A DNA stretch of 64,000 nt from Pseudomonas abietaniphila (GTDB taxonomy: Bacteria > Pseudomonadota > Gammaproteobacteria > Pseudomonadales > Pseudomonadaceae). Shown one piece after another: positions 1 through 64,000 of this stretch (its first letter is position 1; every line of letters starts with the position of its first letter). The stretch is from assembly GCF_039697315.1 (NCBI RefSeq), contig NZ_CP155619.1:2418001-2482000 (forward strand). The letters run 5' to 3'. A program made the translations under genes and the position numbers. Below the pieces are notes generated by a model that worked only from the letters and a program-made list of their open reading frames with translations, did not search any database and was not told the origin of the DNA.

Positions 1-419
1 CGGACTTCATCGTCGGCTTCCCTGGCGAAACCGAGAAGGACCACCAGCAGACCATGAAGCTGGTCGAAGACGTCGGCATGGACTTCTCGTTTTCCTTTGT
101 TTACAGCGCCCGACCAGGCACGCCTGCCGCGGACCTCGCCGATGACACCCCGGAAGAGGTGAAGAAAGAGCGACTGAAGCAACTGCAGGACCTGATCAAC
201 CGCCAGGGCTTCGAAATCAGCCGCAAGATGGCGGGGACCGTGCAGCGCATCCTGGTGACCGACTACTCGAAGAAAGACCCGGGCGAGCTGCAAGGCCGTA
301 CCGAGAACAACCGCATCGTCAACTTCCGCTGCGACAACCCGAAGCTGATCGGTCAGTTCGCCGACGTCTACATCGACAGCGCGCAACCGCATTCGCTGCG
401 CGGGTCGTTGTTGCAGTAA
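1..419 (+). CDS. miaB: tRNA-2-methylthio-N6-dimethylallyladenosine synthase MiaB, C-terminal part
   Basis: Partial gene entering from the left edge; the reading frame starts at base 3. MiaB is a radical-SAM enzyme that adds the methylthio group to i6A37 of tRNAs reading UNN codons. The visible part begins with the [10 protein letters not shown] stretch typical of the end of the radical-SAM barrel. It continues into a C-terminal TRAM-like domain, with the conserved [11 protein letters not shown] segment about 40 residues from the end. The N-terminal UPF0004 domain and the CxxxCxxC cluster lie outside the window. The next gene is phoH, the usual neighbour in Pseudomonas. Family assignment is firm. 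Confidence 0.93.
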
Positions 420-471
420 GGCCGAAACGCTCGCATCTGGGAGGCGATACGCCAAAGACTTTGCGGACGAC

Positions 472-580
472 TGCATGACCTGTGGGAGCGAATTCATTCG
501 CGAGGCGTACTATCAGGCGATAAATCCTTATCGACAGTACGGGCCTGTCGCGAATGAATTCGCGCCTACAGGGTCATGCA
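472..580. repeat. REP palindrome pair (GAATTC flavour)
   Basis: Two oppositely oriented REP units lie between miaB and phoH. The left arm at about 479-507 reads GTGGGAGCGAATTCATTCGC and the right arm at about 549-572 is its imperfect reverse complement. The pairing extends outward through TGCATGAC/GTCATGCA. A folded transcript would form a long stem. No gene is seen in 420-708 apart from this element. Confidence 0.85.
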
Positions 581-708
581 TCCGGCTTGACGACAATGTG
601 CGATTGCACCCGTGACCCAACCATTAGTAAGTGAGCCCTTTCGGACACCGTCCACAGGGGTTATCCTTCATTTCACCTTTATTGCCGTCGGGCGGCTAAA
701 AAACCACT

Positions 709-1713
709 TTGAACGCACCTATCGAACCACATCGTTTCAGCCTCGAACCTATCGAGGCTCACCGCTTCGCCAATCTGTGCGGGCAATTCGACGAGCATTT
801 GCGCTTGATCGAACAGCGCCTGGACATCGAGATCCGCAATCGCGGAGGCCAGTTCGAGATGATCGGTGAGCGAAAACAAACCACTTCGGCAGAAAACCTG
901 CTGCGCAGGCTGTACCGGGAAACCAAAAGTACCGAGCTGTCGCCAGACATGGTGCATCTGTTCCTGCAGGAGTCCGGCGTTGAAGAGCTGGATAACCACC
1001 CTGCCGCCGAAGTCGGCGTAGCCCTGCGTACCAAGAAAGGCATGATTCGCCCTCGCGGCCTGAATCAGCAGCGGTACGTGAAGGAAATCCTCGCCAACGA
1101 CATCAACTTCGGCATCGGGCCAGCCGGTACCGGCAAGACCTACCTTGCCGTGGCTGCCGCTGTCGACGCGCTGGAGCGAGAGCAGATTCGCCGCATCCTG
1201 CTGGTGCGTCCGGCGGTCGAAGCAGGCGAAAAGCTTGGCTTCCTGCCCGGCGACCTGGCGCAAAAGATCGACCCTTACCTGCGACCGCTCTACGACGCGC
1301 TGTACGAGATGCTGGGCTTCGAATACGTGGCCAAGCTGATCGAAAAGCAGGTCATCGAAGTCGCGCCGCTGGCCTACATGCGTGGCCGGACCCTTAATAA
1401 CAGCTTCATCATTCTCGACGAGAGTCAGAACACCACTGTCGAGCAGATGAAGATGTTCCTGACCCGTATAGGCTTCGGCTCAACGGCCGTGATCACCGGT
1501 GACATCACCCAGATCGACCTGCCAAAAGGCACGAAATCCGGTCTGACCCACGTCATCGAAGTGCTCAAGGACGTGCCGGGCATCAGCTTCACCCACTTCA
1601 AGCCCAAAGACGTCGTGCGCCACCCGCTGGTGCAGCGCATTGTCGAGGCGTACGAGCGCTTCGAGGAGCGCAACGATCAGAACGGCTCACGGGACAACCG
1701 CCGCGATGCTTGA
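709..1713 (+). CDS. phoH: PhoH-like ATPase (PhoH/YbeZ family)
   Basis: Cytoplasmic P-loop ATPase of the YbeZ type, which works with the endoribonuclease YbeY in rRNA and RNA metabolism. The product is 334 residues, normal for the family. The Walker A motif GPAGTGKT is at residues 137-144, and a Walker B-like [10 protein letters not shown] segment lies in the second half. The start is a TTG at 709 giving [10 protein letters not shown], the N-terminus I recall for Pseudomonas homologues; no better ATG exists before the conserved region. The stop overlaps the ybeY start by 8 bases, so the two are translationally coupled. Confidence 0.93.
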
Positions 1714-2206
1714 GCTGGATCTGCAGGTCGCCAGTCAAGCCAGCGCGCCGAGCGAAGCCCAATTCCGCCTCTGGTGTGAAATGGGCCTGCGCCAGCGTTC
1801 GGCGGATTCTGAGATGACCATCCGCCTCGTCGACGAAGCCGAAGGCCGGGAACTGAACCACACCTGGCGGCACAAAGACTACGCCACCAACGTGCTGTCG
1901 TTTCCCGCCGATGTACCCGATGAACTCCTGGATATCCCGTTACTGGGCGATCTGGTGATCTGCGCTCCCGTCGTGGCCCGCGAGGCTGCCGAACAGGGCA
2001 AGGCACTGGACGCGCACTGGGCCCATCTGGTGATTCACGGCTGCCTGCATTTGTTGGGCTACGATCACATCGACGATGACGAAGCCGAAGAGATGGAAGC
2101 ACTGGAACGAGAGTTGCTTGCAGAGTTGGGCTATCCGGATCCCTACGCCGACGATGAATGCGTCGACACCCCCCATACAGAAACACCAGGCAAGGACCAC
2201 GAGTAA
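1706..2206 (+). CDS. ybeY: Endoribonuclease YbeY, rRNA maturation factor
   Basis: Zinc-dependent single-strand endoribonuclease needed for 16S rRNA 3'-end maturation and late ribosome quality control. The metal-binding motif [11 protein letters not shown] is intact, with His111, His115 and His121. The product is 166 residues. I chose ATG 1706 because it gives the normal short N-terminus (MLELDLQV) and overlaps the phoH stop; the longer upstream frame is only phoH shadow. It is followed after 5 bases by corC, continuing the conserved phoH-ybeY-corC-lnt operon. Confidence 0.94.
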
Positions 2207-2211
2207 GGGCT

Positions 2212-3054
2212 ATGAGCGAAGACCGATCGAGCAACGGGCAAAAGTCATGGTTGGGCAAACTGACCCAGGCATTTGCCCATGAGCCGAAAAACCGCCAGGA
2301 GCTGCTTGAGCTGCTGCGCGAAGCCCATCAAAACAAGCTGCTGGACAGCGAAGCACTGGCCATCGTCGAAGGCGCCATTCAGGTCGCAGACCTGCAGGTC
2401 CGCGACATCATGGTGCCGCGCTCCCAGATGATCAGCATCAAGGCCAGCCAAAGCCCTCGTGAATTCCTGCCGGCGGTAATCGATTCCGCGCACTCGCGCT
2501 ACCCGGTGATTGGCGAAAGCCACGACGATGTGCTTGGTGTCCTGCTCGCCAAAGACCTGCTGCCCTTGATCCTGAAAGACAACGGTGGCGCTGGCGACGT
2601 CAAGAACCTGCTGCGTCCGGCGACGTTCGTACCGGAATCCAAACGTCTGAACGTCCTGCTGCGTGAGTTCCGCGCCAACCACAACCACATGGCCATCGTC
2701 ATCGACGAATACGGCGGCGTGGCGGGTCTGGTGACGATCGAAGACGTGCTGGAGCAGATTGTCGGCGACATCGAGGACGAACACGACGTCGAGGAAGACA
2801 GCTACATCAAGCCGCTGCCAAGCGGCGACTTTCTGGTCAAGGCGCTGACGCCGATCGAAAGCTTCAACGAGTTCTTCGACAGCGAGTTCTCCGACGACGA
2901 ATTCGACACCGTCGGCGGTCTGGTGATGAATGCGTTCGGGCACCTGCCCAAGCGTAATGAAATCACCGAAATCGGCGCGTATCGTTTCCGCATCCTGAAT
3001 GCCGACAGCCGTCGAATTCACCTGCTGCGCCTGAGCCCGATCTCCCGCTCGTAA
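2212..3054 (+). CDS. corC: CorC/HlyC-family CBS-domain protein
   Basis: The 280-residue product has a pair of CBS domains at about residues 70-190 (starting near VRDIMVPRSQM) and a C-terminal CorC_HlyC domain (DTVGGLVMNAFGHLPKRNE). The family is linked to Mg2+/Co2+ efflux and envelope integrity. Unlike longer paralogues it has no DUF21 membrane domain, matching E. coli CorC (YbeX). The start at ATG 2212 lies 5 bases after the ybeY stop, with an AAGGG-type ribosome site overlapping that stop. The upstream in-frame extension overlaps ybeY and is rejected. Confidence 0.92.
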   Translation: MSEDRSSNGQKSWLGKLTQAFAHEPKNRQELLELLREAHQNKLLDSEALAIVEGAIQVADLQVRDIMVPRSQMISIKASQSPREFLPAVIDSAHSRYPVIGESHDDVLGVLLAKDLLPLILKDNGGAGDVKNLLRPATFVPESKRLNVLLREFRANHNHMAIVIDEYGGVAGLVTIEDVLEQIVGDIEDEHDVEEDSYIKPLPSGDFLVKALTPIESFNEFFDSEFSDDEFDTVGGLVMNAFGHLPKRNEITEIGAYRFRILNADSRRIHLLRLSPISRS

Positions 3055-3081
3055 GGTCTTATCCCTTAATAAGGAATGTAA

Positions 3082-4602
3082 ATGCGCTGGATCACCCGCC
3101 CCGGCTGGCCCGGTAACCTGCTGGCCATGGCGGCCGGCGCGCTGATCACCCTGGCGTTGGCGCCTTTCGATATCTGGCCACTGGCAATCGTTGCGCTGGT
3201 GGTTTTTTACCTCGGGTTGCGTGACCTCAAACCACGGCAGGCCCTGTGGCGTGGCTGGTCTTACGGTTTCGGTCTGTTCGGCGGCGGCACCAGCTGGATC
3301 TACGTCAGCATCCACACCTACGGCGAAGCACCGGTCTGGCTCGCCGTCTTCCTCATGGTGTTGTTCTGCGCTTCTGTCGCCTTCTTCTTTGCCCTGCCCG
3401 CGTGGCTGTGGGCGCGCTGGATCCGCCGCAACGAAGCGCCGCTGGCTGATGCGCTGGCGTTTGCTGCGCTGTGGTTTGGTCAGGAGATGTTTCGCGGCTG
3501 GTTTCTGACCGGCTTCCCGTGGCTCTACTCCGGATACAGCCAGCTTGATGGGCCGCTGAAGGGCCTCGCACCGCTCGGCGGCATGTGGCTGATCTCCTTC
3601 AGCCTGGCGCTGACCGCAGCGCTGCTGTGCAACCTGCACCGCTTGCGCGCACGCAAAAGCTTTCTGGCGACCGCCATCGTTTTACTGCTGACACCCTGGG
3701 TGATCGGCATGGCACTCAAGCAGCACGCCTGGACCGAACCGTCAGGTGAGCCGCTGAAGGTCGCGGCGATGCAGGGCAACGTCGAGCAAAGCATGAAGTG
3801 GGACCCGGCAGCGTTGAATGCCCAGCTCGCGCTCTATCGGGACATGACGTTTACCGCCCAAAAGGCCGATCTGATCATCTGGCCCGAAACGGCCGTGCCC
3901 GTTCTCAAGGAGTCGGTCGAGGGCTACCTGTCGGTGATGGGTAAATTCGCGGCCGAACGCAATTCAGCCTTGATCACCGGCGTTCCTCTGCGTCAGAAAG
4001 GCGGGCGTGGCGAATATCGCTACTACAACGCTATTACCGTTGTCGGGGAAGGCGATGGCACCTACCTGAAACAGAAGCTGGTCCCCTTCGGCGAATACGT
4101 GCCCTTGCAGGACCTGCTGCGCGGGCTGATCACCTTCTTCAACCTGCCGATGTCGGACTTCGCTCGCGGACCGGCTGACCAGCCACTGCTCCAGGCCAAG
4201 GGTTATCAGATCGCGCCGTTCATTTGCTATGAAGTGGTGTACCCGGAGTTCGCGGCCAGCCTGTCGGCACAAAGCGACTTGTTACTGACGGTGAGCAACG
4301 ACACCTGGTTCGGCACGTCCATCGGACCTTTGCAGCACCTTCAGATGGCGCAGATGCGAGCACTGGAAGCCGGCCGCTGGATGATCCGCGCGACCAACAA
4401 CGGCGTCAGTGCGCTGATCGACCCTTTCGGCAAGATCACCACCACCGTGCCGCAGTTCGAGCGAGCCGTGATGTACGGCGAAGTCACCCCCATGCACAAC
4501 CTGACGCCTTACCTGCACTGGCGTTCGTGGCCACTGATCATTGTGTCGGTGCTATTGATTGGCTGGGCGCTGGTGGCGAGCCGGATTGCCAAGACGGTTT
4601 AA
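3082..4602 (+). CDS. lnt: Apolipoprotein N-acyltransferase
   Basis: Inner-membrane enzyme that adds the third acyl chain to the N-terminal cysteine of lipoproteins before Lol sorting. The product is 506 residues: about six hydrophobic segments in the first 210 residues, then a nitrilase-fold periplasmic domain and one C-terminal membrane segment. The catalytic triad contexts are visible: Glu in IIWPETAVPV, Lys in KLVPFGEYVPL and Cys in PFICYEVVYPE. ATG 3082 follows an AAGGAATG-type ribosome site. It is the last gene of the phoH-ybeY-corC-lnt operon. Several lipoproteins in this window (LptE, RlpA, the MORN protein) would be its substrates. Confidence 0.96.
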   Translation: MRWITRPGWPGNLLAMAAGALITLALAPFDIWPLAIVALVVFYLGLRDLKPRQALWRGWSYGFGLFGGGTSWIYVSIHTYGEAPVWLAVFLMVLFCASVAFFFALPAWLWARWIRRNEAPLADALAFAALWFGQEMFRGWFLTGFPWLYSGYSQLDGPLKGLAPLGGMWLISFSLALTAALLCNLHRLRARKSFLATAIVLLLTPWVIGMALKQHAWTEPSGEPLKVAAMQGNVEQSMKWDPAALNAQLALYRDMTFTAQKADLIIWPETAVPVLKESVEGYLSVMGKFAAERNSALITGVPLRQKGGRGEYRYYNAITVVGEGDGTYLKQKLVPFGEYVPLQDLLRGLITFFNLPMSDFARGPADQPLLQAKGYQIAPFICYEVVYPEFAASLSAQSDLLLTVSNDTWFGTSIGPLQHLQMAQMRALEAGRWMIRATNNGVSALIDPFGKITTTVPQFERAVMYGEVTPMHNLTPYLHWRSWPLIIVSVLLIGWALVASRIAKTV

Positions 4603-4627
4603 CAGGCTCGCAGCGACGAAAATCATC

Positions 4628-4720
4628 TGTGGGAGCGACTTCATTCGCGATGCGTTTGTACATCCAATCAAAATCTGTCGGATGTAACGCCCCTTCGCGA
4701 ATGAATTCACTCCCACAATT
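4628..4720. repeat. REP palindrome pair (GAATTC flavour)
   Basis: Inverted pair between the convergent lnt and ydcF-like genes. The left arm at 4628-4654 starts GTGGGAGCGACTTCATTCGC and the right arm at 4694-4720 reads CGCGAATGAATTCACTCCCA. Its place after both stop codons fits a role in transcript-end protection or termination. Confidence 0.85.
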
Positions 4721-4741
4721 GAATCCGACTCGTCAGCCCGA

Positions 4742-5503
4742 TCATCGGTAAAACAACCGATACCCGATCGATCCCGCCGCTTCGTTCAACAGCTGACCGC
4801 TCTGCCAGACCGCCTTTGACTCAGGCATCCAGCCGCCAAACGGCCGCGCGTTGTCCACGCTCAAAAACCCGACCGGCGCCGGCACCACGCTAAATCCGGC
4901 CTTTTCGAAACTCCACACCGAACGCGGCATGTGCCAGGCCTGGGTCACCACCACCACGCGCTTGATCCCCTGCGGCAGCAGAATCGCGGCGGTCATGTTG
5001 GCGTTTTCCCAGGTCGTGCGGCTCTCGCCTTCCTGCCAGCGCACATTCACGCCGAAGTCATCGCGCAACGAATCGGCCATGATCGCCGCCTCACTGGGCG
5101 GCTCACCATAATGCAGGCCGCCCGTTGTCAGAATCGGCAGACCGGACGCCTTCGAAAGTCTTGCCGCAAAGCGCATTCGCTCCAGCGCCACGCCAGTGGG
5201 AATATCGCTGCCCCACGTCGGATCCTTTCGCTCCCGCCCGGACCCCAGCACCACAATGGCGTCCGCGCGCTGAGCCAGCGTGGTCCATTGATCCTGTGGC
5301 AACGGCGGGATGCTTTCGATGCCGCGGGCCGACCACTGCACCACGAGGGGGAGGCTCATGGACAACATGCCGACAAACCCGATCACAAACAGCGCGCGCG
5401 CCATGCGCGGTCGCGAACGGCGCAACCACCAGGCCAATAATAAGAACAGCAGGAAGATGCCGGGCGGCAACAACAGGTTTTTGATGAAGTAACGAAAAGG
5501 CAT
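4742..5503 (-). CDS. YdcF/ElyC-like (DUF218) inner-membrane protein
   Basis: The 253-residue product has two N-terminal membrane segments (about residues 8-26 and 35-55) followed by a DUF218 domain in the periplasm. The domain shows the usual IVVLGSG start, the GGLHYGEPPSEA segment, the EGESRTTWENA motif and VVTQAWHMPRS. Family members such as E. coli ElyC and SanA affect envelope and peptidoglycan synthesis; the exact reaction is not known. A GGAG ribosome site lies 7 bases before ATG 5503. A perfect 9-bp hairpin surrounds this ribosome site. The upstream gene on the same strand is the small hypothetical at 5590-5973. Confidence 0.85.
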   Translation of the reverse strand: MPFRYFIKNLLLPPGIFLLFLLLAWWLRRSRPRMARALFVIGFVGMLSMSLPLVVQWSARGIESIPPLPQDQWTTLAQRADAIVVLGSGRERKDPTWGSDIPTGVALERMRFAARLSKASGLPILTTGGLHYGEPPSEAAIMADSLRDDFGVNVRWQEGESRTTWENANMTAAILLPQGIKRVVVVTQAWHMPRSVWSFEKAGFSVVPAPVGFLSVDNARPFGGWMPESKAVWQSGQLLNEAAGSIGYRLFYR

Positions 5504-5527
5504 CGGGCATCTCCATAAGATGCCCGA
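5503..5527 (-). promoter_or_regulatory. Hairpin over the ribosome site of the ydcF-like gene
   Basis: On the minus strand TCGGGCATC, a 7-base loop (TTATGGA) and GATGCCCGA form a perfect 9-bp stem directly before the start codon. The GGAG ribosome site straddles the loop and the 3' arm, so folding could restrict initiation. It could equally act as a weak terminator for the upstream hypothetical gene, since TTTT follows nearby. The structure is seen; the role is inferred. Confidence 0.45.
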
Positions 5528-5589
5528 AGCCTAAAAGGATTGACGCTAAGCAACAATGCTTAATCAGACGGGGTTAACACCCGTGAAGG

Positions 5590-5973
5590 TTAACGCTTGA
5601 AATGTTTGCTGGAACTGTAACGACTCAACTTCGCCGACACTTTGGCGCGACGCTGATCCTTCAGCCAGATGACATTGGCTAAAGGGTGCGGGGCGCGGAC
5701 CGGCTCCGAAGGCTCCCGTGAAGTGCTGGAACTCCCCTTCCTGGTATTCAGTGAATCCTCTTTTACCCCGACTTCCTTCGTTTCCGGACAAGCATCCAGA
5801 TACGCCTCGATCAACTGGAATTCGGCTTGGCTCAATCCACGCAACTCCAGTTCAACGGGGTATTCATTGCGAAGCCGGACTGATGTTTTCGCCATGTCCA
5901 GGGCAAGCCCCAGACGATCAATCAAACGGTCATACAGATCAGGTTTCTTTACTTGGTGCCGCAGCTCTGCCAT
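5590..5973 (-). CDS. Hypothetical protein, 127 residues
   Basis: I do not recognise a family. The N-terminal half (about residues 1-70) is predicted helical (DLYDRLIDRLGLALDMAKTS, then FQLIEAYLDACPE). It contains a MAELRHQ start and an ELELRGLSQAEF stretch. The C-terminal half is Ser/Pro-rich and then strongly basic (KDQRRAKVSAKLSRYSSSKHFKR), suggesting a disordered nucleic-acid- or membrane-binding tail. There is no signal peptide or membrane segment. ATG 5973 has a good GAGGTG ribosome site 7 bases upstream, which supports it being a real gene. It lies divergently from leuS across a 303-base gap and upstream of the ydcF-like gene on the same strand. Confidence 0.6.
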   Translation of the reverse strand: MAELRHQVKKPDLYDRLIDRLGLALDMAKTSVRLRNEYPVELELRGLSQAEFQLIEAYLDACPETKEVGVKEDSLNTRKGSSSTSREPSEPVRAPHPLANVIWLKDQRRAKVSAKLSRYSSSKHFKR

Positions 5974-8883
<2,910 letters not shown>

Positions 8884-8970
8884 TTGGATCGGGCGCCTGG
8901 TAAGCCGGGCGCCCAACATACTTCCAGGACCCGCACTTCGGGTTCAAACGGATTCAAGGGGAGCAACAAG

Positions 8971-9576
8971 ATGATCAAACGCAATCTGCTGGTAATGGGC
9001 CTCGCTGTCTTGCTGAGCGCCTGCGGTTTCCAGCTGCGTGGCACCGGCACCAACGCCTTGTCGATCAAGGAACTGGACGTGAGCGCGCGTGATGCCTATG
9101 GCGAAGTCGTGACTCAACTGCGTCAGACGCTGACCAACAGCGGCGTACACGTTTACACCGGCGCGCAATACAAGCTGTTCCTGGCCCGTGAAGACGAAAC
9201 CCAGCGCACTGCGAGCTATGTTGGGTCGGGGCGCTCGGCTGAATACGAGCTGACCACCGTCCTGAAATACGAAATCCAGGGCAGCAAGGGCGTTCCGCTG
9301 CTGAACGATAACGTTCAATCGACCAAAATCTTCGTTCACGACGGCAACAACCTGATCGGTTCCGACCAGGAAGCCGATCAAATCCGCAAAGAGGTGCGCA
9401 GCGACCTGGTGCAGAAGATGCTTGCCCGCCTGCAACAGTTGACACCTGAGCGTCTGGACGAACTTCAAGCCAAGGCCGATGCTGCTGCCCGCGCGCAAGC
9501 CGATGCAGAAGCAGCTGCTCAACGGGTTCGCGATGAGACGCCACAGCAGTCTCCCGTCGAAATCCCGACCAAGTAA
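8971..9576 (+). CDS. lptE: LPS-assembly lipoprotein LptE
   Basis: Outer-membrane lipoprotein that plugs the LptD barrel in the complex inserting lipopolysaccharide into the outer leaflet. The start ATG 8971 has an AAGGGGAGC ribosome site and gives a signal peptide ending in the lipobox LLSAC, with acylated Cys18, followed by GFQLRGTG, the usual LptE N-terminus. The product is 201 residues. The C-terminal 40 residues are an Ala/Gln/Asp-rich helical tail (QAKADAAARAQADAEAAAQ), a common extension in Pseudomonas. The longer upstream frame is the leuS-lptE spacer. Confidence 0.94.
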   Translation: MIKRNLLVMGLAVLLSACGFQLRGTGTNALSIKELDVSARDAYGEVVTQLRQTLTNSGVHVYTGAQYKLFLAREDETQRTASYVGSGRSAEYELTTVLKYEIQGSKGVPLLNDNVQSTKIFVHDGNNLIGSDQEADQIRKEVRSDLVQKMLARLQQLTPERLDELQAKADAAARAQADAEAAAQRVRDETPQQSPVEIPTK

Positions 9577-9582
9577 TGGCAC

Positions 9583-9611
9583 TGGGGCCGGTTCGCCGGC
9601 CCCAACCTTTT
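9583..9611 (+). terminator. GC-rich hairpin between lptE and holA
   Basis: TGGGGCCGG-TTCG-CCGGCCCCA forms a perfect 9-bp stem with a UUCG tetraloop starting 7 bases after the lptE stop, followed by ACC and TTTT. The short T run makes it a weak terminator or attenuator that would lower holA relative to lptE. Confidence 0.6.
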
Positions 9612-9618
9612 CTGACTC

Positions 9619-10656
9619 ATGAAACTCGCTCCCGCCCAGCTCTCCAAACACCTCCAGGGTACGTTGTCGCCTGTTTACATCGTCAGTGGCGATGATCCGC
9701 TGCAATGCCAGGAGGCCTGCGACGCCATCCGTGCTGCCGCCAGGCAACAGGGCTTCGATGAACGCCAGGTCTTCAGCGCCGACTCAAGCTTCGACTGGGG
9801 CACATTGCTTCAGGCGGGCGCAAGCATGTCGCTGTTCGCCGAGCGCCGCCTGCTGGAACTGCGTCTGCCGTCTGGCAAACCCGGCGACAAAGGTGCCGCG
9901 GCACTTCTGGAATACTGCAACCGCCCTGCCGAAGACACGCTGCTGCTGATCAGCCTGCCCAAGCTCGACGGTTCCGCCCAGAAAACCAAATGGGGCAAGG
10001 CGCTGGTTGAAGGCGCACAAACCCAGTTCGTGCAGATCTGGCCGGTGGATGCGAGCCAGTTGCCACAATGGATTCGCCAACGGCTTTCCCAGGCAGGTCT
10101 GGCCGCCAGTCCCGACGCCGTCGAACTGATCGCCGCGCGCGTTGAAGGCAACCTGCTGGCAGCGGCGCAGGAAATCGAAAAGCTCAAACTGATGGCCGAA
10201 CAGGGTCAGATCACCGTCGAGACCGTGCAGGCTGCCGTGGCGGACAGCGCGCGCTTCGACGTGTTCGGGCTGACCGATGCCATTCTCAATGGTGAAGCCG
10301 CCCATGCACTGCGGATGCTGGAAGGTCTGCGCGGCGAAGGCGTTGAGCCTCCGGTGATTCTCTGGGCGCTGTCCCGCGAATTGCGCGTGCTCGCCAACCT
10401 GGCCTTGCAATACAGCCAGGGCGTGCCACTGGACAAGGCGTTCAGCCAGGCGCGACCGCCCATCTGGGACAAACGCAAGCCACTGATGAGCAAAGCGCTG
10501 CAACGGCATTCCGCGCGTCGCTGGGCTCAATTGCTGATGGACGCGCAACACATCGACGCGCAGATCAAGGGTCAGGCCCAGGGCTCAGTGTGGAACAGCT
10601 TGAGCCGGTTGTCCCTGCAGATGGCCGGACAGCGGTTGGCGTTGCCGTCAGAATAA
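9619..10656 (+). CDS. holA: DNA polymerase III subunit delta
   Basis: Clamp-loader subunit that opens the beta sliding clamp. The product is 345 residues, the usual length. The N-terminal segment MKLAPAQLSKHLQGTLSPVYIVSGDDPLQ is the standard HolA beginning, the beta-binding and AAA-like domains follow, and the C-terminal collar helix region (KGQAQGSVWNSLSRLSLQMAG) is intact. The start at ATG 9619 lies just after the lptE-holA hairpin. leuS-lptE-holA order is conserved across gammaproteobacteria. Confidence 0.95.
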   Translation: MKLAPAQLSKHLQGTLSPVYIVSGDDPLQCQEACDAIRAAARQQGFDERQVFSADSSFDWGTLLQAGASMSLFAERRLLELRLPSGKPGDKGAAALLEYCNRPAEDTLLLISLPKLDGSAQKTKWGKALVEGAQTQFVQIWPVDASQLPQWIRQRLSQAGLAASPDAVELIAARVEGNLLAAAQEIEKLKLMAEQGQITVETVQAAVADSARFDVFGLTDAILNGEAAHALRMLEGLRGEGVEPPVILWALSRELRVLANLALQYSQGVPLDKAFSQARPPIWDKRKPLMSKALQRHSARRWAQLLMDAQHIDAQIKGQAQGSVWNSLSRLSLQMAGQRLALPSE

Positions 10657-10707
10657 TTCACACGGCCCCGCTGGCGTTGCCGCCGGAATGATGCACACCG
10701 CCCCCCC

Positions 10708-10844
10708 TGTAGGAGCGTGGCTTGTCCCGCGATCGGCGACGCAGTCGTCGTAAATTCGAAAGACGCGGTGTGTCAGCCAAGCTGCATTTGCCTGATTTTG
10801 CGGCGGGTTCCCCGCCGATCGCGGGACAAGCCACGCTCCTACAG
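10708..10844. repeat. REP palindrome pair (GGCTTGTCCCGC flavour)
   Basis: The left arm at 10708-10740 reads TGTAGGAGCGTGGCTTGTCC and the right arm at 10814-10844 is its near-perfect reverse complement (GGACAAGCCACGCTCCTACA). It lies between holA and arfA. Confidence 0.85.
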
Positions 10845-10942
10845 ATAGCACGTCTAACCCATAGCGCAGATCAATTAGACCTCTGCGTTGACATGCCCGA
10901 TGATCACCCCCGCTTCACCCACCCCTCAGAGAGAGACCTGCC

Positions 10943-11101
10943 ATGAGCAAGCCAAAAAAACGGCCGAACAAGGCCAAATCCATCATCGCCCAGCCACTGT
11001 TCCGAAGCCGTCAGGAACGACCTGCCAAGGGCAAAGGCAGCTACCGCCGCGAAGCCTTCCAGTCGAACAACTGGGAGGCTTCTTCCGTTATGGCGGCCTG
11101 A
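10943..11101 (+). CDS. arfA: Alternative ribosome-rescue factor ArfA
   Basis: A small 52-residue basic protein, too short for most ORF finders. It begins MSKPKKRPNKAKS, has the conserved PLFRSR and KGKGSYRR segments and ends SNNWEASSVMAA. ArfA places RF2 on ribosomes stalled at the end of nonstop mRNAs, as a backup to tmRNA; the PLFR, KGKGSY and NWEAS blocks are shared with E. coli ArfA. The start at ATG 10943 follows a GAGAGA-type ribosome site (GAGAGAGACCTGCC). A long hairpin (11051-11082) lies inside the coding region, the hallmark of ArfA self-regulation through nonstop mRNA. Confidence 0.9.
   Translation: MSKPKKRPNKAKSIIAQPLFRSRQERPAKGKGSYRREAFQSNNWEASSVMAA
11051..11082 (+). promoter_or_regulatory. 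Hairpin inside the arfA coding sequence (likely RNase III site)
   Basis: GAAGCCTTCCAGT, loop CGAACA, then ACTGGGAGGCTTC forms a 13-bp stem with a single U.G wobble. It covers codons 37-47, just before the stop codon. In E. coli an equivalent stem is cut by RNase III or ends transcription, so that ArfA is made from nonstop mRNA and tmRNA normally removes it. Only a short T-poor run follows here, so cleavage seems likelier than termination. A second perfect palindrome CCTGAAA-CA-TTTCAGG (11097-11112) overlaps the stop codon. Confidence 0.7.
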
Positions 11102-11188
11102 AACATTTCAGGTTACTGACCGGCGCCCCGCCAACCGGGCCAGCATGTTAAGGTCTGCACCTTACGGTTTATACCTGTGGACCCCAGA

Positions 11189-12523
11189 ATGCCCTTTAGC
11201 TTTCCCCGTCGTTGGCCTGTTCGCCAACTGATCGCCGCCTCCAGTCTCTCTGTACTGGTCGCCTGCGCGGAGCAACCCACCGCTGCCGTCGCCACGCCGC
11301 TTCAAGCCGCTCCTCTTAATGTCGCCAAAGCTTCGCCCTCTGCGCCTTCTACGGTGGCCCAGCCCGACGACGCCAACTTTGAAATCCAGCCTGCGATGAG
11401 CTTCAGCGAGTGGCAGAGCATGTTCCGCGCCCAAGCGCTGAATGCAGGCATTCGTCCTGACGTGTTCGACCGCGCCTTCGCCGGTGTCACTCCGGACATG
11501 AGCGTGGTCAAGGCCGATCGCAGCCAACCCGAATTCACCCGTCCGGTCTGGGAATACCTCGACAGCGCGATGTCTGCCGTGCGCGTGCGCAAAGGCCAGG
11601 CATTACTGGTGCAATACGCAGACGCACTGACGGCGATCGAACAACGCTACGGCGTGGATCGCCAGGCACTGATCGCGGTCTGGGGCATGGAAAGCAGCTT
11701 CGGGCAGTTCCAGGGCACGCAATCGGTGATCCGCTCACTGGCGACCCTGGCCTACGAAGGCCGCCGTCCGCAATTCGCTCAGGATCAGTTGATCGCCGCC
11801 CTGCAAATCATCCAGCACGGCGACATCGATGCACCGAGCATGCTGGGCTCGTGGGCCGGCGCGATGGGACAGACGCAGTTCATTCCCACGACCTACAACA
11901 CCCACGCCGTGGATTTCGATGGTGACGGTCGCCGCGACATCTGGAACTCGCCACTCGATGCGCTGGCGTCCACCGCGCACTATTTGCAAAGCTCGGGCTG
12001 GCAGAAAGGCCAACCGTGGGGCTTTGAAGTGCAACTGGCTCCGGGCTTCGATTACGCCCTGGCCGACGCCTCGACGCGCAAGACCATCGCCGAGTGGCAG
12101 CAGTTGGGCCTGAAGCTGCCCAACGGTTCGTCGCTACCGGCCAATCTGCTACAGCAGCAAGCCGCCTTGTTGTTGCCAGCGGGCTACAAAGGCCCCGCGT
12201 TTCTGGTCATGGATAACTTCCGGGCGATCCTCAAGTACAACAACTCTTCGTCCTATGCATTGGGCATCGGGCTGTTGTCGGAACGCTTCACCGGCGGTGG
12301 CTACGTGCTGGGCCAATGGCCGCGCGGCGATCGCCCTCTGAGTCGCTCTGAGCGCATCGAACTGCAAACCCTGCTCTCGGCCCGCCAGTACGATGCCGGC
12401 GCCCCAGACGGGATTATCGGGGCCAACACACGCAAGGCCATCCGCAGTGCCCAGCAATCCTTTGGCTGGCCGGCTGACGGCTATCCGACTCAGGAACTGT
12501 TGGACAACCTGCGCAAACCGTAA
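11189..12523 (+). CDS. Lytic murein transglycosylase, MltB/SltB family, with peptidoglycan-binding domain
   Basis: Outer-membrane lipoprotein that cleaves the MurNAc-GlcNAc bond to leave 1,6-anhydro ends. The lipobox LSVLVAC has Cys at residue 26. An SLT_2 catalytic domain spans about residues 70-370, with the catalytic Glu in GMESSFGQFQG and the substrate motif SWAGAMGQTQFIPTTY. A PG_binding_1 domain follows at about residues 385-440 (YDAGAPDGIIGANTRKAI). I prefer ATG 11189 because it gives a compact signal peptide; an in-frame GTG at 11177 would add four residues. The distribution of domains differs from the second transglycosylase in the window (17230-18240), which lacks the lipobox and PG-binding domain. 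Confidence 0.9.
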   Translation: MPFSFPRRWPVRQLIAASSLSVLVACAEQPTAAVATPLQAAPLNVAKASPSAPSTVAQPDDANFEIQPAMSFSEWQSMFRAQALNAGIRPDVFDRAFAGVTPDMSVVKADRSQPEFTRPVWEYLDSAMSAVRVRKGQALLVQYADALTAIEQRYGVDRQALIAVWGMESSFGQFQGTQSVIRSLATLAYEGRRPQFAQDQLIAALQIIQHGDIDAPSMLGSWAGAMGQTQFIPTTYNTHAVDFDGDGRRDIWNSPLDALASTAHYLQSSGWQKGQPWGFEVQLAPGFDYALADASTRKTIAEWQQLGLKLPNGSSLPANLLQQQAALLLPAGYKGPAFLVMDNFRAILKYNNSSSYALGIGLLSERFTGGGYVLGQWPRGDRPLSRSERIELQTLLSARQYDAGAPDGIIGANTRKAIRSAQQSFGWPADGYPTQELLDNLRKP

Positions 12524-12538
12524 TCGAACAGCTTCTGT

Positions 12539-12687
12539 CCGGAGGGCGTGGGAGCCTGGCTTGCCAGCGATCTGGCGCGAAGCGGCAGCAAAAGCGGAAA
12601 ACGCGTTCCGTCAGCGTTACCCGATTTGCAGGTTTCATGGCTGCTTCGCAACCAATCGTCGGTAAGCCGGCCTCCCACGCCCTCCGG
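12539..12687. repeat. Inverted repeat pair, REP-like, GC-rich flavour
   Basis: The left arm begins CCGGAGGGCGTGGGAG (12539-12554) and the right arm is its exact reverse complement at 12672-12687. Pairing continues inward less perfectly through the GGCTTGCC/GGTAAGCC parts. It lies between the convergent transglycosylase gene and lipA. Confidence 0.75.
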
Positions 12688-12720
12688 GCAGAATCAAAGG
12701 CGAGACCCACTAAATCCCCG

Positions 12721-12759
12721 AAAAAAAAGGGGCCGGATATCGCTATCCGGCCCCTTTTT
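12721..12759. terminator. Bidirectional intrinsic terminator
   Basis: GGGGCCGGATA (12729-12739), loop TCGC, then TATCCGGCCCC (12744-12754), flanked by eight A on the left and five T on the right. It can terminate both the rightward transglycosylase transcript and the leftward transcript ending at lipA. Confidence 0.9.
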
Positions 12760-12780
12760 ACACGTCAGTCGCGAAGGCGA

Positions 12781-13821
12781 TCAGCCCGCCGTCAGCAACG
12801 ACTTGGTCAGCTTCGCCTGCTCGTCGGCGTGGTACGAAGAACGCACCAGAGGACCCGACGCGACGTTCTTGAAGCCCATCTTGTAACCTTCTTTGGCGAA
12901 CCAGGCGAAGGTGTCCGGGTGCACGAAGCGCTGAACCGGCAAGTGGCTGCGCGAAGGCTGCAGGTACTGGCCCAGCGTCAGCATGTCGATGTTGTGCTCG
13001 CGCATGCGCTGCATCACTTCGATCACTTCTTCGTCGGTCTCGCCCAGGCCCAGCATCAAGCCGGATTTGGTCGGCACGTGAGGGACCATTTCCTTGAAGC
13101 GTTGCAGCAGGGTCAGCGACCACTGATAGTCCGAACCCGGACGCGCGGCCTTATACAGGCGTGGCACGGTTTCCAGGTTGTGGTTGAACACGTCAGGCGG
13201 CGTTGCGGCTGTGATTTCCAGCGCAATGTCCATACGGCCACGGTAGTCCGGCACCAGCGTTTCCAGTTGCACGTTCGGCGACAGAGCGCGGATTTCACGG
13301 ATGCAGTCGGCAAAGTGCTGAGCGCCACCGTCACGCAGGTCGTCTCGGTCAACCGAGGTGATCACCACGTATTTGAGTTTCAGGTCGGCAATGGCAACCG
13401 CCAGGTTCTTCGGCTCGTCGATGTCCAGTGCTTTCGGGCGGCCATGGCCGACGTCGCAGAACGGGCAACGACGGGTGCAGATGTCACCCATGATCATGAA
13501 GGTTGCGGTGCCGCCGGAGAAGCACTCGCCCAGGTTCGGGCAGGAAGCCTCTTCGCACACGCTGTGCAGCTTGTGCTTGCGCAGCAGCGCCTTGATACGG
13601 TCGACCTCAGGCGATACCGGAATACGGACGCGAATCCAGTCCGGCTTTTTCGGCAATTCCACCGTAGGGATGATCTTTACCGGGATGCGCGCCACTTTTT
13701 CCGCGCCACGCAACTTCACACCCGCTTCAACTTTCGGACGCGCAGCACGCTCAGGCGTCACCACGTTCGCTGTCGGGATCAGGGTTTGCACGGCATCTGC
13801 CGTCTCATGCGCAGTAGTCAT
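12781..13821 (-). CDS. lipA: Lipoyl synthase
   Basis: Radical-SAM enzyme that inserts two sulfurs into octanoyl groups on E2 and H proteins. The auxiliary cluster motif [12 protein letters not shown] and the radical-SAM motif [10 protein letters not shown] are intact. The product is 346 residues. The N-terminal 40-residue extension before [13 protein letters not shown] is usual in Pseudomonas. It lies directly downstream of lipB (1-base gap region) and ends at the bidirectional terminator, so it is the last gene of the leftward cluster. Confidence 0.96.
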
Positions 13822-13822
13822 A

Positions 13823-14470
13823 TCAGTCGATTCCGCCCGTTAGGGTCGTCTGCTCAGCGTAGTCGAGGTGTTTGACGAGCTGCGCACGCAGCCGGGCACT
13901 AACCTCGGCAAATTCAATCGGGCCTGCCTGTTCACGCAGCTGGGTCATCGCCAGCCCCGCATACCCGCAGGGATTAATCCGTTTAAACGGGTCCAGATCC
14001 ATGTCGACATTCAGCGCCAGTCCATGAAATGAACAGCCATTACGGATACGAAGGCCCAGGGACGCAATTTTCGCCCCGTCGACATAGACCCCCGGTGCTT
14101 CGGGTTTGGCTGCTGCCGTTACGCCGTAACTGGCCAGCAGGTCGATCAGACTGTGCTCGATCCGGGTGACCAGTTCGCGCACGCCATAACCCAGGCGACG
14201 GACATCCAGCATCAGATAGGCCACCAGTTGACCGGGGCCATGATAAGTCACTTGGCCACCGCGATCGACCTGTACCACCGGAATATCACCCGGAAGTAGT
14301 AGATGTTCGGGTTTTCCGGACTGTCCCTGAGTAAAAACCGGCGGGTGCTGTACCAGCCACACTTCATCGGGCGTGTCGCGGTCGCGTCCGTCCGTGAAGC
14401 GTTGCATGGCCTGCCAGGCGGGCTCGTAGGCGACCGTTCCCAGATCGCGAAAGCCCAGACAACCGCCCAT
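13823..14470 (-). CDS. lipB: Octanoyltransferase
   Basis: Transfers octanoate from acyl-ACP to lipoyl domains, the step before LipA. The product is 215 residues from ATG 14470, which overlaps the ybeD stop as TGATG; a GTG one codon upstream is possible. Conserved features are the [16 protein letters not shown] block with its catalytic-pocket residues, the Lys in [17 protein letters not shown], and the [12 protein letters not shown] segment that carries the acyl-acceptor Cys. Confidence 0.95.
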
Positions 14471-14745
14471 CACAGCACCATGTGCACTTTGCCCGTGGCG
14501 CGCAGCTCGCTGTTGATGTCGTAAAGCTGATCCTGGCCCGTGGCAACGATGTGCAGCTGCAACGTGGTGTATTTACCGTTGCTGCTCTGGCGCTCGGCCT
14601 CCTTCTCATCGAGAAGCGTTGCGTGCTTCTTGACGATGGCGATGACCTCGTCTCTGAAGCCCACGCCAGTGTCGCCGATGATCTTGATCGGGTAGTCAGC
14701 GCAAGGGAATTCGATTTTCGGTGCTTTTACTTCGGAATCTGTCAT
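14470..14745 (-). CDS. ybeD: DUF493 family protein YbeD
   Basis: Small cytoplasmic protein of 91 residues with an ACT-like alpha/beta fold; its function is undefined, though it is consistently placed between dacA/dacC and lipB. Sequence features are the [12 protein letters not shown] start of the domain and the [18 protein letters not shown] strand-helix. I chose ATG 14745 ([13 protein letters not shown]) because the longer frame only adds the spacer after dacC. It is coupled to lipB by the TGATG overlap. Confidence 0.88.
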
Positions 14746-14841
14746 GGCAGTGACGGCCTCGTAAGCCGGAAAACGGACAGTCCCCCACCGCGATGGCGGC
14801 AGGGGCGTAGGGAGCAACGGTCAGTCAGTGATCAATCGCGA

Positions 14842-16002
14842 TCAGTTGAACAGACTGTAGAAGAACATGCGAATGCTGTCCCACAGGCGGCGGAAGATAC
14901 CACCTTCTTCGACAGCGTCCATGGCGATGAGATTAGCGGTGCGAACGACCTTGTCGTCCAGCTTCACTTCAACCTGACCGATCACGTCACCCTTGGCGAT
15001 TGGAGCTACCAGTTTCGGGTTGATGGTCATGCTGGCGGTCAGCTTCTTCATCTCGCCCTTAGGCATGGTCATGGACAGGTCATCCGCCAGACCGGCCTTG
15101 ACCTGACGCTCGGTGCCTTTCCAGACGGCGGCCTGAGCCAGCTCGGTGCCTTTCTGGTAGAAGGTCTGGGTTTCGAAGAAACGGAAACCGTAGGTCAGCA
15201 GCTTCTGGGTTTCAGCAGCACGAGCCTGTTCGCTGTTGGTGCCGAACACCACGGCGATCAGACGCATGCCGTCACGAACGGCCGAGGACACCATGCAGTA
15301 GCCGGCTTCTTCGGTGTGACCGGTTTTCAGACCGTCGACGGTCTTGTCACGCCACAGCAGCAGGTTACGGTTTGGCTGCTTGATGCCGTTCCAGAAGAAC
15401 TCTTTCTGCGAGTAGATCGCGTAGTGAGCCGGGTCTTCGTGGATGATCGCGCGGGCCAGCAGCGCCATGTCGTGGGCGGTGGCGTAGTGGTCAGGGTTCG
15501 GCAGACCGGTAGGGTTCATGAAGTGGCTGTTGACCATCCCCAGATCGCCTGCCGTTTTGTTCATCATGTCGGCGAACGCGTCTTCGCTGCCGGCGATGTG
15601 CTCGGACAGCGCAACGCTGGCGTCGTTACCCGACTGGATGATGATGCCGTGCAGCAGGTCGCTGACGGTCACCTGGCTGCCCACCTTGATGAACATCCGC
15701 GAACCGCCGGTACGCCAGGCGTTTTCGCTGACGGTGACCGGGTCGTTCTCACCGATCTGGCCACGGCGGATTTCCAGCGTAGCGATGTAAGCGGTCATCA
15801 GCTTTGTCAGACTGGCGGGCGGCAGACGCTGGTCACCGTTGTTTTCGACCAGAACGTTGCCACTGTTGGCATCCATCAACACGTAAGCCTTGGCAGCCAG
15901 TTGAGGTGCCGACGGTGTCATCTGTTCTGCTGCGAACGCGACAGGTGCGGTGAATAGCGGAATTAACAGGCAAAGGCGTTTTGCAAAGGTGGTGATGTTC
16001 AT
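14842..16002 (-). CDS. dacC: D-alanyl-D-alanine carboxypeptidase (PBP5/6 type)
   Basis: Removes the terminal D-Ala from peptidoglycan pentapeptides. The product is 386 residues with a cleavable signal peptide (PVAFAAEQ). The catalytic motifs are SLTK at residues 64-67, SGN in IQSGNDASV, and KTG in GLKTGHTEEAG. The C-terminal domain ends in an amphipathic membrane anchor (LWDSIRMFFYSLFN). I took ATG 16002, which starts the signal peptide at MNITTF; the upstream in-frame start lacks support. It is named dacC in P. aeruginosa and dacA elsewhere. Confidence 0.94.
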   Translation of the reverse strand: MNITTFAKRLCLLIPLFTAPVAFAAEQMTPSAPQLAAKAYVLMDANSGNVLVENNGDQRLPPASLTKLMTAYIATLEIRRGQIGENDPVTVSENAWRTGGSRMFIKVGSQVTVSDLLHGIIIQSGNDASVALSEHIAGSEDAFADMMNKTAGDLGMVNSHFMNPTGLPNPDHYATAHDMALLARAIIHEDPAHYAIYSQKEFFWNGIKQPNRNLLLWRDKTVDGLKTGHTEEAGYCMVSSAVRDGMRLIAVVFGTNSEQARAAETQKLLTYGFRFFETQTFYQKGTELAQAAVWKGTERQVKAGLADDLSMTMPKGEMKKLTASMTINPKLVAPIAKGDVIGQVEVKLDDKVVRTANLIAMDAVEEGGIFRRLWDSIRMFFYSLFN

Positions 16003-16198
16003 CCGTCTCTCGAAAATGCTAATGGGCAAACATGCCCTCGCGGGCAAAGCGGTGGTGCCGGGCTACCCCGGCAAACGGGCTCACATTCTACAGATGAACC
16101 CGTGAAATGCTGCTGACAACGCTTGCTCTGGCGGCAAGTCGCTTGCCAGGCAGCTTCGATTCGTCCCCGTTGCCGAGGCGCGAATCACTGATCTGACG

Positions 16199-17230
16199 TT
16201 ACTGATCCGATGTAACCACGCTTGGCGAGCCCAGATTGGCCGACCTTACGCTGTTTTGCAGTTGCTGGGCTTCACCCGGCGTGTCGACCGGTCCCATCCG
16301 CACGCGATAGAGCGTCTGTTGATTGCGCGCTATCGAACTCACGAACACCGGGGCCCGAACCATCCCGCTCAGTTTCGACCTCAGGAGTTCCGCAGCGTCC
16401 GGGTTGGCGAAGGCTCCCACTTGGAGAAACAGCCCAGACGCTTGTCCGGAAGCGTTTTTTTTTGCGTCGATCGGAACAGGCGATACCGGCGCGGCGTGTT
16501 GGGCCGGTGGCGGCGTCCACTGCTCGATGGTGCCCGCCGATGCGGTGATCACCGGCGCTGCAACCGGCGCCTGCCGTGGCGCAGGATTGCTCGCCACTTG
16601 CGGCTGATCGAGCATCAACGGCGCAGGTTTGCCACGCTGTGCCCAATACTGCGCGGGATCGATGCCCTCGACCTTCACCCGAGCGGTGCCGATTTCGGCA
16701 TAACCCAGCTTTTTCGCCGCCGCGTAAGACAGGTCGATGATGCGATCCGAATAGAACGGCCCGCGATCGTTGACCCGCAGGATCACCGAGCGGTTGTTGT
16801 CCAGGTTGGTGACGCGTACGTAACTGGGAAGCGGCAGCGTCTTGTGCGCCGCGCTCATCCCATACAGGTCATACACTTCGCCGTTGGCGGTGTTTTGACC
16901 GTGGAATTTGGTGCCGTACCAGGACGCAGTGCCGGTCGCGGTGTAATTGCTGGAGTCGCTGAGCGGGAAATAGGTCTTGCCCAGTACGGTGTACGGGTTG
17001 GCCTTGTATGGACCGGTGTGCAGGGTCGGCACGGCATCGGGAATGCGCGAAACGTCGACGTCCCACCACGGCGCACCGTCTTTGTGGGCGCGGTTGATGT
17101 CCAGCCCCGGCTGCGAGCGGATAACGTTGCCCTGCTGGGTCGGTCGACTGGTGGAGCAACTGACGACCAGCAATGCCAGCGCCGCGAAGGCCATCAACTT
17201 CAATGGTTGTTGCATCGGCAATGACCGCAT
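16199..17230 (-). CDS. rlpA: Septal/rare lipoprotein RlpA, lytic transglycosylase
   Basis: Outer-membrane lipoprotein; in P. aeruginosa RlpA cuts naked, stem-peptide-free glycan strands at the septum. The product is 343 residues. The lipobox LLVVSC places the acylated Cys at residue 25. A double-psi beta-barrel domain lies around residues 95-190 (GTASWYGTKFHG, VNDRGPFYSDRIIDLS). A proline-rich linker leads to a SPOR domain at about residues 263-343, which binds denuded glycans. The start at ATG 17230 overlaps the sltB1 stop (TAATG), so the two are coupled. Confidence 0.93.
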   Translation of the reverse strand: MRSLPMQQPLKLMAFAALALLVVSCSTSRPTQQGNVIRSQPGLDINRAHKDGAPWWDVDVSRIPDAVPTLHTGPYKANPYTVLGKTYFPLSDSSNYTATGTASWYGTKFHGQNTANGEVYDLYGMSAAHKTLPLPSYVRVTNLDNNRSVILRVNDRGPFYSDRIIDLSYAAAKKLGYAEIGTARVKVEGIDPAQYWAQRGKPAPLMLDQPQVASNPAPRQAPVAAPVITASAGTIEQWTPPPAQHAAPVSPVPIDAKKNASGQASGLFLQVGAFANPDAAELLRSKLSGMVRAPVFVSSIARNQQTLYRVRMGPVDTPGEAQQLQNSVRSANLGSPSVVTSDQ

Positions 17231-18240
17231 TACTTGACGCCCCGAGCTTGAACAAGCATTTCAGACAGCTGATGCACGGCCATGGCGTACATCACGCTGC
17301 GGTTGTAACGCGTGATTGCGTAAAAATTCTTCAAACCCATCCAGTATTCAGGGCCGTTGTCGCCTTCGAGGCGAAACGCCGTGACCGGCATATCATCGCG
17401 CAGCGCATCATGACTCGCCCACCCCAAGGCTCGCAACTCCCCGACGGTCTTCACCGGTTCGATTCCCGGGCTTAAACCCTCATCGACCCGATCACCGCGC
17501 ACGCTGGCCTGGCTGACCACAGGTTCACCCGCGACCCAGCCATGGCGTTTGAAATAGCTGGCGACGCTGCCAATTGCATCATCCGGATCGTTCCAGATAT
17601 TGATGTGGCCATCGCCGTCGAAATCCACCGCGTACGCGCGGAAACTGCTGGGCATGAACTGCGGCAGACCCATGGCGCCCGCATAGGAACCTTTGAGGGT
17701 CAGCGGGTCCACCTGTTCCTCACGGGACAGCAGCAAAAACTCGCGCAGCTCCTTGCGGAAAAACTCGGCACGAGGAGGATAGTCGAAACTCAGCGTCGAT
17801 AAAGCGTCGATTACCCGGTAATTTCCGGTATTGCGACCAAAAAAGGTTTCCACTCCGATGATCGCGACAATCACCTGAGCGGGCACGCCGTACTCTTGTT
17901 CAGCACGCGCCAACGCCGCTTCATGCTGCCGCCAGAAGTCCACGCCCCGCGCAATACGCGCGTCGGTCAGGAACATCGGACGGTAATCCTTCCACGCCTT
18001 GACCCGCTCGGCGGGCCGCGAAATCGCGTCGAGAATTGACTGTTTGCGCTCGACATTGCGAAACACTTCGATCAATTGCTCGCCGGCAAATCCGTAATCC
18101 CGGGTCATGTCACTGACGAACTGAGCGACCTGAGGCGAACCCTCATAGTCACCCGCAAGCGACTCCTGCACTGAACCGAGGATGCCCATCAGACCGACCA
18201 GCGGCACATATCGAGCAGCCCAGCCACGCACTACTTGCAT
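17230..18240 (-). CDS. sltB1: Membrane-bound/soluble lytic transglycosylase B (SltB1/MltB family)
   Basis: Periplasmic enzyme of 336 residues, close to the length I recall for P. aeruginosa SltB1. It has an N-terminal signal sequence (about residues 1-29, ending ESLAG) without a lipobox. The SLT_2 domain contains the catalytic Glu in IGVETFFGRNTG and SYAGAMGLPQFMPSSF. I chose ATG 18240 because an AAGGTCAGGA ribosome site precedes it and the longer frame would run into rodA. It sits between rodA and rlpA, so synthesis and cleavage genes are co-transcribed. Confidence 0.92.
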   Translation of the reverse strand: MQVVRGWAARYVPLVGLMGILGSVQESLAGDYEGSPQVAQFVSDMTRDYGFAGEQLIEVFRNVERKQSILDAISRPAERVKAWKDYRPMFLTDARIARGVDFWRQHEAALARAEQEYGVPAQVIVAIIGVETFFGRNTGNYRVIDALSTLSFDYPPRAEFFRKELREFLLLSREEQVDPLTLKGSYAGAMGLPQFMPSSFRAYAVDFDGDGHINIWNDPDDAIGSVASYFKRHGWVAGEPVVSQASVRGDRVDEGLSPGIEPVKTVGELRALGWASHDALRDDMPVTAFRLEGDNGPEYWMGLKNFYAITRYNRSVMYAMAVHQLSEMLVQARGVK

Positions 18241-18281
18241 TGAGTTCCTGACCTTAAAACCTGAGCGGTTATCCACTTTAA

Positions 18282-19427
18282 TCAAACCTGAGCGATCCAC
18301 TTGCGATGGGTATGGATCGACATCAAAACCCCAAACGCTGACAGCAGTGTCACCAGCGAAGTTCCGCCGTAACTAATGAAGGGCAATGGCACGCCCACCA
18401 CCGGCAGCAAGCCGCTGACCATACCGATGTTGACGAAAACATACACAAAAAACGTCATGGTCAGGCTGCCCGCGAGCAGCTTGCCGTAGAGCGTCTGCGC
18501 CTGAGCCGTGATGACCAGACCGCGACCGATCAACAGCAGGTAGATCAGCAACAGGGCACAAATACCCACCAGACCGAATTCCTCGCCCAACACCGCAATG
18601 ATGAAGTCGGTGTGGCTTTCCGGAAGGAAATCCAGGTGAGACTGGGTGCCCAGCAACCAGCCCTTGCCGAAAACCCCGCCCGAGCCAATCGCGGCCTTGG
18701 ACTGAATGATGTTCCAGCCGGTGCCCAGCGGATCGCTCTCAGGGTCAAGGAAGGTCAGGATGCGTTGCTTCTGATAGTCGTGCATGAAGAAGAACCACAT
18801 CGCCACCGCGACGGGCACAGCCGCCGCGATCACGCCAATGATCCAGCGCCAGCGCAGGCCCGCCATGAACAATACGAAGGTCCCGGACGCCAGAATCAGC
18901 AGCGATGTGCCGAGGTCCGGCTGGCGCACGATCAGGATGAACGGCAATCCGATCAAGCCGAGACTGACGGCCACGTGCTTCAGATGCGGCGGCAATGTGC
19001 GCTTGGACAGGTACCAGGCGATGGTCGCCGGCATGATGATCTTCATGAATTCCGACGGCTGGAAACGGATCACGCCGGGAATGTTGATCCAGCGCGTCGC
19101 GCCCATGGCGTTGTGGCCCATGACGTCCACCGCGACCAGCAACAACACGCCGAAGACGTAGGCGATCGGCACCCAGCGTGCCATGAAGCGCGGCTCCAGC
19201 TGCGCGATCACGAACATCGACACCAGGCCGATGCCGAACGAGGTGGCTTGCTTGATCAGCAGGTCCCAGCTCTTTCCGCTGGCGGAATACAGGACGAACA
19301 GGCTGCCGGCCGCCAGTGTCAGCAACAGGATCAGCAACGGGCCGTCGACGTGGATTTTCTGCAGGAAGGTGGCGCGACGGCGCATCACATCTTCGCTGGA
19401 GAGGATGCGGTCGAAATTACTCTTCAC
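18282..19427 (-). CDS. rodA: Rod-shape SEDS glycosyltransferase RodA
   Basis: SEDS-family peptidoglycan polymerase that works with PBP2 in the elongasome. The product is 381 residues from GTG 19427, with about ten membrane segments. Hallmarks include RFQPSEFMKI, the extracytoplasmic IVRQPDLGTSLLI, DFLPESHTDFI and the C-terminal PFISYGGTSLV. The start overlaps the mrdA stop by 11 bases. A downstream ATG at 19385 is possible and would give a 367-residue protein. Coupling to mrdA fits the RodA-PBP2 partnership. Confidence 0.95.
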   Translation of the reverse strand: MKSNFDRILSSEDVMRRRATFLQKIHVDGPLLILLLTLAAGSLFVLYSASGKSWDLLIKQATSFGIGLVSMFVIAQLEPRFMARWVPIAYVFGVLLLVAVDVMGHNAMGATRWINIPGVIRFQPSEFMKIIMPATIAWYLSKRTLPPHLKHVAVSLGLIGLPFILIVRQPDLGTSLLILASGTFVLFMAGLRWRWIIGVIAAAVPVAVAMWFFFMHDYQKQRILTFLDPESDPLGTGWNIIQSKAAIGSGGVFGKGWLLGTQSHLDFLPESHTDFIIAVLGEEFGLVGICALLLIYLLLIGRGLVITAQAQTLYGKLLAGSLTMTFFVYVFVNIGMVSGLLPVVGVPLPFISYGGTSLVTLLSAFGVLMSIHTHRKWIAQV

Positions 19428-21318
19428 GGGCCGCGGTCTCCGGAGGCAGTGTATTGCTGGCGTATTCGGGTTTCAGATGACCCTGAGGGTCCAGAAGCCA
19501 GGCATCCATGACCTGACGCACGACAGGTGCAGCGGCGCCGGAGCCCGATTCACCGTTTTCAATCATGACCGCGACCACGATTTTCGGGTTGTCGGCTGGC
19601 GCAAAGCCCACGAACAACGCGTGGTCACGGTGGCGTTCCTGCACTTTGGAGCGGTCGTATTTTTCACCCTGGCGAATCGCGACGACCTGCGCCGTACCGC
19701 TCTTGCCCGCGATGCGGTATTGCGCGCCGATGGCGGCCTTGCGCGCGGTACCACGGGCACCGTGCATCACCTGCTGCATCCCGTGGTTGACCTTGCCCCA
19801 GTCGGACGGGTCGCGCAGGACAATATCGGGCATCGGGTTCTCATCTACCGGCTTCTGACCTTCGATGGTCCTGGCCAGATGCGGACGATTCCATTTGCCC
19901 TTGTTCGCCACCAGCGCCGTGGCCTGTGCCAGTTGCAGCGGCGTGGCCTGCATGTAGCCCTGACCGATACCGAGGATCAATGTTTCGCCCGGGAACCAGG
20001 CCTGACGCCGCGTGACGCGCTTCCAGTCGCGGGACGGCATCAGACCGGGCGACTCTTCGAACATGTCCAGCGAGACCTTTTGCCCGATACCGAACTTGTT
20101 CAGGTACGCCGACAGCCTGTCGATGCCGACCTTGTGCGCCAGGTCATAGAAGTAGGTGTCGTTGGAACGCATGATTGCGGTGTCCAGATCGACCCAGCCG
20201 TCGCCGGTGCGATTCCAGTTACGGTATTTGTGATCGTAGTTGGGCAGCATGTAGTAGCCGGGGTCAAACACCCGGGTACTGGCGGTCACGACGCCCGAGT
20301 CGAGACCCGCGATGGCCACGGCGGGCTTGATGGTCGAACCCGGCGGGTACAGGCCCCGCAGAATACGGTTGAACAGCGGCCGATCCACCGAATCTCGCAG
20401 TTCCGAGTAAGCCTTGAAGCTGATGCCTGTGACGAACAGATTAGGATCGAAGCTTGGCTGACTGACCATCGCCAGCACTTCGCCAGTGTTCGGGTCCAGC
20501 GCTACCACGGCGCCACGACGTCCGGCCAGGGCGGCTTCGGCGGCTTCCTGCAACTGGATATCGAGGCTCAGGACAATGTCCTTGCCCGGCACCGGATCGG
20601 TCCGTTTCAGGACCCGCAGCACCCGACCACGCGCATTGGTCTCGACTTCTTCGTAGCCCACCTGACCGTGCAGCTCGGGCTCGTAGAATCGCTCGATCCC
20701 GGTCTTGCCCATGTGATGGGTGCCGCTGTAATTCACGGGATCGAGACTCTTCAGTTCTTTCTCGTTGATGCGCCCCATGTACCCCACCGAGTGCGCGAAA
20801 TGCGCGCCCTGCGGGTAGTGTCGAATCAACTGCGCGACCACCTCGACGCCCGGCAGGCGGAACTGGTTGACCGCAATCCGGGCGATCTGCTCCTCGGTCA
20901 GCTCGAACAGGATCGGCACCGGCTCAAACGGACGGCGCCCCTGCTTCATGCGTTTTTCGAAGATGATCCGGTCGTCCGGCGTCAGTTCCAGCACTTCAAT
21001 GATCGTGTCGAGGACCTTGGCCCACTCGCCCCCCGCGCGCTCGCGGGTCATGCTCAGGTTGAAGCTGGGCCTGTTGTCGGCGATCACCACGCCATTGCGG
21101 TCAAAGATCAGCCCGCGGCTAGGCGGAATCGGCTGCACATGAACCCGGTTGTTTTCCGACAGGGTCGAGTGATAGTCGTACTGGATGACCTGCAGGAAAT
21201 ACAGGCGCGCCACCAACACGCAGATCAGCACGATCACGATGCCAGCGCCGACCACGACACGGTTACGCACCAGGCGTGCGTCCTTTTCGTGGTCTTTCAG
21301 GCGAATCGGCTGAGACAT
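19417..21318 (-). CDS. mrdA: Penicillin-binding protein 2
   Basis: Class B transpeptidase for lateral-wall elongation. The product is 633 residues: a short cytoplasmic N-terminus, one membrane anchor (about residues 20-45), the dimerisation/pedestal domain and the transpeptidase domain. Active-site motifs are STIK (PPGSTIKPAVA), SND (MRSNDTYFYDL) and KSGT (GKSGTAQVV). It is called pbpA in P. aeruginosa. It lies 31 bases after rlmH and overlaps rodA. Confidence 0.96.
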   Translation of the reverse strand: MSQPIRLKDHEKDARLVRNRVVVGAGIVIVLICVLVARLYFLQVIQYDYHSTLSENNRVHVQPIPPSRGLIFDRNGVVIADNRPSFNLSMTRERAGGEWAKVLDTIIEVLELTPDDRIIFEKRMKQGRRPFEPVPILFELTEEQIARIAVNQFRLPGVEVVAQLIRHYPQGAHFAHSVGYMGRINEKELKSLDPVNYSGTHHMGKTGIERFYEPELHGQVGYEEVETNARGRVLRVLKRTDPVPGKDIVLSLDIQLQEAAEAALAGRRGAVVALDPNTGEVLAMVSQPSFDPNLFVTGISFKAYSELRDSVDRPLFNRILRGLYPPGSTIKPAVAIAGLDSGVVTASTRVFDPGYYMLPNYDHKYRNWNRTGDGWVDLDTAIMRSNDTYFYDLAHKVGIDRLSAYLNKFGIGQKVSLDMFEESPGLMPSRDWKRVTRRQAWFPGETLILGIGQGYMQATPLQLAQATALVANKGKWNRPHLARTIEGQKPVDENPMPDIVLRDPSDWGKVNHGMQQVMHGARGTARKAAIGAQYRIAGKSGTAQVVAIRQGEKYDRSKVQERHRDHALFVGFAPADNPKIVVAVMIENGESGSGAAAPVVRQVMDAWLLDPQGHLKPEYASNTLPPETAAREE

Positions 21319-21349
21319 TTAGGGCGTGTTCACAGTGAAGGCAGCAGCG

Positions 21350-21817
21350 CTACTTGTGATAAGGGTGACCGGACAATACTGTCCAGGCACGATAAATCTG
21401 CTCACCGATGAGGATGCGCACCAGCGGGTGCGGCAACGTCAGCGGCGACAACGACCAACGCTGCTCGGCACGGGCACAGACTTCCGGCGCCAGCCCTTCC
21501 GGGCCACCGACCATCAGGTTGACCGTGCGCGAATCCAGCCGCCAGCGGTCGAGCTCGACCGACAGCTGCTCGGTGCTCCACGGTTTGCCGTGCACTTCGA
21601 GGGTCACGATCCGCTCGCCCGGCTGCACCTTTGCCAGCATGGCCTCACCTTCCTGACGGATCAGGCGTGCCACGTCGGCGTTTTTGCCACGGGTGTTGAG
21701 CGGAATCTCTACCAGTTCCAGCGCCAGTTCGGATGGCAGACGCTTGGCATATTCATGCCAGCCTTCTTCCACCCACTTGGGCATGCGTGAACCGACAGCA
21801 ATCAGACGCAGACGCAC
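21350..21817 (-). CDS. rlmH: 23S rRNA pseudouridine-1915 N3-methyltransferase
   Basis: SPOUT methyltransferase acting on assembled 70S ribosomes at m3-psi 1915 of helix 69. The product is 155 residues from GTG 21817, giving [15 protein letters not shown], the typical start. The SAM-binding knot motifs [10 protein letters not shown] and [24 protein letters not shown] are present. It is 9 bases downstream of rsfS, which also acts on ribosomes. Confidence 0.96.
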
Positions 21818-21826
21818 GATGAGCCC

Positions 21827-22252
21827 TTATTGTTGCTCTTTGTTGAGCTTGGTGAAGTGCTCATGCGCGACGTCCGGGCTGTGGTGTGCAGCACTGGCCG
21901 AACGGCTCTGCTCGGCACCGGCCCACAAACGCTCCAGGTCGTAGAACTGGCGGGCGGAGGCGGTCATCATGTGCACGATGGCGATGTCCAGGTCCAGCAG
22001 CACCCAGTCGCTGTCGCCCTTGCCTTCTTCGCCCAACGGCTTGAGGCCGTTCTTCTTGACCTCTTCGCGAACCTTGTCGAGCATCGCGTTGATCTGGCGA
22101 TTGGACGTACCGGTCGCGATGATCATGTAGTCGGTGATGCTCTGCTTGTCGCGCACGTCCAGCACCTGAATGTCCTGCGCCTTCACGTCTTCCAGGGCAT
22201 CGGTGATCACTTTGATCATCGGGTTTTCAATCACTGCATCTTTGTTCGTCAT
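21827..22252 (-). CDS. rsfS: Ribosome silencing factor RsfS
   Basis: Binds L14 on the 50S subunit and blocks 30S joining in stationary phase or starvation. The DUF143 domain covers residues 15-115 (DIQVLDVRDKQSITDYMIIATGTSNRQ, then DSDWVLLDLDIAIVHMM). The product is 141 residues; the C-terminal tail after FYDLERLW is longer than in E. coli and His/Ser-rich. It is in the usual nadD-rsfS-rlmH order. Confidence 0.95.
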   Translation of the reverse strand: MTNKDAVIENPMIKVITDALEDVKAQDIQVLDVRDKQSITDYMIIATGTSNRQINAMLDKVREEVKKNGLKPLGEEGKGDSDWVLLDLDIAIVHMMTASARQFYDLERLWAGAEQSRSASAAHHSPDVAHEHFTKLNKEQQ

Positions 22253-22318
22253 ATAAAACTCATTCAGCTCGTATGTTTGGGTGTTTCTTCGCGCTCTTGG
22301 CAGCGTCGAAACACACCT

Positions 22319-23002
22319 TCAGTTCGACGCACGGTACAGCCCGTGCATATCGATATAGGCCAGTACCGCGTCTGGCACCAGAAAACGTACCGACTTCCCG
22401 CTGGCCAGCAGTTGGCGGATCTGGGTGGCAGACACCGAAAGCGGCGTCTGCCAGACGAATGTAATCTGTCCGCCGGGGCCCTTGAGGGCCTTCGGATCGC
22501 TGACCGCGCGCGCCGCCAGCAGGTTACGCATGGCGTCCGGCGACTCGCTGTCGGCGTCCGGGCGTTGCAGCACCACGATATGGCAGTGCTCCAGCAACTC
22601 TTCCCATCGATGCCAGGAAGGCAGCCCGCAAAAGGCATCCCATCCCAGCAACAAAAACAGCTGGTCATCGACGGCCAGTTCAGCGCGCATCGATTCCAGC
22701 GTGTCGATGGTGTACGACGGCTTGTCCCGCAACAATTCGCGGTCATCCACCGTCAAGGGCGACACGCCCTGGACCGCGCACTGAACCATCGCCAGACGGT
22801 CCTGTGCCGAAACACTGGGCGTATCGCGATGAGGCGGTCTGGCGCTGGGCGTCAGACGCAACTCATCGAGTTCAAGCAGCGCGGCGACTTCCAGCGCGCC
22901 GCGCAAATGGCCGATGTGCACAGGGTCGAACGTCCCACCCAGCATGCCGATACGCTTCGGCTTGCGTGCAGTGGAAGGTGCCTCCCCGGCAGGCTCGATC
23001 AC
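22319..23002 (-). CDS. nadD: Nicotinate-nucleotide adenylyltransferase
   Basis: Makes deamido-NAD from nicotinate mononucleotide and ATP. The nucleotidyltransferase motif [11 protein letters not shown] and the C-terminal [12 protein letters not shown] signature are intact. The start is uncertain: GTG 23002 gives 227 residues with a short N-terminus before [12 protein letters not shown] longer frame from 23083 (254 residues) would overlap proA by 38 bases. I prefer 23002 for length and context. Confidence 0.92.
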
Positions 23003-23045
23003 AGCTTTCGCATGGTTGCCTGCTTGTTGCCGAATATCGGCCAAG

Positions 23046-24320
23046 TCAGACAGGCCCCTGCCCACGCAACTGGCGGCCGTCACCGACGACGATGTATTTC
23101 TCGCAGGTCAGGCCCTCCAGACCAACCGGCCCACGGGCATGAATCTTGTCCGTGGAAATCCCGATCTCGGCACCCAGACCGTACTCGAAGCCGTCAGCGA
23201 AACTGGTGGGCGCGTTGATCATCACCGAACTGGAGTCGACTTCCGCCATGAAGCGGCGCGTCTGAGCCTGAGAGTCGGAGACGATGGCGTCGCTGTGGTG
23301 CGAGCCGTAATGGTTGATGTGCTCGATGGCCTGATCCAGCCCGGTCACTACGCGAATCGACAGGATCGGCGCCAGGTACTCGGTGTGCCAGTCTTCTTCG
23401 GTCGCCGGGATCGCATCGATCAGCTCGCGAGTACGCTCGCAGCCACGCAACTCGACGCCTTTCTCGCGGAACTGACCTGCCATCTGCGGCAGGAAATCAG
23501 CGGCAATCGCCTGATCCACCAGCAACGTTTCCATAGCACCGCAGATGCCGTAGCGATAGGTCTTGGCGTTGAAACAGATGCGCTGCGCCGACGCCAGGTC
23601 GGCGTGTGCACTGACATACACGTGGCAGATACCGTCCAGGTGCTTGATGACCGGCACCTTGGCATCGCGACTGACGCGCTCGATCAGACCCTTGCCGCCC
23701 CGTGGAACGATGACGTCCACGTATTCCGGCATGGTGATCAGAGCACCAACGGCGGCGCGGTCGGTGGTTTCAACCACTTGCACCACGGCAGCCGGCAAGT
23801 CCGCTTCGGCCAGACCGCGCTGAATGCAGGTGGCGATGGCACGATTGGAATGAATGGCCTCGGATCCGCCACGCAGGATGGTCGCGTTGCCGGACTTCAG
23901 GCACAGGCTGGCGGCGTCGATGGTCACGTTCGGACGCGACTCATAGATGATGCCGACCACGCCGAGCGGCACGCGCATCTTGCCGACCTGAATGCCCGAA
24001 GGCTGGAAATTCATGTCGCGGATTGTGCCAATGGGGTCGGGAAGGCTGGCGACCTGACGCAGACCGGCGATCATGCTGTCGATACGAGCCGGGGTCAGGG
24101 CGAGGCGTTCAAGCAAGGCAGGTTCAAGACCATTCGCGCGGCCAGCGGCCAGATCCTGCTCGTTGGCGGCGGTCAGATCGTCACGGGCAGCGTCCAGCGC
24201 AGCCGCCGTCGCGGCCAGCGCGCGGTTTTTCTGCGCCGTACTGGCACGACCGATCACGCGCGAAGCTTCGCGGGCGGCGCGACCCAGGCGGGTCATATAG
24301 TCAAGAACGGACTCAGTCAT
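23046..24320 (-). CDS. proA: Gamma-glutamyl phosphate reductase
   Basis: Second step of proline biosynthesis: NADPH-dependent reduction of glutamyl-5-phosphate. The product is 424 residues with an aldehyde-dehydrogenase fold and the catalytic Cys in [15 protein letters not shown]. The NAD(P) region [19 protein letters not shown] and the C-terminal [27 protein letters not shown] are standard. It is the first gene of the leftward cluster. Confidence 0.97.
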
Positions 24321-24440
24321 GGTCTCAGAGGTCTTGGCAGAGAGGAAAGCGGCCGATTATAGCTGTCGTGCGGGCTGAACGACAGCGGCGACAGGCGGAT
24401 GGTCGATATAAGCCGGTTTTGTTCGGTGATAACCGGGTTT

Positions 24441-24473
24441 GCAATGACCGTTCCCACGCTCTGCGTGGGACTG
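24441..24473. repeat. Short palindromic repeat in the proA-mpg spacer
   Basis: TCCCACGC-TCT-GCGTGGGA (24452-24470) is an 8-bp perfect stem with a 3-base loop. I recall this as a repeat common in fluorescens-group Pseudomonas. The 247-base spacer between the divergent proA and mpg genes holds nothing else that I can identify. Confidence 0.55.
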
Positions 24474-24567
24474 ATCATCAGCCATGTAGAAGCTCCCTCG
24501 CCATTCAGCTGCAATTAAGCCCGACATTGCTATCATCGCGGTCCGATCTGCGGATACCCCAAACACC

Positions 24568-25251
24568 ATGCCCGACCAGCCCTCCCGCCCCTTGCCCGAC
24601 AGCTTCTTCGACCGTGACGCCCAGACGCTCGCCCGCGATTTGCTGGGCAAAGTCGTCCGTCACAAGGTCGGTGAGTTATGGCTGTCGGCGCGCATCATAG
24701 AGACCGAAGCCTATTACCTCGAGGAAAAAGGCAGCCACGCCTCGCTCGGCTACACAGAAAAACGTAAGGCTTTGTTTCTGGAAGGCGGCCACATCTATAT
24801 GTATTACTCACGAGGCGGCGACTCGCTGAACTTCAGCGCGCAAGGACCGGGCAATGCCGTGCTGATCAAATCGGCTTATCCGTGGGTGGATGCGTTCTCG
24901 GACGCAAACAGCCTGGCGCAGATGCAACTCAACAACCCCGACGCCAGCGGCAATATCCGCCCGCCAGAGCGCCTGTGCGCGGGACAAACGCTGCTGTGCA
25001 AAGCCCTTGGCCTGAAGGTGCCGATGTGGGACGCCAAGCGCTTCGATCCCCAACGGATCTTTGTGGAAGACGTCGGGCAGCGACCTGCGCGAATCATTCA
25101 AGCCACCCGCCTGGGCATCACCGCCGGACGCGACGAGCACCTGATGTACCGCTTCGTCGATGCCGAATACACGCGGTTCTGCACGCGGAACCCGTTGCGA
25201 CGCGGACAAGTCGAAGGCCGCGACTACTTCATTATCGAGCAAGGACACTGA
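24568..25251 (+). CDS. mpg: DNA-3-methyladenine glycosylase (AAG/MPG family)
   Basis: Removes alkylated and deaminated purines from DNA. The product is 227 residues, somewhat longer than the minimal family length. Key features are the ARDLLGKVVRH start of the domain, the RIIETEAYY motif containing the catalytic Glu, the YMYYSRGGDSLNFSA substrate-pocket segment and RPARIIQATRLGI. The next gene starts 3 bases after its stop. Confidence 0.93.
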   Translation: MPDQPSRPLPDSFFDRDAQTLARDLLGKVVRHKVGELWLSARIIETEAYYLEEKGSHASLGYTEKRKALFLEGGHIYMYYSRGGDSLNFSAQGPGNAVLIKSAYPWVDAFSDANSLAQMQLNNPDASGNIRPPERLCAGQTLLCKALGLKVPMWDAKRFDPQRIFVEDVGQRPARIIQATRLGITAGRDEHLMYRFVDAEYTRFCTRNPLRRGQVEGRDYFIIEQGH

Positions 25252-25254
25252 CCC

Positions 25255-26571
25255 ATGGGCGCATGGCTCGACAGCATCACCGCGTGGCTGACCGTCAACC
25301 CGTCGTGGCTGGGCGCTGCGATCTTTCTGGTCTCGTGCCTGGAATGCCTGGCCATCGCCGGCATCATTGTGCCGGGTACCGTGGCCCTGTTCGCCATCGC
25401 GGCGCTGGCCGGCAGCGGCATCCTGCCCTTGAGCGAAGCGCTGCTGCTGGGTTTTCTGGGCGGCCTGCTGGGCGATGTCGTTTCTTACTTTCTCGGACGG
25501 CGTTTCCATCAGAATATCCGCCGCCTGCCGGGTCTGCGTCATCACCCGGAATGGATCGCAGGCGCCGAGACGTACTTCCAGCGCTATGGCATCGCCAGCC
25601 TGCTGGTGGGTCGCTTCATCGGCCCGCTGCGCCCGATGCTGCCGATGGTGGCCGGGATGTTCGACATGCCATTCATACGCTTCGCCGGGGTCAGCGTGGT
25701 TGCGGCCGCCGGTTGGTCAGTCGCCTACATTCTGCCGGGCTGGGCGACCGGCGCCGCCATCCGCCTGCCGCTGCCTGAAGGGTTCTGGCCGGAGGCAGCG
25801 TTTGTGGGCGCGGGGCTGGCGTTGCTGCTCGGCGTGGCGATACAGAGCAGCCTGCGGGCCAGACGCAACGCGACCAAGCTGATCGCATTGACCAGCCTGA
25901 TCATGCTGATCGCGGTTTTTCTGGGCTGGCCGTACCTGGCGCACCTCGATCAGGGCGTGATGACGCTGGTGCAGGAGCATCGCAGCGAAGCGGCGCAAAA
26001 CTTCGTGATTTTGGTCACCGGTCTTGGCGACTTCAGGACACAGTTTTGCGCGGCCGCCCTGCTGCTGATCATCCTGGTGGTCACTCGCCAATGGCGTCAC
26101 GCGATCTTCGCCTGCGCCACGACGCTGGGCGCGGCGATCATCAATCAGAGCATGAAGCACACGTTCGCCCGGGCGCGGCCGGAGGTGCTGGCCGAACCGC
26201 TCTCGACCTTCAGCATGCCGAGCGGACATGCCTCGGCGTCGTTTGCGCTGTTCATGACGCTGGCGGTTCTGGCGGGTCGAGGTCAGCCCGCCCGGTTGCG
26301 CCTGACGTGGTTGCTGCTCGGCGCGATCCCTGCGGCATCGATCTGCGTGTCGCGGGTTTACCTCGGCGTTCACTGGCCGACGGATGTACTGGCGGGAATG
26401 CTGCTGGCGTTCTTCACCTGCGCGGCGAGCCTGGCCTTCGTGCAGAACAAGGAAGTGTTGCCACCCTTGCCGTTGCGAGTGTGGTGGCTGCTGCTACCGG
26501 CCATGGTCGCGCTGCTGGGAGGGTTTGCCTTCCACTCCATGACGCACGGTTTGATTCGGTATGAGTATTGA
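25255..26571 (+). CDS. DedA-PAP2 fusion membrane protein
   Basis: The 438-residue polytopic protein is made of two membrane modules. Residues 1-200 form a DedA/VTT domain (FLVSCLECLAIAGIIVPGT, FLGRRFHQN, GRFIGPLRPMLPMVAGM), a family that flips polyprenyl-phosphate or phospholipid. Residues 210-438 form a PAP2 phosphatase with all three motifs: KHTFARARP, PSGHAS and SRVYLGVHWPTD. The two halves together could dephosphorylate and recycle undecaprenyl pyrophosphate or a phospholipid; that coupling is inference. It follows mpg by 3 bases. Confidence 0.9.
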   Translation: MGAWLDSITAWLTVNPSWLGAAIFLVSCLECLAIAGIIVPGTVALFAIAALAGSGILPLSEALLLGFLGGLLGDVVSYFLGRRFHQNIRRLPGLRHHPEWIAGAETYFQRYGIASLLVGRFIGPLRPMLPMVAGMFDMPFIRFAGVSVVAAAGWSVAYILPGWATGAAIRLPLPEGFWPEAAFVGAGLALLLGVAIQSSLRARRNATKLIALTSLIMLIAVFLGWPYLAHLDQGVMTLVQEHRSEAAQNFVILVTGLGDFRTQFCAAALLLIILVVTRQWRHAIFACATTLGAAIINQSMKHTFARARPEVLAEPLSTFSMPSGHASASFALFMTLAVLAGRGQPARLRLTWLLLGAIPAASICVSRVYLGVHWPTDVLAGMLLAFFTCAASLAFVQNKEVLPPLPLRVWWLLLPAMVALLGGFAFHSMTHGLIRYEY

Positions 26572-26629
26572 GCGCAGCTCGAACGAGCTACGCAGTGCAG
26601 GGGCGCGCCTGCCGCTCAAGTAAGCAAGG

Positions 26630-27220
26630 TCACGCCTGCATATCGCCCTGCATCTCATCCAGCAAATCCTGGATAGCGTCGAGGCGCTCTTCCGCGTCGT
26701 CGATTTCCAGCAACTCGATCTTGTCTTCCTCGGCGAACGGCAGCAGGTAGGCCAACTGGTTGGACAGCGACTGTTGGCCACTGGCCGTCAGGCCCATGTT
26801 CAGCGCGGCAACCATCGGGTGCTCAGCCAGCGCGGCCAGCAGCGCAACGAGGTCTTCGTCCTCTTCCTGCAGCGGCTTTTCGTCCGGTTCCTCCAGCCAC
26901 TCCACCTCGGCAAGCAACAGGTTATCGCGCTGGGTTTGGGCCTCGACCACCCGGAACCGTCGACCGCCGACCACGCGAATGCCCAGCAAGCCGTTGTCCT
27001 GTTGCTGAAAGTCAGTCACCAGCGCTTCACAGCCGATTTGCGAGAAACCTTCAGGCACATTGCCGACTTCACTGCCCTCGGTGATGCAGACCACGCCAAA
27101 GCCTTCACCCTGTTTCATGCAGCGGCCAATCATGTCCAGATAGCGCGCCTCGAAAATCTGCAGATCGAGTACACACCCCGGAAACAGCACAGCGTTCAGC
27201 GGAAACAACGGCAACGACAT
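26630..27220 (-). CDS. LON N-terminal substrate-binding-like domain protein
   Basis: The 196-residue cytoplasmic protein consists only of a Lon substrate-binding (LAN/ASCH-like) domain: PLFPLNAVLFPGCVLDLQIFEARYLDMI at the start, then ITEGSEVG and DNGLLGIRVVGGRRFRV. There is no ATPase or protease domain, so it is not Lon itself. ATG 27220 has a GAGGGTG ribosome site; the longer frame is rejected. It is the first gene after the LrgB-like gene on the same strand (10-base gap). The cellular role is unknown. Confidence 0.88.
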   Translation of the reverse strand: MSLPLFPLNAVLFPGCVLDLQIFEARYLDMIGRCMKQGEGFGVVCITEGSEVGNVPEGFSQIGCEALVTDFQQQDNGLLGIRVVGGRRFRVVEAQTQRDNLLLAEVEWLEEPDEKPLQEEDEDLVALLAALAEHPMVAALNMGLTASGQQSLSNQLAYLLPFAEEDKIELLEIDDAEERLDAIQDLLDEMQGDMQA

Positions 27221-27230
27221 AAACACACCC

Positions 27231-27947
27231 TCAAGCAACCAGAGACACCGCCAACGGCAGGAACAAGGCCGTGGCGACACCCATCAAACTCATGGCCAGC
27301 GCCGCGAAGGCACCGCACTCTTCACCTTCCTGCAAGGCCGCCGAAGTGCCCACGGCGTGGGCCGTCAGCCCCAGGGCCATGCCCCTTGCTTCCGGGCTTT
27401 GTACGCCCGCCAGGGTCAACAGACCGGGGCCGAATATGCCGCCAATGACGCCGGTGATCAACACGAAAACCGCGGCCAAGGCCGCCACACCACCCATCTG
27501 TTCAGCCACCAGCATGGCAATGGGCGAGGTCACCGACTTGGGCGCCATGGTCATCAGGATCATGTGATCGGCGCCCAGCACGTAACCGAGCCCCACGCAC
27601 AGCGCCGTCGCAAACACCCCACCAATCACCAGCGTAGTCAAGACCGGCCAGAACAACTGCCGGATACGCCGCAGATTCAGATAAAGCGGCACCGCCAGCG
27701 CCACCGTGGCAGGCCCCAGCAGGATGCTGAGGATCTCGGTGCTCTTGCGGTACTCGACGTAACTCAGCCCGCAGGTGACCAGCACGCCGATCACCACCAG
27801 CATCGAGACCAGCACCGGCTGCAGAAAGACCCAGCGGGTTTTCTCGTAACCGGCCAGCACCACTTGATAGGCGCCCAGCGTGATGGCGATGCCGAATAGA
27901 GGGTGATGGATCACGGACAACCAGGCGCCTTGCCAATCCAGACTCAT
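27231..27947 (-). CDS. LrgB/CidB-family membrane protein
   Basis: The 238-residue polytopic protein (about seven hydrophobic segments) has the family hallmarks of the YohK/CidB group: GAYQVVLAGYEKTRW, LGPATVALAVPLY, APKSVTSPIAMLVAEQMGG and ARGMALGLTAHAVGTSAA. These proteins are thought to modulate holin-like activity, or to carry pyruvate or related metabolites; the substrate here is not known. Its start overlaps the stop of the CidA-like gene (ATGA), so the pair is co-translated. Confidence 0.92.
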   Translation of the reverse strand: MSLDWQGAWLSVIHHPLFGIAITLGAYQVVLAGYEKTRWVFLQPVLVSMLVVIGVLVTCGLSYVEYRKSTEILSILLGPATVALAVPLYLNLRRIRQLFWPVLTTLVIGGVFATALCVGLGYVLGADHMILMTMAPKSVTSPIAMLVAEQMGGVAALAAVFVLITGVIGGIFGPGLLTLAGVQSPEARGMALGLTAHAVGTSAALQEGEECGAFAALAMSLMGVATALFLPLAVSLVA

Positions 27948-28306
27948 GAGGGCTCCTGGCGTCGGGCCTGACGGTTGATGAGCTTCTGCATCAACCAGCC
28001 GGCGAAGGTGAGCGAGATCATCAGGGACAACACCAGCGACCCGACAATGGCCCAGAAATCGTCAGCGATCTGCCCGGCGTACACCATGACGCCCACCGCA
28101 GGCGGCACCAGCAACAACGGCAGATACCGCAACAAACTGCTGGCGGCCAGGCTGATAGGCTCGGTGACTTCTCCGCGGATCATCAGGTAGACCATCAACA
28201 GCACCAGCCCGATGATCGGTCCCGGCAGGATCGACAGGAACAAATGATTCAGCGCCGTCCCCACCAACTGGAACAGCACCAGCCACGTCAGGCCTCTTAG
28301 CAACAT
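27944..28306 (-). CDS. CidA/LrgA-family holin-like protein
   Basis: The 120-residue membrane protein has four hydrophobic segments and the family motif LPGPIIGLVLL near residue 30. I chose ATG 28306 for its GGAG ribosome site; a TTG at 28321 is the only alternative and is weaker. It forms a two-gene unit with the LrgB-like partner, as in yohJK. Confidence 0.9.
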   Translation of the reverse strand: MLLRGLTWLVLFQLVGTALNHLFLSILPGPIIGLVLLMVYLMIRGEVTEPISLAASSLLRYLPLLLVPPAVGVMVYAGQIADDFWAIVGSLVLSLMISLTFAGWLMQKLINRQARRQEPS

Positions 28307-28435
28307 AGAAAACTCCAGCAAATTCGCGGCGCCATTATACGCACGCAGTCTCGTCAGCTATGGGTCGGTATTCGCAAGCCTTCGGATTCTTGACCAATGG
28401 CCCTTAGCGTGCTGATCTTCAAGTCCGGCGAAGCC

Positions 28436-28527
28436 CCTGTGGGCGTGAGCTTGCTCGCGAATCGCGAAGGGTCCGTCGACAGATGCATCACAGACATACC
28501 GCACTACCGGGCAAGCGCGCTCCTACA
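28436..28527. repeat. REP pair of mixed flavour
   Basis: The left arm at 28436-28460 reads TGTGGGCGTGAGCTTGCTCG and the right arm at 28508-28527 reads CGGGCAAGCGCGCTCCTACA. The arms belong to different sequence variants, so the pairing is imperfect. It fills part of the 327-base gap between the cidA-like gene and the MaoC gene; the rest shows only the strong AAGGAGAG ribosome site of the latter. Confidence 0.75.
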
Positions 28528-28633
28528 TGCGCTCATAAACCGCAATCGAGCGAAGCAATAAAGAAGCCTATAGCCGCAGATCCCTGAAAAAACAAAACCG
28601 CATGCCGAAAACGATTCACTAAGGAGAGTATCG

Positions 28634-29089
28634 ATGCCCTATGTACCTGTTGCAGCGCTCAAGAGTTATGAAGGCAAGGAACTGGGAAGTTCCGAATGGC
28701 TGACCATCGACCAGGAACGTATCAATCTGTTTGCCGAAGCCACCGGCGACTTCCAGTTCATCCACGTCGACCCGGTCAAAGCGGCGCAAACGCCGTTTGG
28801 CTCGACCATCGCCCACGGCTTTCTTTCCCTTTCGCTGATTCCCAAGCTCATGGAATCGCTGCTGGTGCTGCCTGAAGGCCTGAAGATGGTGGTTAACTAC
28901 GGCCTCGACAGCGTGCGTTTCATTCAGCCGGTGAAAGTGGATTCGCGCGTTCGTCTAAAAGTTGCCCTCACGGAAGTCACCGAGAAAAAGCCTGGCCAGT
29001 GGCTGCTCAAAGCCACTGCAACGCTTGAAATCGAAGGCCAGGACAAACCTGCGTTCATCGCTGAACCGCTCTCCCTCGCCTTCGTGTAA
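28634..29089 (+). CDS. MaoC-like (R)-specific enoyl-CoA hydratase
   Basis: The 151-residue hot-dog-fold protein has the hydratase-2 motif ATGDFQFIHVDPVKAAQTPFGSTIAHGFL, with the catalytic Asp and His in place. It probably hydrates trans-2-enoyl-CoA or a related acyl-CoA, as PhaJ-type proteins do. The start follows AAGGAGAG, one of the best ribosome sites in the window. It is monocistronic by appearance; a strong hairpin follows its stop. Confidence 0.88.
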   Translation: MPYVPVAALKSYEGKELGSSEWLTIDQERINLFAEATGDFQFIHVDPVKAAQTPFGSTIAHGFLSLSLIPKLMESLLVLPEGLKMVVNYGLDSVRFIQPVKVDSRVRLKVALTEVTEKKPGQWLLKATATLEIEGQDKPAFIAEPLSLAFV

Positions 29090-29101
29090 AACCCCTGAAA
29101 C

Positions 29102-29129
29102 GTGAAACAGTCGTAACAGACTGTTTCAC
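29102..29129 (+). terminator. Hairpin after the MaoC gene
   Basis: GTGAAACAGTC, loop GTAACA, then GACTGTTTCAC forms a perfect 11-bp stem 12 bases after the stop. No T run follows, so it may terminate weakly or protect the 3' end. Confidence 0.5.
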
Positions 29130-29230
29130 CACGCTTCCCGGCTGCGGCATACTCGCTGCGGCTGTGTGAGCGACTCGATACAAGTCCACGAATCTGATCA
29201 CGCCGAAACACCTCATTTTCGGGATTTACC

Positions 29231-30955
29231 ATGCGCGCGCTTGCTCCTCTGGCCCTTACCCTTCTGATTACCGCGTGCGGTGACGGCGAATCGCTGTTGC
29301 CGGCTGACGCCCGCTTGCCTGACGGTGGCCGCTATCGGGGTGATGTCGTCAATGGCGTGCTGCAAGGCAAGGGTCGCATCGACTACCCCAACGGCAGCTG
29401 GTACGCCGGGGAATTCGCCAAGGGTCAGTGGAACGGTCAGGGCGAGTGGCACGCGAACAATGGCGATGTCTACAAAGGCGGCTTCCGGGACGGCTTGTTC
29501 GACGGTCAAGGCACGCTGACGACCAACGGCGGCAGTTACGTCGGCGGCTACAAACTGGGGCGACGCGAAGGCGAAGGCACGCTCAAAGAGCACGGCATGA
29601 GTTACCGCGGCGAGTTCAAAGCCGACCTTTACGACGGCCTCGGCCATCTGCAACTCGAAGACGGCAGCGAATACCAGGGCCAGTTCTCCCACGGCAAACC
29701 CAACGGCGAAGGCCAGCGCAGCGACGCGGCGGGTAACCAATTCAGTGGCAAATTCGTCGATGGCCAGCTGGAAGGCACCGGCAACTTCACCAGCGCCGAT
29801 GGCGATCAATATGTCGGCGGCTTCCACAACAATCAGTTAAACGGTCGCGGCCGCTATGAAAACGCCGATGGCGATGTCTGGTCCGGCCAGTTCAAGGACG
29901 GCGCATTTACCGGCAAAGGTGAGCTGATCGGTTCGGACGGCACCAACTATCAGGGGCAATTCCGTAACTGGCGCTTCGCAGGCGAAGGCCGCTTGAAAAT
30001 GCCCGATGGCAGCCTGTACGTCGGCCAGTTCGACAACGACAATTACGATGGCCCCGGTGTATTGACCGCCGCAGACGGCAGTGTGCAAAGCGGTACGTGG
30101 TCCAACGGTCAGCGCGTGCGCGACGCGATGGGCAAGCTGCTGCCCGATCCGCTGGAAGTCGGCTTGCTCGCACAAGGTCCGTTGCTGGAAAAAGCCCTCG
30201 CCGCCGTACCGGCCTCTACGCCCGCAACTGAGCTGTACAGCCTGGTGGTCGGTGGCGACGGAAAGCAGAGTGTTTTCCTGCGCGAAGCGGATTACGTGAA
30301 CAAGCTGCTGTCGAGCCGCTTCGGGGCTTACGGCCAGATTTCACTGGTCAACCACCGCGACCACATGGCCGACCGCCCGCTGGCGACCCGCGAAAACATC
30401 AGCCGCGCCGTGCAAACCCTCGCCCAGCGCAGCGGCCCGGAAGACCTGATCTTCATTTACCTCACCAGCCACGGCACCCACGAGCACGAACTGGTGCTGG
30501 ACCAGCCGCGCCTCGAACTCTCGGACTTGCCCGCCAACGAGATGGCCGGCGTGCTCGCGCCGTTGAAGAACCGAGACAAGGTGGTGGTGATCTCGGCCTG
30601 CTACTCGGGCGGTTTCATCCCGGCCATCAAAGACGACAAAACCATGGTCATCGCAGCCTCCCGTGAGGATCGCGTGTCGTTCGGTTGCTCCGAAGAAGCT
30701 GACTTCACCTATTTTGGCGAAGCACTGTTCGGCAAGGCGCTGGTGGAAACCGATGACCTGATGCAAGCCTTCAACGACGCCAAAACCATCGTCGCGCAAC
30801 GTGAGATCGAAGAGAACTTTGAAGCCTCCGAGCCGCAGATCTGGGCGCCCAAAGGCGTGCTAGCACGCTGGCAACAGCTGCGTAAAAGCCAGGCAGAACG
30901 TGCGTTGAACACCGTGTCGGTCGGCAAGGGCATGAAAGCCGCGGCCAGCCACTGA
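29231..30955 (+). CDS. MORN-repeat lipoprotein with caspase-fold (C13-like) peptidase domain
   Basis: The 574-residue product has an N-terminal lipobox LLITAC with acylated Cys16, so it is anchored in an envelope membrane. Residues about 30-290 carry around eleven MORN repeats of about 23 residues (patterns such as YKGGFRDGLFDGQGTL and YQGQFSHGKPNGEGQ). Residues about 310-550 resemble the legumain/caspase C13 fold, with the dyad His414 in LTSHGTHEH and Cys457 in VISACYSGGF. The E-D-R-VSFG segment after the Cys probably forms the substrate pocket. MORN blocks usually bind lipids or proteins. The substrate is unknown, and the region resembles a P. aeruginosa gene in the same position. Confidence 0.85.
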   Translation: MRALAPLALTLLITACGDGESLLPADARLPDGGRYRGDVVNGVLQGKGRIDYPNGSWYAGEFAKGQWNGQGEWHANNGDVYKGGFRDGLFDGQGTLTTNGGSYVGGYKLGRREGEGTLKEHGMSYRGEFKADLYDGLGHLQLEDGSEYQGQFSHGKPNGEGQRSDAAGNQFSGKFVDGQLEGTGNFTSADGDQYVGGFHNNQLNGRGRYENADGDVWSGQFKDGAFTGKGELIGSDGTNYQGQFRNWRFAGEGRLKMPDGSLYVGQFDNDNYDGPGVLTAADGSVQSGTWSNGQRVRDAMGKLLPDPLEVGLLAQGPLLEKALAAVPASTPATELYSLVVGGDGKQSVFLREADYVNKLLSSRFGAYGQISLVNHRDHMADRPLATRENISRAVQTLAQRSGPEDLIFIYLTSHGTHEHELVLDQPRLELSDLPANEMAGVLAPLKNRDKVVVISACYSGGFIPAIKDDKTMVIAASREDRVSFGCSEEADFTYFGEALFGKALVETDDLMQAFNDAKTIVAQREIEENFEASEPQIWAPKGVLARWQQLRKSQAERALNTVSVGKGMKAAASH

Positions 30956-31083
30956 TGCCCGGCTTCGGCCGGACGAAATCGCCGCGACATGAAAAATTCG
31001 TGAGTTTTGTGAAACCAGCGTCATCCGCACACAGTCTGTTCCGATAGAGCGCCTATGCTTGTGCGTATCAAGGGAGAAAGACC

Positions 31084-31725
31084 ATGTACTTGACGCCGCA
31101 ACACATCCTGCTTGCCGGAGCGACTGGATTGACGGGCGAACACCTGCTCGATCGCTTGCTCAATGAGCCCACCGTCAGCCGCGTATTGGCGCCAAGCCGG
31201 CGCCCGCTGGCCGAACACCCTCACCTGGAAAACCCCGTAGGCGACTTCACCTCTTTGCTCGCAGAACTCGGCGGTCGGGTCGATATCGCCTTCTGCTGCC
31301 TGGGCAGCACGATCAAACAGGCGGGCTCTCAAGATGCGTTTCGCGCCGTCGACATGGACATGGTCGTGGCCTTTGGCAAGCGCGCCCGGGAAATGGGCGC
31401 ACGTCATTTGCTGGTCATCAGCGCCGTAAACGCCGACCCTGAATCCAGCATTTTCTACAGCCGCGTCAAAGGCGAAATGGAAGAAGCGCTCAAGGACCAG
31501 AACTGGCCGCAACTGACCATCGCCCGCCCTTCCCTTTTGATTGGCGAGCGCGAAGACCAGCGCTTGGTGGAGCAGTTGGCCGCGCCGATTGCCAAGCTGA
31601 TTCCCGGCAAATACGGCGGCATCGAAGCCTGCCAACTCGCCCGCGCACTATGGCGCCTGGCGCTGGAAGAGCAGGACGGGGTTCGTGTGGTCGAGTCGGA
31701 TGAGTTGAGGCGGTTGGGGAAATAA
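31084..31725 (+). CDS. NAD(P)H-binding Rossmann-fold oxidoreductase
   Basis: The 213-residue atypical short-chain dehydrogenase/NmrA-like protein has the glycine motif [12 protein letters not shown] near the N-terminus. It also contains [13 protein letters not shown] and the [25 protein letters not shown] segment, where Tyr-x3-Lys (YSRVK) matches the SDR catalytic pair. It probably uses NADPH; the substrate is unknown. It starts with an AGGGAGAAAG ribosome site and is followed by a REP pair. Confidence 0.85.
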
Positions 31726-31767
31726 CACGCCTTGCAGCGCTGCAGGATGCCCTGTGGAATGCAGTCC

Positions 31768-31860
31768 CCTGTGGGAGCGAGCTTGCTCGCGAATGGCCAG
31801 CAAAGCCGACACATTTGTATCGGTCGAAAGATCATTCGCGAGCAAGCTCGCTCCCACAGG
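31768..31860. repeat. REP palindrome pair (GAGCTTGCTCGC flavour)
   Basis: The left arm at 31768-31797 reads CTGTGGGAGCGAGCTTGCTC and the right arm at 31831-31860 is its perfect reverse complement over about 27 bases, including the outer CCTGTGGG/CCCACAGG. It lies between convergent genes. Confidence 0.88.
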
Positions 31861-31895
31861 TCGTTTATCAGTTCATTTCTCAGCCATCAACAGAC

Positions 31896-32186
31896 CTACA
31901 ACCCACCTGTCGCCTGAAACCCTACGCCCAGCGCCGTCAGGATAGATAGCGGCAGCAGTAAAGTGTCCAGCAACGCGCTGCCCGGCAGGTCCAGCATCGG
32001 GTATTTCGGCGCTTCGGCACCGAACCGGTCCTTCTCGCAGCAACCGCCTTGAATCGCATACAGATCCAGCCGCGTACCTGAATACACCACAGGCGCGCCC
32101 GGCTGATTGGCATCCAGCGTGCGCACCGTTGAACAACCGGTGGCGAGCAAAAGGCCGAGGGTGAGGACGAACAGCTTCTTATTCAT
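31896..32186 (-). CDS. YceK/YidQ-family lipoprotein
   Basis: The 96-residue protein has a lipobox LLLATGC (Cys18). It then carries the family features [33 protein letters not shown] and a hydrophobic segment near the C-terminus. The role is unknown. The ATG at 32186 overlaps the ubiX stop, indicating translational coupling at the end of the mpl-ubiX operon; a TTG at 32195 is a weaker alternative. Confidence 0.82.
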
Positions 32187-32808
32187 CGGCGCCAAAGTGA
32201 TGCTCGCCCCAACGCGGCAGCATGTCCTGAGGAATGTTCAGAAGATTGAGAATCCGGGCGACGACGAAGTCGACCAGGTCATCAATGGTCTGCGGCTGGT
32301 GATAGAAACCCGGCGAGGCCGGAAGAATCACCGCGCCCAGATTCGACAGCTTGAGCATGTTTTCCAGATGAATGCTGGAAAACGGCGCTTCGCGCGGCAC
32401 CAGAATCAGCTGACGGCGTTCCTTGAGGGTGACGTCCGCAGCGCGCTCGATGAGGTTGTTGCACGCGCCCGTGGCGATGGCAGACAAGGTGCCAGTCGAG
32501 CACGGCACGACGACCATGGCGCTCGGCGAGCCCGAACCGGACGCCACCGGGGACATCCAGTCTTCTTTGCCGTACACCCGAATCTGCCCGGCAGCCGCGC
32601 CGGTGTATTCCGTCAGGAACGCCTGCATCATTTGCGGTTTGGGCGGCAGAGTGACGTCGGTCTCGGTGGCCATCACCAACTGCGCGGCCTTGGAGATCAG
32701 GAAATGCACTTCGCGATCTTCACGCACCAGGCAGTCGAGCAGACGCAGGCCGTATTGCGCGCCGGATGCGCCGGTCATCGCGAGGGTAATGCGTTCAGGG
32801 CCGCTCAT
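32179..32808 (-). CDS. ubiX: Flavin prenyltransferase UbiX
   Basis: Makes prenylated FMN, the cofactor of UbiD-type decarboxylases in ubiquinone biosynthesis. The product is 209 residues with the [15 protein letters not shown] flavin-binding start, [27 protein letters not shown] and the [31 protein letters not shown] block. Its start overlaps the mpl stop (ATGA). Confidence 0.95.
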
Positions 32809-34154
32809 TTCAGCGCCTCGGCCAGTTTGCCGTGCAGACCGCCGAAGCCGCCATTGCTCATGATCACCACGTGAGTGCCCGGCTGGGCCAGACCCTTCAC
32901 GCGCTCAATGATGCCTTCCAGCGAATCGCAGACCACGGCCGGCACCTTGCACTGAGCTGCGGTGGCGCCCAGGTCCCAGCCCAGATTGGACGGGGCGTAC
33001 CAGACCACCTGATCGGCCTGATCAACACTTTCCGGCAGACCGTCCCGGTGCGCGCCAAGCTTCATGGAGTTGGAGCGTGGCTCGACGATGGCAATGATCG
33101 GTGAATCGCCGACCTTCTTGCGTAAGCCATCCAGCGTGGTGGCGATGGCGGTCGGGTGGTGGGCGAAGTCGTCATAAATGGTGATGCCGCGTACTTCAGC
33201 GACTTTTTCCATGCGCCGCTTCACGCTTTTGAACGCACTCAATGCTTCGACGCCCTGTTGCGGCACCACGCCGACGTGCCGCGCGGCCGCCAGCGTGGCG
33301 AGCGCGTTGGCGACGTTGTGTTGACCGGTCATGCCCCAGTCCACGACGCCTTGGGCGACGCCTTCAAAGAGGACTTCGAACTTCGAGCCGTCCTCGCTCA
33401 GCAGCTTCGCCTGCCACTGACCGCCTTGCCCGGTGGTTTGTACCGGCGTCCAGCAACCCATTTCAATCACGCGCTGCAGCGCAGGCTCAGTGGTCGGATG
33501 AATCACCAGACCTTCACTCGGAATGGTGCGCACCAAGTGATGGAATTGGCGCTCGATGGCAGGCAGATCGGGGAAGATGTCGGCGTGATCGAACTCAAGG
33601 TTGTTGAGGATCGCAGTGCGCGGGCCGTAGTGAACGAATTTTGAGCGTTTATCGAAGAACGCACTGTCGTATTCGTCGGCCTCGACCACGAAAAACGGCG
33701 TGTCGCCCAAGCGGGCGGACACCGCAAAATTCTGAGGCACGCCACCGATCAGGAAACCCGGTGCCATGCCCGCGTGTTCCAGCACCCAGGCCAGCATGCT
33801 GCTGGTCGTGGTCTTGCCATGGGTGCCGGCAACCGCCAGCACCCAGCGACCGCGCAATACGTGATCGGCCAGCCACTGCGGCCCGGACACATACGGCAGG
33901 CCTTTGTTGAGGACGTATTCAACCGCCGGATTACCGCGCGACATGGCGTTGCCGACCACCACCAGATCCGGTGCAGGTTCCAGGTGTGCCGGGTCGTAAC
34001 CTTGCATCAACGTGATGCCCTGCGCTTCGAGCTGCGTGCTCATCGGCGGGTAGACGTTGGCATCGGAGCCGGTGACTGTATGGCCCAAATCCTTGGCGAG
34101 AACCGCCAGCGAACCCATGAACGTGCCGCAGATACCCAGAATATGAATGTGCAT
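32805..34154 (-). CDS. mpl: UDP-N-acetylmuramate:L-alanyl-gamma-D-glutamyl-meso-diaminopimelate ligase
   Basis: Recycling ligase that attaches the salvaged tripeptide to UDP-MurNAc. The product is 449 residues with the three Mur-ligase domains: the Rossmann N-terminus [15 protein letters not shown], the P-loop [12 protein letters not shown] and the [10 protein letters not shown] motif of the C-terminal half. I chose ATG 34154, preceded by AAGAGGT, over a longer frame. Mpl feeds the pool used by the window's peptidoglycan enzymes. Confidence 0.95.
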
Positions 34155-34286
34155 GACCGACCTCTTAAAACGTTCGCGCAGGTTAGCGTAGAGAGGGTCA
34201 ATTCGCACAGGTCAATTGCTGGAATACAGCCATGAGATCAAAGACTCCGTGGGATGGATACATCAAACGTCCAGGACGTTGTTGCC

Positions 34287-34381
34287 CTCTGTGGGAGCGA
34301 ATTCATTCTCGACTGGCCAGTGAAACCGACACTTGTCTGTTGGCTTAACTATTTTTCGCGAATGAATTCGCTCCCACAGGG
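34287..34381. repeat. REP palindrome pair (GAATTC flavour)
   Basis: The left arm at 34287-34316 reads TGTGGGAGCGAATTCATTCT and the right arm at 34355-34381 reads TCGCGAATGAATTCGCTCCC. It lies between mpl and the sigma-54 activator gene. Confidence 0.85.
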
Positions 34382-34399
34382 AATACGCTGGAGTCGAGC

Positions 34400-36316
34400 T
34401 TAGCGATTGATCCCATGCTTACGCAGCTTTCTATAGAGGGTGTTGCGACTGACGCCCAACTCCTTCGCCGCGTGGGTCATGTGCCAGCGTTGCGCCTCCA
34501 GGGTCGCGACCAATGCAGAGCGCTCGGCATCGTCCAGTGGCGACTCGCTGTGTTCAGCCTCGACGGCTTTTTGCGCAGCGCTCTGACGAATCAATGCCGG
34601 CAAATCGGCGAAACATATCTGATCGTCCTCGCACAACGCCGCCAGCGTTCTCAGGACATTGCGCATCTGCCGCACGTTGCCCGGCCAGTTGAAGGCCAGC
34701 AGTGAGTCCCTCGCCGCGGGCTCAATGACCACGGCATGGCCACCCGCCTCTTCCTCCAGCAGAAAATCCAGCAACTGACATTTATCACTGCGTTCACGCA
34801 ACGGCGGGAGCGCGATCTCCAGGCCGTTGAGCCGATAGTAGAGGTCCTCACGGAAGCTGCCGTCCTCAACCCGCCCCAGCAAATTCCGGTGCGTCGCGCT
34901 GATGATTCGTACATCCACGGGCTGCGGTTCACCGCCAATCGGCACCACCAGGCGATCCTCCAGCACCCGCAGCAAGCGCGTCTGCAAGGCCACCGGCATG
35001 TCGCCAATCTCGTCGAGGAACAACGTGCCGCCATCGGCTTGCTGCAACTTGCCGCGCATCCCTTCCTTGCGCGCGCCGGTGAAGCTGCCGCCGCGATAAC
35101 CGAACAGCTCGCTTTCGATGAGGCTTTCCGGAATCGCCGCACAGTTCAGCGCCACAAAAGGCTTGCCTGCCCGCTGACTGGCCTGATGCACGGCCTTGGC
35201 GAACGCTTCCTTGCCAGAGCCGGTTTCGCCATTGATCAACAGCGGCACATCGCGCTCAAAGACCTTGAGCGCGCGACGAAAATCCGTTTGCAGCGACGGA
35301 TCGCCCAAGCAGATCCCGCTTAGCGCCGGCTGCAAAGTCGGTTTGCTGGCAATGGGAATAGAAAGCGGTTTCGCTCCGGGCCGCGACTGCCCACGCAGGA
35401 GTGCGAAGAATCCGCGCCCGTCCCGCGTCCGCAAGGGCCAGCGGGTGGTTGCATCGGGCGACGCACGGCCCATCAGTTCGTCCAGCGAACACTCGAATAA
35501 CGTCGCGACGGACTGCCCGACCAGTTCGGCGCGCCCCAGACTCAACAGGTTCAGCGCACTTTGATTCAGCGCACTGACGCGACCCTCGCCATCGAACGCC
35601 AGCAAGCCTTCGCTGAACAGCCCGACCGATCCCGCCTGCAAATGGAAACGCAGCAGCCACTGATCGTCGCAGTGACGAAGGAAATAACTGCTTTCAATCA
35701 TCTTCGCCGACAGATTGACCAGCGCCATGGTGTGAAACTGGCTTTGCCGGGACACGTCATGCCGAGCGGAGGAAACGTCCAGCACCGCGAGCAGGTCACC
35801 GTGAGGATCGAACACCGGGCTCGCCGAACAGGTCAGCCCGGTGTGCCGGCCGCGAAAGTGCTCGTCGCGATGAATCGTCACCGACTGCCGCTCGACCAGG
35901 CAGGTGCCAATGCCGTTGGTGCCCTCGCGCGCTTCACTCCAGTCCGCGCCCAGCCACAACCCGGCACGCTCGAAAATCCTGCGCTCGCCGGGCTCGGTCA
36001 CACAATTGAGGATGACGCCTCGCGCATCGGTCAGCAGCACGGCATTGCCGCCCGATAACTGCTGATGCAGGTTGTTCATTTCGCCACCGGCAATCGTCAG
36101 CACTTGTTGCAGGCGCTCGCGGCTTTCCAGCACCCGGGCGTGCTCAAGCACCGTCGGCGCCATTGGCTGGGCGGGGTCGAGGTGATAGTCCTCAAGGCAA
36201 CGCAGCCACGAACGAGCGATGGAAGGATCGGCGCCGGGGCCGTATTGATGATGAGCGTTGCCTTGGGCAACAGTCAGGACTTGTTGGGCATGTCGAGAGA
36301 AGGGGCTGCTGTGCAT
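34400..36316 (-). CDS. Sigma-54-dependent transcriptional activator, AcoR/EatR type
   Basis: The 638-residue enhancer-binding protein has three domains. An N-terminal GAF sensor region (about residues 30-260) is followed by a PAS-like linker and an AAA+ ATPase domain. The ATPase domain has Walker A GETGSGKE (about residue 362), the sigma-54 contact loop GSFTGA (a variant of GAFTGA) and Walker B GGTLFLDEIGDM. A C-terminal Fis-type HTH (HMTHAAKELGVSRNTLYRKLRKHGI) ends the protein. I chose ATG 36316, preceded by AGGAAG, and reject a 690-residue upstream extension. The divergent gene is an aldehyde dehydrogenase with a -24/-12 promoter, the likely target. The inducer is probably an alcohol, aldehyde or amine. 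Confidence 0.92.
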   Translation of the reverse strand: MHSSPFSRHAQQVLTVAQGNAHHQYGPGADPSIARSWLRCLEDYHLDPAQPMAPTVLEHARVLESRERLQQVLTIAGGEMNNLHQQLSGGNAVLLTDARGVILNCVTEPGERRIFERAGLWLGADWSEAREGTNGIGTCLVERQSVTIHRDEHFRGRHTGLTCSASPVFDPHGDLLAVLDVSSARHDVSRQSQFHTMALVNLSAKMIESSYFLRHCDDQWLLRFHLQAGSVGLFSEGLLAFDGEGRVSALNQSALNLLSLGRAELVGQSVATLFECSLDELMGRASPDATTRWPLRTRDGRGFFALLRGQSRPGAKPLSIPIASKPTLQPALSGICLGDPSLQTDFRRALKVFERDVPLLINGETGSGKEAFAKAVHQASQRAGKPFVALNCAAIPESLIESELFGYRGGSFTGARKEGMRGKLQQADGGTLFLDEIGDMPVALQTRLLRVLEDRLVVPIGGEPQPVDVRIISATHRNLLGRVEDGSFREDLYYRLNGLEIALPPLRERSDKCQLLDFLLEEEAGGHAVVIEPAARDSLLAFNWPGNVRQMRNVLRTLAALCEDDQICFADLPALIRQSAAQKAVEAEHSESPLDDAERSALVATLEAQRWHMTHAAKELGVSRNTLYRKLRKHGINR

Positions 36317-36412
36317 TTTTATTGTTCTTCCTAGGTTCTGCCTGGGGAGCTGTGAACCAGCATCCTCCTCGTCCCCGGTCATTGCAATGCTTCCAAAGGC
36401 GCAGCCCGGCGG

Positions 36413-36467
36413 GGTGTCCCACATTCGATACAAAGTGTCATTCGGGCCGTATCGAGGCTGGCACAAC
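36413..36467. promoter_or_regulatory. Paired inverted upstream activator sites
   Basis: Two 19-base sites face each other: 36413-36431 on the plus strand and 36449-36467 on the minus strand. Both match TGTNCCANNNTCGATAC. They lie 62 or more bases upstream of the -24 element (36529), a distance typical for enhancer sites of sigma-54 activators, and between the regulator and its target. Confidence 0.6.
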
Positions 36468-36528
36468 GACATCCTCCAATCCCCTCCTTTATCAGCAAAA
36501 CCCTTATAAACCGGGGGCCTCGCGGCAA

Positions 36529-36544
36529 TGGCCCGCGCTTTGCT
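36529..36544 (+). promoter_or_regulatory. Sigma-54 promoter (-24/-12) of the aldehyde dehydrogenase
   Basis: TGGCCC-N5-TTGCT matches the TGGCAC-N5-TTGCW consensus, with GG and GC at the required 12-base spacing (36530-36531 and 36542-36543). The predicted start of transcription is near 36555, about 85 bases before the ATG at 36639. Confidence 0.75.
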
Positions 36545-36638
36545 CTACGCTCTTATCAAGCACAGCCGCCTCACCGCCGCTGGAGCAAGCAGCCGTGCGT
36601 TATCCCCACACAATCACAAGAGCAAGGAGATATTCACC

Positions 36639-38159
36639 ATGCGTTATGCCCATCCCGGTACTGAAGGCTCGCTCGTTACCTTCAAGACCCAATACGGCAA
36701 CTACATCGGTGGCGAATTCGTGCCGCCGGTCAAAGGCCAGTATTTTGAAAACACTTCGCCGATCACCGGCAAGCTGATTGCCCAGTTTCCTCGTTCCACT
36801 GCCGAAGACATCGATAAAGCGCTGGATGCCGCTCACGCTGCAGCCGATGCGTGGGGCAAGACCTCCGTTCAGGAACGCTCCCTGACCCTACTGAAAATCG
36901 CTGACCGCATCGAGCAGAATCTCGAACTGCTGGCCGTGACCGAAACCTGGGACAACGGCAAAGCCGTTCGCGAAACCCTGAACGCCGACATTCCGCTGGC
37001 AGTCGATCACTTCCGTTATTTCGCTGGCGTGCTGCGGGCTCAGGAAGGCTCCGCCGCTGAGATCGACGGCAACACCGTCGCGTACCACATTCACGAACCA
37101 CTGGGCGTGGTCGGTCAGATCATCCCGTGGAACTTCCCATTGCTGATGGCGGCTTGGAAGCTCGCCCCTGCATTGGCGGCTGGCAACTGCATCGTGCTCA
37201 AACCCGCCGAGCAAACTCCACTGGGCATCACCGTTCTGATGGAGCTGATCGGCGACCTTCTGCCGAAAGGCGTGCTCAACGTCGTGCAAGGTTATGGCCG
37301 TGAAGCCGGTGAAGCGCTGGCCAGCAGCAAGCGTATCGCCAAAATCGCGTTCACCGGCTCGACACCAGTGGGCTCGCACATCATGAAACTGGCGGCCGAC
37401 AGCATCATTCCGTCCACCGTGGAGCTGGGCGGCAAGTCGCCGAACATCTACTTCGAAGACGTGATGAGCGCCGAGCCTGAATTCATCGACAAATGCGCAG
37501 AAGGCGTGGTTCTGGCGTTCTTCAATCAGGGCGAAGTCTGCACCTGCCCTTCGCGCTGCCTGGTTCAGGAGTCCATCTATCCGCAGTTCATGGAAGCGGT
37601 GATGAAGAAGGTGCTGAAGATCAAGCGCGGCGACCCGCTGGACACCGACACCATGGTCGGCGCTCAGGCGTCGCAGCAGCAGTTCGACAAGATCCTCTCC
37701 TACCTCGACATCGCCCAGGGCGAAGGCGCCGAGCTGCTCACCGGCGGCAAGGTCGAGAAAATGGAAGGCTCGCTGGCGACCGGTTACTACATCCAGCCGA
37801 CGCTGCTCAAAGGCAACAACAAGATGCGCGTGTTCCAGGAAGAAATCTTTGGTCCGGTGGTCAGCGTCACCACCTTCAAGGATGAAGCCGAAGCCATCGC
37901 CATCGCCAACGACACCGAGTTCGGCCTGGGCGCTGGCGTCTGGACCCGCGACATCAACCGCGCCTACCGCGTGGGTCGTGCGATCAAGGCCGGTCGCGTG
38001 TGGACCAACTGCTACCACCTGTATCCGGCCCACGCCGCGTTCGGTGGCTACAAGAAGTCCGGCGTCGGTCGCGAAACCCACAAGGTTGCCCTCGAGCACT
38101 ACCAACAGACCAAAAACCTGCTGGTGAGCTACGACATCAACCCGCTGGGCTTCTTCTGA
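36639..38159 (+). CDS. NAD-dependent aldehyde dehydrogenase (acetaldehyde/broad-range type)
   Basis: The 506-residue protein of the ALDH superfamily oxidises aldehydes to acids. The NAD-binding motif [12 protein letters not shown], the Glu in [14 protein letters not shown] and the catalytic Cys in [16 protein letters not shown] are present. ATG 36639 is preceded by AAGGAGATATT, a strong ribosome site; the upstream frame overlaps the sigma-54 promoter and is rejected. The divergent AcoR/EatR-type activator suggests induction by an alcohol or amine. In P. aeruginosa the homologous pair adjoins ethanolamine genes; none follow here. A UUCG-loop terminator follows the stop. Confidence 0.93.
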
Positions 38160-38181
38160 TTCAGCGAAAACGCGTCACATG

Positions 38182-38205
38182 ACGGCCTCTTCGGAGGCCG
38201 TTTTT
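38182..38205 (+). terminator. Intrinsic terminator after the aldehyde dehydrogenase
   Basis: ACGGCCTC-TTCG-GAGGCCGT followed by five T: an 8-bp stem with a UUCG tetraloop, 22 bases after the stop. Confidence 0.9.
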
Positions 38206-38241
38206 ATTGCAGGCGAGCGCACATTTTGGCCACCCCACCGT

Positions 38242-38357
38242 ACCTGTAGGAGACGTCGGAGGTTACGACGGCAGCGATAGCGGTGGATCAATCACAGTTG
38301 AGTTGCCTGACACACCGCCTTCGCTGCCCTCGTAACCTCGGACGTCTCCCACAGAGG
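38242..38357. repeat. Long inverted repeat of a different REP-like family
   Basis: Left arm 38242-38285 (starting CTGTAGGAGACGTCGGAGGT) and right arm 38313-38357 (ending CCTCGGACGTCTCCCACAG) pair over about 44 bases, including a GTTACGA core not seen in the other REPs of the window. The 348-base gap it fills holds no gene. Confidence 0.8.
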
Positions 38358-38507
38358 TGGGCGGTGTTGCGGACTTCGCGAACAGGAATCCAATCCGCTT
38401 TTGGATTGCGCTTTCTAAACCGCTTAGGCACAGTCAAAACCGTCTGTCCCAGTGCCAGGCGCGTCCTCCCCCGTTCATGAAATGCACTATGAAGCTGAGG
38501 CCCAACC

Positions 38508-38960
38508 ATGCGGATCATCCAAGCCACCCTGGAGCACCTGGACCTGTTGACCCCGTTGTTCGTCAAATACCGTGAGTTTTACGGCGAACTGCCTTTCCCC
38601 GATTCCTCCCGCGCGTTCCTCGAAAAACGCCTGCGTCGCGAAGAATCGGTGATTTACCTGGCTTTGCACGATGAAGACGACAGCAAGCTGCTGGGCTTCT
38701 GTCAGCTCTACCCAAGCTACTCCTCGCTCTCGCTCAAACGCGTCTGGATCCTCAACGACATCTACGTCGCCGAAGACGCCCGCCGCCAGCTTGTCGCCGA
38801 CCACCTGATCCAGAAAGCCAAGAAGATGGCCCGGGAAACCCAGGCCGTGCGCATGCGTGTCTCCACCAGCGCCAACAACGAAGTCGCCCAGAAGGTCTAC
38901 GAATCGATCGGGTTTCGCGAAGACACCCAGTTCAAGAACTACGTGTTGCCGATTAATTGA
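38508..38960 (+). CDS. GNAT-family acetyltransferase
   Basis: The 150-residue N-acetyltransferase begins MRIIQATLEHLDLLTPLFVKYREFYG. It has the family A-motif around VWILNDIYVAEDARRQLVADHLIQKA (acetyl-CoA loop slightly variant, RRQLVA instead of RxxGxG/A). The C-terminal YESIGFREDTQFKNYVLPI is standard. The substrate is not evident. It lies next to the aldehyde dehydrogenase, as in P. aeruginosa. Confidence 0.88.
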   Translation: MRIIQATLEHLDLLTPLFVKYREFYGELPFPDSSRAFLEKRLRREESVIYLALHDEDDSKLLGFCQLYPSYSSLSLKRVWILNDIYVAEDARRQLVADHLIQKAKKMARETQAVRMRVSTSANNEVAQKVYESIGFREDTQFKNYVLPIN

Positions 38961-38978
38961 ACCAATGCCGCAGCTTCC

Positions 38979-39160
38979 ATGTAGGAGCGCGCTTGCCCGC
39001 GATGGCGTCGGGTCAGTCGGCATCGGCGTTGCAGGCACACTGTAATCGCGAAACAACGCCGCAGCTCCCCGCGTAGGAGCGCGCTTGCCCGCGATGGCGT
39101 CGGGTCAGTCGACATTGACGCTGCAGGCCTACGGTGTTCGCGGGCAAGCGCGCTCCTACA
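38979..39160. repeat. REP cluster: two direct copies plus one inverted copy
   Basis: Two direct copies, starting GTAGGAGCGCGCTTGCCCGC and continuing identically through GATGGCGTCGGGTCAGTCG, lie at about 38980-39019 and 39073-39111. One inverted REP (GCGGGCAAGCGCGCTCCTAC) lies at about 39139-39160. It occupies most of the 348-base gap before the DedA gene. Confidence 0.85.
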
Positions 39161-39308
39161 AGGGGTCTGTGTTGCATCACTACCAAATGTTTCAATTGAT
39201 GAGTCCCTCTAAGCAACACCCCGTTTCTTCCCTCTATAATGCGGCCCACATCGCTTCCACTTAACGACTCGCACGACCCGGATCGGGTCTCACACTCAGG
39301 TGCCGTAC

Positions 39309-39956
39309 ATGGACTTCAACCCCCTCGACATCATTCTTCACCTCGACGTCTACCTCGACATGCTGGTGACCAACTACGGCACCTGGGTCTACGCCATTCT
39401 GTTCCTGGTGATTTTTTGCGAGACGGGGCTGGTCGTCACACCGTTCCTGCCGGGTGATTCGCTGCTGTTCATCGCTGGCGCCGTCGCGGCCGGCGGTGGT
39501 CTGGACCCTGTGCTGCTGGCGTGCCTGTTGATGGCCGCCGCCATTCTGGGCGACAGCACTAACTACGTGATTGGCCGAACGGTAGGCGACAAGCTGTTCA
39601 AGAACCCCAACTCCAAAATCTTCCGTCGCGACTACCTGACCAAAACCCACGAGTTCTACGAGCGCCACGGCGGCAAGACCGTCACCCTGGCGCGTTTCCT
39701 GCCGATCATCCGCACCTTCGCCCCGTTCGTTGCCGGTCTGGGCAAGATGAACTACCTGCGCTTCGTGAGCTTCAGCGTGCTGGGTTCGATCCTCTGGGTC
39801 GGCGGCCTGGTGACGCTCGGTTACTTCTTCGGCAACATCCCGTTCATCAAGAAGAACCTCACCCTGCTGGTGCTGGTGATCATCCTGATCTCGCTGCTGC
39901 CGATGATCATCGGGCTGGTTCGCAGCCGCATGGGCCGTTCCGCCGAGGCGCGCTGA
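39309..39956 (+). CDS. DedA-family membrane protein
   Basis: The 215-residue VTT-domain protein has about five hydrophobic segments. It carries the family block FCETGLVVTPFLPGDSLLF, GDSTNYVIGRTVGDK and ARFLPIIRTFAPFVAGLG. DedA proteins flip or recycle undecaprenyl phosphate or phospholipids and support envelope energetics. I chose ATG 39309; an in-frame GTG at 39300 is possible. mtfA follows after 4 bases. Confidence 0.9.
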   Translation: MDFNPLDIILHLDVYLDMLVTNYGTWVYAILFLVIFCETGLVVTPFLPGDSLLFIAGAVAAGGGLDPVLLACLLMAAAILGDSTNYVIGRTVGDKLFKNPNSKIFRRDYLTKTHEFYERHGGKTVTLARFLPIIRTFAPFVAGLGKMNYLRFVSFSVLGSILWVGGLVTLGYFFGNIPFIKKNLTLLVLVIILISLLPMIIGLVRSRMGRSAEAR

Positions 39957-39960
39957 TTCC

Positions 39961-40779
39961 ATGTGGTCGCTGGGCGGCTGGCTCAAGCGCCGCACGCTGG
40001 CGCGCAACCCCGTTGATCCCGAGCTCTGGGATCGGGTGCGCCAGCGTTTGCCGATCCTCGATGGCATCAGCGCCGAAGAGGATCGCTACCTGCTCGACAG
40101 CTGCGTGCTGTTCCTGCAGGCCAAACACCTCACGGCGCTGGAAGGCGTCAATCTGGATGACGAGTCACGGCTGTTCCTCGCCGCGCAGGCGCAACTGCCT
40201 TTGTTGGCGCTGGGCGACCTGGACTGGTATCAGGGGTTTCACGAGATCGTCCTCTATGGCGACGACTTCATCAGCCCGCAGAAGCACCGCGACGCCAACG
40301 GCATCGAACACGAGTGGGACGGTGAACACAGCGGCGAAGCCTGGTCGCAAGGCCCGGTGATCCTCGCCTGGCCGGGCGTGCTGTCGAGCGGCGGCTGGGA
40401 AGCCTATAACCTCGTTATCCATGAGCTGGCACACAAGCTCGACATGCTCAACGGCGACGCCAACGGCCACCCGCCGCTGCACAACGACATGCGCATCCGC
40501 GACTGGACCGAGGCGATGCAAACGGCCTACGACGACATGAACCGTCAGCTGGACGCCGACCCCGACGCCGAAACCGCCCTTGATCCCTACGCCGCCGAAA
40601 ACCCTGCGGAGTTTTTCGCCGTCACCAGCGAATACTTCTTCAGCGCCCCGGATTTATTGGTCGACGCCTATCCAGCGGTGTATCAGCAGCTCAAGGCGTT
40701 CTATCGGCAGGATCCTTTGGCGCGCTTGACGGCACTTCAAGCGGAAAACCCGGTCTATCAGGCTCAACACGACGCCTGA
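39961..40779 (+). CDS. mtfA: M90-family zinc metallopeptidase, MtfA-like
   Basis: The 272-residue cytoplasmic protein resembles E. coli MtfA, which binds Mlc and has aminopeptidase activity. The zinc motif HELAHKLDMLNGD (HEXXH) is intact, and the downstream ENPAEFFAVTSEYFFSAPDLL supplies the third ligand region. The N-terminus (RLPILDGISAEEDRYLLDSC) and HEIVLYGDDFI follow the family. It is 4 bases after dedA. Confidence 0.88.
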   Translation: MWSLGGWLKRRTLARNPVDPELWDRVRQRLPILDGISAEEDRYLLDSCVLFLQAKHLTALEGVNLDDESRLFLAAQAQLPLLALGDLDWYQGFHEIVLYGDDFISPQKHRDANGIEHEWDGEHSGEAWSQGPVILAWPGVLSSGGWEAYNLVIHELAHKLDMLNGDANGHPPLHNDMRIRDWTEAMQTAYDDMNRQLDADPDAETALDPYAAENPAEFFAVTSEYFFSAPDLLVDAYPAVYQQLKAFYRQDPLARLTALQAENPVYQAQHDA

Positions 40780-40886
40780 AGCCGACCGCCACGCATGGCA
40801 TCGCTTCTCGAATGTGCCTATAATCCGGCCCACTTTTTGGCGTTGCACGCCAGATTCTGAATGGTCAACCAAGGGGGCAAAGCCCA

Positions 40887-41414
40887 ATGAGCTACAGCAA
40901 GATTCCGGCCGGTAAAGACCTGCCGAATGACATCTACGTCGCAATCGAGATCCCGGCCAACCACGCGCCGATCAAGTACGAAATCGACAAAGAAAGCGAC
41001 TGCCTGTTCGTTGACCGTTTCATGGCCACCCCGATGTTCTACCCGGCCAACTACGGTTTCATCCCGAACACTCTGGCGGACGACGGCGATCCCCTGGACG
41101 TGCTGGTTGTCACCCCGTACCCGGTCGCGCCAGGCTCGGTCATCCGTGCCCGTCCAGTCGGCGTGCTGAACATGACCGACGACGGCGGCGGCGACGCCAA
41201 AGTCATCGCCGTCCCACACGACAAGCTGTCCCAGCTGTACGTCGACGTGAAGGAATACACCGACCTGCCACCGCTGCTGATCCAGCAGATCGAGCACTTC
41301 TTTGCTAACTACAAAGACCTCGAAAAAGGCAAATGGGTGAAGATCGAAGGCTGGGCCGGCGCAGACGCTGCTCGCGAAGCCATCACCAAATCGGTCGCTG
41401 CCTACAAAGGCTGA
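40887..41414 (+). CDS. ppa: Inorganic pyrophosphatase
   Basis: Hydrolyses pyrophosphate to drive biosynthetic reactions. The 175-residue family I enzyme has [21 protein letters not shown], the DGDPLDVLV signature with metal-binding Asp residues, and the [15 protein letters not shown]-terminus. ATG 40887 follows an AAGGGGGC ribosome site. A strong hairpin follows the stop. Confidence 0.96.
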
Positions 41415-41428
41415 TCCGATTCGCTCGC

Positions 41429-41457
41429 TTCAGAACGCCCGCCTCGGGTGTTCTGAA
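41429..41457 (+). terminator. Hairpin after ppa
   Basis: TTCAGAACGCCCG-CCT-CGGGTGTTCTGAA: a 13-bp stem with one G.U pair and a 3-base loop, starting 14 bases after the stop. It lacks a T run. Confidence 0.6.
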
Positions 41458-41487
41458 GGGGCACCCCTCGGAAGTCGACTCATCCCC

Positions 41488-41511
41488 CTGTGGAAGCGAA
41501 TTCATTCGCGA
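41488..41511. repeat. Single REP unit (GAATTC flavour)
   Basis: TGTGGAAGCGAATTCATTCG occurs without a visible inverted partner. It lies in the 512-base gap between ppa and the repressor gene. The rest of that gap (about 41560-41870) is unusually AT-rich and carries no gene I can support. Confidence 0.65.
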
Positions 41512-41875
41512 TCGGCTGCGAAGCAGTCGCAAACCCTCCCCCTCCTCCGCTTTTGACGCCCCCTCGTCTTCAAACACCGTCTCAATTCCCCACTATTTCC
41601 CATTCAAATGTTTAATCACATCGACGTTCAAACAATTCGTTTACCCCAATAGAACACTTGCCTATTCAGGCAACAATCAGGGCGCTTATATTCATCAATA
41701 ACCCAACAACCCCCGCTCTAAAAAGCCAACCTCTGCAACGCCCCCGCAAAACCGCGACTCGTACGCCCATTCGAACACTGTTGAGCTCAAACAAAACAGT
41801 GAAAGAAACAACCTACAAACGCCATCAAACCCTGTAATCCCAAGACTTGATTACAACTTTGAAGCTCCACTCATT

Positions 41876-41907
41876 TGAACACTTCGTTCATTTAAACAAA
41901 TTTGAAC
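41876..41907 (+). promoter_or_regulatory. Operator palindromes upstream of the CI-like repressor
   Basis: TGAAC-ACTTC-GTTCA (41876-41890) and GTTCA-N12-TGAAC (41886-41907) share a central GTTCA arm. A further TTTGAA half-site lies at 41858. They end 19 bases before the ATG at 41927, fitting autorepression. Confidence 0.6.
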
Positions 41908-41926
41908 CTTCCGTAAACTTCGGGCC

Positions 41927-42649
41927 ATGAATACATCAGGTGATCGACTACGCGTCCTTCTGCGGGAGTGCCATCTCTCCGCCACAGACTTCGCCGCCAA
42001 CCGAAAGGTGACGCCGCAACACGTGAACAACTGGTTCAAACGCGGCATCCCCATGGCACGCATCGAAGAAATCGCCGAACTGCTCAGCGTCAACGGGCGC
42101 TGGCTGCGCACGGGCGAGGGCCCCAAACACCCGGGCGAAGAGCGCGGCAAACGCGGCTTGGGCGGCCTTGCGAAACTGCGCACGGAGCGCGGCGGCCGCG
42201 AAGAACTGGACATCCCGCTGTACACCGAACTGCCCACCCAGAACCCCGGCCAGACCACCGTCAGCGAAACGCCCAACCACCGCGTCAAACTCTCACGACG
42301 CATACTCGAAGCCATGGACGTCGAACTGCAAAACGCCATCTGCGTCGCCATGTTCGGCAACAGCATGGCCGACAAGATTCAGGACGGCTCCCTCATCGGC
42401 GTCGACCGAGGCCGCACCCACGTCATCGACGGCGAAATCTACGCCCTCGAACATGACGGCATGCTGCGCGTGAAATACCTCTACCGCCTCCCCGGCGGCG
42501 GCCTGCGCCTGCGCAGCCACAACGCCGCCGAATACCCCGACGAAATCTTCAGCGCCGAACAGATCCAGCAACAGAACATCCACGTCCTCGGCTGGATCTT
42601 CTGGTGGTCCACCCTCAACAACCGCCGCCACCCCGCGACAATGCCTTGA
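41927..42649 (+). CDS. CI/LexA-type transcriptional repressor with S24 peptidase-like domain
   Basis: The 240-residue protein has an N-terminal HTH (LLRECHLSATDFAANRKVTPQHVNNWFKRG, residues 11-40). A basic linker (KHPGEERGKRGLGG) follows, then a C-terminal S24 domain with catalytic Ser146 in FGNSMADKI and Lys183 in GMLRVKYLYR. No Ala-Gly or Cys-Gly cleavage dipeptide is visible in the linker (residues 60-140). No phage or tailocin genes lie next to it. The upstream palindromes suggest autoregulation. It may control genes elsewhere. Confidence 0.85.
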   Translation: MNTSGDRLRVLLRECHLSATDFAANRKVTPQHVNNWFKRGIPMARIEEIAELLSVNGRWLRTGEGPKHPGEERGKRGLGGLAKLRTERGGREELDIPLYTELPTQNPGQTTVSETPNHRVKLSRRILEAMDVELQNAICVAMFGNSMADKIQDGSLIGVDRGRTHVIDGEIYALEHDGMLRVKYLYRLPGGGLRLRSHNAAEYPDEIFSAEQIQQQNIHVLGWIFWWSTLNNRRHPATMP

Positions 42650-43492
42650 TGTACAAGGAAAAGGACAAATGGCACCGCATCAACGCTGGGCATCCGCCAC
42701 GAACATGAGTATCCTGCACGCCTTCGTTTCAACACCCCTCGGCTACCCGCGGAGGGGTGACCGACCAGGCAACGTCCCCGCGACCGCCTCGTCTACCTAA
42801 CAAGCGCCTCCTCGTAGCGCGCACTTTTGCGGATGGGTGCGGATAGCCAAAAACTAACCAAACCTGTCACCGAGAAGCCGGCCACAAGCCGGCTTTTTAA
42901 TGTCTGCAAGCCGCTCAAATTCGTCTTGACTGAGTCGTAGCCACTGCCCTTCCATGAGGATGAAGACTGGAACACCGAAATCGCCGTCGTCATCTAGCCC
43001 GACTTACACCTGATGCCGGAGAGCCGCCCAGCGTGACTGGCACCGTACCCGAACGTTCCGAGTCGTCTGGTTTTACTGCCGGTGCCCGGCAGATCGCGAG
43101 CAAGCTTGCTACTACGGCCTTCGGCCAGAATCAAAGGCGATCCAGCGTGCGATACACCAAACAATGACGCCAGTATTCCCTCCCTCCCCGCTTCACCTAT
43201 GCAAACTTTAAATAACCTCCCCTCAACTTAATTCGCTGTAAAAACCCCTGACATCCGTCCCTCTCTAGGGATAAGCCACCCTCGCGCGTTACACCCAACC
43301 CATTGATTCAAAAGCCACTCGCGTAAACCTCCGCTATTTAACCACTCGAAAATTTGTCCGCCTAAACCTCAAAACCAGCCCGCTCTGGCTCTTTGAATAA
43401 TTCCTGTTCCCTGCGTGTTCTCCTATCAATACCTGTCTGCACACCCTAATAAAAACACCGCCAGGGAAGGCCGTTTTTCAGAGTATTGCGCC
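42650..43492. other. 843-base region without a supported gene
   Basis: Between the repressor and the glycosyltransferase operon this stretch holds a terminator (42875-42898), one decayed REP (about 43094-43116) and an AT-richer 3' part (about 43190-43420) that probably contains the operon promoter. A 66-codon minus-strand frame at 42793-42993 runs through the terminator and is not supported. No JUMPstart (GGCGGTAG) motif was seen. Confidence 0.5.
42875..42898 (+). terminator. Intrinsic terminator, no adjacent gene
   Basis: AAGCCGGC-CACAA-GCCGGCTT followed by TTT: an 8-bp stem with a 5-base loop, 226 bases after the repressor stop on the same strand. It implies either a long 3' untranslated region or a small RNA ending here. 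Confidence 0.8.
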
Positions 43493-44518
43493 ATGGCCTT
43501 TTTTCCCTGTTTTCTGTCGGTGGTGTTTGTCGTTCGTAATCAGGCCGATGGGCTTGAGGGGATGTTGTGCGAGGCGACGGAGGTGATTGCGTCGATGGTG
43601 TCGGACTATGAGTTGATCATTGTCGACAACGCGTCGAGCGATGACAGCGTGGCGCAGTTGAAGCGGCTGACGGCTGAGGATGGGGTGGCGAATCTTCAGG
43701 TGTATGCGCTGACCAAGGAGGTCGATCTGGACACGGCGTCGTGGGTCGGTCTGGAGAATGCGCTGGGCGATTATGCGGTGGTGCTGGACCCGCTGGCGGA
43801 CGACATTGCGTTTTTGCCGAACATGCTGGAGCACGCGGCGCGGGGCGCGGATGTGGTGTTTGTCTGCAACACCGAACACACGCCGCAGCCTTTGTTGTAT
43901 CGCTTTGCCTTCAAGCTGTTTCACCGGGCGTATCGCTGGTGCAACGGGATTCACCTGGTCAAGGACGCGCCGCAGTTTCGGTTGCTGACCAAGAAGGTGA
44001 TCAATTTCATTCTGCAGCACCCTAAACCCACGATGATTTATCGGCATTTGCCGGCCACGGGCGGTTTTGCGCGCACGTGCCTGACGTATTCGGCGCCACC
44101 CAAGGCGCAACCGCGCAAGCACCTCGGGGAAAGTGTCGACCGGGGCATTCGGATGCTGGTGTCGAGCACGCGCGCGCCGATGCGGCTGGTGACGGCGCTG
44201 TCGTTGTTTGGCGCAGTCATGAACCTGCTGTATTGCGCGTATGTGGTCGGCATCGCGCTGTTCAAGACCGATGTGGCAGCGGGCTGGATCAGTCTGTCGT
44301 TGCAGGAGTCGGGGATGTTTTTCCTGATTTCGCTGGTGCTGCTAGTGCTCGGTGAATACATCCTGAACATGGGAAGTTTTTCCGGCGACGGGCCGCTGTA
44401 TTACATCGGGCAAGAGTTCACGAGTTGCCGGATGACCCGGCTTGAAAAGCTCAACGTCGAGGACGCTGCGCCAGTGATCAGCATGGCGAGAGCCTGGGGC
44501 GGAGAGCGCGCATCTTGA
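43493..44518 (+). CDS. Membrane-anchored family 2 glycosyltransferase (GtrB/ArnC-like)
   Basis: The 341-residue product has a cytoplasmic GT2 domain (SVVFVVRNQADGLEGML, ELIIVDNASSDDSV, VVLDPLADDIAFLP). Two membrane segments follow near residues 235-260 and 280-300. The C-terminal LVLGEYILNM...GPLYYIGQE pattern is typical of polyprenyl-phosphate glycosyltransferases such as GtrB and ArnC, which load a sugar onto undecaprenyl phosphate. The start is uncertain: ATG 43493 is preferred; a GTG at 43415 would add 26 residues. It is the first gene of a seven-gene operon; its stop overlaps the next start. Confidence 0.85.
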   Translation: MAFFPCFLSVVFVVRNQADGLEGMLCEATEVIASMVSDYELIIVDNASSDDSVAQLKRLTAEDGVANLQVYALTKEVDLDTASWVGLENALGDYAVVLDPLADDIAFLPNMLEHAARGADVVFVCNTEHTPQPLLYRFAFKLFHRAYRWCNGIHLVKDAPQFRLLTKKVINFILQHPKPTMIYRHLPATGGFARTCLTYSAPPKAQPRKHLGESVDRGIRMLVSSTRAPMRLVTALSLFGAVMNLLYCAYVVGIALFKTDVAAGWISLSLQESGMFFLISLVLLVLGEYILNMGSFSGDGPLYYIGQEFTSCRMTRLEKLNVEDAAPVISMARAWGGERAS

Positions 44519-45639
44519 TAAGCGATCCAGCGCCTTGCCATGAGGCGATCATCATTGGCGGCGGCTTCTACGGATCGGCGATTGCGATCCATCTGGCCCG
44601 ACAACGCGGTTTCAAGCGCATCGTTCTGTTGGAGCGCGAAGGCGGCTTGCTCAGGCGCGCGTCCTACAACAATCAGGCGCGCGTGCATAACGGCTATCAC
44701 TACCCGCGCAGCTTCACCACGGCCTATCGCAGCCGGGTCAACCTGCCGCGTTTCGTGGCCGACTGGCCCCAGGCGGTGAAGCGCGATTTCACCAAGCTGT
44801 ACGCGATTGCGCGGCACAACTCGAAGGTCACTGCGCGGCAGTTCGAACGGTTTTGCCGCGATATCGGTGCGCAGATCCGGCGAGCGGATTCAGCCGCCCA
44901 TGCGCTGTTCGAGCCGCGCTTGATAGAAGAGGTGTTTCAGGTTCAGGAGTACGCGTTCGACGCCACGCAACTGGCGCGGTGGGCCGTGCAGGAGCTTGAA
45001 GCATGCGGCGTGCAGGTGCGGTTGCTCACCCGCGCGACGGAGATCTATCAGGGCGCAGACCATACGCTGCAGGTGGTGACCGACAGCGAAGGCGGCCTTC
45101 AACGCCTGAGCTGCCGCTATCTGTTCAATTGCACGTACAGCGGCAGCAATCACTTCAACGGAGACTTTCCGGGGCTGGACACGGACCTGCGCCACGAGAT
45201 CACCGAAATGGCGCTGATGCAGATGCCGCCTGCCCTCGAAGGCCTTGGCGTGACCGTCATGGACGGGCCGTTCTTTTCGATGATGCCGTTTCCGTCCCGC
45301 GACCTGCACACCTTGTCCCACGTGCGTTTTACCCCGCATGTGCAGTGGGACGACGACAAGTCGATCAACCCTTACGACAAGCTCGCCCGGCACGAGCGCT
45401 CCAGTCGTGTCGAGCGAATGGTACGGGATGTCGGTCGTTATATTCCGGCGATCCTCGACTCGCGGCACAGGGACTCGCTGTACGAAGTCAAGACTGTGCT
45501 GGCGAAAAACGATCGCAACGACGGCAGGCCGATTCTGTTCGAGAAACACGCCAGCTTACCGGGCTGTTACTCGGTGCTCGGCGGCAAGATCGACAACATC
45601 TACGACGTGCTGGAGAAACTGGACAATGAAGTCTTTTGA
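44515..45639 (+). CDS. FAD-dependent oxidoreductase (DAO family)
   Basis: The 374-residue flavoprotein has the dinucleotide-binding motif IIIGGGFYGSAIAIHLARQ at residues 12-30, followed by ERE and the conserved ARVHNGYHYPRS segment. The C-terminal GGKIDNIYDVLEKL completes the FAD site. DAO-family enzymes oxidise C-N or C-OH bonds; in this operon a sugar or amino-sugar intermediate is a reasonable substrate. The start is TTG 44515, overlapping the previous stop (TTGA), with GGAGAG upstream; no ATG fits. It overlaps the next gene by 14 bases. Confidence 0.82.
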   Translation: MISDPAPCHEAIIIGGGFYGSAIAIHLARQRGFKRIVLLEREGGLLRRASYNNQARVHNGYHYPRSFTTAYRSRVNLPRFVADWPQAVKRDFTKLYAIARHNSKVTARQFERFCRDIGAQIRRADSAAHALFEPRLIEEVFQVQEYAFDATQLARWAVQELEACGVQVRLLTRATEIYQGADHTLQVVTDSEGGLQRLSCRYLFNCTYSGSNHFNGDFPGLDTDLRHEITEMALMQMPPALEGLGVTVMDGPFFSMMPFPSRDLHTLSHVRFTPHVQWDDDKSINPYDKLARHERSSRVERMVRDVGRYIPAILDSRHRDSLYEVKTVLAKNDRNDGRPILFEKHASLPGCYSVLGGKIDNIYDVLEKLDNEVF

Positions 45640-47125
45640 TCTGCCGCGTATCGCCCCGGCGCTCGTCCTGCCCATCGCAATCGCGGTGCTGGCGAGCCTG
45701 TTCCTGACCCTCGCCACACGCTCGATCTGGATCGACGAAGCGATGCTGCTCAAGGACATCATCGCCTTGCGCAGCCCTGCCGAATTTCTCAAACCCCTGC
45801 CTTATTACGATCAGGCCGAGCCGGTGCTGGCGTCGCTGTTTTTCAAGGGAATCATGTGGCTGTTTCACTACAACATCGAGCCTTTGCGGCTGTCGGTCCT
45901 GGCGCTGTCGTGCGTACTCATCTCGCCGATGTTCGTGGTGTTTCGGCAATACCGCTGGGGCGCGGTGGTGTTTCTGTTGGCGCTGATCGGCCACTCGTTT
46001 TCGATAGGGCTGTTTCTGACCGAGCTCAAGCATTACTTCCTGGAAGTGTCGGTGAGCTTTCTGGCGATCTTCGCGCTGTGGCAGGCCGAGGAGCATGACA
46101 ACCTTTATTGGCCGATCGTGATGGCCGCGCTGCTGAGCGTGCTCGGCTTCTCGACGCTGATCGTCTCGGGTGCGCTGCTGGTGTATGCGTTTCTGCGGCT
46201 CGCGTTTCGGCCGTGGGATGAACGTGGCAAGGCGACGATGGCCGCGCTCTTCGCCTCGGCATTGATCGTCGTCGCGGCGTACGCCTACATGAAGTACCTG
46301 ACGGTGTACCAGCTGGGCAACTACGACGATTACTACTCGACCTCGCCGCTGGGCTCTCTGGGCGTGTTGAAGGAGGCGATTCTTGGCGCGTACGGCAAGG
46401 CGTTGCTGATCGTGTCGGCCGTGGCCAACGTTGCGCTGCTGTTCACCCACAAGCGCGGCTTCGTGTTCACGCTGAACCTGTTTTTCATCGGCATTCTGGT
46501 GGTGGTGATTGTCGGCAGAATCGTCGGGTTCTATCCGGCGACCTATCCGCGTCATGTGGTCTGGCTGGTGCCCTTCAGCATGACCCTCGCCTGCTGCGCG
46601 GTGCTGGAGTTCACCGCCAGCCCGTCTCGCCCGCTCAAGGCGTTGGGTCTGGTGTTGCTGGTGTTGATGACGCTGCAGGCTGGCAAGGCCTGTTACAACA
46701 ACGTCAAGGGCGTGAACTACGAATACGTCGACAACAACGCGCTGTACGAGCACGTCGCACAAATGCCGCCCACCGAGTTTCTGGTGTACCCCGACGCTCA
46801 ACCCTCGCTGGAGTACTACACGTTGCTGGACCCGCGCCTGAGCAAGCATCAGTACGTGCGTGTGTACGACGAAATCACCAAAGCCCGCGACCCGAACATG
46901 GGCAGGGTCGAGTACCAGGACTCGCTCGCCGAACTGCTGCGGCAGCGGCCCTCCCGGGATTTTTCCGTGCTGGTGTCCCACGTCAACCTGGACAAGGACA
47001 TCAGCGGCCGAGGCAAGGCGCTGGAAGCCGAAATCAATCGACTCAACTGCTCCTACACCTCGTATTTCTACGTCTACAACGCCCAACTGATCCGGGTACA
47101 TTGCCCGCTGGATGCGCAATTATGA
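45626..47125 (+). CDS. GT-C-type membrane glycosyltransferase (ArnT/GtrC-like)
   Basis: The 499-residue protein has about ten hydrophobic segments and a hydrophilic C-terminal domain from about residue 360. The Asp-Glu pair in TRSIWIDEAM (Asp37-Glu38), in the first periplasmic loop, matches the catalytic motif of GT-C enzymes. These transfer sugars from polyprenyl phosphate to an acceptor on the periplasmic face. FKGIMWLFHYNIEPLRLS and FYPATYPRHVVWLVPF lie at loop positions. I chose ATG 45626, inside the end of the preceding gene; the longer frame is antisense-like read-through. The acceptor is unknown. Confidence 0.8.
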   Translation: MKSFDLPRIAPALVLPIAIAVLASLFLTLATRSIWIDEAMLLKDIIALRSPAEFLKPLPYYDQAEPVLASLFFKGIMWLFHYNIEPLRLSVLALSCVLISPMFVVFRQYRWGAVVFLLALIGHSFSIGLFLTELKHYFLEVSVSFLAIFALWQAEEHDNLYWPIVMAALLSVLGFSTLIVSGALLVYAFLRLAFRPWDERGKATMAALFASALIVVAAYAYMKYLTVYQLGNYDDYYSTSPLGSLGVLKEAILGAYGKALLIVSAVANVALLFTHKRGFVFTLNLFFIGILVVVIVGRIVGFYPATYPRHVVWLVPFSMTLACCAVLEFTASPSRPLKALGLVLLVLMTLQAGKACYNNVKGVNYEYVDNNALYEHVAQMPPTEFLVYPDAQPSLEYYTLLDPRLSKHQYVRVYDEITKARDPNMGRVEYQDSLAELLRQRPSRDFSVLVSHVNLDKDISGRGKALEAEINRLNCSYTSYFYVYNAQLIRVHCPLDAQL

Positions 47126-47904
47126 GCAACGGTCTGATCGGCTTCACCGGTTTTGTCGGCTCGACCCTGATGCGTCAGGCGCGATTCGACGCGCTCTTTC
47201 GCTCGACCACTATCCACGAGATCGAGGGGCGCACGTTTGACACGCTGGTCTGCGCGGGGGCTTCGGCGCAGAAGTGGATCGCCAATCGCGAGCCCGAGGC
47301 CGACCGCAAACGCATCGAGAACCTCATCGATCATCTGCGCACCGTGCGCTGCAAGACCTTCGTTCTGATCAGCACCGTGGACGTGTTCCATACCCCTATC
47401 GGTGTGGATGAAGACTCGCTCGTGGATGAGGTCGGCCTGCATGCCTACGGCATGAATCGGCGCCTGCTGGAGTGTTTCGTCGAGGACTTTTTTCCACGTC
47501 ATCTGATCGTGCGTCTGCCAGGGCTGGTCGGTCCGGGACTGCGCAAAAACGTGATTTACGATTTCCTCAACGAGAACAATCTGACGGCCATCGACAGCCG
47601 CGGCCTCTTCCAGTTTTACCCGATGGTCAACCTCGCGTGCGACATCCAGATCGCCCTCAATGCAGGCCTGAAGCTGGTTCACCTGTGCGCCGAGCCGATT
47701 ACGGTCGCCGAGGTCGCAGAGCAAGGGTTCGGCGTTCCGTTCGACAACGTGCGCGGGGTCATGGCCGCGCGGTATTCGATGCAGACCTGTCATGCGGCGC
47801 TGTACGGTGCCCGGGGCCGTTATCAGTACAGCGCCCGGGAAACGTTGCAGGCGGTGCGCGCATATGCGCAATCGGAACCGCGCTCGATGGGAGTGAAAGC
47901 ATGA
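47122..47904 (+). CDS. NAD-dependent epimerase/dehydratase-like protein
   Basis: The 260-residue extended SDR-like protein has an N-terminal GFTGFVGSTLM nucleotide loop, LISTVDVFHTP in the catalytic-Ser/Thr strand, and RLPGLVGPGLRKNVIYDF. The usual Tyr-x3-Lys pair reads YGMNR (Tyr109, Arg113), so the Lys is replaced by Arg. It is shorter than typical sugar epimerases (about 310-340). It may be an epimerase with altered chemistry, or a binding protein. It begins with ATGA overlapping the GT-C stop. Confidence 0.78.
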   Translation: MSNGLIGFTGFVGSTLMRQARFDALFRSTTIHEIEGRTFDTLVCAGASAQKWIANREPEADRKRIENLIDHLRTVRCKTFVLISTVDVFHTPIGVDEDSLVDEVGLHAYGMNRRLLECFVEDFFPRHLIVRLPGLVGPGLRKNVIYDFLNENNLTAIDSRGLFQFYPMVNLACDIQIALNAGLKLVHLCAEPITVAEVAEQGFGVPFDNVRGVMAARYSMQTCHAALYGARGRYQYSARETLQAVRAYAQSEPRSMGVKA

Positions 47905-48737
47905 AGCTGGCCATCTCCAACATTGCCTGGGACATCGTCGAGGACCAGGCCATCGCCGCGTTGCTCAGGCGCTATGGGGTCGATGCCATCGATGTCGCGC
48001 CAGGCAAATACTTCCCCGACCCAGTGGCGGCAACCAAGCGCCAGATCGCGGAGGTGCGCGACGCGTGGGCGGACCGGGGCATCGACATCACCGGCATGCA
48101 AGCGTTGCTGTTCGGCACCCAAGGCTTGAACGTGTTCGGTTGCGCCGCCAGTCAGGCGTCGATGCTGCAACACTTGAGCGAGGTCTGTCGTATCGGTGCC
48201 GGACTGGGCGCCACCCGACTGGTGTTCGGCTCGCCAAAGAACCGAGACCGCAACGGCCTGAGCGATCGGGAAGCTCAGGACATCGCGGTGCCGTTCTTCC
48301 GTTCGCTCGGCGACATCGCCCAGGATTACGCACTGGCGTTTTGTCTGGAGCCGAACCCCGAGTGCTACGGCGCCAACTTCATGACCGATACCCCGTCAAC
48401 GGCGCAAGTCGTGCGCGAGGTCGATCACCCGAACATTTTCATGCAGCTGGACACCGGTTCTCTGACGATCAATGGCGAAGATCCTTTCGCGGTGCTGAAA
48501 GAAAACGCTGACCTGATCGGCCATGTACACGCCAGCGAACGAGATCTTCTGACACTCGGCGACGGCGATACCGCACACGCCGACATGGCGGCCGCGATCA
48601 GCCGCTACCTGCCGGATCACGTCGTCAGCATCGAAATGCTGCCCAACCGGGTCGAACCGCATCTGGAGACCGTCGAGCGAGCATTGAATGTGGCCATCCA
48701 GCATTACCGTGCAGAAGTCACGGGGCAACAGCCATGA
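47901..48737 (+). CDS. Sugar phosphate isomerase/epimerase (xylose-isomerase-like TIM barrel)
   Basis: The 278-residue AP-endonuclease-2-like TIM-barrel protein begins MKLAISNIAWDIVEDQAI. It has the metal-site pattern of the family: Glu in CLEPNPECYGANFM, Asp/His in FMQLDTGSLTING, the LIGHVHASERDLL segment and the Glu in VSIEMLPN. It probably isomerises or epimerises a sugar or keto-sugar. The start overlaps the previous stop (ATGA). Confidence 0.85.
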   Translation: MKLAISNIAWDIVEDQAIAALLRRYGVDAIDVAPGKYFPDPVAATKRQIAEVRDAWADRGIDITGMQALLFGTQGLNVFGCAASQASMLQHLSEVCRIGAGLGATRLVFGSPKNRDRNGLSDREAQDIAVPFFRSLGDIAQDYALAFCLEPNPECYGANFMTDTPSTAQVVREVDHPNIFMQLDTGSLTINGEDPFAVLKENADLIGHVHASERDLLTLGDGDTAHADMAAAISRYLPDHVVSIEMLPNRVEPHLETVERALNVAIQHYRAEVTGQQP

Positions 48738-49090
48738 AATGGGCGATTCTGATTTTGGGGATTCTCTCCAACGCCTCTGCCAGTGTGCTGGTGAAGATGG
48801 CAATGATGCCGCCCCGTCGGTTTCCTTCGCTTAGCGCGCCGCTTGAAGCCCTGAGCAACTGGCCGTTCTGGGTCGGCCTTGGCCTGTACGGCACTGCGTT
48901 TCTGCTTTATGCCGCCGCCCTCGCCCGCTTGCCGCTGAACATCGCGCACCCGGTGCTGACCGCCGGTGCCGTGGCCGCCGTGGCCTGTTCTTCGATCCTG
49001 ATTTTTCGTGAAACCTTCTACTGGACGACAGCGGCCGGCATCCTGCTGGTTATCGCGGGCGTCGCCCTGATCACTGCGCGGGTGGCCTGA
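48734..49090 (+). CDS. Small EamA/SMR-like membrane protein (possible lipid-linked sugar flippase subunit)
   Basis: The 118-residue protein has four predicted membrane segments (about residues 2-20, 46-66, 74-92 and 96-116). The sequence LNIAHPVLTAGAVAAVACSSILIFRE is SMR/EamA-like and contains the membrane Glu of the family. In the arn and gtr systems similar small proteins (ArnE/ArnF, GtrA) flip undecaprenyl-phosphate sugars, so a flippase role fits; drug efflux is the alternative. It overlaps both neighbours (ATGA before it, TGATG after). Confidence 0.78.
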   Translation: MKWAILILGILSNASASVLVKMAMMPPRRFPSLSAPLEALSNWPFWVGLGLYGTAFLLYAAALARLPLNIAHPVLTAGAVAAVACSSILIFRETFYWTTAAGILLVIAGVALITARVA

Positions 49091-49914
49091 TGACTGACAC
49101 AACCTTCTCTCCCGGACGACCGACACTGACCAAACTGTCCCGTCAGATCCCCTATTTCGAGACGCCCTTGTGGCTGGGGCGCCAGCATGCGTATTGCGTG
49201 GTCATCCCGGTGATCAACGAAGGCGAACGCATCGTCAGTCTGCTGGCGCGCATGGCCGCGCTGTCGATCAATCAACGGGCGGACATCATCATCGTCGACG
49301 GCGGCAGTTCCGATGGCTCACTCGCCCAGGACATGCTGATGGTGACCGGGGTTCGTGGCCTGCTGGTGAAAACCTCGCCGGGTAAACTCAGCGCTCAACT
49401 GCGGTGCGCCTATGCCTTCGCCCTTGATCAGGGCTACGAGGGCATTGTCACCATCGACGGCAACGACAAGGATGATCCGCAGGCAATTCCGCATTTCATC
49501 GAGGCGCTGCAACAGGGCGTGGATTTTGTTCAGGCGTCGCGTTTTCTCACGGGCGGCGTGGCGGAAAACACACCGAAATCCCGCGACATCGCGATCCGCT
49601 TCATACACGCGCCGATGCTCAGTATGGCCTCGGGTTTCGACTGGACCGACACCACGCAAGGCTTTCGCGCCTACAGCCGCAAGATGCTGCTCGACCCGCG
49701 CATCGCTCTCTTTCGCGATGTGTTCATGACCTATGAACTGCTGGCGTACCTTTCGTACAGGGCGCCGAGGCTGGGGTTTCGCTGCCTCGAACTGCCGACG
49801 GTCAGGCGGTATCCACAGGGCAACGTGCCGACCAAGATCAGCGGCGTGAAAGGCAATCTGGCGGTGTTGGCGGTGTTGGTGCGAGCGTGCTGCGGCGGGT
49901 ATGACCCGAAGTGA
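49090..49914 (+). CDS. Family 2 glycosyltransferase (soluble, DPM1-like)
   Basis: The 274-residue protein has the GT2 signature: YCVVIPVINEGERIVSLL, IIIVDGGSSDGSL, then VTIDGNDKDDPQAIPHFIEAL as the Asp-rich metal-binding region. The TQGFRAYSRKMLLD and LGFRCLELPTVRRYPQGN segments are typical of dolichol/polyprenyl-phosphate sugar synthases. There is no membrane segment. It is the last gene of the operon, and a REP cluster follows. Confidence 0.85.
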   Translation: MTDTTFSPGRPTLTKLSRQIPYFETPLWLGRQHAYCVVIPVINEGERIVSLLARMAALSINQRADIIIVDGGSSDGSLAQDMLMVTGVRGLLVKTSPGKLSAQLRCAYAFALDQGYEGIVTIDGNDKDDPQAIPHFIEALQQGVDFVQASRFLTGGVAENTPKSRDIAIRFIHAPMLSMASGFDWTDTTQGFRAYSRKMLLDPRIALFRDVFMTYELLAYLSYRAPRLGFRCLELPTVRRYPQGNVPTKISGVKGNLAVLAVLVRACCGGYDPK

Positions 49915-49932
49915 TGGCGAGGCCTGCCCCGT

Positions 49933-50094
49933 CTTGTAGGAGCCGGCTTGCTGGCGAACGCGATCCGTCATTCACCATTGATGTGTCTGTTTCACCGTGT
50001 TCGCCAGCAAGCCGGCTCCTACAGGAATTGCTGTGTGTCAAACGACCTATTTGATTCAGACACACCGCAATCGCGGGCAAGCGCGCTCCTACAG
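49933..50094. repeat. REP cluster: one inverted pair plus one single unit
   Basis: An inverted pair CTTGTAGGAGCCGGCTTGCT (49933-) and GCCAGCAAGCCGGCTCCTAC (to about 50025) is followed by a third unit of the GCGGGCAAGCGCGC flavour at about 50070-50094. It lies between the convergent glycosyltransferase and LysR genes. Confidence 0.82.
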
Positions 50095-50103
50095 TGGGCT
50101 GTA

Positions 50104-50985
50104 TCAACCCTCGAGCACATGCTCCAGAAACAGCTGCGCGGCGGTGGACAAGCCGGCCCTGGACCTCACGCAGACGCTGAGTTCGCGGCTGGCCCATTCT
50201 TCGTTCAAGGGCACGGCAGTCGCGCCGTCCATTTTGTAAATCTCCACGCTGCCCGCCGGCATGATGCCGATGCCGACGCCGGCCTGCACCATCAGGCACA
50301 GCGCATCGTAGCTGGAGACTTCCATGCGGATTTTCAGCGAGCGGCCCATGTCGTTGGCGGCTTTAATCAGCTGAAAGTTAAGGTGCGTGCCGCTGCGCAG
50401 GGTGACGTATTCGTGGTCCAGCGTTTCGTTGAAGGTGAGCGACGTGCGCCCGGCCAACGGATGTTCGTTGGGCACTAGCAATACCAGCCGGTCGGTGCGG
50501 AACGGGAACACTTCGATGTCGGCGCCATGGGGCAGGCGGGTAAAGATGCCGATGTCGGCGCGGTTTTCCGCCACGGCCTTGGTGATCGCCAGGCTTTGCT
50601 GCTCTTCCAGGCTGACGTTGATCAGCGGGTAGAGCGCCATGAACGACTTGATCAGCCCCGGCATGAACTGCGTGATCGCCGAAATGTTCGCCAGCACGTG
50701 CACCGACCCGCGACGCCCGTGGGAATAATCACGCATCTGCACGACGATTTCGTTGAGGTTGTTCAGCGCGCTGCGGGCCATGAACAGCAACGACAAGCCC
50801 GCATCGGTCGGCGTGATGCCTTTGTTGGTGCGGTTGAGCAGCTTTGAATCGAGCAGCTCTTCCAGCTCGCTGAGCCGCTTGCTCACCGCGGCCGCCGCGA
50901 TGTGTTCACGCTTGGCGGCGGCAGCGATGGTGCCTTCTTCGACAACGCTGACGAAGAGGCGCAACGAGACAGGATCGAGCTTCAT
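50104..50985 (-). CDS. LysR-family transcriptional regulator
   Basis: The 293-residue regulator has an N-terminal winged HTH (SLRLFVSVVEEGTIAAAAKREHIAAAAVSKRLSELEELL). A dimerisation helix and a substrate-binding domain follow. I chose ATG 50985; the longer frame is spacer. It is downstream of the maleate isomerase gene on the same strand and probably regulates the MFS-isomerase unit. Confidence 0.88.
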   Translation of the reverse strand: MKLDPVSLRLFVSVVEEGTIAAAAKREHIAAAAVSKRLSELEELLDSKLLNRTNKGITPTDAGLSLLFMARSALNNLNEIVVQMRDYSHGRRGSVHVLANISAITQFMPGLIKSFMALYPLINVSLEEQQSLAITKAVAENRADIGIFTRLPHGADIEVFPFRTDRLVLLVPNEHPLAGRTSLTFNETLDHEYVTLRSGTHLNFQLIKAANDMGRSLKIRMEVSSYDALCLMVQAGVGIGIMPAGSVEIYKMDGATAVPLNEEWASRELSVCVRSRAGLSTAAQLFLEHVLEG

Positions 50986-51043
50986 GTGAGGTACCGGACG
51001 TGCTGGCCAGAATGGCCGCCATAGTACCCCGTCATCCATCGGC

Positions 51044-51796
51044 TCAGAACTGACCGGACAGCAGATGACCGGCGTTTGGCACCTGAGCCTTGAGGCCCAG
51101 TGTTTTCAGCATCTGGTAAACGGTCGCCACCGACGCCGACAGCACCGGCTTGTCGAGACGATCCTGTACGACCTGAATCGCGGGCAGCGAGGGCATCTGC
51201 ACGCAGCACGACAGCACCACGCCATCGGCCTGACCGATGTTCAACTTGTCAGCGTGGGCCACCAGATTCATCGGGTCCAGACGACCGACTTCGAGGTTGT
51301 CGGACACTTCCAGGCTGATGGAGTCGACCACTTCGATACCGGCCGCTTCGATGTAGTCGATGACCTGTTGGGTCAGCGGCTTCATGTACGGGGTGATGAT
51401 CGAGATTTTCTTGTAGTTGAGCAAGTTCAGGCTGTCGATCAGTGCGCCCGCAGAGCTCAGCACCGGCGCGTTCGACTTGTTGGACACGACGGTCTTGCCC
51501 AGACGGTCCTGGGAGACTTTGTGATAACCCGCGCCCTGGCACATGATCGCAACCAGGCAGGCGTAGGCCATGACGTCAACGCGTGCATCGCTCAACTCCA
51601 GCGCGCAGCGGTCGCTGTCGATGTCCATCTTTTTCAGCTCTTCGGGGCTCACGTGCATCATGCGCATGCGCGACGAGTGGAAGGTGAAATGCTCTTCCGG
51701 AAACAGCGAGTAACGCGAGGTCAGCATCGCCGGGATTTCGGTTTCCATGGTGGTGTTGGAGCTTGGAACGATTTGGCCGATTCGAAAGTTTTTCAT
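51044..51796 (-). CDS. maiA: Maleate cis-trans isomerase
   Basis: Converts maleate to fumarate. The 250-residue Asp/Glu-racemase-superfamily protein opens with RIGQIVPSSNTTMETEIPAML, as in known maleate isomerases. It keeps FHSSRMRM, the first catalytic Cys in MAYACLVAIM (Cys80), the second in VVLSCCVQMPSLPA (Cys197/198), and SAGALIDSL. I chose ATG 51796. With the MFS gene upstream, it implies uptake and use of maleate or a close analogue, feeding fumarate to the TCA cycle. Confidence 0.88.
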   Translation of the reverse strand: MKNFRIGQIVPSSNTTMETEIPAMLTSRYSLFPEEHFTFHSSRMRMMHVSPEELKKMDIDSDRCALELSDARVDVMAYACLVAIMCQGAGYHKVSQDRLGKTVVSNKSNAPVLSSAGALIDSLNLLNYKKISIITPYMKPLTQQVIDYIEAAGIEVVDSISLEVSDNLEVGRLDPMNLVAHADKLNIGQADGVVLSCCVQMPSLPAIQVVQDRLDKPVLSASVATVYQMLKTLGLKAQVPNAGHLLSGQF

Positions 51797-51818
51797 GGGT
51801 CTGTCCTCTGGATGCAGA

Positions 51819-53138
51819 TCAGTTGCCGCTGGTGAGTTGAACGCCTTTGGTTTCCTGCAGCGTGAACACCATGACGGCGGCGATGGCGTAGGAAACGGAG
51901 GCAAGAGAAATGGTGGCGGTGAAGCCGATGAGCGGGATCAGCACAGGGACCAGCTTGATCCCGACAATGGCGCCAACCCGGCCGAAGTTGAAGCAGAAAC
52001 CCGACGCGGTGGAGCGGATGCTGGTGGGGAACAGCTCCGAATACCACGCGCCGAAGCCGCTGAAGTAACCGGTGAAGAAGCCCAGCAGTGCAGCCAGCGA
52101 GCCCAGCATGATGATGTTCTGGGTGGTGAACATCAGCTTGCCGTCTGTCAGCGGCATCAGGGTCGCGGAGTAGGAAAACACCGGCACCATGATCGCCATG
52201 CCGCCAAAGAAGATCGCAAATGACAGGCGGCGTCCGACGACTTCTGCCAGATAGCCGTAGGCCAGGTAACCGATGGTGGCTCCGATGCCGATCCAGATGA
52301 CAAACACCGGCGCCTGATCGATGCGCACGTTCAGAATGTTCTGCAGATAGGCCGGCATGAAGGTGGTGATGATCCAGTAGCCGTACATGCCGAGCACCGA
52401 AATGCTCAGACCCAGCAGGGTCATTTTCCGGTACTGCGGGCTGAAGATTTCCATCAGCCGACCTTTGTCGGTGTTGCGACGCATGAACTCGCGGTTCGCC
52501 AGCCAGACAGGCGACTCTTTGACGAACAGCCAGATGAACACCAGCGTGAAGTACGCCGGAATCGACGCGTAGATGAACAGCGTGCGCCAGGACTCAGGGT
52601 TGCCGCTGTCGAGGAAGCTCCAGGCAAAAATTGCAGCGAGCAAGCCGCCACCCGACCAGCCGGTTTGCATCACGGCGAAGGCTTTGGCGCGACCGGCAGG
52701 CGGCCAGATTTCCGACACCAGCGCGGCTGCGGCAGACCACAGGCCACCGACTGCAATGCCGACGCAGAAACGGAACAGGTTCAGTTGCCACAGGCTGTCG
52801 GCAAACCCGCAGAGCAAGGTGCCGGTGCCATATACGAATACCGACAGCATCATGGTCTTCTTGCGGCCGATCTTGTCAGAGATATTCCCGAGGAAGAAGC
52901 CGCCGATTCCGGTTGCCAGCAGAAACCAGGCCACGGTCGATACGACATCGCCCAGGCCAACGGAGAAGGTTTTGGCGATCGCGAGCAGGACGAAGCCGAA
53001 AACAGTGGCATCCAGCGCATCGAACAGCCATGCGGCCCAGGAGCCGCCCAAAGTGGCGTAACGCTGGCCGGTGCTCAATTGAACACTGCCGTCTACGGAA
53101 GCGGTAACGGGCGCAGGCCCGACAGCAAGGGTTTTCAT
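51819..53138 (-). CDS. MFS transporter (aromatic/organic-acid type)
   Basis: The 439-residue protein has twelve hydrophobic segments and the MFS signature GNISDKIGRKKTMM after the second. The sequence (LFDALDATVFGFVLLAI near the N-terminus) places it near the sialic-acid/aromatic-acid symporters. Located 22 bases upstream of the maleate isomerase and on the same strand, it probably imports maleate or a related diacid. An inverted repeat upstream (53179-53212) is a possible operator. Confidence 0.88.
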   Translation of the reverse strand: MKTLAVGPAPVTASVDGSVQLSTGQRYATLGGSWAAWLFDALDATVFGFVLLAIAKTFSVGLGDVVSTVAWFLLATGIGGFFLGNISDKIGRKKTMMLSVFVYGTGTLLCGFADSLWQLNLFRFCVGIAVGGLWSAAAALVSEIWPPAGRAKAFAVMQTGWSGGGLLAAIFAWSFLDSGNPESWRTLFIYASIPAYFTLVFIWLFVKESPVWLANREFMRRNTDKGRLMEIFSPQYRKMTLLGLSISVLGMYGYWIITTFMPAYLQNILNVRIDQAPVFVIWIGIGATIGYLAYGYLAEVVGRRLSFAIFFGGMAIMVPVFSYSATLMPLTDGKLMFTTQNIIMLGSLAALLGFFTGYFSGFGAWYSELFPTSIRSTASGFCFNFGRVGAIVGIKLVPVLIPLIGFTATISLASVSYAIAAVMVFTLQETKGVQLTSGN

Positions 53139-53178
53139 GGGGAAACCTCGTGGGACTCAACTTATTATTTTTGGAAAC

Positions 53179-53212
53179 CCGTTCGACGACATGACGCACA
53201 GTTGGCGAACGG
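53179..53212. promoter_or_regulatory. Inverted repeat upstream of the MFS-maleate isomerase operon
   Basis: CCGTTCG-N20-CGAACGG lies 41-74 bases upstream of the MFS start. It could be an operator for the LysR protein of this operon. The sequence is seen; the role is inferred. The remaining gap up to 53453 holds a REP pair and no gene. Confidence 0.4.
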
Positions 53213-53321
53213 TTGGTCATTGCGACCGATGTTAGGAGTCAGAGGCGGGGGCGTATATCAGGCATTGGCGAGCTTGCCATCGCGGATGGCGATGGCAGAT
53301 TGGCTAGCGCTGCATGTGAAC

Positions 53322-53429
53322 TGTAGGAGCGCGCTTGGCTTGGGCGGCAATCCGATGAATGCATCAGGTCAGCCGATGCAAATAGCGAATGGGCCGGACA
53401 ACCCGCGAGCAAACTCGCCCCCACAGGAG
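53322..53429. repeat. REP pair, mixed flavour
   Basis: The left unit TGTAGGAGCGCGCTTGG (53322-53338) and the right unit CCGCGAGCAAACTCGCCCCC (53402-53429) are from different REP variants and pair poorly. Confidence 0.6.
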
Positions 53430-53453
53430 TCTGTGTTGGCCGGCCATTCCCGA

Positions 53454-54839
53454 TCAGGCTTGGGAGAGTTGTCCTGCGGGCGCTGCGGTGTCGACCTTGT
53501 GATTGCCCAGCATCGCTTTGGGAATCGACAGAATCAGCCCGGCGCTGACAAACAAACACGCCCCCAGCACGTAAGTGCCGTTGTTGATATTGCCAGTCAG
53601 GTTCTCGGCCATAGCGGTGATCATCGAGCCGGTGAAACCGGACAGGTTGCCGATGGCGTTGATCATGCCGATGCCCGCCGCTGCCGCAACGCCAGACAAC
53701 ACCGTGCCCGGCAACGTCCAGTAGATCGGCATCAGGCTCAACACGCCCGAAGCGGAAACGCTGAGGAAGATGATCGACAGCACCACGTTGTTGGCGAAGT
53801 ACGCGCTGAGGATCAGACCGATGCCGCCGATGATTGCCGGAATCGCCGCGTGCAGACGACGCTCGCCGGTCTTGTTCGAATGCCGCGCATTGAGGGTCAT
53901 GGCGATGACGGCGATGCCATAAGGAATAGCGGTCAGCAGACCGATATCCAGCGGGTTGGAGATACCTGCGCTTTTGATGATCGACGGCATCCAGAACGCC
54001 AGGCCGTAGAACCCGGTGTTGAACGTCAGCAGGATCAGCACCAGCAGCCACACGCGGCCATTGAAGAACACCTCGCGCAGGCTCGACGCCTTGCCTTTGC
54101 TGTCGGTCTCCAGATTGGCCTTGAGCAGGGCCTTCTCTTCGGGCGACAGCCACTTGGCCGCATCAACGTTGTTGGCCATGAACGCCAGCACCACGAACGC
54201 CATGATTACCGAGGGAATGCCTTCGATGATCAGCAACCATTGCCAGCCGGCCATGCCCTGCACGCCTTGCATTCTGGTCATCAGCCAGCCGGAAACCACG
54301 CCGCCCAGCGTCAGGCTGATCGGCATCGCCATCAGGAAACCCGACAGGACACGGCTTTGACGGCGGGTCGGAAACCAGTAATTGAGGTAAAGGATCACGC
54401 CTGGAAAGAACCCTGCCTCACAGATGCCGAGCAGAAAGCGCAGCACGTAGAACATGGTTTCCGATTCGATGTGAAAGAACTTCGCCAGTGGCACGGTGAA
54501 CGCCACGGCCATGGAGATGATGGCCCAACTGAGCATGATCCGGGCAATCCACATGCGCGCGCCGAAGCGATGCAGCAGCAGGTTGCTCGGCACTTCGAAG
54601 AGGAAGTAACCCCAGAAGAACATGCTCGCGCCGAGGGCGTAGACGGTGTTGCTGAATTGCAGGTCGTTGAGCATGTCCAGCTTGGCGAAGCCAATGTTTA
54701 CGCGGTCCAGATATGCGGCCATGTAGCACAGCAGCAGGACAGGGAGGATGCGCAGGATGACTTTGCGGTAGGTGCGGTCTTCAAAGCTGGCTTGCCCGGC
54801 ACCCGAAGGCTCGGGCAGGCGTGGGGAAACGGTTTCCAT
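53454..54839 (-). CDS. MFS transporter, anion:cation symporter type
   Basis: The 461-residue protein has twelve hydrophobic segments. The N-terminal LLLCYMAAYLDRVNIGFAKLDM is the hallmark of the ACS family, whose members import sugar acids, hexuronates, tartrate and phthalate. Other hallmarks are WGYFLFEVPSNLLLHRFGAR and LLGICEAGFFPGVILYLNYW. ATG 54839 follows GGAGGT. It shares an operator palindrome (54905-54918) with the dehydratase gene at 57474, so it is the likely importer of the sugar acid degraded by that locus. Confidence 0.92.
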   Translation of the reverse strand: METVSPRLPEPSGAGQASFEDRTYRKVILRILPVLLLCYMAAYLDRVNIGFAKLDMLNDLQFSNTVYALGASMFFWGYFLFEVPSNLLLHRFGARMWIARIMLSWAIISMAVAFTVPLAKFFHIESETMFYVLRFLLGICEAGFFPGVILYLNYWFPTRRQSRVLSGFLMAMPISLTLGGVVSGWLMTRMQGVQGMAGWQWLLIIEGIPSVIMAFVVLAFMANNVDAAKWLSPEEKALLKANLETDSKGKASSLREVFFNGRVWLLVLILLTFNTGFYGLAFWMPSIIKSAGISNPLDIGLLTAIPYGIAVIAMTLNARHSNKTGERRLHAAIPAIIGGIGLILSAYFANNVVLSIIFLSVSASGVLSLMPIYWTLPGTVLSGVAAAAGIGMINAIGNLSGFTGSMITAMAENLTGNINNGTYVLGACLFVSAGLILSIPKAMLGNHKVDTAAPAGQLSQA

Positions 54840-54904
54840 GGTGGGACCTCCAGGCACATGGATGCGCCTGTATTGTTGTTATGGAGGGTCGAAACACGGA
54901 CAGA

Positions 54905-54918
54905 TGTTACCGATAACA
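54905..54918. promoter_or_regulatory. Operator palindrome 1 of the sugar-acid locus
   Basis: TGTTACCGATAACA is a 14-base near-perfect palindrome (TGTTA/TAACA arms) 66 bases upstream of the MFS start. The flanks ATGTTACCGATAACAGA are identical at 57420-57436. The pattern resembles LacI/GalR-type operators such as that of GntR. Confidence 0.65.
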
Positions 54919-54973
54919 GACAGGCGTGACTACCGTAAATGCGGGTCGGGACAATGACATGTTTCCATTGATT

Positions 54974-54990
54974 GATAACGCGGGGTTATC
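54974..54990. promoter_or_regulatory. GATAAC-N5-GTTATC palindrome (LysR-type T-N11-A site)
   Basis: GATAAC-GCGGG-GTTATC, a 17-base palindrome containing T-N11-A, lies 135 bases upstream of the MFS start. A second copy with another spacer occurs at 56082-56098. It is a likely site for the LysR protein encoded at 55121-56062. Confidence 0.55.
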
Positions 54991-55010
54991 GAAGGTCACA
55001 CCTGAATTTA

Positions 55011-55098
55011 CTGTGGGAGCGAATTCATTCGCGAAAAAACCTTGTTCCAATGCAGAGGTGAGTTTGAAACCGAATCGCGAATAAATTCGCTCCCACAG
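55011..55098. repeat. REP palindrome pair (GAATTC flavour)
   Basis: The left arm at 55011-55034 reads CTGTGGGAGCGAATTCATTC and the right arm at 55075-55098 reads TCGCGAATAAATTCGCTCCC. It lies between the MFS promoter region and the end of the LysR gene. Confidence 0.85.
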
Positions 55099-55120
55099 AT
55101 GATTTCGGCAGTCAGGAACA

Positions 55121-56062
55121 TTAACTGCGTGCCGCCTGCGCATTCGCCAGCAGGATCCCGGCAAATTCCGACGCAGCCCCCAGCAACGGCTCGCCGCGAC
55201 GGGTGAGTATTCCGTAATCCTGCGGCGCGAGTTTCAGCGGGGTGTTGAGCACTTTCAGCAGTCCGGTTTCCAGATGCGGCTGCGCCATCGAGGCCGGCAG
55301 CATGGCGATCATCGGCCCGGATTGAAGCACCTGGAGGAAGGTCTGCATCGAGATCGTGTCGATGGTGTTCTTGGGCGTTGCAATGCCGGCCTGCGCAAAC
55401 GCCTGTTCCATGCGCGCGCGGATGGGCGTACCGACCGGGTAGAGAATCCACGGCCACTTGCCCAGTTCCTGCAACGGCGTCTCCTCCAACTCCGTCAGCG
55501 GATGACGGCTGTTGACCACCATGCAGAACGGCTCGGGCGCCAGCGCCTGGAAGTCATACACCTGTTGCTGGTTTTCGTCGGTGTAACGCGCAACGGCCAG
55601 GTCGAGTTTTTTGTCGTCGAGCATTTCCATAAGGTGATCGCTGGTCTGCTCGACCACCTCGATGGAGAGCAACGGCCAGCGTTTCTTCAATTGAACGATC
55701 GCGTCGGGCAACACCACCGCGGTCGCCGCGAAGATCGCACCCACCTTCAGAAAACCATGCCCGCCTTCGCGCAAGCTGCTGATCTGGTCGACAAACTTGT
55801 TCGCATCGTTCAGCGCAATCTGCGCATAACGCACCACGTGCTCGCCCAAGGCGGTCGGCGGCATGTTGCGCGGAAGGCGTTCGAACAGATCGAAGCCAAG
55901 CAGGCGCTCGATCTCGCGCAGCATCTTGCTGACTGCCGGCTGGCTCAGGTTCATGTGCTGGGCAGCGGCGTGCATGTTGCGGGTCCGCGCCAAGGTATCG
56001 ATCAGCACCAGGTGCTTGAACTTCAGCCAATTGCAGACCGTGGAAAAGGAAATGTCGGACAT
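55121..56062 (-). CDS. LysR-family transcriptional regulator of the sugar-acid locus
   Basis: The 313-residue regulator has an HTH (LARTRNMHAAAQHMNLSQPAVSKMLREIERLLGFDLFER) and a C-terminal effector domain, similar to the GbpR/CbbR groups. Its start is 20 bases from a GATAAC-N5-GTTATC palindrome shared with the MFS upstream region, so it probably senses the sugar acid or a catabolite. It is divergent from the FAH-family gene. Confidence 0.9.
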   Translation of the reverse strand: MSDISFSTVCNWLKFKHLVLIDTLARTRNMHAAAQHMNLSQPAVSKMLREIERLLGFDLFERLPRNMPPTALGEHVVRYAQIALNDANKFVDQISSLREGGHGFLKVGAIFAATAVVLPDAIVQLKKRWPLLSIEVVEQTSDHLMEMLDDKKLDLAVARYTDENQQQVYDFQALAPEPFCMVVNSRHPLTELEETPLQELGKWPWILYPVGTPIRARMEQAFAQAGIATPKNTIDTISMQTFLQVLQSGPMIAMLPASMAQPHLETGLLKVLNTPLKLAPQDYGILTRRGEPLLGAASEFAGILLANAQAARS

Positions 56063-56081
56063 GGAAGCAGCCTCGATTCGC

Positions 56082-56098
56082 GATAACCCAGTGTTATC
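56082..56098. promoter_or_regulatory. GATAAC-N5-GTTATC palindrome in the LysR/FAH divergent region
   Basis: GATAAC-CCAGT-GTTATC contains a perfect T-N11-A core. It lies 20 bases upstream of the LysR start and 87 bases before the FAH-family start, the usual place for autoregulation plus activation of a divergent gene. Confidence 0.65.
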
Positions 56099-56184
56099 GA
56101 TAATTGAGCAGATGTCATTGGAGTTTATCGGCGGCGCTGATTAGGGTCGGTACGAAAAGCACAAAAATATCCGAGGACTGCCCC

Positions 56185-57366
56185 ATGCCTATTCAGCTCA
56201 CCCCCGAAAACACACTGCCTGCCGACGGCCTGACCGGCACTTTGATCGGCCGCGCCTGGGTGCCCGGCAAAATCAGCGGGCCTTCCCCCGTTGTGCTGCG
56301 CAGCGATGGGGCGTTCGATCTGTCGGCGCAATTCGCCACGTTGAGCGAGTTGCTGGAATCAGAATCGCCGCTCAAAGCGGTGCGTGAAACCCAAGGCACC
56401 CTGATCGCCAGCGTTGAAGCACTGCTGGCCAACTCGACGTCAAACCCCGACACCAGCAAACCGTTCCTGCTCGCACCTGCCGACCTGCAGGTCATCAAAG
56501 CCGCTGGCGTGACCTTCGCCGCGAGCATGATCGAGCGCGTGATCGAAGAGCAGGCCGCAGGCGATCCGGCCAAGGCAGAGAGCGTGCGCGCCATCGTGCA
56601 CAACGCCATCGGCGATAACTTGCGCAGTATCAAGCCGGGTTCCGAGCAAGCCAGCAAGCTGAAAGCGTTGCTGATCGAACAGAAAATGTGGTCGCAGTAC
56701 CTGGAGGTCGGCATCGGTCCGGACGCCGAAATTTTCACCAAGGCCCCTGTGCTCGCCGCCGTGGGCAGCGGCAGCCAGATCGGCATTCACCCCAAATCGG
56801 AATGGAACAACCCAGAGCCGGAAGTCGTGCTGGCGGTCAACAGCCGTGGGCAGATTCACGGCGCGACGCTGGGCAACGACGTCAACCTGCGTGACTTCGA
56901 GGGCCGTAGTGCGTTGCTGCTGAGCAAGGCCAAAGACAACAATGCCTCGTGCGCCATTGGCCCGTTCATTCGCCTGTTCGACGAGACGTTCTCGATGGAC
57001 GACGTGCGCAACTGCGTGGTCGATCTGCAGGTGAAAGGCAATGACGGCTACGTGATGAAAGGTTCCAGCTCGATGTCGCAGATCAGCCGTGATCCGGAAG
57101 ACATCGCCGCTCAAACCCTGAACGCCAACCATCAATACCCCGACGGTTTCCTGCTGTACCTGGGCACCCTCTTCGCCCCGACCGAAGACCGCGATCACGT
57201 CGGCGGTGGTTTCACGCACAAGCTCGGGGACCAGGTCAGCATCAGCAGTCGCCTGCTCGGCGGCCTGCACAACGAAGTGACCCACAGCAGTCAAGCGACG
57301 CCGTGGACGTTCGGCGTGGGCGCACTGATTCGCAACCTCGCGGCGCGGGATTTGCTGTCGCGCTGA
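56185..57366 (+). CDS. FAH-family 2-keto-3-deoxy sugar-acid dehydratase (XylX-like)
   Basis: The 393-residue protein belongs to the fumarylacetoacetate hydrolase superfamily. FAH-type features include GIHPKSEWNNPEPEVVLAVNS with acidic metal ligands, and GNDVNLRDFEGRSALLLSKAKDNNASCAIGPFI. The length and the neighbouring IlvD-type dehydratase match the 2-keto-3-deoxy-D-xylonate dehydratase XylX, which makes 2-oxoglutarate semialdehyde. ATG 56185 follows GAGGA. It is the first of two rightward genes. A related hydrolase is the alternative. Confidence 0.8.
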   Translation: MPIQLTPENTLPADGLTGTLIGRAWVPGKISGPSPVVLRSDGAFDLSAQFATLSELLESESPLKAVRETQGTLIASVEALLANSTSNPDTSKPFLLAPADLQVIKAAGVTFAASMIERVIEEQAAGDPAKAESVRAIVHNAIGDNLRSIKPGSEQASKLKALLIEQKMWSQYLEVGIGPDAEIFTKAPVLAAVGSGSQIGIHPKSEWNNPEPEVVLAVNSRGQIHGATLGNDVNLRDFEGRSALLLSKAKDNNASCAIGPFIRLFDETFSMDDVRNCVVDLQVKGNDGYVMKGSSSMSQISRDPEDIAAQTLNANHQYPDGFLLYLGTLFAPTEDRDHVGGGFTHKLGDQVSISSRLLGGLHNEVTHSSQATPWTFGVGALIRNLAARDLLSR

Positions 57367-57420
57367 ACCATTGATCCGCCCTGAACCCTGGCAGTTTACA
57401 AAACCGCTTTTCAGGCTCAA

Positions 57421-57434
57421 TGTTACCGATAACA
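57421..57434. promoter_or_regulatory. Operator palindrome 2 of the sugar-acid locus
   Basis: TGTTACCGATAACA, identical to the copy at 54905-54918 with matching flanks, lies 40 bases upstream of the IlvD-type dehydratase start. It suggests co-control of importer and dehydratase by one LacI-type regulator not encoded in the window. Confidence 0.65.
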
Positions 57435-57473
57435 GATCCTGGCAACACCCTAATTCCAAGAGAGACCCGAACC

Positions 57474-59258
57474 ATGTCCGATACGCCCAAACGCCCCCTG
57501 CGCAGCCAGCAATGGTTCGACGATCCCAGCCACGCCGACATGACTGCGCTCTACGTCGAGCGCTACATGAACTACGGCCTGACCCGTGAAGAGCTGCAGT
57601 CCGGGCGCCCGATCATCGGCATCGCCCAGACCGGCAGCGATCTTGCGCCGTGCAATCGTCATCACCTGGAGCTGGCGCAGCGCGTCAAGGCAGGCATTCG
57701 TGATGCGGGCGGGATTCCGATGGAGTTTCCGGTGCATCCCATGGCCGAGCAAACCCGTCGTCCGACTGCCGCGCTGGATCGAAACCTCGCCTACCTCGGC
57801 CTCGTGGAAATCCTTCACGGCTACCCGCTCGACGGTGTGGTCCTGACCACCGGCTGCGACAAAACCACGCCTGCGTGCCTGATGGCGGCGGCGACCACTG
57901 ACCTGCCCGCCATCGTATTGTCGGGCGGCCCCATGCTCGACGGTCGCCACAAAGGGGAGCTGATCGGCTCCGGCACCGTGCTCTGGCATGCGCGCAATCT
58001 GCTGTCGGCGGGCGAAATCAACTATGAAGGCTTCATGGAAATGACCACCGCGGCCTCGCCGTCGGTCGGTCACTGCAACACCATGGGCACAGCGCTTTCG
58101 ATGAACGCCCTGGCCGAAGCGCTCGGCATGTCGCTACCGGGTTGCGCGAGCATTCCAGCGGCGTACCGCGAGCGCGGCCAGATGGCCTACATGACTGGCA
58201 AACGTATCTGCGATCTGGTGCGCGAAGACGTCCGTCCCTCGCAGATCATGACCCGCGAGGCGTTTGAAAACGCGATTGCCGTGGCGTCGGCGTTGGGCGC
58301 GTCCAGCAACTGCCCGCCTCACCTGATTGCCATCGCGCGGCACATGGGCGTCGAGTTGAGCCTGGACGACTGGCAGCGCATCGGCGAAGACGTGCCGTTG
58401 CTGGTCAACTGCATGCCCGCTGGCAAATACCTGGGTGAAGGCTTCCACCGCGCAGGCGGCGTACCGGCCGTGATGCACGAGCTGCAAAAAGCCGGAAAGC
58501 TGCATGAAGACTGCGGCTCCGTGTCGGGTAAAACGATTGGCGATATTGTGCGTAATGCCGTCGCCCAAGACGTGGATGTGATTCGCCCTTACGAAGACCC
58601 GCTCAAGCATCGCGCAGGCTTCATCGTGCTTAGCGGCAACTTCTTCGATAGCGCGATCATGAAGATGTCGGTGGTCGGTGAAGCGTTCCGCAAAACCTAC
58701 CTGTCCGAGCCGGGCGCCGAGAACAGCTTCGAGGCGCGGGCCATTGTGTTCGAAGGCCCCGAGGACTATCACGCGCGCATCAACGACCCGTCGCTGGACA
58801 TCGACGAGCGCTGCATCCTGGTGATTCGCGGCGCAGGCACGGTCGGGTATCCGGGCAGCGCAGAAGTGGTGAACATGGCGCCACCGGCCGAGCTGATCAA
58901 ACGCGGCATCGATTCATTGCCGTGCCTGGGCGATGGTCGTCAGAGCGGCACGTCCGCGAGCCCGTCGATCCTCAACATGTCGCCGGAAGCGGCGGTCGGC
59001 GGTGGTCTTGCGTTGCTGAAAACCAATGACCGTCTGCGCGTGGATCTGAATAACCGCAGCGTTAACGTGCTGGTCAGTGATGAGGAGATGGCCGAGCGTC
59101 GTGCGCAGTTCCAACCGAAAATGCCCGCCTCCCAAACGCCGTGGCAAGAGCTGTATCGTCAGCTGGTCGGGCAGTTATCCACCGGCGGCTGCCTGGAACC
59201 TGCCACGTTGCATTTGCGCGTGATCGCGCGCAGTGGTGAACCGAGGCATTCACATTGA
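57474..59258 (+). CDS. IlvD/Edd-family sugar-acid dehydratase
   Basis: The 594-residue Fe-S dehydratase dehydrates an aldonic acid (such as D-xylonate, L-arabinonate or a hexonate) to the 2-keto-3-deoxy acid. The cluster Cys contexts are VLTTGCDKTTPACLM, SVGHCNTMGTALSMNALAEALG and ASSNCPPHL. The sugar-acid branch is indicated by the EILHGYPLDGV and GRHKGELIGSG segments. ATG 57474 follows AAGAGAG. The FAH-family gene upstream probably takes the next step. Confidence 0.9.
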   Translation: MSDTPKRPLRSQQWFDDPSHADMTALYVERYMNYGLTREELQSGRPIIGIAQTGSDLAPCNRHHLELAQRVKAGIRDAGGIPMEFPVHPMAEQTRRPTAALDRNLAYLGLVEILHGYPLDGVVLTTGCDKTTPACLMAAATTDLPAIVLSGGPMLDGRHKGELIGSGTVLWHARNLLSAGEINYEGFMEMTTAASPSVGHCNTMGTALSMNALAEALGMSLPGCASIPAAYRERGQMAYMTGKRICDLVREDVRPSQIMTREAFENAIAVASALGASSNCPPHLIAIARHMGVELSLDDWQRIGEDVPLLVNCMPAGKYLGEGFHRAGGVPAVMHELQKAGKLHEDCGSVSGKTIGDIVRNAVAQDVDVIRPYEDPLKHRAGFIVLSGNFFDSAIMKMSVVGEAFRKTYLSEPGAENSFEARAIVFEGPEDYHARINDPSLDIDERCILVIRGAGTVGYPGSAEVVNMAPPAELIKRGIDSLPCLGDGRQSGTSASPSILNMSPEAAVGGGLALLKTNDRLRVDLNNRSVNVLVSDEEMAERRAQFQPKMPASQTPWQELYRQLVGQLSTGGCLEPATLHLRVIARSGEPRHSH

Positions 59259-59287
59259 TCGACAGTCGTTATCTCTGACGTGAAGCA

Positions 59288-59380
59288 ATTGTAGGCATGA
59301 GCTTGCTCGCGATAGCGGTGTGTCTGGCGGCATCAAGTTGGATGACGTACCGCAACCGCGGGCAAGCGCGCACCTACAGG
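59288..59380. repeat. REP pair, mixed flavour
   Basis: The left arm at 59288-59320 reads TTGTAGGCATGAGCTTGCTC and the right arm at 59356-59380 reads CCGCGGGCAAGCGCGCACCT. It lies between the convergent dehydratase and LysR genes. Confidence 0.7.
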
Positions 59381-59392
59381 TCATAAGGGTAT

Positions 59393-60298
59393 TCACAAAA
59401 GCTTCGGCAAGCCCTTCTCCATGTCGACGAACCGGCTCTTGAGCATTGAATGCAGTTGCTGCACCGCAGGCGAAAATTGTTTGCGGTGCGGATACACCAG
59501 ATTCAGCGGCGCAGGTTCGCCCGGATAATCCGGCAGCAGCAACTCCAGCCGGCCTGCCAGCACGTCCTCGCGCACGTCCACCCACGATTTATATGCGATG
59601 CCCTCGCCCGCCACGGCCCAGCGGCGGACCAGATCGGCATCGTCCGTGAGCAACGGTCCCGACACCGTAAATATGCGTGCACCCACGGGCCACTTGTCAT
59701 AGACGCGGCCATTGAGGATGTACAGCAGACAGTCGTGACGCAGAAGATCGTCCGACGTCAGCGGTCGCCCTTTGCGCGCCAGGTAGTCGGGCGACGCCAC
59801 CAGCACCCGGCGGTTATAGGGTGCGAGCGGCATAGCGATGTAGTTCGCGTCTTCGATGACGCCGCTGCGAATGGCCACGTCAACAGGATCGCGGAACATG
59901 TCGGCCATCTGGTCCGACACGAACAATCGCAGGTTCAGCGCAGGATGCTGTCGGCGAAAGTCCGTCATCCAGCCCAGCAACACATTGCGCCCCAGATCCG
60001 ACGGCGCGGCCACTTGAAGCGTACCGCTCAACGCGGCGCTCTCACGCTGCAGCTTTTCGCGTCCTTCGCTCAAGGTGTCGAGCACGGCCTGTGCGGTCGG
60101 CAAATACTGCTCACCTTCGGCGGTCAGGCGCAGGCTGCGCGTCGAGCGGGCGAACAGCCGGACATCCAGCTCACGCTCCAGTCGCTTGATCGCTGCGGCT
60201 ACTTGGCCAGGCAGCAGATCGACCTCACGCGCCGCGTTGGAAAAACTGCCCAGCGCGGCGGTGCGGACGAACAGCGCCAAGTCATCGATGCGGATCAT
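59393..60298 (-). CDS. LysR-family transcriptional regulator
   Basis: The 301-residue regulator has an HTH (LALFVRTAALGSFSNAAREVDLLPGQVAAAIKRLERELDVRLFARSTRSLRLT) of the type near quinone- or aldehyde-responsive oxidoreductases. ATG 60298 is preceded by CTGGAG; a GTG two codons upstream is possible. It is divergent from the quinone-oxidoreductase-like gene, the likely target. Confidence 0.9.
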   Translation of the reverse strand: MIRIDDLALFVRTAALGSFSNAAREVDLLPGQVAAAIKRLERELDVRLFARSTRSLRLTAEGEQYLPTAQAVLDTLSEGREKLQRESAALSGTLQVAAPSDLGRNVLLGWMTDFRRQHPALNLRLFVSDQMADMFRDPVDVAIRSGVIEDANYIAMPLAPYNRRVLVASPDYLARKGRPLTSDDLLRHDCLLYILNGRVYDKWPVGARIFTVSGPLLTDDADLVRRWAVAGEGIAYKSWVDVREDVLAGRLELLLPDYPGEPAPLNLVYPHRKQFSPAVQQLHSMLKSRFVDMEKGLPKLL

Positions 60299-60341
60299 TT
60301 TCACTCCAGCTGTGAAAGTGTTGACGCATTGTGCGGGTTTT

Positions 60342-60365
60342 TCTTGTCGGTAGAGAAGAACAAGA
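60342..60365. promoter_or_regulatory. Possible LysR site between divergent genes
   Basis: TCTTGT-N12-ACAAGA lies in the 108-base region between the LysR and oxidoreductase genes, 42 bases before the latter's ATG. Inverted arms are visible; the T-N11-A match is not exact. Confidence 0.35.
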
Positions 60366-60406
60366 TACGCCCAACTTCACATCCCTTGCCTTCAGGAGAG
60401 AACGCC

Positions 60407-61414
60407 ATGAAAGCCATCGCCTTTACCCAGCACGGTCTGCCCATCGAAGATCCGAAATCGCTGATGGACATGGACCTGCCCAAACCCGCGCCCGGCCCAC
60501 GGGACCTGTTGGTTGAAGTCCGCGCCATTTCGGTGAATCCGGTGGACACCAAGATCCGCGCAGGCTCCGCCGCCACCGAGCCGAAAGTGGTGGGTTGGGA
60601 CGCCGTGGGGATCGTTCGTGAAACCGGCCCTGAGGTCACGCTGTTCAAAGCCGGTGACGAGGTGTTCTACGCCGGCTCCATCGCCCGCCCGGGCAACTAC
60701 AGCGAATTTCATCTGGTGGACGAGCGCATCGTCGGCCACAAACCGACGTCCATCGACAACGCCCATGCCGCCGCGCTGCCGCTGACCTCGATCACCGCCT
60801 GGGAACTGCTGTTCGACCGCTTGGGCGTGCAGGAAGGCGGTGGTGCAGGCGACAGCCTGTTGATCATCGGCGCGGGCGGTGGCGTGGGTTCGATTCTGGT
60901 TCAGCTCGCTCGACAGCTGACGAAACTGACCGTCATCGGCACTGCTTCTCGCCCGCAAACCCGTGAATGGGTCAAAGAGCTGGGTGCGCATCACGTGATC
61001 GATCACAGTCAGCCGCTGGTGGAGCAACTGGAAAAAATCGGCGTCGGCCAGGTCAGCCATGTCGCCAGCCTGACTCACACCGACAGCTATTTCCCGCAGT
61101 TGATCGAGGCCCTGCGCCCACAAGGCCAACTGGCGCTGATCGACGACCCGAAAACCCTCGACGTCGTCCCCATGAAACGCAAGGCGTTGTCGCTCCACTG
61201 GGAGCTGATGTTCACCCGCTCGCTTTACGAGACCCCGGACATGATCGCCCAGCACGAACTGCTCAATCGCGTGTCGGCGCTGATCGACCAGGGCGTATTG
61301 AAGACCACGCTCGGCGAACATTTCGGCGTCATCAACGCTGAAAACCTGCGCCGTGCTCACGCCGTGATCGAGAGCGGCAAGGCCCGCGGCAAGATCGTCC
61401 TCGAAGGTTTCTAA
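60407..61414 (+). CDS. Zinc-independent MDR/quinone oxidoreductase family protein
   Basis: The 335-residue NADPH-dependent medium-chain reductase has VSVNPVDTKIRAG, the nucleotide loop IIGAGGGVGSILVQLAR and the C-terminal VIESGKARGKIVLEG. The catalytic zinc ligands of alcohol dehydrogenases are absent, placing it in the QOR group. ATG 60407 follows AGGAGAG. It is controlled in all likelihood by the divergent LysR gene. nfsB follows at 61512. Confidence 0.9.
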   Translation: MKAIAFTQHGLPIEDPKSLMDMDLPKPAPGPRDLLVEVRAISVNPVDTKIRAGSAATEPKVVGWDAVGIVRETGPEVTLFKAGDEVFYAGSIARPGNYSEFHLVDERIVGHKPTSIDNAHAAALPLTSITAWELLFDRLGVQEGGGAGDSLLIIGAGGGVGSILVQLARQLTKLTVIGTASRPQTREWVKELGAHHVIDHSQPLVEQLEKIGVGQVSHVASLTHTDSYFPQLIEALRPQGQLALIDDPKTLDVVPMKRKALSLHWELMFTRSLYETPDMIAQHELLNRVSALIDQGVLKTTLGEHFGVINAENLRRAHAVIESGKARGKIVLEGF

Positions 61415-61511
61415 CCCTGTTCGGTCGGCGAGGCGTGTGTGAAGATCGCGCCGCGCCGGCCTCGAAGCCTTTCAATCCCAGGCTGCCCTCTTTTTTGACT
61501 CGGAAGACACC

Positions 61512-62165
61512 ATGCAACTCACTGCAATCGCCAAATCCCGCTACACCACCAAGGCCTATGACAACAGCCGCAAAATTCCGCAGGAAACCGTCGACACCCT
61601 GCTCGATCAACTGCGCCACAGCCCGTCGTCGGTGAACTCGCAGCCGTGGCATTTCGTGGTCGCCTCTGATGAACAAGGCAAGGCGCGTGTGGCCAAGGGT
61701 GCCGAAGGCGGCTTTGTTTACAACGAAACCAAGATCATCAATGCGTCGCACGTGATAGTGCTGTGCACCCGCACCGAAATGACGGAAGACCATCTGCAGG
61801 CCGTGCTGGGGCAGGAAGAGCTCGACGGTCGCTTCCCGACGGCCGACGCCAAAGCCGGTCAGGACAACAGCCGCCGCGGCTACGTGAATCTGCACAAGCA
61901 CGATCAAAAAGACCTGCAGCACTGGATGGAAAAGCAGACCTATCTGGCGCTGGGCACACTGCTGCTGGGTGCCGCATCGCTGGGTCTGGACGCCACGCCG
62001 ATGGAAGGCTTTGACTTCAAGAAGCTCGACGCCGAACTGGGCCTGCGCGACAAGGGCTACACCAGCCTGGTGGTGGTTGCGCTGGGTTATCGCAGTGAAA
62101 CCGACTTCAACGCCAAGCTGCCGAAGTCGCGTCTGCCGGCCGAGACGGTGTTTACCTTTTTGTAA
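61512..62165 (+). CDS. nfsB: Oxygen-insensitive NAD(P)H nitroreductase
   Basis: The 217-residue FMN-dependent nitroreductase has exactly the length of E. coli NfsB. Key blocks are TTKAYDNSRKI, LLDQLRHSPSSVNSQPWHFVVA and KGYTSLVVVALGYRS. It reduces nitroaromatics and quinones. With the preceding QOR-type gene it may form an electrophile-detoxification unit. Confidence 0.93.
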   Translation: MQLTAIAKSRYTTKAYDNSRKIPQETVDTLLDQLRHSPSSVNSQPWHFVVASDEQGKARVAKGAEGGFVYNETKIINASHVIVLCTRTEMTEDHLQAVLGQEELDGRFPTADAKAGQDNSRRGYVNLHKHDQKDLQHWMEKQTYLALGTLLLGAASLGLDATPMEGFDFKKLDAELGLRDKGYTSLVVVALGYRSETDFNAKLPKSRLPAETVFTFL

Positions 62166-62187
62166 TCACCGCCCGCGTAGAGCCCTT

Positions 62188-62411
62188 CTGTAGGAGCGCG
62201 CCTGCCCGCGAAAAATACATCTGCCCAAATAGATGTATTGCACGTACGTCACCTTCGCGGGCAAGCGCGCTCCTACACCTCACTGCACGAACACAAGCTG
62301 CACCACTTGCCAGCGACCCCCTGTAGGAGCGCGCTTGCCCGCGAAAAATGGATCTGCCCATAAAGATTTACTGCACTTACGTCACCTTCGCAGGCAAGCG
62401 CGCGCACACAT
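62188..62411. repeat. Tandem duplication of a REP-pair module
   Basis: Two modules, each a left REP (TGTAGGAGCGCGCCTGCCCG / TGTAGGAGCGCGCTTGCCCG), a matching spacer starting with GAAAAAT and an inverted right REP, occupy 62188-62277 and 62321-62411. The spacers differ at scattered positions, so the duplication is old. They fill most of the 345-base gap before xseB. Confidence 0.8.
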
Positions 62412-62510
62412 ACCGACCTGGTTATAGGCACCAGTCAGCACCTCTCATTTGCCCCGATGCCCTCGCTCTGCTAGTGTCGCGCCCGTTTAACGTCTACCGG
62501 GATAGCCGCC

Positions 62511-62753
62511 ATGGCCCGCAAGAAAGCTGCACTGGATTTCGAACAGTCCCTCACGGATTTGCAAACGCTGGTCGAGCGTCTGGAGAACGGCGAGCTGTCG
62601 CTGGAAGATTCGTTGACCGCCTTTGAACAGGGCATCCGCCTGACGCGCGAGTGCCAGAGCGCGCTGGCCCAGGCCGAGCAGAAGGTCCAGGTGTTGCTGG
62701 AACGCGATGGCGAGCTGGCAGAGGAACCCTTCGACGCGGAACAGCCAGAATGA
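62511..62753 (+). CDS. xseB: Exodeoxyribonuclease VII small subunit
   Basis: The 80-residue subunit of ExoVII contains the family block [28 protein letters not shown] and the helix [24 protein letters not shown] C-terminus ([19 protein letters not shown]). The start follows a weak site; the stop overlaps ispA (ATGA). The order xseB-ispA-dxs is universal in this group. Confidence 0.95.
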
Positions 62754-63637
62754 TTGCCGAGTATCAGGCCCTCAGTCAGGCTCGCGTCAATGCGGCGCTG
62801 GACAGCCTGTTCGACGCCCCTGCTCCAGAATTGACCCGCCTTTACGCCGCCATGCGCTACAGCGTGACCAACGGCGGCAAACGTGTACGTCCCTTGTTGG
62901 TTTACGCGGCCTGTGAAGCTCTGGGCGGCGATGCTGAAACGGCCAACGGCGCGGCCTGTGCGGTCGAGCTGATTCACGCCTACTCGCTGGTTCACGACGA
63001 TCTGCCGGCCATGGACGACGATGACCTGCGTCGCGGCCTGCCGACCACGCACAAAGCCTTTGACGAGGCCTGCGCCATACTCGCCGGTGACGGCCTGCAA
63101 AGCCTGGCGTTCAGTGTGCTGACCGACAGCAAGCTGACCCCGCAAGACGCCGATACCCGCCTGAAAATGGTCACCACCATCGCCCACGCCGCAGGCCCTG
63201 CGGGCATGGTCGGTGGGCAAGCCATCGATCTGGGCTCGGTCGGCCTGAAACTCGACCAGAAGGCGCTGGAGTTCATGCACCGGCACAAGACCGGCGCGCT
63301 GATCGAGGCCAGCGTCAGACTGGGTGCGCTGGCCAGCGGTCACGCCAGCCAGGACCGACTGAACGCGCTGCAGATTTACGCCCGCGCCATCGGTCTGGCC
63401 TTTCAGGTTCAAGACGACATACTCGACGTCGAAAGCGATACCGCAACCCTCGGCAAGCGCCAGGGTGCCGACATCGCACGCGACAAGCCGACCTACCCTG
63501 CGCTGCTGGGGCTGGAAGAAGCCAAGCTTTACGCGCTGGAGCTGCGTGATCAGGCGCTGGTCGCGCTGCGACCTTTCGACGCTGCCGCCGAGCCTTTGCG
63601 TGCACTGGCGCGTTATATCGTCGAACGCCGCAACTGA
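62750..63637 (+). CDS. ispA: (2E,6E)-farnesyl diphosphate synthase
   Basis: The 295-residue prenyltransferase condenses IPP with DMAPP and GPP, supplying ubiquinone and undecaprenyl synthesis. The first Asp-rich motif is in [13 protein letters not shown] and the second in [26 protein letters not shown] is standard. ATG 62750 overlaps the xseB stop. Confidence 0.96.
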
Positions 63638-63729
63638 TCCCTCACCTCGCCTGCGTGGTCCTGCCGCCCGCAGAACGCGTGCCTGCGATACATGAACATC
63701 CCGCACTTTTTCGGGGCCAGGTGGACTTT

Positions 63730-63752
63730 TCGCGGGCAAGCGCGCTCCTACA
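63730..63752. repeat. Single REP unit (GCGGGCAAGCGCGC flavour)
   Basis: TCGCGGGCAAGCGCGCTCCT occurs without a partner between ispA and dxs. Confidence 0.65.
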
Positions 63753-63860
63753 CCGGTATGCACCATTCGAACGACCTGAACATCGCATCGCTGTCTTGCG
63801 TGCGCAGCCCGCGATGCATCAGGTAAACTGCCGCCTCTTTTACTTATAACGATTCGCCTG

Positions 63861-64000
63861 ATGCCCACGACGTTCAAAGAGATTCCCCGCGAGCGCCCGT
63901 CCACGCCCCTGCTCGACAAGGCAGCGACGCCGGACGGCCTGCGCCGGTTAGGTGAAGCAGAGCTTGAAGCCCTGGCTGATGAACTGCGCCTGGAGCTGCT
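63861..64000 (+). CDS. dxs: 1-deoxy-D-xylulose-5-phosphate synthase, N-terminal part
   Basis: The partial gene runs off the right edge. The 46 visible codons start [21 protein letters not shown] and continue with [22 protein letters not shown], the usual Dxs N-terminus. The xseB-ispA-dxs order confirms it. The enzyme begins the MEP pathway that feeds IspA. Confidence 0.9.

Follow-up and report, generated by a model that had tools for sequence, protein, structure and literature searches.

The closest described relatives of the locus analysed here are systems that load a sugar, flip it and transfer it with a GT-C enzyme. The gtr systems (GtrA-GtrB-Gtr) of serotype-converting phages combine a membrane GT2, a small flippase and a variable GT-C transferase. 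The arn system uses ArnC, ArnE/F and ArnT in the same roles, and its operon also includes ArnA, ArnB and ArnD. In DPM1-DPM2-DPM3, a soluble catalytic GT2, DPM1, is partnered by the small subunits DPM2/3. The three-component pentofuranose systems of C. youngae (ORF12-15) and of mycobacteria (DprE1/E2, Rv3789 and arabinosyltransferases) add redox and epimerase enzymes that modify the donor. PMC11127046 describes the redox/epimerase precedents, DprE1/E2 and ORF13, with epimerisation at the lipid level, and assigns an SMR-type flippase to the mycobacterial system; its authors, writing in 2024, knew of no other epimerases in OPS side-chain systems.

We analysed a 64,000-nucleotide stretch of the Pseudomonas abietaniphila contig NZ_CP155619.1 (positions 2,418,001 to 2,482,000; hereafter the window, within which coordinates are given). 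On its plus strand lies a seven-gene operon, g1 to g7, that is probably a mobile, gtr/arn-like extracytoplasmic glycosylation cassette with its own sugar-forming enzymes. Each start overlaps the end of the gene before it, by 4, 14, 4, 4, 4 and 1 bp. The tightly packed layout described in a first-pass annotation of this DNA is real, and the folds it named (membrane GT2, DAO, GT-C, epimerase-like, TIM barrel, SMR-like and soluble GT2) also hold. A simple hydropathy count finds 9 hydrophobic segments in g3, four in g6, two C-terminal ones in g1 and none in g7. The operon is not a chance assembly, since dN/dS is 0.05-0.23 across 19 gene comparisons with three related loci and the gene set is kept in other genomes. 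Upstream, also on the plus strand, is a CI-type phage repressor (41927..42649; phrog_4, 5.3e-37; CI-like phrog_6201). Just past the operon, two exact copies of a 22-bp repeat on opposite strands (49936..50022; 0 in 100 shuffles) form a REP-like inverted pair. A sigma-70 promoter scan returned one site, on the minus strand (shuffles' mean 2.1), a terminator scan returned 14 sites (shuffles' mean 6.6) with none at the operon end, and an Rfam search gave zero matches.

Gene order is conserved in other Pseudomonas, which rules out an arrangement private to the window strain. At locus L006, P. abietaniphila ATCC 700689 has the seven genes with 92-99% identity. The gene g4 was found in 20 of the 398 Pseudomonas genomes searched, and all 20 carry a six-gene core of membrane GT2, DAO protein, epimerase-like protein, TIM barrel, SMR protein and soluble GT2. 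Carriers of the cassette include a 10.8-kb plasmid and a tailed-phage contig; copies also lie among prophage genes and beside O-antigen genes, with WbpL-type proteins adjacent or within ~3 kb at loci L029, L034 and L036 and WbpM-type proteins at L034, L035 and L037. The WbpL homologue of the window genome lies ~1 Mb from the operon, and therefore linkage does not reveal the acceptor there. Among GenBank phages, the sole match was a 4-kb faecal fragment in which g2 and g4 are weakly matched. No title listed by a literature search of limited reach describes this gene set, and a term search of PMC10715155 and PMC8319346 gave nothing relevant.

The two GT2 proteins differ in their catalytic motifs. 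Both reach Pfam Glycos_transf_2 (PF00535, cutoff 23.3), g1 (43493..44518) with 39.9 bits and g7 (49090..49914) with 40.7. The closest solved relatives of g1 are GtrB sll0501 and ArnC, and its alignment to GtrB runs the whole length. DxD is kept in none of 33 aligned g1-type membrane GT2 proteins. Pseudomonas proteins retain DPxxDD, and with it the initial Asp and a downstream DD (one, at L038, has DPE), and may thus carry a shifted acidic motif; no acidic residue stands at the first position in Psychrobacter, Sagittula, Cereibacter, Roseobacter, L041 and L043. In our alignment the window g1 has N and H at the positions of GtrB R122 and R125, mutation of which abolished activity according to PMC4728340. 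The gene is not decaying, as dN/dS of 0.075-0.12 in three comparisons indicates purifying selection. The soluble g7 is a DPM1/ArnC-type protein (DPM synthase 5mlz, 7.4e-09) with IDGNxKD and SRF/SRY motifs, in which Asn is the second DxD residue (D-G-N). Its Cereibacter homologue is fused to a PMT_2 domain. Because no g1 has DxD, g7 is the likelier loading enzyme and g1 the likelier degenerate partner, judging from motifs, and the earlier designation of g1 as the loader is not supported. In the phage copy, g1 and g7 each match the PHROG 'GtrB-like O-antigen conversion', so the first-pass statement that no gene is homologous to standard O-antigen systems was too strong.

The proposed final transferase is g3 (45626..47125). 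It has zero Pfam matches, and its profile found no meaningful match in a sequence search of solved structures. Its structural model matches solved GT-C enzymes across most of the protein; its structural neighbours include protein O-mannosyltransferase, oligosaccharyltransferases, ALG12, ArnT and AftA, with ArnT among the best fold matches. Across a 25-sequence alignment, W35, D37 and E38 hardly vary; together with the modelled fold, this bears out the initial description of a GT-C enzyme with a DE motif. Membership in an unrelated transporter family was rejected, as transporters appear only at probability <=0.13 among the 50 Foldseek matches listed. Every core copy has a large multi-TM protein, drawn from several families. 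Two of these were modelled, g3 and a 538-aa protein that lies 3′ of g7 in other copies, and both match GT-C. In one P. syringae genome the core stands with the 538-aa GT-C, and a g3-type GT-C lies elsewhere as an orphan; a single donor shared by two transferases would give this pattern. Frequent GT-C swapping is not supported: a core tree of 24 loci bearing 9 GT-C labels needs 8 changes, the minimum. Each family is confined to one clade (with weak support, 68/57, for that of g3), and our claim is therefore limited to different families in different clades.

The four-segment SMR/ArnF-like membrane protein g6 (48734..49090) reaches no curated cutoff. Its Pfam matches (TMEM234, EamA and Multi_Drug_Res) are all below cutoff, its NCBIfam ArnF match scores 27.7 bits against a cutoff of 99, and a sequence search of solved structures gave no meaningful match. 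On three alphaproteobacterial plasmids, from Sagittula, Cereibacter and Roseobacter, a GtrA-family protein occupies its place, and this exchange supports the proposed role of g6 as a flippase. At L018, L041 and L044, neither an SMR nor a GtrA gene was found in the maps or annotation.

The remaining three genes make up the proposed sugar-forming set. The TTG-initiated g2 (44515..45639) is a DAO-family flavoprotein (PF01266, 73.7 bits; cutoff 27.9) and a candidate sugar oxidase. Its profile is closest to L-alpha-glycerophosphate oxidase 4x9m (1.2e-08); g2 alone gave no meaningful match in a sequence search of solved structures. Its sequence relatives are numerous, with at least 7997 matches among the 7999 candidates scored. 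The RmlD-like SDR g4 (47122..47904), a putative keto-sugar reductase, scores 14.3 bits against Pfam Epimerase, under the 20.9 cutoff, and its profile matches dTDP-4-dehydrorhamnose reductase 8g22 (6.6e-06). The glycine-rich nucleotide motif and the Ser/Thr of the triad are present (GxxGFVG and LISTxDV, mostly conserved), but the catalytic YxxxK of SDRs is replaced by YGxxR in the window g4 and in 10 of the 11 other rows of the motif alignment; Lys occurs only at L045, a weak epimerase-only match. R113, the Arg found where SDRs carry the catalytic Lys, is among the conserved positions of a 34-row alignment. The xylose-isomerase-like TIM barrel g5 (47901..48737; AP_endonuc_2, PF01261, 67.5 bits; cutoff 31.1) resembles D-tagatose/psicose 3-epimerases (8xix, 5.5e-05), which makes it a candidate keto-sugar epimerase. 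Its E150, D184, H210 and E245, presumably the metal and catalytic residues, are conserved in the 34-row list and in all 9 rows of a second alignment. All three proteins match the identical 5 of 95 relatives. As g4 is reductase-like, we infer that oxidation of the sugar is more likely a transient step than a feature of the final product, which the first-pass annotation had suggested might be oxidised at one carbon.

L040 and the viral loci L048 and L049 have this trio but no GT2, flippase or GT-C, and it is likewise free of polyprenyl glycosyltransferases at viral L051, L053 and L054, with the same core motifs; its substrate therefore need not be lipid-linked. The viral contigs include T4-like ones, where the trio is flanked on one side by a phage gene of unknown function and on the other by a C5-cytosine-methylase-like gene. 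Eight of the 20 viral epimerase loci were mapped (L067, which covers L047, and L048-L054): one holds the whole core, five the trio, one the DAO and epimerase genes, and one (L050) the epimerase alone. No ORF match was found at viral locus L058. A scan with the phage-type flavoprotein returned 30 viral loci, seven of them with all three genes (including the already known L076=L049, L079=L054 and L091=L048) and one with DAO and epimerase (L089=L052). At the other 22, some truncated by contig ends, no trio partner was found. This flavoprotein group is thus broader than the trio, which counts against the trio as an obligatory unit. We tentatively consider a broader picture, possible though short of an even chance as a whole, in which mobile bacterial cassettes and T4-like phages share, in the trio, an undescribed route to a rare sugar by way of oxidation, epimerisation and reduction. 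Bacteria would place that sugar at the surface with a split polyprenyl-phosphate glycosyltransferase (active soluble GT2 plus degenerate GtrB), either of two flippase types and a GT-C enzyme from any of several families, and the phages might use the trio to feed DNA hypermodification.

There is a substantial chance, approaching even, that the trio works on a soluble nucleotide sugar, or a free sugar, before loading, so that the cassette would couple a sugar-nucleotide pathway to standard load-flip-transfer machinery. The loci that carry the trio apart from polyprenyl glycosyltransferases fit this; on the other side stand the lack of a nucleotidyltransferase or kinase match among the seven genes, the fact that most mapped copies have g2 and the membrane GT2 side by side, and the lipid-level epimerisation precedents in PMC11127046. 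This alternative and those that follow are not mutually exclusive. That the trio makes a non-sugar substituent, with the flavoprotein oxidising an amine or a 2-hydroxy acid, seems improbable: the DAO family has amine oxidases among its members and in NCBIfam g2 best matches L-2-hydroxyglutarate oxidase and GlpA, but these matches fall far under their cutoffs and the partner proteins resemble sugar enzymes.

We similarly doubt that g1 is an active, if unusual, polyprenyl-phosphate GT2, with g7 adding a second sugar or acting elsewhere to give two donors or a disaccharide. Its full-length GtrB alignment, its purifying selection and the acidic residues of the Pseudomonas proteins would accord with activity; the absence of DxD from all 33 sequences, the missing first acidic residue in the genera and loci named above and the replaced arginines speak against it. 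A protein acceptor (pilin, flagellin or envelope protein) in place of LPS is unlikely, though less so. It draws on the protein-glycosylating enzymes among the fold neighbours of g3 and on the unlinked WbpL-type gene of the window copy, yet ALG12, ArnT and AftA are sugar-to-glycan or sugar-to-lipid enzymes, several copies lie near WbpL/WbpM-type genes, and phage carriage fits O-antigen conversion.

Returning to the glycosylation cassette that we favour, we infer its catalytic steps, carrier, sugar and acceptor as follows. Docked on g1, a membrane GtrB-like partner whose own catalytic motif would have been lost, g7 would load polyprenyl (undecaprenyl) phosphate with a sugar taken from a common nucleotide sugar. 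On either the nucleotide sugar or the lipid-linked sugar, g2 would turn one hydroxyl into a ketone, g5 would epimerise the adjacent carbon and g4 would reduce the ketone to leave a rare epimer. Flipping of the lipid-linked sugar would fall to g6, and g3 would attach it to a glycan of the cell surface, with LPS O-polysaccharide the likeliest acceptor. What survives of the original proposal of polyprenyl-phosphate-sugar glycosylation is load-flip-transfer with dedicated sugar enzymes, based on the GT-C folds of g3 and the 538-aa family, GtrA in the SMR place, O-antigen-type neighbours and phage carriage in some copies; g1 as loader is not supported.

Such a cassette would resemble each described system in part. 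It shares with gtr a membrane GT2, a small putative flippase (exchanged for GtrA in the three plasmid copies), variable GT-C enzymes, two families of which are modelled, and phage carriage; unlike gtr, it has two GT2 proteins, neither of them with the DxD of GtrB, along with a flavoprotein, an SDR and a TIM-barrel enzyme. With arn it shares ArnC-like GT2s, an ArnF-like SMR protein and the ArnT-like fold of g3, but its sugar enzymes are others, ArnA, ArnB and ArnD being absent from the matches of the seven genes. The proposed pairing of a soluble DPM1-like catalytic GT2 with a membrane partner recalls DPM1-DPM2-DPM3, the partner here being a degenerate GtrB and not a small subunit. Putative donor-modifying redox and epimerase enzymes within a load-flip-transfer design link it to the pentofuranose systems, as does its SMR-like protein to the mycobacterial ones, from which it departs in its DAO-type flavoprotein and added TIM-barrel enzyme. 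No gene among the seven matches phosphoribosyl-polyprenyl synthase, and g2 is unlike DprE1, which acts with the SDR DprE2 on polyprenyl-P-ribose and belongs to another flavoprotein class than DAO.

If true, this reading would supply a second, chemically different case of sugar remodelling inside a three-component glycosylation system. Two membrane protein families without a Pfam family are explained as GT-C enzymes, and a split polyprenyl-phosphate glycosyltransferase, made of an active and a degenerate GT2, becomes a testable idea. That copies ride on a phage contig and on a small plasmid points to conversion of the cell surface, which could alter phage sensitivity. In Pseudomonas and alphaproteobacteria alike, the cassette would offer a genetic handle for identifying the predicted surface sugar.

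All seven overlapping, same-strand genes reported by the first-pass annotation are present on the + strand: a GtrB/ArnC-like membrane GT2 (g1, 43493-44518), a DAO flavoprotein (g2, 44515-45639), a GT-C protein (g3, 45626-47125), an epimerase-like SDR (g4, 47122-47904), a TIM barrel (g5, 47901-48737), an SMR-like proposed flippase (g6, 48734-49090) and a soluble GT2 (g7, 49090-49914). Successive starts overlap the previous stop by 4, 14, 4, 4, 4 and 1 bp. Pfam assigned GT2 to g1 and g7, DAO to g2 and AP_endonuc_2 to g5; g4 matched Epimerase, and g6 matched TMEM234, EamA and Multi_Drug_Res, only below cutoff, and g3 had no Pfam match. The window genes gave dN/dS values of 0.05-0.23 against loci L012 and L008 (seven genes each) and L007 (five genes; g2 and g6 left out). 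Upstream lies a CI-type phage repressor gene (41927-42649), detected in a PHROG scan that covered this gene, g2, g4 and g5; a similar repressor comes after the cassette in phage contig L067. An exact 22-bp repeat forms an inverted pair directly past the operon end (49936-50022; 0 such in 100 shuffles), which we take to be REP-like.

The epimerase g4 was found in 20 of 398 genomes of the genus. The first-pass annotation had proposed testing gene order in other Pseudomonas; g1, g2, g4, g5, g6 and g7 occur together in all 20 epimerase-bearing genomes (the window and 19 other epimerase regions, all mapped). Among 95 relatives, window genome counted, the DAO, epimerase and TIM genes are each present, as neighbours, in the same five, and g3 is present in two. 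At L015, g1 is split over two ORFs; the g6-g7 gap is about 0.8 kb in L033 and about 0.17 kb in L032, and the g2-g4 gap is 0.2-0.25 kb in L034 and L037. Scanning genome contigs with the g3 alignment yielded eight loci, seven with the set and one, L009, with g3 alone (9995-11485) in a 21-kb locus devoid of cassette genes. The L009 genome has its epimerase elsewhere, on a contig and at coordinates identical to those of G191, the genome whose region (L032) encodes a 538-aa membrane protein in addition to the core; it has an orphan g3-type GT-C, while its core elsewhere has a different GT-C. Three contigs carry two handles each (L010/L031, L011/L017 and L013/L023), as judged by their equal lengths and gene content. 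A second, partial epimerase-TIM-SMR-GT2 copy (L011 3381-6253, equal to L017 13963-16835), with a rearranged GT2 end, lies near the complete cassette of that contig. At L014, the cassette is followed by a tandem pair of membrane-protein genes (12007-15977; 84% identity of the products over 540 aa) that are separated by a second GT2 fragment and lie near prophage genes.

Outside Pseudomonas, an epimerase profile was run on 398 genomes of the phylum, with 7 matches, and on 369 of the class, with 3; both counts include the window genome. The six other phylum loci comprise the six-gene core (L038), g4-g5-g6-g7 on a 3.5-kb contig (L039), g2, g1, g4, g7 and g5 over both strands with no flippase found in the mapped locus (L041), g4, g5, g7 and a GtrA-like gene on a 7.6-kb contig (L042), g4, g5, a g1-like gene, g7, g2 and a GtrA-like gene (L043), and only g4, g5 and a distant DAO (26%) at L040 (8494-11218). 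The L040 genes adjoin others resembling, by reading, DeoR, DeoC and an ABC sugar importer, and the neighbourhood resembles a locus for importing and breaking down sugar. Of the two other class loci, L044 combines g1, g2, g4, g5 and g7 with the gene for a 1075-aa membrane protein, and no flippase was found there; L045 gave only a weak epimerase match.

The cassette also occurs on mobile elements. Twelve of 72,556 plasmid records matched g2, and five were examined (Psychrobacter, Sagittula, Cereibacter, Roseobacter and Azospirillum). The 10.8-kb Psychrobacter plasmid carries g4-g5-g6-g2, an unannotated g1-like gene, g7 and a g3-like protein, flanked by mobilisation and replication genes. On the Sagittula, Cereibacter and Roseobacter plasmids, a gene annotated as GtrA family precedes the soluble GT2, the place of g6 in Pseudomonas; by annotation, the Azospirillum cassette set has no flippase gene. 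The Cereibacter plasmid (L021, 9636-12155) has a PMT_2 domain fused to its soluble GT2. Viral contig IMGVR_UViG_2903814385 (35.7 kb) encodes g1-g2-g4-g5-g6-g7 and, convergently, a 531-aa protein that resembles the GT-C proteins of Roseobacter and Psychrobacter, as well as tail-sheath, phrog_55 and CI-repressor genes, and L014 adjoins phage tail and spanin genes. At or within about 3 kb of other copies, tests identified WbpL-type proteins (our label for Glycos_transf_4 proteins; L029, L034, L036) and WbpM-type proteins (Polysacc_synt_2; L034, L035, L037); at L035, L036 and L037 the matching second gene of the pair was recognised by eye alone.

The two GT2 proteins appear to differ in role. The g1 protein is alignable end to end with GtrB sll0501, in which, according to PMC4728340, the metal is bound by D94-x-D96 and activity was abolished when R122, R125, R200 and other residues were mutated. 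No DxD was present in the 33 aligned g1 sequences, a count that omits L017, L023 and L031 (duplicates of L011, L013 and L010) as well as the second ORF of the split L015 gene. In Pseudomonas proteins this position reads DPL or DPM, with DD after it; DPA, DPE or DSR occurs in others, and in six distant members the first residue is not acidic (NIE, SAE, AIE, TPD, TPT, AAN); the aligned solved relatives of g1 and g7 have DAD. In the GtrB alignment, with numbering inferred from the DxD position, window g1 has N and H at R122 and R125. The g7 protein can be aligned with DPM synthase and ArnC. All of its full-length rows retain D-G-N-x-K-D and SRF/SRY; in the partial copies of L011/L017 and L014 this part is missing or the motifs are lost. 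Given the absent DxD in g1 and the motifs kept in g7, we propose on sequence grounds that g7 would load the carrier and g1 would be its degenerate membrane partner.

The flavoprotein g2 and its distant copies share R-x-H-x-G-[FY]-H-Y-x-R and a C-terminal G-K motif. The RmlD-like g4 has YGxxR in place of YxxxK, and g5 keeps four residues across aligned copies, presumably those with the metal or catalytic role in 3-epimerases. An oxidase, a barrel of 3-epimerase type and an SDR resembling a reductase fit together as a set for oxidation, epimerisation and reduction. Among the seven genes there was no match to a kinase or nucleotidyltransferase, so the expected substrate of this trio is a common nucleotide sugar or a lipid-linked form of one. 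Trio copies that adjoin no polyprenyl enzymes count against a purely lipid-level role. In viral contigs L048 (953-6869) and L049 (5873-11830), termed T4-like on the strength of a UvsX gene, the trio is flanked by a phrog_14998 gene and a C5-cytosine-methylase-like gene, next to UvsX, and may there form a DNA hypermodification route; family scans were run on L048, with which L049 (= L076) was compared by BLAST. The trio follows a carbamoyltransferase and a methyltransferase in L051 and a GT10 fucosyltransferase in L053, and has a DegT aminotransferase nearby in L054. A scan for the phage-type flavoprotein gave 22 of 30 loci without trio partners and 7 with the trio.

The proposed system would operate much as gtr and arn systems do, and as do the donor-remodelling pentofuranose systems described in PMC11127046. 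Its g1 lacks the DxD of GtrB, its g4 lacks the YxxxK of the SDR family and, unlike DprE systems, its seven genes show no phosphoribosyl step; the system is therefore not classed as gtr or DprE. No description of this gene set was found in the literature, which was searched with broader queries. The system is best read as a variant, probably a new one, within the three-component glycosylation type.
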